The notes under the pieces were generated by a model, which did no database searches, was not told where the DNA came from, and was given only the letters and a program-made list of their open reading frames with translations. Position numbers and translations under genes: made by a program. A stretch of DNA of 38,525 bases from Acidobacteriales bacterium 13_1_40CM_3_55_5 (GTDB lineage Bacteria; Acidobacteriota; Terriglobia; Terriglobales; Acidobacteriaceae): NCBI GenBank assembly GCA_001918935.1, contig MNGW01000102.1:1-38525 (forward strand), written 5' to 3'. Each line of letters starts with the position of its first letter. Within the stretch, counting starts at the first letter, position 1. This document shows positions 1 to 38,525 of the stretch, in pieces.

Positions 1-1
1 A

Positions 2-514
2 GACAAAGTGCGTTGGATCGGAGCTTCCAATTTCGATGTCCAGCAATTGCGCCGCGCTCAGGACATCGCCCCCGTAACTTCTCTGCAGCCTCGGTATTCA
101 CTGGTGCATCGCGAGATCGAAGACGAGATCCTGCCCTATTGTCTGGAGCAACACATCGGAGTCATCGTTTATTCGCCGATGGCTTCCGGCCTTCTGACCG
201 GCGCCATGACCCGCGAGCGCGCCGCCAGGCTGCCCCAGGACGACTGGCGCAAGGGACATCTGGACTTTACGGAACCAAATCTCTCTCGCAATCTGGCGCT
301 GGTCGAGCGTTTGCGGGAGATTGGCCAACGCCACAACCGTTCTGTCGGGGAAGTCGCAATCGCCTGGACGCTGCACCATCCCGCCGTGACCGGCGCCATC
401 GTTGGCGCCCGCAATGCCAGGCAAGCAGAGGGAGTCATGGGCGCCGGCGATTTGCGCCTCGCCGATGAGGAAATAAACGAGATCGAAGACTTCTTCGAAG
501 AGACTGCGGCCTAA
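2..514 (+). CDS. Aldo/keto reductase, C-terminal part (5' end outside window)
   Basis: Open from the window edge; VRWIGASNFDVQQLRRAQ...QPRYSLVHREIEDEILPYCLEQHIGVIVYSPMASGLLTG...AIAWTLHHPAVTGAIVGARN is typical of the AKR family. Confidence 0.93.
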   Translation, partial: DKVRWIGASNFDVQQLRRAQDIAPVTSLQPRYSLVHREIEDEILPYCLEQHIGVIVYSPMASGLLTGAMTRERAARLPQDDWRKGHLDFTEPNLSRNLALVERLREIGQRHNRSVGEVAIAWTLHHPAVTGAIVGARNARQAEGVMGAGDLRLADEEINEIEDFFEETAA

Positions 515-571
515 CGGGAATTTCACCGCGCACCGACAGTTCGGTCGCCGCGATTCGACACACTTGCCTCA

Positions 572-784
572 ATGTGCAGCGACACGGGCAGTCGCCTTCT
601 GGGGTTTGCTCAGGCTGGCAGAAACCATCTCCGTAAAAACATCGGGGGGCACGTAGCCGCTGCGCACGCAGTGAAGGATGCAGGCAAGGACATTGGCAAA
701 GGGAGCGAGAAGGGAACCAAGGTGATCGTTTACTCCAGCGAAGATGCAGGGAAGAAAGTAGCGCACTTCTTCGAGAAGATGTGA
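572..784 (+). CDS. Small hypothetical protein, 70 aa
   Basis: ORF only; Lys/Gly-rich, amphipathic C-terminus; no family recognised. Confidence 0.4.
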   Translation: MCSDTGSRLLGFAQAGRNHLRKNIGGHVAAAHAVKDAGKDIGKGSEKGTKVIVYSSEDAGKKVAHFFEKM

Positions 785-916
785 ATCGGCAGGGAAACTG
801 CTGCTCGGATCCTCGGATCGACCAGACGAACGAAAGTTTCCCTGCGATTAGGACAGTCGGAACCTGTCCGTCACCTACGATGGTCTTTTCCAGACGATGA
901 CATCGAAGGCAAACTG

Positions 917-954
917 AATACCCAGCCGCCGTCCACTGAGGTCAACTGGGTATT
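917..954 (-). terminator. Stem-loop downstream of the 961-1647 gene
   Basis: Perfect 9-bp inverted repeat AATACCCAG / CTGGGTATT immediately 3' of the minus-strand CDS; no strong T-tract. Confidence 0.5.
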
Positions 955-960
955 TAGCCT

Positions 961-1647
961 CTACCAACAGGGGTGCACTGGAGCAATGGACGCCAGATTA
1001 CTTTTATTGTTAATCGACTGACTTACCAGTGCCCAGACGCCATTTTGCAGTGTGGAGTACGTCCACTTCACCAAACCAACCCCTTTCTGGTAGGCGAAGG
1101 TCTCCTTATACTTGCAGCCTTGGAAAGTGGAACTGCAGGCATAGCGATACACCATCGTCAAGGTAGGCAGGCCAGGCGGAATATTTCCACCAACATTTAA
1201 AGTGGTGGGTCCCCAAATCTCACTAATGATGTTTCCCAAGGTGTGGCTGGTGTACGAGCTGCAAGATGAATAGACCCTAAAGCCCGAACTGCTGGAGGGA
1301 ACTGTAACCGTGGCGATCTTACCGCCGCTTGTGCTCGGAATCTTTATGCACCTCGGTGTCCATTTGATCGGTGTGTTGAAGATTTTGTAGGTGTGAGGAT
1401 CGGTCCATTTGTATTCGGTGATCGATTGATAGATGAAGTTCTGGTCGAACAGATTAATATCCCACGGATATCCGGCCGAAGACTTCACCCAATAAAAAGT
1501 CCCGCTCATGGGGTACACCATGTTGTAATGACCGTTCTTTGTGTCCGGTTGCGGGGCCATCCACTTAAGCATGTCGTACTGCGTGGACTTGCAGACTTGA
1601 CCGAGAGCTGGCGCCGCGAAAAGGCAAATTAAAAGACACCATTTCAT
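961..1647 (-). CDS. Secreted hypothetical protein, 228 aa
   Basis: Signal peptide MKWCLLICLFAAPALGQ; uninterrupted ORF; no domain recognised. Confidence 0.7.
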   Translation of the reverse strand: MKWCLLICLFAAPALGQVCKSTQYDMLKWMAPQPDTKNGHYNMVYPMSGTFYWVKSSAGYPWDINLFDQNFIYQSITEYKWTDPHTYKIFNTPIKWTPRCIKIPSTSGGKIATVTVPSSSSGFRVYSSCSSYTSHTLGNIISEIWGPTTLNVGGNIPPGLPTLTMVYRYACSSTFQGCKYKETFAYQKGVGLVKWTYSTLQNGVWALVSQSINNKSNLASIAPVHPCW

Positions 1648-2145
1648 GTTGAGGTCCTCCCCTTTTGCTGAATTACTTGCTCCCCTGAAACCCTCTGCTC
1701 GACCCTTCGGATCCCTATGTCTGGCTCTGGCCCGCCGAAACCCGCGACGATCCGGCAGTTGCTGATTTTGCAGCTGGCCGAAGAACCGTAAACAAATTTC
1801 CCTGGTACCTTTTTCGTGGCTCGAGCCGTTAAATGGTCAATGCTTTAAACGCGAGACGGATGTTGGGGGCACAATAGTGCGGTTGGAGCAGGAGAACAAT
1901 CAGCGAAAAACCTTAGTAGCTGTTCAAAGTGGGACTGGGGGGTCCTGATAGCCGCTCAGACGACAATCAGCCAATCCCGCGGAGAAGCTGAAAAGCCTAT
2001 GAAAATCGCCGGCAAAACGTCTTTCTTGTCAGGAAGAGAAAGGGCGATACCAGGTGAATATCCTGGTTACCCATCATGGTTACTAAAGAGGATGCCCTGA
2101 CGGGAATTCATCATGCCGTAACAAACATCCTGTCAAATAGGGAGT

Positions 2146-2955
2146 ATGAAGACGCCGTGTTACGACACGGTGATCCTTTCGGACCTGCACTTGGGTTCAG
2201 AGGTAAGCCGTGCCGAAGCTGCCTTGCAGATGCTGAAAGCGGTTTCATTCAGCCGCTTGATCCTGCTAGGCGATATTTTCTGTGATCTCAATTTCCGCCG
2301 GCTCAAGAAAGAACACTGGCAATTTCTCGGTTACATTCGCAAGCTGTCGAATCCTAAACGCGGCATCACGGTGGTTTGGGTTGAGGGTAATCACGATCAT
2401 GGTCTTTCTGACGTGATGTCCCACCTTGTCGGTATTGATGTTTACCAGCAATATGAATGGGATTTTGAGGGCGTCCATCACCTGGCCATTCATGGACACC
2501 AGTTCGACCGCTTCCTGGTCAGCAATCGTCTGCTAAGCAACATCTTTACAGCATTCCACGACCAACTCCAGAAGGTCTCGTTCGGACGAAAACGCATCGT
2601 CAATTTTCTGGAGCGTTTCGATACGGTTTGGTTACGTCTTTCCAGCAAAGTGGCGTCCGGGGCTTTGGGCTACGGCAAAACGCTACATGCCCAGCGTGTC
2701 TTTTGCGGTCATACCCACGAAGCGATGCAGGTCAAAAGGGACGGAGTCGAGTATTTCAACAGTGGCAGTTGGACTCAGCAAAGAGCCACGTACATCACGA
2801 TTGATTCTACGGGGGTCACCATCCATGACTATGAAGAGCGAATTGACGATAATTATTCCGGCGAAGAACGAAGCGAAACTGATTCCGAATTTGCTGAGCT
2901 CTCTCATTCTTCAGGACTATCCGCAGATCTCGAGTACGAAAATATACCTGGCTGA
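2146..2955 (+). CDS. Metallophosphoesterase, UDP-2,3-diacylglucosamine diphosphatase (LpxH)-like
   Basis: Motifs TVILSDLHLGSE, GDIFCDLN, VEGNHDHGL, AIHGHQFD, FCGHTHEAM, YFNSGSWT. Confidence 0.88.
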   Translation: MKTPCYDTVILSDLHLGSEVSRAEAALQMLKAVSFSRLILLGDIFCDLNFRRLKKEHWQFLGYIRKLSNPKRGITVVWVEGNHDHGLSDVMSHLVGIDVYQQYEWDFEGVHHLAIHGHQFDRFLVSNRLLSNIFTAFHDQLQKVSFGRKRIVNFLERFDTVWLRLSSKVASGALGYGKTLHAQRVFCGHTHEAMQVKRDGVEYFNSGSWTQQRATYITIDSTGVTIHDYEERIDDNYSGEERSETDSEFAELSHSSGLSADLEYENIPG

Positions 2956-3550
2956 CGCGGGCTCCACGGACGGTACTCCCGAGATTGCGTCCAGCTACGG
3001 GAAGTGGCTCGACATTGACGTGATCCCTGGAGGGCTTCCCTCAGTGGGCAGGAATGCCGGCGCCAGCCGCGCGTGCACTCCGTACGTCTTGTTCATCGAC
3101 GCCGACATCGAACTCCTGGATCAAACCCTGATTCGCAGAACGATGGAACTAGCTAAACGAAGAGATCTTCACTGCGTTACTACAAACATCGTTTGCCCCG
3201 GGGGCTCCAGGTGGGACCGGATGCTTTACCAGGGCAATAACTTCATGCAGCAGCTCTCGCGTTTGTACAAGCCTTTCAGCACAGGCATGTTCATGCTTTT
3301 TGACAAGGCTCAGTTCGATGCGCTTGGAGGATTCCACGAACAGGCACTTTATGCGGAAGATTATTTGCTAAGCCAAAAAGTGAAGGGCGGCAAATTTGGA
3401 ATCGTCCGAGGATCCGTACAAACGACCAATCGCCGGTTCAAGAAAATGGGGCACTTGAAGTTGATCCGCCTATTCTTGAACACGGCATTGCACACTCACC
3501 GGGAGAGTTTCTTTCTGCGCGATCACAAGTACTGGCATTCGGAAGCGTAA
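2825..3550 (+). CDS. Family 2 glycosyltransferase
   Basis: MTMKSELTIIIPAKNEAKLIPNLLSSLILQDYP...DAGSTDGTPEIA...FIDADIEL; start taken at ATG 2825 (or 2831), inside the 3' end of the upstream gene. Confidence 0.87.
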   Translation: MTMKSELTIIIPAKNEAKLIPNLLSSLILQDYPQISSTKIYLADAGSTDGTPEIASSYGKWLDIDVIPGGLPSVGRNAGASRACTPYVLFIDADIELLDQTLIRRTMELAKRRDLHCVTTNIVCPGGSRWDRMLYQGNNFMQQLSRLYKPFSTGMFMLFDKAQFDALGGFHEQALYAEDYLLSQKVKGGKFGIVRGSVQTTNRRFKKMGHLKLIRLFLNTALHTHRESFFLRDHKYWHSEA

Positions 3551-3558
3551 CGCCCGGT

Positions 3559-3592
3559 GCAGGCGCGCTCCTGTCCAAAGGAGAGCGCCTGC
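3559..3592. terminator. Bidirectional stem-loop between convergent genes
   Basis: GCAGGCGCGCTCCT-gtccaa-AGGAGAGCGCCTGC: 14-bp stem with one mismatch, 6-nt loop. Confidence 0.65.
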
Positions 3593-3614
3593 TCATTCGA
3601 CTAAGCTGACCAAT

Positions 3615-4678
3615 TCATTGAGGCTGCAACCGGCCGAACAATCCATCCGCTTCGCCATTGATTCCCGCGGAGAAGAAAAGGGCATTTGACGGGGCGGTCG
3701 AATTGCCAAAGGTGATCATCCACAGTCCGTCAATTGACAAAACAGCGCCATTCTTGTTGAGCAGTTGACCCACAAAGGCTCCCGTCACGGGGTTAAAGGC
3801 GCTGATGCGTCCGTCCCCGAAATTGCCTACCAGCAAATCGTTGCTGAAACGTCCGAAATTTGCTGGCGCCAGGGCTAATCCCCACGGCGAGTTCAACACG
3901 CCCCCGGAGATCAATCGGCGCAACTTGTTGCCACTGGTATCGAACACGTCCACAAAACCATGGTGCGGTCCTGCGAGATCGTCTTTCTTGTTTTCCTGCT
4001 GTTCCGCAAAAGTGACGTAGAGCTTGCCATTGATATTGCGAATGTTAAAGGGCGCGAAACCTGGCAAGACATTGATATCCGTGAAAGTCTTTACCAATTG
4101 GAAATGCGAGTTATACATTTCCACAACACCATCGTGGAAATTGGTGGCATAAAGAAAATTTCCCCTTGAAGTTTGAGCCGACGCTAGTCCCTTGTAAACT
4201 GCGCTAAGACCCGAGTTATCCACCACCCGGATAGCGCGCATGAGATTTACGCCGGGGTTCCAGCCGCTGATAGTGCCGTCTTCGGTCACGAAGATAAAAA
4301 TCGCCGGACCCGAAGTGCCATTTCCGGATACGACAAAGTCGTCAGTGCCATTGAAAACTGTTCCGGTGGGTGTGGACGGTCCCTTGCTTCCCTCGGGGGG
4401 AGGGATGGTTACGATGAGAGGGACTTGAGTTCCATCTGGCCCGTAGAGAGTAGACACTCCAGTTCCATTGCCCGACACCCAGAATGGACTTGTCGGTCCG
4501 AACGATATTCCCCATGGATTTTTCAGATGTGGGTCGGTAACAGCGGCCATTCCCGGAATGTCCGAACCAGATTAGTTTGCGAATAACGTTGCGCCAGGGC
4601 CGTGCTAGAAATGGCGAGAACGGCAAGGAGCGCAGTGATGACGCTTGAACTGAATCGAGATTTAGGGAGAGCACACAT
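3615..4678 (-). pseudogene. TIGR03118-like secreted beta-propeller protein, disrupted by an apparent 1-nt frameshift after the signal peptide
   Basis: Body ORF 3615-4550 (AAVTDPHLKNPWGISFGPTSPFWVSGNGTG...). From ATG 4678 another frame encodes MCALPKSRFSSSVITALLAVLAISSTALAQRYSQTNLV; the two halves join with one extra base near 4565. Confidence 0.75.
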
Positions 4679-4812
4679 GCATTACCTTTCTGAAATCGGA
4701 GGGTTTTAGGGCGTTCTAGGCGAGGCGGCGGCCAGTTCGTCCCAGCTCAGAAAGTAGATGATTGCCTGACCCCCAATTGTCAAAGCGTCATCACGAAATT
4801 GTCATTTCTTTG

Positions 4813-6219
4813 TTAAAGCTGTCTTTTGGGCTGAGCGGAGGGAGAGCAGAATTTCTCGGCAATCTCGGAAGAAATTCCATTTGCTCGCCGAATCGCACTA
4901 TACAGGCGGCCGCTGTCACGCATGGTGCGTCCTTGAGTGGCAGGATCCAGGGCTACGAGACCGAACCGCAGTCGCCAACCTTCAGTCCATTCGAAATTGT
5001 CGGTGAGCGTCCAATGGAAATAGCCGCGAATGTCGTGACCTTCCTCTACTGTTTTGTGCAATGCACTTATCGCGTTCACCATCAGCCAGGGACGGATCCG
5101 GTCATCCGCGTCAGGGACGCCATTCTCCAAGATGTAAATGGGTTTTCCCAATCGAGCGACACTCTGGACCGCTTCCCTGACGGCTTCTGGATAAGCTTCT
5201 CCGTACGGCTTATCAACTCCGCAGTCCCCTTGGGGAACATGTGGCGGTACGAATACGTTTCCAAAAAGCTGGGAGGCATGCCTCAGGCTGAAAGCGACAT
5301 GAAACCGGCTGTAAACGTTCAAACCAACAAAATCGCACGTGCCCTTCACTTCTTCGAGATGGGATGTAGCGAAGTTGAAAGGCAATGACAGCCGGCCATG
5401 TTCCATTAAGCTCAGAAAGGTCTCGTTGAAAAGCTGACGCAAGAGAGCCGCAATCCAGCGGTCCGCTGCAAATGCTCCATTTGCCGGCTCGAAGACCACA
5501 TAATTGTGAGCCCATCCCACCTGCGCCCCGGGCTGGAGTTCATGAATCGCATGAAAAGCGCGACCATGACAGGCCGCGATCCTGTTGACCACGCGCACGG
5601 CAGTAATGATTTTGCCCCTTCGACCGGGCGGGAATTCTCCGAGAACGTATCCCAGGGCCGCGTAAACATTCGGCTCGTTGAAGGTTACCCAGTGCTGGCA
5701 CAGATCTCCTAACTCCTCTACCACTCGACGCGTAAAAAGTTCGAACCGATCCGCGGCGTCCGCTGCCAGGAATGCACCTTCCTGCTCGAACCACCGCGGG
5801 TGTGTGAAGTGGTGTAGGCAGACCATGGGTTGAATATTGCGCTGACGCAAGGCGCTGAGCATTGTGCGGTACCGCCTGAACGCTGCGCTGTCCCAGTGAT
5901 CCCGCTGTGGCTCGACGCGGCTCCATTCGACTGATAAGCGAAGCGCATTCAATCCCATCTCCTGAGCTAAATCGAAATCTCGCTCCGCGTTGCTCCACCA
6001 ATCGCAGGCTTGTCCGCAGCGGTCGCCGGACCGGATACGGCCCGCCGCTTCCCAATCCGACCATTGATTATTATGGTTGCTGCCTTCTACTTGATGGGCG
6101 GCGGTCGATACTCCCCACAGGAAACCTGGACGGAATTGCTGGGGAAAAACCACATTCTCTGGAGCTTCATGAACGGCTGGTTTCTTGCGGCTTGAGGACC
6201 GTAGCATCCTGTTTGGCAT
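4813..6219 (-). CDS. Glycoside hydrolase family 1 (beta-glucosidase-like)
   Basis: FLWGVSTAAHQVEGSNHNNQWSDWE, WVTFNEPNVYAALGYVLGEFPPG, IYILENGVPDADD, GYFHWTLTDNFEWTEGW. Confidence 0.93.
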   Translation of the reverse strand: MPNRMLRSSSRKKPAVHEAPENVVFPQQFRPGFLWGVSTAAHQVEGSNHNNQWSDWEAAGRIRSGDRCGQACDWWSNAERDFDLAQEMGLNALRLSVEWSRVEPQRDHWDSAAFRRYRTMLSALRQRNIQPMVCLHHFTHPRWFEQEGAFLAADAADRFELFTRRVVEELGDLCQHWVTFNEPNVYAALGYVLGEFPPGRRGKIITAVRVVNRIAACHGRAFHAIHELQPGAQVGWAHNYVVFEPANGAFAADRWIAALLRQLFNETFLSLMEHGRLSLPFNFATSHLEEVKGTCDFVGLNVYSRFHVAFSLRHASQLFGNVFVPPHVPQGDCGVDKPYGEAYPEAVREAVQSVARLGKPIYILENGVPDADDRIRPWLMVNAISALHKTVEEGHDIRGYFHWTLTDNFEWTEGWRLRFGLVALDPATQGRTMRDSGRLYSAIRRANGISSEIAEKFCSPSAQPKRQL

Positions 6220-6364
6220 TCTAAGCGATGTGGTCCGTTATGCGGCACGCTAAGTCGAATTGGGTTACGCGAGTCAGCTTACCCGGTTTGACTGATTCGA
6301 TTACTGAGAAACGTCCGCACAACCTGCTCGCAAAGTCAGTCGTCTAAGTGCCGGGAGGAACCAA

Positions 6365-6589
6365 ATGGCAGCCAAAAAAGGTTCGCGCAGGAAATCCGGC
6401 GGTCGTAAGTACGGTAAAGCCGCAGGCAAAACTGTAGAGAGCGCTATACGTCGCAAAAAGCGTGGGACGCTTCGCTCTGGCAAGGGCGGAAAAGGCGGCA
6501 AAGTCAAAAGTCGAAAGCAGGCCATTGCCATCGGCCTATCGGAAGCCCGCAAGAAAGGCGCTAAGGTCCCCAGGAAAAAAGCCAGCTAA
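6365..6589 (+). CDS. Small Lys/Arg/Gly-rich protein, DUF6496-like C-terminus
   Basis: MAAKKGSRRKSGGRKYGKAAGK...VKSRKQAIAIGLSEARKKGAKVPRKKAS; preceded by GGGAGGAACCAA (SD-like). Confidence 0.75.
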   Translation: MAAKKGSRRKSGGRKYGKAAGKTVESAIRRKKRGTLRSGKGGKGGKVKSRKQAIAIGLSEARKKGAKVPRKKAS

Positions 6590-6767
6590 GAATGTTCCAG
6601 GCCAGCGAACTTTGACGTCCCGCCTTCGTACGGAGGAACTGCTCGGGACACAAGGAATGGTCCGGCATTTTGTAATATTTCGCCGACCACGATAATCTAG
6701 TTACGGCTAGTCGCCATTGCTGACATCTGGCCTTCGGAAGTCTCCCCAGTTTCTGCAACTTTGGATT

Positions 6768-8817
6768 ATGTCCCGCATCTCCCTCGATAATCCGGCGTAT
6801 TACATCAACCGCGAGCTCTCGTGGTTAGCATTTAACCGCCGTGTGCTAGAAGAAGCTGAAGACGAAACAAATCCTCTTCTCGAACGGGTGAAATTCCTCT
6901 CCATCACTGCCAGCAATCTGGACGAGTTCGTGGAGGTGCGGGTCGCCGGCATGGGGCAGCAAATTGAGGATGGATACACCGAAGGCGGCCCTGACGGTCT
7001 CACTCTGCTGGAAGAACGCAATCTTGTATCCAGGGATATGCACGAGTTCGTGGATGACCAGTATCGCTGCTGGAACGAGAAGCTGCGTCCTGCACTCGCG
7101 GAGAATGGGATTCGCGTGCTCAGCATCGACGAACTGGATTCGCGAGCTCGTGAGTTTGTCGAGGATTATTGCGAGCGGGAGCTCGACTTGCTGCTGACCC
7201 CGGTGACCGTGGATCCCGCTCACCCGTTTCCCCGTGTGATCAATAAGGCTCTATGCGCGGCGTTCTTGTTGCGGCGTCGCCGCCGGTCTTCGCTGACTTA
7301 TACCGGCGTAGTGACGGTGCCGCGTGCGCTGCCACGGTTGGTGCGCCTGCCATCTGAGGGAACCGACGATTTCATTTTTTTAACCGATCTGGTTACTTTC
7401 CACGCTGCGCGCATGTATCACGGTTATGACATTGTGTCTTCGGCGGCATTCCGCGTGACCCGCAACAGCAATCTTTATCTGGCAGAAGAGGAATCTCGCA
7501 GCCTGCTGGAATCGGTCCGCACCGAATTGCATAACCGGCGCAAAGGCGACGCCGTGCGCCTGGAAATTGAAGCGGATGCCGATCCCGAGATCATTGAACG
7601 CTTGCGCACCAACTTCGAACTTCAACCATGGCAGGTTTTCCCCGTACATGGGCCGGTGAATCTGTCGCGCTTATTCAACATTTATGAGCAGACAGCACGT
7701 CCGGAGCTTAAATTCAAGACCTTCACGCCTCGCGAACTGCGGCTGACGGCTAAGTCCAAGGATCTGTTTGAGGAACTTCGCCGTCACGATATTTTGTTGC
7801 ATCATCCTTTTGATTCCTACGACGCAGTAAGCTCATTTATCGAATCGGCAGCCGAAGATCCGCGCGTGCTTTCCATCAAGCAGACGCTTTACCGGACCAG
7901 CGAACACTCGCTCATCGTGCCCGCACTTATTTCCGCCGCGCTGGTCGCGCGACCTGGAGGACGCGGGGGTGCAGGTCTTCCACGGACTGGTAGGCCTGAA
8001 AACCCATTGCAAACTGTCATTGCTCGTGCGGCGCGACCCCGATGGTGTTGCACGCCGTTATGCTCATTTGGGAACGGGTAATTACAATACGGCGACAGCC
8101 CGAATCTATACTGATTTGAGCTTATTGACGTCTGATCCCGAGATCACTGGCGCGGTTCACGACGTCTTCAGTTTTCTGACCGCTTACGCCGAGCATCCGA
8201 ATTATGCTCCGCTGCTGGTCGCGCCGTTGGATCTTGCGGAGCACTGCCTGGCCCTGATTAACCGCGAAGCTGAACACGCCCGTCGTGGTTTGCCGGCTCG
8301 CATCATTGCCAAGATGAACGCCTTGCTCGACAAGAACATCATTATGGCGCTCTATCGCGCATCCCAGGCCGGCGTGGAGATCGATCTGATTGTGCGCGGG
8401 ATGTGTGCTTTGCGTCCTGGGATCCGTGGGGTGAGCGACAATATCCGGGTTAGAAGCATAGTTGGACGCTTTCTCGAGCACAGTCGTATTTTTTACTTCG
8501 ACTGGATGCCGCGCAATCTCTATGATCGAGTGGAAGTAATGTTCCCGCTCAAGGATGCCATGCTTCGGGACCGCGTTAAGCACGAGATACTTGAGTCCCA
8601 ATTGGCCGACAGATTGAAATCCCGCATCTTACAGAAGGATGGAAGATATACTCGTGCCTGGCAAGGGCAGGGCAGGCGCAAACCGATCAGTGGGCCATCC
8701 GCTTTCAGCGCGCAGGAATTTTTGATGGGACTGGCTGAAGGAAAACAGGTTTTGGACTCGATTCCGCTTTTGTCTGCACCCAAGAAACGTCGCAGCGTCA
8801 CCGTAAAGGAACGATAA
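6768..8817 (+). pseudogene. ppk1: Polyphosphate kinase 1, disrupted by an apparent internal deletion with frameshift near 7940
   Basis: N-part: YYINRELSWLAFNRRVLEEA...IKQTLYRTSEHSLIVPALISAA. C-part in another frame: WSRDLEDAGVQVFHGLVGLKTHCKLSLLVRRD...YAHLGTGNYNTATARIYTDL...DLIVRGMCALRPG. Confidence 0.9.
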
Positions 8818-8823
8818 GCCGAC

Positions 8824-9354
8824 ATGATTATTTATTTGCTGCGGCATGCCAGCGCCGGCGAGCGCATGAGTAATCCGAAAAAAGACGAAAAAAGGCCGCT
8901 GGATAAAACCGGTATTGAGCAATGCGGATACGTGGGACGGGCTTTGACGGCGCTGGACGTGCAGGTGGACGTTATATTTTCCAGTCCGTTGAAGCGGGCA
9001 ACCCAAACTGCTTCACTGGTAGGAAACGAAATGGGCTATGAAGGAAAATTGCAGTTAACCGAAGCCCTTCGCCCCGAAGCCAGTTTCGCCGATTTTCGTA
9101 AATTGCTGGACAAGTATGCCAAGTACGAGTCGATTATGGTCGTTGGCCACAATCCGAATTTGAGCGAGTTCCTGGGACGCGCTATCAGCGAAAACGGTTG
9201 CGAGGCCACGGTCGACTTGAAAAAGGCAGGAGTCGCGCGAGTCGAGATGGAGCGTAACTCAGGCGTAATGCAGTGGTGCTTGACCCCAAAGGCGCTGCGC
9301 CAGCTCTATGCCGCAGCGGCTGAGAGTTCTCGTCCGAAGACTTCGCGGAAATAG
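8824..9354 (+). CDS. sixA: Phosphohistidine phosphatase SixA-like (histidine phosphatase superfamily)
   Basis: MIIYLLRHASAGERMSN...SSPLKRATQTA...IMVVGHNPNLSEFLGRAIS. Confidence 0.88.
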   Translation: MIIYLLRHASAGERMSNPKKDEKRPLDKTGIEQCGYVGRALTALDVQVDVIFSSPLKRATQTASLVGNEMGYEGKLQLTEALRPEASFADFRKLLDKYAKYESIMVVGHNPNLSEFLGRAISENGCEATVDLKKAGVARVEMERNSGVMQWCLTPKALRQLYAAAAESSRPKTSRK

Positions 9355-10835
9355 CTTCTTTCCTTTTCCACCGCCCATAACTCCAGATCAATCGTGCTTC
9401 GCGGCTTGGCCAGCAATCCCAGCGTTATCTCGCCTTGACGAACTCGGACCCGCGTCCCGCGCACCGCACCGCCACGTCCCAGATTAAGCGCTCGTGCCAG
9501 TCGCAAAAGCAGAGAAGCCTTGCGCACATATTCTTGCTCGAGTGGGAGCAATGTCTTCATGGGAGCGTCGCTGGGATTCGGCCGGAATTTACCCAAATAA
9601 CGTGCGATTGCTGCAATGATCAACCTTTGCTGGGGCGTGTACCCAAGGATCTCGGAATGTGAAATGACGTAGTGTGTGTGCCGATGCCTGCCGCTGCGGT
9701 TTACGTAATCGCCGACTTCATAAAGCATGGCGGCAGCTGACAGCCACTCGCGATACTCGGGCGGCAAACGATGCACAGAGTTCAATGCTGTAAACAGGCG
9801 CATTGCGGACTCACGCACCTGAAGGGCGTGATCGATGTCGACATGATAATGATTTACGGCAGCGCGGATGGAATCCCAGCGCTCGGACTCGATTTGTTTT
9901 CCAGAGCGCGTGCCGCGATCATATTCAGCCGCCATCTGCGCCAACAAACCGTCCCGCAACCCGAGGGGCGAGTAACGAAAGCCGCCGAGCTGGCAGCGTT
10001 CTAGAAGTTCAGCGTAAACCACCGCGCCGGCGGCAATAATCTCTGCTCGTCGCGGGCCCACGCCTGAGAGTTTTCTGCGCTGGTCGATAGGCAGCCGCAC
10101 CAGCATCTTAGCGATCCGCTTCATCTGCGTTCGCGAGACTGTTGCCTCTCGCGCCCCTTTGGTTTTGTACAAACCGTGGCAGACCGCAGCCAGGGAAGCG
10201 GCCGTGCCGGAAGTAGCTATCACTGCTTTGGGACGTGTCCAGAAACTGCGTCCGGCTATTCGTCCGACCTCGCGTTCCACAAATGCGCGAAGCCGTCGCA
10301 GTTCGGATTTGCGCGGCGGATCGTGACGGAGGAATTCATTGGTAAGACGCACCGCGCCTAGAGGCAGGCTCACAGTCTCGCGTATATGTCCCTTGCTGGA
10401 GATCGTCAGCTCGCAGCTTCCGCCGCCCAGGTCGACCATGAGGACGGGGGATACAGTCATGCGCAAATTGGAAACCAGACCAAGGTGAATCAGCCGAGCC
10501 TCTTCCACTCCTGAAATGATTTCTACCTTCCAACCGGTTGCGGAGCGGACCCATTCCAGAAATGCAGGGGAGTTGCGCGCATCGCGCAGGGCACTGGTTG
10601 CGACGATGCGCACCGAATCGGCGCCCGCTTTCTGCACAGCACGATGAAAGCGGCGCAGCACCTTAATTGTGTCCGACATGACTTCGGGGGAGAGGAGTCC
10701 GGTTCGGAAAACATGCTCACCTAATCTTGTGACTTCACGGTCTTCATCGATGGTGTGGAGGCGGTGTCGCGTGAGCCGGGCGATCTTCAAACGTACCGAG
10801 TTCGATCCAATATCAATCGCAGCGAAAGTGGGCAT
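9306..10835 (-). CDS. Ppx/GppA family exopolyphosphatase / pppGpp phosphatase
   Basis: FAAIDIGSNSVRLKIARL, VATSALRDARN, ISGVEEARLIHLGL, MVDLGGGSCELT, ATSGTAASLAA, plus HD-like C-terminal domain. Confidence 0.93.
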   Translation of the reverse strand: MPTFAAIDIGSNSVRLKIARLTRHRLHTIDEDREVTRLGEHVFRTGLLSPEVMSDTIKVLRRFHRAVQKAGADSVRIVATSALRDARNSPAFLEWVRSATGWKVEIISGVEEARLIHLGLVSNLRMTVSPVLMVDLGGGSCELTISSKGHIRETVSLPLGAVRLTNEFLRHDPPRKSELRRLRAFVEREVGRIAGRSFWTRPKAVIATSGTAASLAAVCHGLYKTKGAREATVSRTQMKRIAKMLVRLPIDQRRKLSGVGPRRAEIIAAGAVVYAELLERCQLGGFRYSPLGLRDGLLAQMAAEYDRGTRSGKQIESERWDSIRAAVNHYHVDIDHALQVRESAMRLFTALNSVHRLPPEYREWLSAAAMLYEVGDYVNRSGRHRHTHYVISHSEILGYTPQQRLIIAAIARYLGKFRPNPSDAPMKTLLPLEQEYVRKASLLLRLARALNLGRGGAVRGTRVRVRQGEITLGLLAKPRSTIDLELWAVEKERSYFREVFGRELSAAAA

Positions 10836-10935
10836 GGCGGGACTGGGTTAGTTTACAGCCAGTGTTGTCTGATGTCGGAGAGAATGCTAGGCGAGCATGC
10901 TGGATGCGTGCACGCACAGTTGACTTAAATGCAAA

Positions 10936-11729
10936 TTATGCGGCTACAGCTTGCGATTTAACTCGGCCGGACGATCTACGCGCCGTCGAAGCCACCGCTG
11001 AAATCGGTTTCTTGCCGGAAAGAGCGGCTCGAGTGTTGATCAACACCTCGAAAGCCCGGTGGAACTTGGCCCGGGTCACATTGCGGAGCGCGGCCACCAG
11101 TCCCGAATCAACGACTCCACCGGACATTTCCTCGGCTCTCTTGGTGAGCTTCAAGGAGTCATGCCAGTCGCCGATCACATCCTGCATCAGCTTGAGTTGT
11201 TCCACAACACTTTGAGCTTGAGGATTATCCCCTGCCAGCTCCGCAATGTAGCGAGCTCGCTTACCCGCGATCCTGTACTGATGCAATACCTTTTCGGTGA
11301 GCGGAGCTTCATCTTGCCCCAGTTCGGCCACCAGGCGCAGCGCGACACGAAGAGGCTCCGTGCCTTGGGGAATGTTCAGCTCGCTGGCTGCGCGCTTTAG
11401 CCGTTTTCGCAGTTCGCGCACCGTGGGCTTGTCGAAATTTGAGGCCAGTTTCTGCTCGCGCTTGGCCCGATCGTCGGTAACATTGCGCAGCAACTGAGAT
11501 TTTCGCCGTGGCTCCTGCGAAATCTTCAGGCCCCGCAGGCCAGCAGCTTGAGCAATTTCCTGTCATTGCGACTGAGTTCGGGCGAAAGTTCCCCAAGGAG
11601 AGCTTCCACCCGACGGCTATAGGTTCGAAATTTGTGCACACTCTGCGGTGCGGTTTTGGCCGTTAGTTTCGACAGGTGTCGATTAAGTTTCTGGAAGGCA
11701 AGACTGCTTTTTTCTACATCGACTGGCAT
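10936..11729 (-). pseudogene. CHAD domain protein, disrupted by an apparent deletion/frameshift near 11530
   Basis: N-part MPVDVEKSSLAFQKLNRHLSKL...VHKFRTYSRRVEALLGELSPELSRNDRKLLKLLA; C-part in another frame RGLKISQEPRRKSQLLRNVTDDRAKREQKL...KVLHQYRIAGKRARYIAELAG. Confidence 0.75.
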
Positions 11730-11964
11730 AGGACCAAACCAGGGAGCTAGTGAAATTACCCTTTGTTCCTAAAACTTGCAAATGAGAAAACAACATCTTC
11801 TTGAAGGTTGCTCCGAAGCAGACTTTCAAGCGGCAGGAACGAAGCAGTATCTTAACACTTGCCGGGCGCATTCTGTCGAGAGGTCGCAACCTATTGCATA
11901 TTCAGGAGTTGCGATGACGCTGGCAACAAAAACAGAATTCTCGAAGACGGAGCTTGGGTTTCGG

Positions 11965-12708
11965 CTACTCGTCGGTATGTTTCGCGAGATACGTGCCTGT
12001 AATGTATCCGACCGTTGCCCCCACGAGGGTATCGGAGGGAAAGTGTCTCTTTCCCGCCAGCCGGACCAGACTGACTCCCGTCGCCAACCCATAGGCGCTC
12101 CACTTGAGCCATCGTTTGTTGGGATAGCGGTGTGCGATGACGCTGGCGAAAGCAAAGCTGGTCGCCGCGTGTCCCGAAGGGAAGGATTTGCCACCTTCCC
12201 AAAATTCACCTCGACTACCAGGTTTGTACGCGTATTGGCGATTAGTGGCAGATTTAAGGAGCAGAGTGATTCCGTTCGCCGCACCCATAGCTTCGAGAGC
12301 GGTCCAACCTGCATTCGCTGCATAAGACGACCTGTGGCCAGTGCAACCGATTGCGTACATCAGCCCGGCGGCGCCAAGTTCTATACCAATGCCGATATTT
12401 GATCCTCGGATGGCATCATTTTGAAACGGTAAAGACTGGATACGGCGGCTGGCGGAAAGATCAACCGAGGAAATCAATATGCCGCTGGCGGCAGCGACCG
12501 GCAGTTCCCATCTGAGATTGCGCGGTCGAATGGCATTGCGCGGAGCCATGGCCAGGCCGCGACCCACCTTCACAAGATCGCCGGGCAATCGCATGGCGAT
12601 CTCCCCACAGCCCGTTGCGGAAGCGCCATTTTGGGCTTGCGCCATGGGAACAATCCCCGTCGACAGTAGCAAGGCCAGAACGGTTACGAGAATTGTGTGA
12701 AGTCTCAT
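11965..12708 (-). CDS. PAP2 superfamily phosphatase, secreted or membrane-associated
   Basis: KSFPSGHAATSFAFASVIAHRYPNKRW...SLVRLAGKRHFPSDTLVGATVGY; likely start MRLHTILVTVLALLLSTG (longer ORF to 12825 overlaps neighbour). Confidence 0.88.
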   Translation of the reverse strand: MRLHTILVTVLALLLSTGIVPMAQAQNGASATGCGEIAMRLPGDLVKVGRGLAMAPRNAIRPRNLRWELPVAAASGILISSVDLSASRRIQSLPFQNDAIRGSNIGIGIELGAAGLMYAIGCTGHRSSYAANAGWTALEAMGAANGITLLLKSATNRQYAYKPGSRGEFWEGGKSFPSGHAATSFAFASVIAHRYPNKRWLKWSAYGLATGVSLVRLAGKRHFPSDTLVGATVGYITGTYLAKHTDE

Positions 12709-12766
12709 TCCACTCACGTCGGCAAATAGTCCGTAAACTTCAGAAACATGTCGCCGCCAACTCATA

Positions 12767-13720
12767 TCAATGAACCGTGGCGCTGGTGGCGGATGGCTGC
12801 GCTTGACGATCGAATACACCGGCATCGATGGTCTGCCCGGTGCGGGAAATTACCTGGAAATATAGTTTGTCGCCACCGATTTCGATCAGCATGAAGCCAC
12901 GATCGCTATCGAATCCTTTTTGCATCTGGTCCGACGACTTCAAATCTTTGCTCATAAGTTTGGCGGAGTTTCCTAGAACAAGGTAATAGATGTTGTCTTG
13001 CGGCTTGATCCTCTCATAAACATGTTCGTGCCCCGAAAGGACCAGGTTAACCCCGTATCGTTTAAAGAGTGGAGTGAGTTGGGTCCGCAAGTCGAGATCG
13101 GGGCCATGGGAGCGCCCCTCGTTATAGAGCGGATGATGGAAGTAACAGATCTTCCATTTGGATTTTGTATTTTGCAGATTTTGGTCAATCCAGCTTAGCT
13201 GGTTCGGGTCCATATAATTGCTGTCGAGTGCGAAGAAGGCCACGTCACCCTTTTTGAACGCGTAGTAGCGCTCTCCTCCCATATTAAAGGGTTTATAGAG
13301 TCGCTCATCATTCGGGTCGTCGTGGTTGCCTAGCGCGGCATAGAACTTCACTCCAGCATCCAGCATCGGTTTATACGGCAACTCGAATTTTTGCGTGAAA
13401 TCGTTTGGATGATGAGATCCATAAATGTTATCACCCAGCATGATGACGAAGTCGAACCCCACTTTCTGGCGGTAGGTTTCCATTTCCTGCGCCACTTGAT
13501 ACTGGTCGCGGTCGCCGGTTCCACTGTCGCCGATGACAGCAAAACGGATCGACTTCGACTGCAGTGGGAGCCTGATGTCCAGCCCGTTAGCAGCCGCAGG
13601 TTGTGGAGCAGAAGCATTAGCTGCCGCAGATGTTGACTGCACTACGCGCGCAGCATCTTGCGCTGCATAGCCCAGAACCTGCGCACAAGCAAGGATTAAG
13701 AAAAGTACGCGCTGATGCAT
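12767..13720 (-). CDS. Secreted metallophosphoesterase (acid phosphatase-like)
   Basis: FAVIGDSGTGDRDQ, FVIMLGDNIYG, ALGNHDDPND, CYFHHPLYNEG, LVLSGHEHVYER; signal peptide. Confidence 0.9.
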   Translation of the reverse strand: MHQRVLFLILACAQVLGYAAQDAARVVQSTSAAANASAPQPAAANGLDIRLPLQSKSIRFAVIGDSGTGDRDQYQVAQEMETYRQKVGFDFVIMLGDNIYGSHHPNDFTQKFELPYKPMLDAGVKFYAALGNHDDPNDERLYKPFNMGGERYYAFKKGDVAFFALDSNYMDPNQLSWIDQNLQNTKSKWKICYFHHPLYNEGRSHGPDLDLRTQLTPLFKRYGVNLVLSGHEHVYERIKPQDNIYYLVLGNSAKLMSKDLKSSDQMQKGFDSDRGFMLIEIGGDKLYFQVISRTGQTIDAGVFDRQAQPSATSATVH

Positions 13721-13738
13721 GAAGTCTTCTCCTGGCTC

Positions 13739-14344
13739 CTAAGATGAAGGGACAGCGCCCGGGATAAAGTCCACGATAATGTTGGTGGCAATGTCGTGCA
13801 GCGCCAGGTCGCGACCTACGATGCGGTATTCCAACTCTTTCGGCAGACGCGGAAGGTTCAGCAGCAACGTTGGCGGTACAGATTGGAACGGCAGACCATC
13901 CGGATATTTTTGGTTCACATGAAGATCCATGCTATGCAGGGGTTCGGCATGGCGGAGACTCGATCGGATCTTGGCGCCCTGTGGCCCCGCTAGAGCAGCG
14001 GTGATGCGTTTCCGAAAATAGGCCGCGATTTCTGGAGTGAAAATGTCACCCTGCTTCGCTTCGGCGCGCGCGGTCTGAGTCTTTTCCGCCATCTCATTCT
14101 TGCTCTCAGCCAGCTTGACGGCTGAATTCGTCGGTTTTGGCGAAGAACCGGCTTCTTTCTTCCGAAGATCCAGATAGTTTGAAACCCGGGCGTAGAAGTC
14201 TTTTACGATTGCGGCGTCGGCCGGGCTGGCAGGAGAAACAGCGACAGGTGCAACCGCTGATGTCTGCGACGAGCCCACAACACTCACGGCTGCCAGGAAT
14301 GCACAACACAAACATCCATTGCGCACAATGTGCCAGATGAACAT
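13739..14344 (-). CDS. Secreted hypothetical protein, 201 aa
   Basis: Signal peptide-like N-terminus; uninterrupted ORF adjacent and co-oriented with the metallophosphoesterase. Confidence 0.65.
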   Translation of the reverse strand: MFIWHIVRNGCLCCAFLAAVSVVGSSQTSAVAPVAVSPASPADAAIVKDFYARVSNYLDLRKKEAGSSPKPTNSAVKLAESKNEMAEKTQTARAEAKQGDIFTPEIAAYFRKRITAALAGPQGAKIRSSLRHAEPLHSMDLHVNQKYPDGLPFQSVPPTLLLNLPRLPKELEYRIVGRDLALHDIATNIIVDFIPGAVPSS

Positions 14345-14369
14345 GTCATACCTCCTGTTTCCTTAGATG

Positions 14370-15473
14370 CTACCGAGCTTCCTTTTCGGAGGGTTCCGCA
14401 GCATCTTGCACCGCCGCTTTGACCGCTTGTTTCGTTGCCAGTTTAACTGTCTCCTTTACAGCTTCTTTCACCGCCTGTTTCACCTGTTTGTCACCAAGCT
14501 GCGCATTGGTTTTCTTCCGCAACTCGCGAACCACTTTTTTTACGACCGGGGCGGCAGCCAGATTCTTGGAAACGGCTTTGGCAACTTTTTTGGCCGTCTT
14601 AGCGACGGGCAGAGCCGCCTTTCGTGCCTCTGATTTCGATGGCTTGGATGCAGCCCAATCTTCCTCGAATGTCCTTAGCAACGATGCAATGATCTTGCCA
14701 TCGCGGAAGATGACGCCGATTTCCCGCCGCGCATCCAGTTCGAGCTGTCTCAGGCTCTGGCTTCCGACGAACGCCTGCTGACGGTCGCGAAGAATTACTC
14801 TCGTATGCAAACGCATACGAACTAATTCACGCACAGGAAATCTATCGCCGCTGACTTCCCCTATAATGCGGATGTCTACTCCCGCAGCTTGCCGCTCCGT
14901 AAGAAGGCGAAGCATGGTTCGATCACTGACCTTCGGATCATAAATAAGCAATTCCTTCTTGGCCCCTTTGATCAGCGCAGCTATTTCTTTGCGGGCATTG
15001 AGCGGGCTGACTACGAACTTGCCATTTCCGGGGTTATAAACCTGGCGCTTGGTATCGGCATCGAAGAGTTTGCCCGCTTCCTGCACCAGCTTGGAATTGC
15101 GAGTAATCAGTCCGAAACTGCGACTGTGGTCTATGTCGAGGTGAGTGAAGTTGAATGCCAGAATGTAAAGCTCTTTGCGGTTCACGATCATCATCTTGCC
15201 GTGATACCGCACCAGATCGCCGGCAGTACGCGCTACGGTAATTCCTTTTGCCAGGAAGTGCATTTCCAGTTTGCGCAGATGCTCTTCACCGCCACGGTTT
15301 GTAAAAGCGATCAGCGCATGAACGAACACGCCTCTTTCCACGGCGTCCACCAGGGCTTCTTCAATTTCCGGTCGATCAAAGCGAAAGATGACGATTTCAA
15401 CACTCTTCTTGGCCTTTTTGATGCCTTTGACCAATCGGTCAATACCGTCCCCGGGCTGAATTAGTAGCTTCAC
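14370..15473 (-). CDS. Phospholipase D-like protein with Lys/Ala-rich C-terminal tail
   Basis: Two PLD-like motifs (YHGKMMIVNRKELYI; LHTRVILRDRQQAFVGSQ); tail KKVAKAVSKNLAAAPVVKKVVRELRKKTNAQLGDKQVKQAVKEAVKETVKLATKQAVKAA. Confidence 0.8.
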   Translation of the reverse strand: MKLLIQPGDGIDRLVKGIKKAKKSVEIVIFRFDRPEIEEALVDAVERGVFVHALIAFTNRGGEEHLRKLEMHFLAKGITVARTAGDLVRYHGKMMIVNRKELYILAFNFTHLDIDHSRSFGLITRNSKLVQEAGKLFDADTKRQVYNPGNGKFVVSPLNARKEIAALIKGAKKELLIYDPKVSDRTMLRLLTERQAAGVDIRIIGEVSGDRFPVRELVRMRLHTRVILRDRQQAFVGSQSLRQLELDARREIGVIFRDGKIIASLLRTFEEDWAASKPSKSEARKAALPVAKTAKKVAKAVSKNLAAAPVVKKVVRELRKKTNAQLGDKQVKQAVKEAVKETVKLATKQAVKAAVQDAAEPSEKEAR

Positions 15474-15674
15474 TATGAGTTGGACTCCTTAAATTGTGCT
15501 CGGGTTGGATGCAGAGCGACCGATTAGCGGTGGATGCACTACCCTTATATTCGGCCTGAGTCGCCCCTATTATGATGGCGGGCACTACGTAGTAAAGGTC
15601 CGGGCAAAGCCTTGGGATAGGATACTAGCGGGCCGCGATGCTGGGCCGAAACCGGCTTCCAATGGAGCTCCTGA

Positions 15675-16688
15675 ATGCGTCGACACATCTCTTTGCCGCT
15701 CAGCTTGGTGATTGCGATGGCGGTCGGCCCGAGTAATCTGCTCGCGAAGAAGCACAAAGATGAGTCGTCCAATGCAACGGGCACGGCCGTCCTGTGGTTG
15801 GATCCTGGAGACATTCCATCGCACAACCTTTATTACGGCCCCGGTGGCAAGGGGGGCATGCCACAACCTCCGGTGAAGTTTGTGGAGGAAGACACTGCCG
15901 GTGTCAGCCCTAAATTCGACGTCCGCGATCAAGCAGGGAAAAAATGGAGAGCTAAGCTAGGGGAGGAAGCTCAGCCTGAAACCGTTGCTACTCGCCTGTT
16001 GTGGTCCGTCGGCTACATCACCAACGAGAATTACTCTTTCCCGCACTTGAAAGTAGAAGATATGCCCGCACACTTGCACCGTGGCCAAAATTTCGTAGGC
16101 AAGGAGGGTGATGTCAGTCAGGTGCGCCTTCAAAGGCACGCAGGGGAAGGAAAGAAAGTCGGCAATTGGAGTTGGGGAAAGAATCCGTTCAAAGGAACGC
16201 GCGAGTTCAATGGTCTTCGAATAATGATGGCGCTCATCAGCAATTGGGATTTGAAGGACGAGAACAATGCGATTTACGAGGATGGGAATAAACCCGGAAC
16301 CAAGCTGTACGAAGTCAGCGATCTGGGGACTTCGTTTGGCATGTCAGGCAAGAGCTATACCGACAGCCTTTCGAAAAACAATTTGCCCGCTTATCGCCGC
16401 TCCAAGTTCATCTCGAAAGTGACAAACGACTATGTGGATTTCAATTTTCCCACTCATCCTCCTTTCTTTTATATTTTTGATTTGCCACTCTTTATTAGCA
16501 AGCTCCGCATGCACTGGGTCGGCAAACATGTCCCGCGTGCCGATGCCAAGTGGGTGGGCTCGCTACTGGCTCAGCTCTCGCCCGAGCAGATTCGTGATGC
16601 GTTTCGTGCCGCCGGTTATTCCCCGGAGCAAGTGGAGGCTTATGCCAACGCTGTTGAGGCGAGGATTGCCCAATTGACCAAGCTCTGA
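15675..16688 (+). CDS. Secreted protein of unknown function with kinase-like motif order
   Basis: Signal peptide; KKWRAKLGEEAQPETVATRLLWSVGY, NWDLKDENNAIYE, YEVSDLGTSFG. Confidence 0.75.
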   Translation: MRRHISLPLSLVIAMAVGPSNLLAKKHKDESSNATGTAVLWLDPGDIPSHNLYYGPGGKGGMPQPPVKFVEEDTAGVSPKFDVRDQAGKKWRAKLGEEAQPETVATRLLWSVGYITNENYSFPHLKVEDMPAHLHRGQNFVGKEGDVSQVRLQRHAGEGKKVGNWSWGKNPFKGTREFNGLRIMMALISNWDLKDENNAIYEDGNKPGTKLYEVSDLGTSFGMSGKSYTDSLSKNNLPAYRRSKFISKVTNDYVDFNFPTHPPFFYIFDLPLFISKLRMHWVGKHVPRADAKWVGSLLAQLSPEQIRDAFRAAGYSPEQVEAYANAVEARIAQLTKL

Positions 16689-16708
16689 ATCCAGCTTCTT
16701 ACAGAGCA

Positions 16709-18598
16709 TCAGCGGACGTCCACGCTTTCTTCTGCCCCGAACTGCAGATTATGCAGTTCGGCGTAAAGACCATCTTTTTGCATTAACTTTTCGTGATTGC
16801 CGCTCTCCACGATGGAGCCGTCTTGAATGACGAAAATGTTGTCAGCGCGCCGTATGGTGGATAAGCGATGCGCAATCACGATGACGGTTCTATTTTGCAT
16901 GAGTTTGTCCAGCGCCTCGAAAACCAGTTTTTCCGAAGCCGCGTCAAGGCCCGACGTCGGCTCGTCCAGGATGAGGATCGGCGTATTGCGAATCACCGCG
17001 CGCGCGATTGCGATTCGTTGCCGCTGACCGCCCGAGAGTGTCATTCCACGTTCGCCCAGAATCGTGTCATAGCCTTCAGGCAGCTTGTCGATAAACTCAC
17101 TTGCATTGGCCAGTTCTGCTGCACGGATGATCTCTTGCCGCGAAGCGTCTGGCTTACCGTATGCGATGTTCTGCCACACCGGAGCATGAAACAACATGGT
17201 CTCCTGCAGCACGAAGCTGATCTGCTGCCGAAGAGATTTCTGGCGGAATCGTTTGATATCGGTTCCGTCGATCTTCGCGACTCCTGAAGTTGGGTCGTAA
17301 AATCGGGCAACCAGGCTGATGACGCTGGTTTTGCCGGCTCCGGTCGGACCTACCAACGCCGCCACCTCTCCGGCTTTGATCTTGAAACTTACGTCCTTAA
17401 GGATGGGCGTGTCCTCCGTATAAGAAAAGGAAACGTGATCGAACTCAATGTCCCCCTTGAAACGCGGAGCACGGACGGCGTGACGGTAATCCTTAATCTC
17501 GTTGTCGGTTTCTACGACTTCGCGAATTTGCTCATACCCGACAGCAGCCTTGGAGTATGTATCCGTCATCTTGGAAAGCTCCTGCATCGGCTTGTACATC
17601 TTCCCGAGATACAGGATGAACACCACCATCTCTCCTGCTGAAAGGCTTCCGTTCAAGACCAGTCGCGCTCCAAACCAGAGCACCAGGCAAGTTCCTGTGG
17701 CGACGATGAGATTCACGATGGGCGTAAGTTTCGCCTTCAGGCCGCGCGCGCGCAGGGCGACTTCAACGCCTTCCAGACTTTGTTCTTGCAGTCGTTTCAC
17801 TTCGTAGTCCTCGCGGGCGAACGCCTTGACCACGCGAATCGACGACAACACCTCTTCCACGACGGAAGTGATTTCTCCCTCTTTCTTTCGCACTGCGCGG
17901 GACGCCTTTTTGATGCGCCGGGTATAGCTGTAGACGATCGCAAACAACATTGGCGCCACCGACAGTGCGATCAGAGTGAATCGCCAGTTCAGATAAAACA
18001 TTACCGCGACCATACCCAGCAGGGTGATGATGTTAATCAATACGCCCAACAGCCCCTGCGTAATAAAACTCTGGATCGCGTCGATGTCACTGGTGACTCG
18101 GCTGATCAAATCGCCGGTGCGCTTCTGATCATGGAAGGCAAGCGATAGTTTCTGGATATGGGAGTAAAGCGTTCGGCGCAAATCGTACGTGACCCACTGT
18201 CCCACACTTGTGGTGAGGTATTTCTCGCCATATGTGCAGATCGCGTCAAGCGCGGCAATCGCCACCACGGCGAAGCAGGCGAATTTCAGCATGGCCAGCT
18301 TGTCCGTACCAACGAACCTTTGGATATGCCGCATGATGGCGGCATGGCTCTGCTGAGAGCGCAAGACATTGTCCAGCACGATCTTTAAAGGCCAGGGTTC
18401 GAGCAGATTCGCCGCGCCTTCGCCGGCGACGGCGAGCAATCCCAGGAGGAGCGATGGTATGTGCGGCTTGAGCAGTTCGCGTATTGCCAGCCGTTTGCTC
18501 CGCCTCGAGGGGATCTTCGCCTCCATCCTGGTCGAATTGTTGTTCCCGTTCCCGTCAATCGCGGGTGGGGCAAGCTGATGCATCGATAAAACCCCCAA
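16709..18598 (-). CDS. ABC transporter, fused permease/ATPase (MsbA-like exporter)
   Basis: Six-TM region then VGPTGAGKTSVISLVARFYDP (Walker A), MTLSGGQRQRIAIARA (signature), ILILDEPTSGLD (Walker B), HRLSTIRRAD. Confidence 0.95.
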   Translation of the reverse strand: MGVLSMHQLAPPAIDGNGNNNSTRMEAKIPSRRSKRLAIRELLKPHIPSLLLGLLAVAGEGAANLLEPWPLKIVLDNVLRSQQSHAAIMRHIQRFVGTDKLAMLKFACFAVVAIAALDAICTYGEKYLTTSVGQWVTYDLRRTLYSHIQKLSLAFHDQKRTGDLISRVTSDIDAIQSFITQGLLGVLINIITLLGMVAVMFYLNWRFTLIALSVAPMLFAIVYSYTRRIKKASRAVRKKEGEITSVVEEVLSSIRVVKAFAREDYEVKRLQEQSLEGVEVALRARGLKAKLTPIVNLIVATGTCLVLWFGARLVLNGSLSAGEMVVFILYLGKMYKPMQELSKMTDTYSKAAVGYEQIREVVETDNEIKDYRHAVRAPRFKGDIEFDHVSFSYTEDTPILKDVSFKIKAGEVAALVGPTGAGKTSVISLVARFYDPTSGVAKIDGTDIKRFRQKSLRQQISFVLQETMLFHAPVWQNIAYGKPDASRQEIIRAAELANASEFIDKLPEGYDTILGERGMTLSGGQRQRIAIARAVIRNTPILILDEPTSGLDAASEKLVFEALDKLMQNRTVIVIAHRLSTIRRADNIFVIQDGSIVESGNHEKLMQKDGLYAELHNLQFGAEESVDVR

Positions 18599-18724
18599 GC
18601 CAGAGTACCGCTGCTATGAGGATGTGGGCCGTCAGCGCGAAGTTGCTCAGCTCACAAATGTGAGTAGCCGATTTTTTCCCAAGCTTGACAAATAAAACGG
18701 CAAATCTGAGTGAGATCGTGTCAA

Positions 18725-19804
18725 TCAGCGGGAGGTGAAAGCAGAGGAATGGCTCATGGTGAGGACCACGGTTTGCGCCAGGCGCTCGACCACGGCCACA
18801 TCGCCTTCGTCAAAGGCGAAAGGTGCGGTGGAAAAAACTTCAAGCAATCCAATAATTTCCCGTTCGTATTGGATGGGCGCGGCAAGAATTGATCGAATGG
18901 CAAGTTGACGACATCGGTCTATATCCACGCGGGGATCGTTTTCCGTATCGTCGCAACGCAGTGGCAGGCCGCCGCGCACGCACTCCCCCGAAAAACCGGA
19001 GTTGACATCCAATCGTGAGCCCAGTGCCGGCGCGCTGGAGCCCACACTGGCTCGGCACATCATGGAACCGTGGTGTGCGAGGGCAATGGCGGCTCCTGTA
19101 CCGCGTGTGAGCGACCGTGCGCGTTCACCGATCAGACGGAGCGACGCATTCAAATCTGACCCGAGAGAGTTGAACTCGTATTGAGCGGTAGTCGAGCTGG
19201 CCCGCGGATTATTGTTCTCAAACACGCTCGCTTCCGGCTCCAGACTGAGGGCTAGAGATTCCCGTATCGCGTTTCCTCCCAAGTTCGCTCTTGGTGGGGA
19301 CGCCGCGGGTTCGCCAACGCTGAGCTTGGGAGCCTTCCGGCTCGGCGCGGCGTCATTGAGAGCCAGCCACTGCTGCAGCCGGACGCGCGACTCCTCAGGC
19401 AGTTCGGAAAATCGCACTCCGGCGCGCCCCAGAGCATCGGCCCAGGCAATGTAGCCTGTCGTCTCCACGTTGACAGTCGGCTCCGACAAATTTAAATGGA
19501 GCTGGATCGGATGGTGGGCTTCAATCGGAGTCGCAGTCTGCATGGACATGCCTTGTTCGCTAAGATCAAGGATCATGCCTCCGGTGACGCCATCGAAACT
19601 GGCAAAGGCAGGAGTGTGCACCTTGTGCCGCGCCCAGCGCCGTCGGTCCGGAATCGTCTTCTGATTCACGTCCACTGCGCACTCGATTTTGGGTCGGCTT
19701 TGACCACTCAACCATGATGATGGGAGCAAATTCGAGTGGGCGAAAGTGTATGAGCGGATTCCCCCGCCGAAGCGCCTTTGTTGTAGCGCCGGCGGAGGGC
19801 TCAT
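18725..19804 (-). CDS. PilZ domain plus GAF domain protein
   Basis: RRRWARHKVHTPAFASFDGVTGGMILDLSEQGMSMQT (PilZ); GTGAAIALAHHGSMMCRASVG...SILAAPIQYEREIIGLLEVFS (GAF); true start likely downstream of 19804. Confidence 0.78.
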   Translation of the reverse strand: MSPPPALQQRRFGGGIRSYTFAHSNLLPSSWLSGQSRPKIECAVDVNQKTIPDRRRWARHKVHTPAFASFDGVTGGMILDLSEQGMSMQTATPIEAHHPIQLHLNLSEPTVNVETTGYIAWADALGRAGVRFSELPEESRVRLQQWLALNDAAPSRKAPKLSVGEPAASPPRANLGGNAIRESLALSLEPEASVFENNNPRASSTTAQYEFNSLGSDLNASLRLIGERARSLTRGTGAAIALAHHGSMMCRASVGSSAPALGSRLDVNSGFSGECVRGGLPLRCDDTENDPRVDIDRCRQLAIRSILAAPIQYEREIIGLLEVFSTAPFAFDEGDVAVVERLAQTVVLTMSHSSAFTSR

Positions 19805-19953
19805 ATCACGCAGTCAAAAGCCGCTGGGACACCGGCCGACCATGATCAAACCTAGCTGTTGGGACCTACAGTAAACACTCTATTTCCCAACTTGTGCTGG
19901 ATTTGCAACACTCTTTTCCTAACTGTCCGTTCCTTCGTTTACCTGGATAAGCC

Positions 19954-20514
19954 ATGCAATTCTATTCAGCTCAGAAGGCGAATCACTCTGCCTATGTCTT
20001 GTGGCCGGATGAAGAAACACCATCGGCTGGCATTCTCGCGAGCACATGTACGAGTTTCTTACCAAGTCTGTGGTTTGGCGGAGATGACCCTCCGCGCAGC
20101 AAGCCACTGCCTGGCCGATTGCCTGGTAAACACGCGCCTTTGGAAAAGCTAAGGATTTTAGTGGTCGATGATGAACGAATCATCGCGGACACGGTGGCGG
20201 AAATCCTGAATGACAGCGGCTTTGAAGCAATGCCGGCATACAGCGGTACGGCTGCCATGAGCGCGATTCAGAAGGACTGTCCCGACGTTGTGCTCACCGA
20301 CGTGATTATGCCGGGTATAAACGGAGTTGAGCTCGCAAAATTCGTGGCCGACACCTGTCGTGATACCAAAGTCTTACTCTTTTCTGGACAAGCTGCCGTC
20401 TCGAATTTGCTACAGGTGCACGAGGCGGGATACTCGTTCGAGTTACTGGCAAAACCGCTTCATCCTGATGAACTCATTGAAAAGTTGCGCGGCTTGAGCC
20501 GCTTTACAGAATGA
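19954..20514 (+). CDS. Single-domain response regulator (true start may be internal, e.g. TTG 20140)
   Basis: LRILVVDDERIIADTVAEILNDSGFEA...PDVVLTDVIMPGINGVELA...VLLFSGQ...LLAKPLHPDEL. Confidence 0.85.
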   Translation: MQFYSAQKANHSAYVLWPDEETPSAGILASTCTSFLPSLWFGGDDPPRSKPLPGRLPGKHAPLEKLRILVVDDERIIADTVAEILNDSGFEAMPAYSGTAAMSAIQKDCPDVVLTDVIMPGINGVELAKFVADTCRDTKVLLFSGQAAVSNLLQVHEAGYSFELLAKPLHPDELIEKLRGLSRFTE

Positions 20515-20572
20515 TCTTCCAGGAATCGCAGATGCGCAGAATCGCAGTTCGGAGCGGTCGTCTCGAATCAAT

Positions 20573-21049
20573 GTGGCCAAAACTTTAGAAAACGTGCTTT
20601 CTGTTTATACCCACAAGCTCGAAGGCCAAAGTATAAAAGTCGAAAAAATATGGGAAGCGGAAACCGAAATTCAGGCACTGGCGGGCGAAATCCGGCAAGT
20701 CTTCTCTAATTTGATTGCGAACAGTATTGACGCTATGCCTCGGGGTGGAACGCTGACCTTGAAGGTTTCGAAGTCCCACGATTGGGGGAACGGAAACCGG
20801 CGCGGAGTCCGCGTAGTGGTTGCCGATACCGGTTCAGGTATCGCTCCCGCACAACAAAGCAAGTTGTTTGAACCTTTCTTTACCACCAAGCGCGATGTTG
20901 GCACCGGTCTCGGCTTGTGGGTGTCCAGGAGTATCGTTCAGAAACACGAGGGGTTCATTCGGGTCCGTAGCAATGTTCGGCCAGGAAAAAGCGGCACCGT
21001 ATTTTCAGTATTCTTGCCCGAAAGCAAACCCGCATCAGTTGCGGCGTGA
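20573..21049 (+). CDS. Histidine kinase HATPase domain, apparently lacking a dimerisation/H-box domain
   Basis: EIRQVFSNLIANSIDAMPRGGTLTL, VVVADTGSGIAPAQQSKLFEPFFTTKRDVGTGLGLWVSRSIVQKHEG; GTG start at 20573 with no HisKA upstream. Confidence 0.8.
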   Translation: MAKTLENVLSVYTHKLEGQSIKVEKIWEAETEIQALAGEIRQVFSNLIANSIDAMPRGGTLTLKVSKSHDWGNGNRRGVRVVVADTGSGIAPAQQSKLFEPFFTTKRDVGTGLGLWVSRSIVQKHEGFIRVRSNVRPGKSGTVFSVFLPESKPASVAA

Positions 21050-21078
21050 AATCCAGCTCGTCTTTTTAGTTCACCCTT

Positions 21079-21468
21079 ATGAAGAAGCTTACCGTGATGG
21101 TGGTTGACGACGAGCCCATTGTGGCGGACACAATCCTCGAGATCTTGAAAGAAGAGGGTATCGACGGGTTTGCTTTCTCCGGCGGGGACGCCGCCTTGAA
21201 CTGGTTCGCCCGGATCAACCCGCATGCCGTGATCATGGATGTAGTAATGCCCGGCATCAGTGGCATTGCGGCTGGGATAGAAATGCGGAAACAGTCTCCA
21301 AGCTGCAGGGTGATTTTATTCTCCGGTCAAACCAGTACTACCGACCTGTTGAACGAAGCCCGGGCCCAGGGTCACGAATTTGAGGTCCTGGAAAAGCCCA
21401 TCAAACCGGAAGTGTTACTGGCTCAGCTGCTCGGCCACAATGGCTCTGGCGTAGTGACTAGTGCCTGA
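21079..21468 (+). CDS. Single-domain response regulator
   Basis: MVVDDEPIVADTILEILKEEGID...PHAVIMDVVMPGISGIAAGIEM...VILFSGQTSTTDLL...VLEKPIKPEVL. Confidence 0.9.
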   Translation: MKKLTVMVVDDEPIVADTILEILKEEGIDGFAFSGGDAALNWFARINPHAVIMDVVMPGISGIAAGIEMRKQSPSCRVILFSGQTSTTDLLNEARAQGHEFEVLEKPIKPEVLLAQLLGHNGSGVVTSA

Positions 21469-21486
21469 CCACTAGCCACCGGTGCA

Positions 21487-21780
21487 CTAGGCTGCGTTTT
21501 CGGGCGGGATGTCGTCCTCACGCCGGTAGTCTGGGTCTTGGTGGGTGCGTACTTCTTTTTCGGGATGGTCCCCGGCATCTTCAACACCTTGTACCACATC
21601 TGCCTCGAAAGCCTGATCGGTGTCGGCGAGCTCTTCTACGCTCTCTTCGTTCGCTTCCTCTATGTCAGAAAGTCCTTGGGCATCGCCTGATTGGCCGGCG
21701 CTGTCAGACCCTACTTGACCGGGATCGGTGCCCAGCTCATCCATACGCGCTTCATTGTCACGATTTCGTCGTTCGGCCAT
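21487..21780 (-). CDS. Small acidic, probably disordered protein
   Basis: Start at MAERRNRDNEARMDEL; strongly acidic composition; the longer ORF to 21900 would overlap the M48 gene. Confidence 0.55.
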   Translation of the reverse strand: MAERRNRDNEARMDELGTDPGQVGSDSAGQSGDAQGLSDIEEANEESVEELADTDQAFEADVVQGVEDAGDHPEKEVRTHQDPDYRREDDIPPENAA

Positions 21781-21799
21781 GAGAGAGACCTCCAATTTC

Positions 21800-23206
21800 T
21801 TATTTGATTCTAAGACTGCGCAGCATTTGTTGGAAAGTAGGCTCCAGTCGTCCGAAGTCACGTTCTGGCGCGATGAAGACCAGATACAAAATTGAACCAT
21901 CCCCGCGCTGTAAGGTCACAAGCCAATCCCGTTCCCGCTGGCCTTGCAGCGGCGAAGTTCCACTAAGGTATGCAGACTTGCCAGGCATTCCGTTCACCTG
22001 AATATCCTGGGGGTTACTTGCTACCCGAAGTCCGGGATTCGATTGCTGCAACGAGCTAAGCAAATCCTGCGTGGCCTGATCGAGCGAGTCCCGCCCCGAC
22101 TGCGGTCGCAATCCATTAATAATAACTCCGTAGGCGATGGCATTCTGCGCCACTCCAGCCTGGGGCGCGATCGTGACGGCCGAGTTGGCATCTCCGAATA
22201 CTTGCCAGTTATCCGGATAGGAAATCTGGAAAGCGCTGTGTTCCATGGTGCGGAACTGGCCGCTGGGCATTACGTCCTGAGGATTGATTTCGCTAATCTG
22301 ACCTTGTTGTGGCTGCTGCTTTTGCTGCTGAGCCACCTGCTGCATGGTAAGAGGGTGCATCTTCGCGACAGCCGACTTGATCTGCTCGAATTGTGCGCTG
22401 TTCTTGCGGTAGCTTTTCCTGGGATATTTGCTAATCGCCTGCCGAACCAGTTCCACCCGATTCCCAGGATTCGGGTGGTCACTGAGAAATTGCGGCCCAC
22501 CCGGTCCACCTTCCTTTTCAAGCTTGGTGAAAAACTCGACCATGGAAAAGGGGTTGTAACCGGCGTCGTACATGATTTGCGAACCTAGCAGATCGGCTTC
22601 GCGCTCGGCGTCGCGAGAATATTTCAGAAACAGAGACTGCACTCCAAAGGACGCCCCGAGTTGTGCGATTTGACCGGCAGCGCCCTGTCCAATGGTTGCG
22701 CCTAAAACTGCAAGCGGGAGTTGCGCGAATGCGGCTTTGCTGGCTTGCTGCGTGGAATGACGCAAAACCACGTGCGAGATCTCGTGCGCCATCACACCGG
22801 CCAACTGACCTTCGTCATCCGCCGCCTGAATGGTGCCAACGTGTATGTATATCGGTCCTCCCGGAAGAGCGAACGCATTGATCTCTTTGATGTTTACTAC
22901 ATGAAAACTAAATGGCCATTTAACTGGGCCCGGCGCATGCGCAGCCAGTTGCTGCCCGAGTTGCTGCACATACTTTGAGACTGGATTGGAATCGGGAAGC
23001 ACCGGCATCTGGCGATTCACTTCCGCCATGGCTTGGCGCCCAATTTCAATATCCTGCTCAGGGCTGTATTGGTTGAAGGCGGCGGGTTGGACTTCGATAC
23101 GGCCGGTCGGAACCTGAACAATGTTGTGCGAGGCACAGCCCAGGCAGATCGCCAGGCTCAAGCTGGCGAGCAGCACCCGCTTTCGCTGAATGAATATGTT
23201 TTTCAC
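21800..23206 (-). CDS. M48 family metalloprotease lipoprotein
   Basis: Lipobox-like LAICLGCAS; GVMAHEISHVVLRHSTQQ (HExxH); SRDAEREADLLGSQIMYDAGY. Confidence 0.92.
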   Translation of the reverse strand: MKNIFIQRKRVLLASLSLAICLGCASHNIVQVPTGRIEVQPAAFNQYSPEQDIEIGRQAMAEVNRQMPVLPDSNPVSKYVQQLGQQLAAHAPGPVKWPFSFHVVNIKEINAFALPGGPIYIHVGTIQAADDEGQLAGVMAHEISHVVLRHSTQQASKAAFAQLPLAVLGATIGQGAAGQIAQLGASFGVQSLFLKYSRDAEREADLLGSQIMYDAGYNPFSMVEFFTKLEKEGGPGGPQFLSDHPNPGNRVELVRQAISKYPRKSYRKNSAQFEQIKSAVAKMHPLTMQQVAQQQKQQPQQGQISEINPQDVMPSGQFRTMEHSAFQISYPDNWQVFGDANSAVTIAPQAGVAQNAIAYGVIINGLRPQSGRDSLDQATQDLLSSLQQSNPGLRVASNPQDIQVNGMPGKSAYLSGTSPLQGQRERDWLVTLQRGDGSILYLVFIAPERDFGRLEPTFQQMLRSLRIK

Positions 23207-23298
23207 GGATTACCCACTCTCTGCGAGCAGTATGGTGCAGGGCCCCAGCTTCAGATTCGTTGGGTAACGTAGTGGTTGTCTATCGAACAATCTCCAAT

Positions 23299-24915
23299 CT
23301 AGGGCAAGTGATCGATATAGCAAAGCACATTCACAAAGTCAAAGAACTCATCCATATCTGGCTGCGCCGCATCGCGCAGGGTCAAGCTGGTAAGGCCGAA
23401 CCGTTTTTCGATGAGTTTAAGAATTGAGGTGTAGTCCCTTGGAACGTGGGAGACGGAATTCTTGTTGGCGAATGGCGAGACCAGGATCATCGGAACTCTG
23501 AATCCCGTATAGTCGAAATCGCAAGTTGGCGCGGTCGCATTCTGATAGCAAATGTCAGGGTTGGGAGGGCCGGCTAGATCGGAAGGCGGAGTGATATCCG
23601 GCTTCACCGTAGTCATGGGCGGAACATGATCATAGAAACCGCCACCTTCATCCCAGGTAAGTATGAAAACCGAGTCGCTCCACGACGGACTTTTCATCAA
23701 GCCATTGATAAGAGAGGAGACGTACTCAGCCCCCTTCTGTATATTCCCGCCGGGGGTATTGGCTGCGGGATGTTCATCGGTACCACTGGCATATCCGGGC
23801 TCAATCATCGCCACTTGCGGCAAGGTGCCATTCGCCGCGTCAGTCAGGAATTGCGAAGCCGGCACGATGTTCTGCAGACCTGGACCCTGCGCGTACGTGA
23901 ACATGCTAAACAGGGTTCCGCCGAGCGGATGGGGGTTGCCGAAAGAGTCCGAAACATACACCTTCCAGGAAATCTTGTTTTCGTCCAAAAGCTCAAAAAT
24001 AGTCTTATTGGTAAGTCCTGGTGACCCTTTAGGCAGCAGATAGACGTGCCCAGCCGATGTGCCTGCCATCAGGTACATTCGATTCGGTTGGGTACGGGTC
24101 ATGACCGGTGAAAACCACTTATCCGAGGTAGCGAAATTTGTTGCCATAAAATAGTAATAGGACAGCGCGGTCGCGTCGTAATAGCCCATCGCTCGCGTGC
24201 CGCCAGGATCAAATCCGCCGTTGGAAGGGTCATCCTTGGAAGAGATGTAGACAAATCCATCCATAAGAGCCGTGGCCGAGGGCGTGTTGTGCAAGTTGTA
24301 ATCGGTGTGACTCTCATTCCATGATGGGCTCTGATTTTCCACGCATACGCTATTCATGAGAAACGGAGTCACGATGCTCAATCCATCCGCGCTCGGGTTC
24401 GACGCGTTGGCTGGGGTTCCATCCACATCCGGAGGCAAATTGTAAGGTGGAGCAGTGCGATAGCCGTTCAAATGACCAAAGTAGTGATCAAATCCACGAT
24501 TTTCCTGAACCATGAAAATGATGTGATTGATGGATTGCAGCGATGCTACCGTGGTGCCGAAGCTGGCAGTTACGGATTGAGCGCCCGTCGTCGGGAGAGT
24601 GCAAGCACCGGTGCCGGTGCACGCGCCACTCCATCCGGCGAAAGTGAATCCAGTAGCCGGAGTCGCGTTTAATGTCACTTGAGTTCCGGCAGAAAAAGTT
24701 TGACTGCAAGTTTTGCCGCAGTCGATACCGGCGGGAGTGCTCGTCACAGTACCACTTCCAGAACCCGACAGAGTTACGGTGACCTGAACTGGATTTGGCG
24801 GCGGAGGCGGGGCCGGCGGCGGGGTGGAAGTGGAACTTCCTCCCCCGCAACCCGAAAGCAACAATATTGACAAGAAAGCAGCTAATCCCCCGGAGAATGT
24901 GCAAAAGAATCGCAT
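23299..24915 (-). CDS. Phosphoesterase family (phospholipase C/acid phosphatase-like) lipoprotein with N-terminal divergent InlB-like repeat
   Basis: SINHIIFMVQENRGFDHYFGHLNGYR, FILTWDEGGGFYDHVPP, VPMILVSPFANKNSVSH; N-terminal GTVTSTPAGIDCGKTCSQTFSAGTQVTLNATPATGFTFAGWSGAC. Confidence 0.9.
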   Translation of the reverse strand: MRFFCTFSGGLAAFLSILLLSGCGGGSSTSTPPPAPPPPPNPVQVTVTLSGSGSGTVTSTPAGIDCGKTCSQTFSAGTQVTLNATPATGFTFAGWSGACTGTGACTLPTTGAQSVTASFGTTVASLQSINHIIFMVQENRGFDHYFGHLNGYRTAPPYNLPPDVDGTPANASNPSADGLSIVTPFLMNSVCVENQSPSWNESHTDYNLHNTPSATALMDGFVYISSKDDPSNGGFDPGGTRAMGYYDATALSYYYFMATNFATSDKWFSPVMTRTQPNRMYLMAGTSAGHVYLLPKGSPGLTNKTIFELLDENKISWKVYVSDSFGNPHPLGGTLFSMFTYAQGPGLQNIVPASQFLTDAANGTLPQVAMIEPGYASGTDEHPAANTPGGNIQKGAEYVSSLINGLMKSPSWSDSVFILTWDEGGGFYDHVPPMTTVKPDITPPSDLAGPPNPDICYQNATAPTCDFDYTGFRVPMILVSPFANKNSVSHVPRDYTSILKLIEKRFGLTSLTLRDAAQPDMDEFFDFVNVLCYIDHLP

Positions 24916-25057
24916 GGAGTCCCCTATGCTTAGAAACTTGGACCTTAGATGTGGGGGTTGCAGAGCTGGTTGGCCGCTGGTAGCGCTTAACCCGGCTGTG
25001 ACACTCGCAATTGCGCGGTGCTGGCCAGTTTCCGGGTGATATGCTAACGGTCAAACT

Positions 25058-25730
25058 ATGGCTTTAAGGGCATCCGCACGAAAGATTCTTCTCAGGCTGT
25101 TTATCGGTCTCGCGGTGGCCTATCTACTTTTTGCCGGCTACATTTTGTGGACCATGCATCAGCCGCCGGAAACCTTCGGACGCGTGATGTCCAAGATGCC
25201 GGACGCCGCTTATTTAACAGACAGGTGATCCTGCGCCGGATTTCTCACTCTTAAAGTTGGATAAGAGCGATAAGGTCCAGCTCTCAGCTCTAAGCTCGCG
25301 GCAGCCCGTGGTTTTGGTCTTCGGCAGCTATACTTGACCTCCATTCCGGCGGGAGGTTCCTGCCCTCAACACACTTTACGACGAGTACGGGTCGCAAGTC
25401 GCCTTTCTCATCGTGTATATCCTGGAAGCCCATCCGACCGACGTGTGGCAGAGCGAGAGCAACATAAAGGAAAAGATCGTCTTTGCCAGTCCGAAAGATT
25501 ATCAAGAGCGAGAGTTTGTGGCAGGCAGTTGCGTTCGCAAATTGGGAATAAAGTTTCCCGCTGTGCTCGATGGATTCGACAACTCAACCGAGAAAGCCTA
25601 CACCGGCTGGCCCGATCGTATTTATTTGATCGATAAGCAAGGGCGAATCGCCTACAAGAGCAAGCCCGGACCGTTTGGATTCAAGCCGGAGGAGCTAGAA
25701 GTCGCGCTCAAGGACATCGCAGCTCATTAG
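25058..25730 (+). CDS. Candidate selenoprotein: membrane-anchored deiodinase/redoxin-like protein with in-frame TGA (25335-25337) and an N-terminal frame break near 25216-25228
   Basis: MALRASARKILLRLFIGLAVAYLLFAGYILWTMHQPPETFGRVMSKMPDAAYL // QTGDPAPDFSLLKLDKSDKVQLSALSSRQPVVLVFGSYT-[TGA]-PPFRREVPALNTLYDEYGSQVAFLIVYILEAHPTDVW...ACVRKLGIKFPAVLDGFDNSTEKAYTGWPDRIYLIDKQGRIAYKSKPGPFGFKPEELE (the ORF track shows only 25413-25730). Confidence 0.8.
25348..25364 (+). promoter_or_regulatory. Candidate bacterial SECIS hairpin
   Basis: GGCGGGA-GGT-TCCTGCC: 7-bp stem (one G-U pair), GGU apical loop beginning 18 nt after the last base of the TGA. Confidence 0.55.
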
Positions 25731-25755
25731 TGGCTAGTGAGTGACTAGTGATTAG
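25728..25755. repeat. TAGTGGC-type degenerate intergenic repeat
   Basis: TAGTGGCTAGTGAGTGACTAGTGATTAG, beginning at the stop codon of the preceding gene. Confidence 0.5.
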
Positions 25756-25803
25756 AGGGCGGCCAATTCTTTTTATCGGCCATTTAGATCTGAGGAAACA
25801 GAG

Positions 25804-26793
25804 ATGAACGAGATACAAAAGCCGATTTTCTTGATGCTAGTCGCGCTTACATGGTCGTGCTTCGCGACGGCAGAACTCCGGTACGGTCGTTCTTGTGACG
25901 CCCATACACCTTTTGATATTCCCGTCGACTCGACGTATGGCTGAGGTGAGTAGACTGCACTTTATTGCAAAGTTTCCTCGTTCTTCCGGTGACTTTTTGT
26001 TCACAAATAGGAGCTCCAAGCCGGTCGTCAGCGTGCTGGCTGTTGTAGAGCTAAGAGATCAGCAAGGGCAATATATGTTTAACATGCTGTTTCACGCGTT
26101 CAAGTTCAAGGCCTATAGAAGGGATACCTCGCCTTCTTCCCCTGGGTACCAGCGCAAGAAGCGATCCAATTTGATCAACCTGTAATGCCTGGAGCGAAAG
26201 AAACTTGGTCGATGTCAAGCTCGTCTTTTGTCGCGGATTGTCCGACCAGCGCGCATGCCAGCTTTGTCCAGATTCAATTTGGCGATGGCTCGGTCTTTGA
26301 GCACTCAGATGCCGACGCGCGCCGACAACCCGTGGTTATGGATGCAAGTACCATGGATTTTCGCCAGGCGCCATTCTCTCCACCGTTCGAGGTTGTGGCG
26401 ACGCTCGAAATCGACGCGCTCGGACGCCCATCTGTTGCAGATGCTGGATTTGCCTCTGATGACTTTATACGGTAGCTCGAGGCTCGGGTGGAAAAGTGGG
26501 AATTCGCGCCGGCTTATTCCGGTGAAACTGCTGTGCCCGGTAAATTGCAAATTCTTTTTCGCTTCCACAAAGATACTCCGGCACAGTACTCGACAGTGGC
26601 GAAAATGCCGAACGCAGGCGTATTTGAGGTCGCCGATATTCTTCCACCCAAGCCGGGCAGGCGGCTTTCGCGGGTGTACCTTGGAGGGGTGACTGTCACA
26701 CTAGCCACTGGCCACTACTTTGCCTGTGTGATCGCTCCTTGCGACGCCGAAGATACGAGTGCTGCATACTTTGCAAACACACCGCTTGCGTAG
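25804..26793 (+). pseudogene. Secreted protein of unknown function, multiply disrupted
   Basis: Signal peptide MNEIQKPIFLMLVALTWSCFATA; then frame +1 AEVSRLHFIAKF...AYR; then original frame GYLAFFPWVPAQEAIQFDQPVMPGAKETW...DDFIR-TAG-LEARVEKWEFAPAYSGETAVPGKLQILFRFHKDT. Confidence 0.65.
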
Positions 26794-28388
26794 CGCGGTT
26801 CAGGAGTTTTCCACTCCGCTAATCGCTGACGCAGTGCAGCATCGCTGAGTTCAACTTCGAGCACCCGCTGATTCACGTCAATGTGAATCGTATCGCCCTC
26901 GTGCAGGGCGGCGATCGGACCACCCAGCGCGGCTTCGGGCGATAGATGACCGATCATCAGGCCGCGGGTTGCGCCGCTGAAACGGCCATCGGTGAGCAGA
27001 GCAACACACTCGCCCAGTCCTTCGCCGACAATCGCCGCAGTAACCCCTAACATCTCGCGCATTCCAGGCCCGCCTTTCGGACCCTCATTGCGGATGACGA
27101 CAACATCGCCGGCCTTGATGCGCTTGGTGGTGACCGCACTCATGGCAGCTTCCTCGGAGTCAAACACGCGAGCCGGCCCGCGATGACTGAGACGTTCGTG
27201 GCCGCTGATCTTGGCCACGCATCCCTCAGGCGCGAGATTGCCGTGCAGAATGACCAGTCCGCCCGTGGCCTTCAAAGGATGGCTCACCGGAGCGATGACC
27301 TGCTGTCCCGGAGTTTCTTTCGCAGCGTTAGCTTCTTCCGCGAATGTGCGTCCGGTGACCGTAAGAGTAGAGCCATCGGCGCAATGGCAATCCAGCAGGC
27401 GTTTGGCGATGAGCGGAATGCCTCCGGCCTTATCGACGTCGGCGGCTACGAATCGTCCTGCCGGCTTCAAGTCAGCAAGCAGCGGAGTGCGTTCGCTGAC
27501 TTTCTGGAAATCGTCCATCACTAATGTCACTCCGGACTCGCGCGCAATCGCCAACAAGTGCAACACCGCATTGGTCGATCCGCCAGTGCAGGCTACGCCT
27601 GCGATTGCATTCTGAAATGCAGCGCGGGTCAAAATATCTTTCGGACGCATGCCCCTCTTGAGCAGATCCAAAACAATCTCTCCGCAGCGGAAGGCCACTT
27701 CATCTTTACGCGAATCCATGGCAGGCACACCGTTGAACCCCATGGGTGAAAGACCGATCAACTCCATCACGGTGGACATTGTGTTTGCGGTGTATTGCCC
27801 GCCGCACGCGCCCGAGCGGGGGCAGGCGACATTTTCCAGATCTCGCAACTCCGTGTCGGTTATTTTTCCCGCCGCGTTGGCGCCAATGGCTTCGAAGACA
27901 TCTTGGATGGTGACGTCCTTGCCGCGATAATTGCCCGCGGCGATGGTGCCGCCGTATAAGACCAGCCCGGGAATATTCAGACGGGCAAGCGCCATCGCTG
28001 CCGCTGGGATTGTTTTGTCGCATCCCACAACGCACACCAGTGCGTCGAACATCTGTCCGCGGCAAACTAGTTCGATGGAGTCGGCGATAATTTCGCGGCT
28101 GACCAGCGACGCTCTCATTCCTTCCGTCCCCATGGTTTCGCCGTCACTGATGGCGATGGTGTTGAACTCCATAGGCGTGCCTCCAGCGGCGCGAACGCCC
28201 TCCTTCACCTTGCCCGAAAGCCTGCGCAGGTGAAAGTTGCAAGGCATGGTTTCAATCCAGGTGTTGGCGACACCGATCAGAGGCTTGCTGAGATCGCTAT
28301 CCGTGAAACCAATCGCCTTGAACATGGCGCGGGCTCCAGCCCGTTCACGTCCGTCGGTAATACCACGACTGCGATGTTTGAGATCCAT
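26715..28388 (-). CDS. ilvD: Dihydroxy-acid dehydratase
   Basis: [77 protein letters not shown]. Confidence 0.97.
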
Positions 28389-28457
28389 GGGAGGAAGATT
28401 ATGACAGAGGAGGAGGCAAAAAGAAGAACCCGGCGTTCAAACAAACTCGTGACAGCC

Positions 28458-28781
28458 CTATGCCATAGCCGCTCGGGTCGCCCGGTTTGAAATTGCCGCG
28501 GATGATGGTGGATGGGGCGTGGCGGTCCAATCGCCAGCGACCTGGGTAATGTCTTCAGGAGCACCAGCGCGGACATCCGTCACGTCCACAATGGCATGCC
28601 AGTCGCGGCAGAGCTGACCTGTTTGCTTGGGATTCACATCCAGCAGCAGCGTGACGTTATGCGTGTGCTCCAACGCATCGGCCTGGACATAAGGCAGGTC
28701 GAGCCCGCGCCGAGAGACGGCGTTCAGAATGCGCATCAGCGTGCCCTGCGTGTTGCGATAGCGAATGTGAAAAACCTGCAT
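28458..28781 (-). CDS. ilvM: Acetolactate synthase small subunit-like ACT protein
   Basis: QGTLMRILNAVSRRGLDLPYVQA ACT-type sequence; sits between ilvB and ilvD on the same strand. Confidence 0.75.
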   Translation of the reverse strand: MQVFHIRYRNTQGTLMRILNAVSRRGLDLPYVQADALEHTHNVTLLLDVNPKQTGQLCRDWHAIVDVTDVRAGAPEDITQVAGDWTATPHPPSSAAISNRATRAAMA

Positions 28782-28811
28782 AGCTCTCTCCTTGACCGAA
28801 AACCCGCAAAC

Positions 28812-30506
28812 CTAATCTTCTTCGAACATCATTTCCGATAGCGCCGCTCCCGATGGCACCATGGGGAAAACGTTCGCTTCCGGTTGACAATCAAAAACCA
28901 GCAGCTCCGGCTCAGGCGATTGCAAGAAGCGATCGAGCACGTCCGCGGTTCCGGACGCGACCGGGAATTCGCTCATTGCTTCTTCCGAGACGCGTTGCGC
29001 ATGAATCTTGTAAGCCTTGGCGATGGTAACGAAATCCGGATTGTCGCTTAGATCAGTCTCCGCATAATTGCGTTTGTAGAACAGCTGCTGCCACTGACGC
29101 ACCATGCCGAGATATTTGTTATCCACGATGACCAGCTTGAGAGGTAATCCCAGCCTGTGGACGGTCGCCAGTTCCTGAATATTCATCTGGAAGCCGCCGT
29201 CACCGGAGACACAGAGCACCGTGGCATCTGGTTTGGCCAACTGAACTCCAACCGCGGCAGGTAAGGCGAAACCCATCGCGCCTAAACCTCCCGAAGTAAT
29301 GAATCCTCGCGGAGACGACGAACGATAACGCTGGGCCGCCCACATCTGGTGCTGACCCACATCGGCGACAATGATGCTGTCCTTGGGAAGGCGGCTGAAA
29401 AGTTCGTCCAGAAAACGGATGGTTGGCTGAGCCAACCCTCGAGGATCAAGTTCGGCGCGCTCCGCCCCACCGGCCACAGCACGCCAGTCGCTCCAGTTGG
29501 GCAAAGAAACGCGGGAGACAGCCTGATGAAAAGTGGGAATAGTTTCCGCCAGATCCCCAATGACAGGAAGCTCACAGGCCCGTACACGGTCGAGCTGTGC
29601 CGGATCAATTTCAAAGTGCACGATGCGAGCTTGCGGAGCGAAGCGCGACGGATCTCCGGTCACTCGATCGTCAAGCCTGGCGCCGAATACCAGCAGCAGA
29701 TCGGTTTCGTGCAGCGCCAGATTGGCCGCGCGCGTACCGTGCATCCCCACCATGCCGAGGTAATAGGGCGCGTCGGGCGGAACTGCGCCCAGCCCGTGCA
29801 CAGTCGCAAACGTGGGAATATTCAGATCATCCAGCAAACGCCGTAATTCCGGAATTGCACCCGAGAGCTTCGCACCTGCCCCCACCAGGGCTACCGGTTT
29901 CTTGGCTTGTTCAAGCAGTGCGATCAACGTTTCGGAGGAACTTGAACCAGTGTGAACATCTGCCGGCTTGGCATGGGGAGTAAACTTCGCCGGTCCGCGA
30001 AATTCCATCGTAGCCTTCAGCAAATCGACCGGGAGATCGAGCACAACCGGACCGGGACGTCCACTGCGCGCCCAGTGGAATCCCTGCGCGATGACTTCAG
30101 GAATCTCTTCAATAGAGCGGGCCAGGCAGCTCCACTTGGTGAGGGAAAGCGTGAGGCCAAAGACATCGGTTTCCTGAAACGCGTCTGTACCGATCAGACT
30201 GCTTCGTACTTGGCCAGTGATGCACACCAGGGGAACTGAATCCATCTTGGCGTCAGCGATTCCCGTCACGAGGTTGGTCGCACCTGGTCCGCTGGTCGCG
30301 ATGGCAACGCCCACTTTGCCGGTAGTGCGAGCGTATCCCTCAGCGGCAAATACAGCGCCTTGCTCGTGTCGGGTGAGGATGTGCCGGATTCCGCTGCCGT
30401 CAAGCGCGTCGTACAACGGCATAATCGCGCCGCCGGGATATCCGAACACCAGGTCCACGCCCTCGGCCCGCAGACACTGCAAAACGATGTCAGCTCCTCT
30501 AAGCAT
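28812..30506 (-). CDS. ilvB: Acetolactate synthase large subunit
   Basis: [71 protein letters not shown] (ThDP motif). Confidence 0.96.
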
Positions 30507-31545
30507 TTACGACCTTCGCCTCTGGCTTCTGAGTGGAACCGGACTTCTTCGCTTCTTTGGGCAGCCATGACATCATGGCTCGGAGGCGAGTTCCGACTTC
30601 TTCAATCGAATGCCGTTTCTCGCTTTCACGCAGAGCGGCAAAATTGCGGCCGCCTTTCTTGTTTTCGTCAATCCACTCGCGGGCAAAGCTGCCGTCTTGA
30701 ATGCGCGCCAGGATTTCTTTCATGGCAGTACGAGTGGAATCCGGCACCACCTGTGGGCCACGAGTAAGATCGCCGTACTCAGCCGTATTTGAGATGGAAT
30801 CGCGCATCCGCGCCAGCCCCCCCTCGTAGATAAGGTCGACAATCAGCTTCATCTCATGCAGGCACTCAAAGTAGGCGACCTCGGGCTGATATCCGGCCTC
30901 GACCAGGGTTTCAAATCCCTTCTTGATGAGCGAAGTCAATCCGCCACAGAGGACGGCTTGTTCTCCGAACAGATCACTCTCCGTCTCTTCTTTGAAAGTG
31001 GTTTGCAGAACTCCGGCGCGGGTCGAGCCAATTCCGTGGGCGTAGCAAAGCGCGTATTCCCGGGCGCGGCCACTGGCATCCTGGTGGATGGCAAGCAGGG
31101 AAGGAACGCCGCGGCCCTCCGTATAAATACGGCGCAGCAGATGACCGGGACTCTTGGGCGCGATCATGACCACGTCCACATCTTTCGGCGGAACGATAGT
31201 CTTGAAGTGAATACTGAAGCCATGAGAAACGCCAAGTATCTTTCCTGGGCGGAGTGCTGGCTTGACTGCGGATTCGTAGAAGTCGCCCTGAGTCTCATCG
31301 GGCGTGAGAATCTGAATCCAGTCCGCGCGCTCCGCCGCTTCGGCTGGAGACACGACTAAGAGCCCGTCAGCCTTTGCCAGTTGCGCGCTGGGTCGTTTGG
31401 GATCGAGGCCGACCACAACGTTGTAGCCGCTGTCGCGCAAATTTTGCGCTTGCGCATGTCCCTGGCTACCGTAGCCCAGAATTGCGATCACTTTGCCCTT
31501 TAGGGCGGCGGGGTTGGCATCGTGCTCATAGAAAACAGTCGCCAC
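30499..31545 (-). CDS. ilvC: Ketol-acid reductoisomerase
   Basis: [64 protein letters not shown] start preceded by GGAGAG. Confidence 0.96.
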
Positions 31546-31645
31546 AGGTCTCTCCTAGAACGCGGTTGAAACAGGGGAGGTTATGTTCCCTGCTCTTGTG
31601 CTTGTCTGGCTTAAAAAGCTGACCGGCGGAAGGTCTCAGAGGGCA

Positions 31646-31661
31646 GACCGACCGGTCGGTC
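31646..31661. promoter_or_regulatory. 16-bp perfect palindrome, candidate TetR-family operator
   Basis: GACCGACCGGTCGGTC in the divergent ilvC/tetR intergenic region. Confidence 0.7.
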
Positions 31662-31757
31662 GGTTTAGGGATGTTAGCGGCTGGATGGCTACCCTGTCAA
31701 GCCCCAGATTTCCCTCTATTGGCATTCCGGTTTCGCGCTGTATATCCTTGTCCGGCA

Positions 31758-32345
31758 ATGACTCGCGAAACCGCCACCGACTCCCGCCAGGACATCTTGC
31801 ATACTGCGGCGCGCCTTTTCCAGCAGCGCGGCTACGACGCGACCTCGATGAACGACATTGCAGCTACCCTGAAGTTGAGCAAAGGCGGCCTCTACCATCA
31901 TTTCCAGAGCAAGGATGAGATCCTTTTCAATCTTATGGACCACGCCATGGACATTACACAGCAACGCGTGATCGATCCAGTGCGCGGCATCGCGGATCCG
32001 GAACAGCGCCTGCGCATGCTCATCCGATTACATATCGACGTCGTACTTAGCGTGCGCGATCGTGAAATCACCGTCATGCTGCACGAAAACCACCCTTTGC
32101 CACCGCCCTTACGCAAGCGCATCAATTCGCGGAAGAAGGATTATGTGCACTTTATGGAGAATTTGATCGCCGAAGTACAACGAGCGCGGCAGTCCAAGGG
32201 GATCGTCAGTCCGCGGGCAGCAGTGTTCGCCCTGCTGGGAATGATTAACTGGATTTATCAGTGGCACAAGCCGGAAGGGACGCTACAAGCTGAACAGTTA
32301 GCGGCACAGTACACCGCGACTTTCTTCGGCGGAGCATTCCAGTGA
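31758..32345 (+). CDS. TetR/AcrR family transcriptional regulator
   Basis: DILHTAARLFQQRGYDATSMNDIAATLKLSKGGLYHHFQSKDEILFNLMDHAM HTH motif. Confidence 0.93.
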   Translation: MTRETATDSRQDILHTAARLFQQRGYDATSMNDIAATLKLSKGGLYHHFQSKDEILFNLMDHAMDITQQRVIDPVRGIADPEQRLRMLIRLHIDVVLSVRDREITVMLHENHPLPPPLRKRINSRKKDYVHFMENLIAEVQRARQSKGIVSPRAAVFALLGMINWIYQWHKPEGTLQAEQLAAQYTATFFGGAFQ

Positions 32346-32674
32346 GCGCCATGGAACAAAACTTCTTCGATATCGCTCAGTTGGAAAACTCACGCAAAGA
32401 AAGTGGACGGGCCTATCTTGAGTTTTTGCGTGTTTCATCTCTCAGCGCAGGAGTTTACGTCCTGGCAGCAGGCAGTACGGATACTCAAAAGCCCCACCGG
32501 GAAGATGAGATGTATTACGTGGTCCGGGGTCGCGCACGCATGCGAATTGGCGGCGAAGCGCAAGCGGTAACGGCAGGCAGCGTTATCTTTGTTGCTGCAA
32601 ACGTGCAGCACAATTTTTTCGAAATCACCGAGGAGTTAGTTGTCCTGGTTTTCTTTGCACCGGCGGAGAGTTAG
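32342..32674 (+). CDS. Cupin domain protein
   Basis: KPHREDEMYYVVRGRARMRIGGEAQAVTAGSVIFVAANVQHNFFEI; 4-nt overlap with tetR (GTGA). Confidence 0.85.
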   Translation: MSAMEQNFFDIAQLENSRKESGRAYLEFLRVSSLSAGVYVLAAGSTDTQKPHREDEMYYVVRGRARMRIGGEAQAVTAGSVIFVAANVQHNFFEITEELVVLVFFAPAES

Positions 32675-32691
32675 GTCAACGTAGCGTCTAA

Positions 32692-33498
32692 TTATTGTGC
32701 AGCCGCGTCCTTACCCGGGATCCAATAAACTTCTTCCTTCAACACGTCCTTGGTAAATCCGATTCGTTGCAGCATACCTTTGCCGTGTTCGATCATTTGC
32801 GGATGGCCGCATAGATAGCCCACTGCGTTGGCACCCGTAAGGTCCCACATGTCGGCATACTTGCGCAGCACATCGTCGACACGGCCGGTTTCGCCCATCC
32901 ATTTTTGATCGTCCCAGGGGCGGCTGACTGTGGGCACGTAAGTAAGCCAAGGGACGTCGTGTGCAATTTTCTGCAGCTCGTCCCGATATCCGAACTCCCA
33001 CGAACGGCTGGCGCCATTCAAAAGGAAGAGTTTGTGCTCGCCGGTAAATTTTCCTTCCTTCCAATCTTTGTGCAGGGTGCGAATGTAGCTGACGAACGGC
33101 GCGATGCCAGTAACCGTGCACACCAGCAGATGGTTAATGCGTCCGCTGCCGGTTTGCAGTGTAAACCTTCCTTTGGGAACCTTTCGCATCTGAATTTCGT
33201 CGCCCACTCGCAATTTGTAGATGAGAGGGGTCAGTTCACCCTGGGGGACGAGCTCAAAGAAGAATTCAATTTCACTTTCGTACGGGGAGGAAACAATCGA
33301 ATAGGGCCGCTCGTGGCGTTTTTCTGCGTCTTGCACTCCCAGGGTCGCATATTGCCCAGGAGCGAACTTGAACTCAGCCTCGGTCTGGATGCGAATCATC
33401 CAAAGATCGGCGGAGTAATCCGCACGTTGGGTAATTCGGGCGCGGTAAAACTTCTCATCGCCACTGCTCACGATCACCCCCACGCTTAGGTGGCGCAC
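32692..33498 (-). CDS. Ferredoxin/flavodoxin-NADP+ reductase-like FAD oxidoreductase
   Basis: FKFAPGQYATLGVQDAEKRHERPYSIVSSPYE, LLVCTVTGIAPFVSYIRTL, VGYLCGHPQMIEHGKGML. Confidence 0.88.
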   Translation of the reverse strand: MRHLSVGVIVSSGDEKFYRARITQRADYSADLWMIRIQTEAEFKFAPGQYATLGVQDAEKRHERPYSIVSSPYESEIEFFFELVPQGELTPLIYKLRVGDEIQMRKVPKGRFTLQTGSGRINHLLVCTVTGIAPFVSYIRTLHKDWKEGKFTGEHKLFLLNGASRSWEFGYRDELQKIAHDVPWLTYVPTVSRPWDDQKWMGETGRVDDVLRKYADMWDLTGANAVGYLCGHPQMIEHGKGMLQRIGFTKDVLKEEVYWIPGKDAAAQ

Positions 33499-33538
33499 CC
33501 AAGCTGGCCTTAGTTTACAACCTTAGCGGCGTTCGACT

Positions 33539-33763
33539 TCAAGGTGCTGCTGCAGTCTCCCCGGGCTTGCGAAATGAAGAATACACTGCCGCGGTGGCCA
33601 CAATGATATTGGAAACAACTACGGGACGAGAATGGATTGAGACGCCATAGGCTATCCAGAGAAGCGCTGGCAGTGCTTGAATCCAGCGCAGAGTTTTGGG
33701 CTCTCTAAAGAAATAAGAAGCGGCGAAGACAAGCGTCGCCAACCATCCCACCCACTCTGGCAT
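33539..33763 (-). CDS. Small membrane protein, 74 aa (YgjV/SemiSWEET-like organisation, tentative)
   Basis: MPEWVGWLATLVFAASYFFREPKTLRWIQALPALLWIAYGVSIHSRPVVVSNIIVATAAVYSSFR; hydrophobic helices. Confidence 0.6.
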   Translation of the reverse strand: MPEWVGWLATLVFAASYFFREPKTLRWIQALPALLWIAYGVSIHSRPVVVSNIIVATAAVYSSFRKPGETAAAP

Positions 33764-33785
33764 GTTTGTCCTCCGATGATTGCAG

Positions 33786-34811
33786 CTACTTGCCCAAGAC
33801 CAACACCACGAATGAATCCGGCAGAATCGTGTGTCGCGGATGTGGCTGTTCCGGCGTAGGCGCCGGTGGCGGCCCGAACTTTGCCGTCACCACAAAAACC
33901 TGGTGAGTTTTGGGATCGAGCGCCATGGTGCGAGCGCCTTCCCGGGTCGGCACATTCTCCGCAACGCTGAACTTATTTGGGGAATCTTCCCGCACGACGA
34001 TCAGGACTCCTTCGCCGCAAGACGCAAATGCCAGATTAGTTTCCGGATCAAAGGCTGCCGCGTCCACTCCTTCACCAATAGGCACCGTGGTGATGAGCTT
34101 GCCGCTGTCGGCATCCACGATAGCCATCATTTTGTTGTCGCACGCGGAAAACAGTCGCCGATTTTTGCCATCGAGAGCCAGTCCACTCGGCTCCGAGCAG
34201 GGAGCCAAGGGCCAGCGCGACTTCACTGCCAGCTTGTTGGGATCAAGCGCGAGCAACTGGCTTTTGTCTTCCAGATTGACAAAAATTTCACCCTTGCCGT
34301 CGCTGACGGCGAACTCAGGCTCCCCATCCAGCTTGATGGTGCCGACGACTACGCCTTTGGCGGCGTCAATGGCAGTGGAATCATTACTATGGCCGTTGAA
34401 AGTGAAGACACGGTTCGTCGCCGGATCGAAAAGGATGGCGTCAGGGTTGTCGCCAACTTTGACCTTGCCCAGAGATTTCAGTGATTTCAGGTCGAAGATG
34501 GTGACGGTGCCTTCGCGTCCATTGCTGATGAAACCGCGTCCCAGGTCGGGTGCGAGTGCAATTCCGTGCACGCCGGGCGTGTCCGGAATATCTCCCAACG
34601 ATCTACCGGAATCCGCGTCAATCACCATTACATGGGTGGCGCGCGAAATGAACAAACGGCGGGAAGAGCCGTCAAACGTTAGATAGTCCCAGCCACCGTC
34701 TCCTCCGAGCTTGTATGTTTTTATTACGTGATAGCCTGAGGCGGCCATGGCGAAGCTGGTTACCAACAGACTGATCATCGCCACGCGAATGCTAGTGCAA
34801 GGTAATAACAT
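33786..34811 (-). CDS. Secreted YncE-like beta-propeller protein
   Basis: YLTFDGSSRRLFISRATHVMVIDADSGRSLGDIPDTPGVHGIALAPDLGRGFISNGREGTVTIFDLKSLKSLGKVKVG repeats. Confidence 0.87.
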   Translation of the reverse strand: MLLPCTSIRVAMISLLVTSFAMAASGYHVIKTYKLGGDGGWDYLTFDGSSRRLFISRATHVMVIDADSGRSLGDIPDTPGVHGIALAPDLGRGFISNGREGTVTIFDLKSLKSLGKVKVGDNPDAILFDPATNRVFTFNGHSNDSTAIDAAKGVVVGTIKLDGEPEFAVSDGKGEIFVNLEDKSQLLALDPNKLAVKSRWPLAPCSEPSGLALDGKNRRLFSACDNKMMAIVDADSGKLITTVPIGEGVDAAAFDPETNLAFASCGEGVLIVVREDSPNKFSVAENVPTREGARTMALDPKTHQVFVVTAKFGPPPAPTPEQPHPRHTILPDSFVVLVLGK

Positions 34812-34843
34812 TATGACCCGGAGGTAACTTTACCCTATTTCCT

Positions 34844-35863
34844 ATGCCTCCTAAACTATCCTGCATGCATGCCTGGGAGGGAGATCCGCAGCCGGAAGCG
34901 GATTCACGCCTGAAACCGACCCCGGATTATGGCTCATTGGGACCCGCGTCGGAGCAGCGTTCTCCTGGATCCATCAAACCGGACGGGGGAAATCCACGAG
35001 CATTTATTGCGATCGCTGCGGGAGCCCTGCTCGCACTGGCTTTCGTGAGTGGCGGCCCGGCTCGAGCGGCGTGGACAGAAATTTCACAATTTCTTTCTCT
35101 GCAAGGAAAGCCGGAGCCGGCGTCGCCTGCAATCATGTCTCCGCACGAACTTGAAAAACTCGACCACACAAGCGCCCAGCATCAAGCGGAACTTCTTCTG
35201 GAGCGCGCCATTAATCATTACGAAGGCGCCAATGACCAGATCGCGGCCCGTGCCGACAATTGGCGCAGCCACCTCGAACTCTCGCCGCAGCTGAATTCGC
35301 TGATCACAACAGGACTTAACTCCAACGACCTTCGCGTCCGAGCCGCCGCCATTGAAGTCGACCTCGCAGCCATGAACGTAGCCAAGACTGGGGACAATAT
35401 GGAGTCTCTGATCCAGCAGGCCGAATCAGGCCCGCAATCGCAGCGGATTTGGGCATTGTGGACGTTGGGACTTCTTGGTAATCGTGGCGTTGCACGTGAA
35501 CGAGCCATCCAGGTTTTGGTAGCTCAGCTGCAAGATTCCAATCCTGAGATTCGTCATTGGGCGGTGGAAGGACTTGCCTACCTGGGCACAAACGAAACCA
35601 TCGCTCCCTTGCTACAGATCTTCCACGACGACCCTTCGCCCATGGTCCGCGAGCGCGCCGCTTGCAGCCTGGCGCAATCCGGAATGCTGACGCAGGAGCA
35701 GCGTCGCAGTGTGATTCCGCAATTATTGAACTACACAGAGGACGCATCGCTCGACGCGCAAACTCGCGGCTGGGCCTATCATGCGCTACGCGACATTACA
35801 GGCCAGAATCTTCCCGAAGATCCGAGCGCCTGGAGAAATTGGTATAGCTCAGCGTCCAACTAA
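34844..35863 (+). CDS. HEAT-repeat protein with N-terminal membrane segment
   Basis: LGLLGNRGVARERAIQVLVAQLQDSNPEIRHWAVEGLAYLGTNETIAPLLQIFHDDPSPMVRERAACSLAQSG. Confidence 0.8.
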   Translation: MPPKLSCMHAWEGDPQPEADSRLKPTPDYGSLGPASEQRSPGSIKPDGGNPRAFIAIAAGALLALAFVSGGPARAAWTEISQFLSLQGKPEPASPAIMSPHELEKLDHTSAQHQAELLLERAINHYEGANDQIAARADNWRSHLELSPQLNSLITTGLNSNDLRVRAAAIEVDLAAMNVAKTGDNMESLIQQAESGPQSQRIWALWTLGLLGNRGVARERAIQVLVAQLQDSNPEIRHWAVEGLAYLGTNETIAPLLQIFHDDPSPMVRERAACSLAQSGMLTQEQRRSVIPQLLNYTEDASLDAQTRGWAYHALRDITGQNLPEDPSAWRNWYSSASN

Positions 35864-35924
35864 GCTAAAGTTTTCCAACGTCCCACTCGTCCATTCCAAA
35901 GGTTCTCTGTCTAGAGGAAGTTGA

Positions 35925-36872
35925 GTGAAGATTCTCATTGCGGGAGCATCGGGCAATCTGGGTTCCCATCTCTCACAGCATCTCATCAACGGGACGCACG
36001 AGTTGCGTCTGCTGGTGCACAGATCTTCGTTACCTTTCAATATTGAAGGCTGTGAGAATGTGTCGTGCTGCCGGGCTGACCTTGCCCGACCGGACACCCT
36101 TGAGGGCGTCTGCACTGGAATAGATTGTGTTGTCCATCTTGCCGGTGTCCTGTTTGCGCCCTTGCCGGAAAGGTTTCTGACAAAAACCAACGTCGATTAT
36201 GTAAAGAATTTGGTCGAAGCCGCCAAAAAAGCCGGCGTGCGGAAATTCATCCTGGTCAGTTTTCCGCATGTCGAAGGCGAGACCACTCCTGATCACCCGG
36301 CGGCCGGACGGATGGATGCAAGTTCAAATGTGATCCATTTCCGCACTCGTCTTGAGGCCGAGAGACAGTTACTCGAAGCTTGCAAGGATAGTGCGACAAC
36401 GCCGGTCATATTTCGATCCGGGATCGTTTATGGACGCGAGATCAAGATGGTGCAAGCCGCTCGATGCCTGCTGCGACATCGGTTGATGGCAGTGTGGAGA
36501 GAGCCGACCTGGGCCCATCTGATCGCCTTACCGGATTTCCTGTTGGCGCTTCAAGCTGCTATTGAAGGCGAGAACATGCGCGGCATCTATCAAGTCTGCG
36601 ATGACGCACCGCTCACGCTTCAGGATTTTCTGGACTGCTTGGCCGATCACTATAAGTATCCCCGTCCCTACCGTCTGCCGGCGTGGATGTTCCACTTGGC
36701 CGGGTTCAGCGTGGAGATGGCAGCGCTGGCGTTACGGACACCTGCTCCTCTGAATCGGGACATCGTCAAGGCGGGCATGACTTCTTGCGTAGCCGACAAC
36801 TCACGAATGAAGCGCGAACTGCTGCCTGTCTTGAGATATCCCACGCTCCAGGACGGGATCAGCTTGCTATGA
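35925..36872 (+). CDS. NAD(P)-dependent epimerase/dehydratase-like SDR
   Basis: MKILIAGASGNLGSHLSQHLI Rossmann motif; IDCVVHLAGVLF; NVDYVKNLVEAAKKAGVRKFILVS. Confidence 0.88.
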   Translation: MKILIAGASGNLGSHLSQHLINGTHELRLLVHRSSLPFNIEGCENVSCCRADLARPDTLEGVCTGIDCVVHLAGVLFAPLPERFLTKTNVDYVKNLVEAAKKAGVRKFILVSFPHVEGETTPDHPAAGRMDASSNVIHFRTRLEAERQLLEACKDSATTPVIFRSGIVYGREIKMVQAARCLLRHRLMAVWREPTWAHLIALPDFLLALQAAIEGENMRGIYQVCDDAPLTLQDFLDCLADHYKYPRPYRLPAWMFHLAGFSVEMAALALRTPAPLNRDIVKAGMTSCVADNSRMKRELLPVLRYPTLQDGISLL

Positions 36873-36907
36873 TGCGCTATTCCGTGTCGATTAAATGAAT
36901 AAGAGAT

Positions 36908-36931
36908 GGCCGCTTTGGAACGACAGCGGCC
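36908..36931. terminator. Stem-loop between convergent genes
   Basis: GGCCGCT-ttggaacgac-AGCGGCC, 7-bp perfect stem. Confidence 0.5.
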
Positions 36932-36938
36932 TATTCCC

Positions 36939-38021
36939 TTACTCCGCCATCTTTGCCAGGTGTAGATCAAACCCGGTTTTTGGCAGCAAAGCCGTCAGTT
37001 CGAATGCCTTGAAGCCGTCGCCAGTGATTTCTGTATGACGGTAGAGGCCGGGTTCGCTTTCCACTGTCTCGCGACGCCCCTCCATGACGTCGAGAAATTC
37101 CTGGGCCGATTTCACATCTGTTTCGCGCCCCTTGGCTTTGGTGACAAATGCTTCGGCGGCGTACGACCGAACTAGCTTGGGCCAATATTTTTCCAGTAGG
37201 GCGGTGCTGGCAAAAATATCTGCCCAGATCATTTCCCCATTCACCGCGACCACCACGCCCACAGCATTCCGTTCCCGCAGTTGCTGAATCAGGCTCTGAT
37301 AGTTGCGCTGGATGGGTTCGGCGATCGAGTCCACCTGCTGTTTCACTTCTTCGTTCTGCATCACTCGCGCGTAAGAACTAGTTCCTGCGACTTCACTCGC
37401 GGCGGCGGCGGGAAGGCGCGAAGCAACCCCTGCTTGCGCGTTCCTCACCTCTGACCAAACTTTGGCCTGATCTTTGTCCGACATGGCGCGAGCGCGAACT
37501 GCAGGTTGTGCCATCGCTACCCCTAGTGAGCCGAATTTAGTTGACGTTGCGGTCCAGCGTCCCGGTTCTACACAAAAGACACCAAGATCGATGGGATCGC
37601 TCTCGGCCGGCACCAAACGATCTTTGCCAATCACGCGATCCTGCTTGCCCCCCGTTACAATCTCGCCGGCCAGCAGGATCAGGGGCCGCTTGGAATTGTT
37701 TACCAATACCAGCCGGTTCACTTGCGCTTCATCGTGAGTGACCGGCCTGTTGCGACGTCTCATCAGTGGCTGTACGTTGCCACCCTCGGTTACGATTACT
37801 TCGCCGGAGCGCAATCCCTCGTCGAGCGTAAGGAAAGATTGCGTGTTATGGGAGGAGGCGGCCGCTACTGGAAATACCGTGAGGTTGCCATGCCGGATGG
37901 GCGGTAACACTTTGTACCCTGATGTCAAAGGGACTTCGCCACCCGTGCAGGGCGTGATGAAGATCGCCGCCGCTGCAAATAACGCGAGCACCAGAATCGG
38001 GATCCATATCTTCAAACTCAT
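36939..38021 (-). CDS. Secreted/membrane-anchored ARPP-1-like (DUF6569) domain protein
   Basis: GNLTVFPVAAASSHNTQSFLTLDEGLRSGEVIVTE...RLVLVNNSKRPLILLAGEIVTGGKQDRVIGKDRLVPAESDPIDLGVFCVEPGRW. Confidence 0.75.
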   Translation of the reverse strand: MSLKIWIPILVLALFAAAAIFITPCTGGEVPLTSGYKVLPPIRHGNLTVFPVAAASSHNTQSFLTLDEGLRSGEVIVTEGGNVQPLMRRRNRPVTHDEAQVNRLVLVNNSKRPLILLAGEIVTGGKQDRVIGKDRLVPAESDPIDLGVFCVEPGRWTATSTKFGSLGVAMAQPAVRARAMSDKDQAKVWSEVRNAQAGVASRLPAAAASEVAGTSSYARVMQNEEVKQQVDSIAEPIQRNYQSLIQQLRERNAVGVVVAVNGEMIWADIFASTALLEKYWPKLVRSYAAEAFVTKAKGRETDVKSAQEFLDVMEGRRETVESEPGLYRHTEITGDGFKAFELTALLPKTGFDLHLAKMAE

Positions 38022-38042
38022 GTTGGTCCTCCAAGGGGGTCG

Positions 38043-38095
38043 AGGGACACTCCGGCATCCGCGGGGAGGTCGCTTTCCCGGGGTGTCCCTTTTTC
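38043..38095 (+). terminator. Strong hairpin followed by T-tract, candidate attenuator/terminator
   Basis: AGGGACACTCCGG ... CCGGGGTGTCCCT then TTTTTC; 13-bp stem with one G-U pair. Confidence 0.55.
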
Positions 38096-38178
38096 AACCC
38101 TGACTGTTAATCGAACGGCAAAATTTCAGCTTCTTGCATCTGAAAAATTGGTAGCATCCGAAGGGAAGGGTATCCGCA

Positions 38179-38525
38179 GTGACAAGCCACGGTGTCCAAT
38201 CCGTAGCAGAGATGGCCTTGGGATTGGAGTCCGTCGTGTTGGATCTCTACAGCAAGAGCAAAGGCGAGCAGCTTGGTCTGACCAAGGAGCAGTTTGTTGT
38301 CATCCTAAAAAGCATTTCCCAGAAGTATCTACCCGCTGCTGCTACTCAACAAAACATAAGCGACCTCTACTTCAGTTTGCGAGTGGAAGAGCTGGCACTG
38401 GCGCGCGCTTGTGCCGCTGGCAGCGAGCGCGCATGGGAAATCTTCATGCTGCGTTATCGCGAGAAGCTCTATGACATCGGCTCGTATATCGCTAAGGAAA
38501 GTTCGGCGGCGCGCGAACTGGCAGA
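38179..38525 (+). CDS. Sigma-70 family RNA polymerase sigma factor, N-terminal part (3' end outside window)
   Basis: GTG start; VTSHGVQSVAEMALGLESVVLDLYSKSKGEQLGLTKEQFVVILKSISQKYLPAAATQQNISDLYFSLRVEELALARACAAGSERAWEIFMLRYREKLYDIGSYIAKESSAARELA; region-2-like AxGsErAWeiFmlrYreKLY; open to window end, absent from the ORF track because incomplete. Confidence 0.72.
   Translation, partial: MTSHGVQSVAEMALGLESVVLDLYSKSKGEQLGLTKEQFVVILKSISQKYLPAAATQQNISDLYFSLRVEELALARACAAGSERAWEIFMLRYREKLYDIGSYIAKESSAARELA

Follow-up and report, generated by a model that had tools for sequence, protein, structure and literature searches.

Selenocysteine (Sec)-containing, deiodinase-like bacterial proteins with a bacterial SECIS element were described from the Sargasso Sea by Zhang et al. 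(2005; PMC1088965), and reviews tabulate the bacterial deiodinase-like family with a UxxC motif (PMC9312934, PMC13188914). A 2006 survey of bacterial Sec use counts selenoproteins of Acidobacteria, with no deiodinase mentioned (PMC1794560). In the literature searched, with subscription papers outside the search, no work joining deiodinase-like selenoproteins with Acidobacteriota was found, nor any mention of an N-terminal anchor or of a wide occurrence of such proteins in this phylum. Within these limits, the Acidobacteriota clade carrying the motif U-PPF seems to be undescribed.

The window, i.e. the whole stretch of DNA that was analysed, comprises 38,525 nucleotides of Acidobacteriales bacterium 13_1_40CM_3_55_5 (GCA_001918935.1, contig MNGW01000102.1). 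Translation of frame 0 revealed a sequence that stays open between 25218 and the stop codon TAG (25728-25730), the TGA at 25335-25337 being its sole interruption. The product of 170 residues reads QTGDPAPDF...VVLVFGSYT-U-PPFRREVPALN...ALKDIAAH. Taken as a whole, the evidence makes it highly probable that the locus belongs to an Acidobacteriota family of Sec-containing, deiodinase-like proteins and that 47 or 50 linker bases are missing from the window copy. The features are collected in Table 1.

Table 1. Features of the redoxin locus in the window
Feature	Position	Strand	Basis or remark
Basic N-terminal stretch with membrane segment (MALRASARKILLRLFIGLAVAYLLFAGYILWTMHQPPETFGRVMSKMP...), frame 2	25058..25228	+	stops at TGA 25226-25228; not in the frame of the catalytic domain
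Linker remnant, 34 nt	25190..25223	+	DNA alignment and comparison with the linkers of 82 relatives
Deiodinase-like catalytic domain (thioredoxin fold), 170 aa, frame 0, containing the in-frame TGA	25218..25730	+	
Sec (UGA) codon in FGSYT-U-PPF	25335..25337	+	TGA in 107 of 108 loci covering the column
Predicted SECIS hairpin GGCGGG-AGGUU-CCUGCC, apical loop AGGUU	25348..25364	+	RNA fold, covariation, synonymous-codon constraint
EAHPTDVW (deiodinase-type EAHxxDxW motif)	25425..25448	+	corresponds to EAHPSDGW in the alignment with DIO2/DIO3
Cys codon at U+65 (residue 105), candidate resolving Cys	25530..25532	+	invariant in 35 aligned relatives; proposed role

In computed comparisons, the catalytic domain was matched by the Pfam family T4_deiodinase (PF00837) with 105.3 bits (gathering cut-off 27; 4e-30), which exceeds the scores of AhpC-TSA (45 bits) and Redoxin (43 bits). 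The same family was matched by all 35 members of the alignment. The best solved structures by sequence were those of DIO2 and DIO3, and both FGSYT-U-PPF and EAHPTDVW aligned with the deiodinase motifs. The AlphaFold2 model (pLDDT 83.6, pTM 0.82) found DIO2 as its top fold match in the PDB (E 2e-11), followed by ResA, and DIO3 was also among the matches. The score for NCBIfam NF038285 (deiodinase_rel) was 195.6 bits, below the curated cut-off of 250; the intact relatives, with 191-206 bits, were also below it. As judged by sequence and predicted fold, the window protein belongs to the deiodinase-like redoxins.

In order to evaluate the TGA, its codon column was read in 110 homologous loci, all from Acidobacteriota and including 80 named loci that were fetched. 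The column was occupied by TGA in 107 loci and by TGC in one (L151), while two contigs begin downstream of it. The loci are partly redundant across the collections, and 94 distinct 45-nt sequences were counted. With Cys put in for U in the protein query, 21 of 61 genomes around the window's own were matched, and 16, the window genome included, carried exactly one internal TGA; in the 15 other relatives' genomes, with identities of 40-80%, the TGA lies in the same column. A search of 396 genomes of the phylum matched 17, all except one with a single TGA. From the class, 299 genomes were sampled and 94 were matched, most of them with exactly one TGA; the stop-free matches were long frames of 480-600 aa or partial ones in which the column was not covered. 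About a third of the sampled class genomes thus carry the gene, almost always in its Sec form. No relatives were found in viral contigs.

The original prediction placed an in-frame TGA at the catalytic Sec/Cys position of a Sec-encoding redoxin and proposed to check that column of the homologs for U or C, and the 107 TGA codons against one Cys codon bear it out. Since the same TGA recurs in 107 of the 108 covering loci, chance or a nonsense mutation is ruled out as its explanation. As is expected of a bacterial selenoprotein, an in-frame UGA was found at a functional position that is occupied by U or C in the homologs. On this comparative evidence, the computed assignment of TGA 25335-25337 is that of a genuine Sec codon. 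The Cys form of L151 reads FGSYSCPNF and is located at the C-terminal end of a protein of 591 aa that contains TPR-like repeats. A paralog, L028, also has TGC at the Sec column.

The stem of the computed SECIS element begins after 10 nt 3' of the UGA. Across the relatives, the hairpin follows the consensus GGCGGG-AGGUU-CCYGCC with compensatory changes. When 30 distinct sequences were compared, double changes were found at four of the six pairs of the stem, and the covariation score of 0.255 (0.102 in shuffles) was reached by none of 500 shuffles; it fell once the pairing partner was slid. Two stems are rewritten on both sides with the AGGU loop kept, namely GTCACC-AGGTG-GGTGAC (L019) and GTCGCC-AGGTG-GGCGAC (L020). 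Codon constraint was evaluated over 74 columns with a conserved residue, measured against the gene's own codon use, and the strongest departures were located at U+7, U+5, U+4, U+8 and U+6 (1.70 to 0.70 bits, median 0.09). The hairpin of the window copy alone gave -11.1 kcal/mol (z -1.0), which is not significant against shuffles, so the case for the SECIS rests on comparison. The most distant members (L148-L156) depart from this exact stem register. An Rfam scan of the window returned no match, and a model of such a SECIS is not expected there. Judged by its covariation and codon constraint, the hairpin after the TGA is a bacterial SECIS. In four loci (L109, L112, L124 and L136), the assembly stops, a contig starts or an NN gap lies at this hairpin, probably because the stretch is nearly identical between co-occurring species.

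The original prediction also proposed a search of the parent genome for the Sec machinery, which was largely recovered. SelA (C89, 481 bits), SelB (C46, above cut-off) and SelD (C43, above cut-off) were computed to be present, whereas a search of the assembly (74% complete) yielded no tRNA-Sec (selC); the hits of that search turned out to be ordinary tRNAs. A tRNA-Sec above cut-off was detected in 19 of the 21 genomes tested, a same-genus genome among them, although one of these 19 matches (G018) reaches only 49 bits and could represent an ordinary tRNA. ARAGORN reported tRNA-SeC(tca) in all five loci scanned, including L055 of the window's genus. At the place syntenic to that of selC in the same-genus genome no tRNA was found, and synteny breaks about 120 nt before it. 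The missing tRNA-Sec may most simply be attributed to incompleteness of the assembly.

Six loci (L127, L130, L133, L137, L142 and L143) have selB on the strand of the redoxin gene and upstream of it. This arrangement links the redoxin gene to Sec use and is silent on the substrate. SelD of the window genome (L161, G000 C43) is a selenoprotein itself, with an in-frame TGA in ...SVKAAG-U-ASKLSP, at the usual Sec/Cys position of SelD. An Acido-Lenti-1 RNA was located near selA in the same genome (L163:4846-4891).

The span 25058-25730, as originally given, did not prove to be one open frame. The ATG of the anchor is at 25058 in frame 2, which stops at the TGA 25226-25228, whereas frame 0 cannot be extended upstream beyond the TAA 25215-25217. 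In the relatives, the membrane segment, the linker and the catalytic domain are all in one frame. Their linker, measured from the membrane segment to the GDxAPDF strand without counting the G of GD, is 81 or 84 nt long in 82 relatives (27-28 residues, ...FLxxPFETLWTxARAGxL...), always in one frame. The window copy is without 47 or 50 nt of it, which results in a net frameshift and leaves the copy FRAMESHIFTED, its anchor being read in another frame than the catalytic domain. A plausible start codon that would lie in frame ahead of the Sec codon and preserve the first strand was not found in this copy. Because the deletion shifts the frame, the copy as assembled cannot make a working full-length anchored protein. 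The membrane-anchored form that had been proposed therefore holds for the relatives and not for the window copy as assembled. In the 105 residues after the Sec codon, only one deviation at conserved columns was found, the other 80 sequences ranging from 0 to 5; since there is no decay past this codon, the loss of the linker is either recent or an artefact.

The window copy is thus either a recent pseudogene or the product of an assembly deletion, within a family in which Sec is real. We lean towards a genuine recent pseudogene, a reading to which the net-frameshift deletion, the broken neighbouring ORF and the lack of an in-frame start before the Sec codon that would retain the first strand all point, even if its remaining codons are undecayed. 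It is also quite conceivable, if somewhat doubtful, that the gene is intact in the organism and that the 47- or 50-base gap is an error in assembling the metagenome bin. An assembly error would agree with the undecayed catalytic domain, Sec codon and SECIS, with their single deviation at conserved sites, and other bins have indels of their own in the linker region of the gene (L067, L096) or are interrupted at the SECIS (L109, L112, L124, L136). It agrees less well with the downstream gene 25804-26793, which is also broken across frames, as would fit a decaying region, and with the intact state of the nearby ilvD, ilvB and ilvC.

Another reading is that of a decayed pseudogene without Sec, in which the TGA would have arisen from a Cys codon by an ordinary nonsense mutation. 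The frameshifting deletion and the failure to find a tRNA-Sec in the assembly speak for it, and the deletion partly touches the pseudogene caveat raised at the outset. However, the column holds TGA in practically every intact relative with a long open frame, and with the covarying SECIS downstream and SelA, SelB and Sec-SelD in the genome a nonsense mutation is very improbable. A programmed frameshift joining the anchor and catalytic ORFs at AGG-TGA (25223-25228), where slippage by +1 on the frame-2 TGA would lead into frame 0 at GAT CCT, can practically be discarded, as there is no conserved slippery element and the linker of the 82 relatives is constant at 27-28 residues in one frame, that of the window being simply shorter, with residues missing.

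Regarding the neighbourhood, no conserved neighbour was found as a clue to function, except selB upstream (the six loci above) and ilvD downstream (five loci besides the window). Convergent ilvD, ilvB and ilvC genes and a small ilvN-like ORF occupy 26715-31545 (-) of the window, and this ilvD synteny is common to L064-L067 and L073. The next ORF downstream of the redoxin gene, 25804-26793 (+), lies between it and ilvD and is broken over at least two frames, with a signal-peptide-like start (MNEIQKPIFLMLVALTWSCFATA). None of its three pieces had a Pfam match, the middle piece had no relative in 60 related genomes, and L064 and L065 have no such gene at this place. Upstream, a HATPase_c piece corresponding to a histidine-kinase C-terminus was located at 20573-21049 (+), with a GTG start and between two response-regulator ORFs; it is possibly a truncated kinase. 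The gene at 23299-24915 (-) encodes a phosphoesterase-family protein that carries a divergent InlB B-repeat domain at its N-terminus.

For the Sec family as reconstructed from its intact members, SelB bound to the hairpin just 3' of the UGA would bring Sec-tRNA to the ribosome, and the UGA would be read as Sec. The intact product would have an N-terminal membrane anchor followed by the deiodinase-like thioredoxin-fold domain. What follows on the topology, on the substrate and on the part played by U+65 is inferred. The basic N-terminus and the positive-inside rule (N-in, C-out) suggest that the catalytic domain is probably periplasmic. The selenolate would most likely reduce a peroxide, a disulfide or a similar electrophile, a halogenated substrate being a further candidate, and the Sec could then be regenerated with the help of the invariant U+65 Cys or of an external thiol. 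The intact protein would accordingly be a periplasmic, membrane-anchored selenol peroxidase or disulfide reductase. A far bolder proposal, which we consider rather unlikely, is that soil Acidobacteriota possess, throughout the lineage, a membrane-anchored selenoenzyme of the periplasm whose animal-type active site (U-PPF and EAHxxDxW) serves to dehalogenate iodinated or brominated aromatics reductively. If this were true, the family would be a bacterial functional counterpart of the thyroid deiodinases.

The results extend the deiodinase-like selenoproteins, so far mainly known from marine sources, to a phylum of the soil. With Acidicapsa dinghuensis (L142), these bacterial cousins of the deiodinases become open to functional testing in a cultured carrier. 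It should also be considered that standard annotation cuts such Sec genes at the TGA.

Compared with the bacterial deiodinase-like selenoproteins of Zhang et al. (2005), the Acidobacteriota family is alike in its PF00837 match, in the Sec within a thioredoxin-fold active site, in the SECIS right after the UGA, in the occurrence of Sec and Cys forms and in the presumed redox role. It differs from the UxxC tabulated for the bacterial family in having U-PPF, with no Cys at +3. In the case of NF038285 ('deiodinase family protein'), the C-terminal half of the model aligns with the whole catalytic domain, and its N-terminal half is unmatched. With ResA and the AhpC-TSA oxidoreductases, the family shares the fold (ResA 1su9, E 1.2e-10) and the layout of a membrane-anchored extracytoplasmic redoxin. 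On the other hand, ResA has a CxxC where a single Sec without Cys at +3 is found here, and the match by sequence is weaker (45 vs 105 bits). The animal enzymes DIO1-3 resemble the family in FGS-x-T-U-PPF, EAHxxDxW, the N-terminal membrane anchor and the fold (PDB 9h48, 4tr3). In contrast to them, the Acidobacteriota family, known here from sequence, has no known iodothyronine substrate, most of its members carry Tyr instead of Cys at U-2, and its bacterial SECIS lies in frame, while that of the animal genes is in the 3'UTR.
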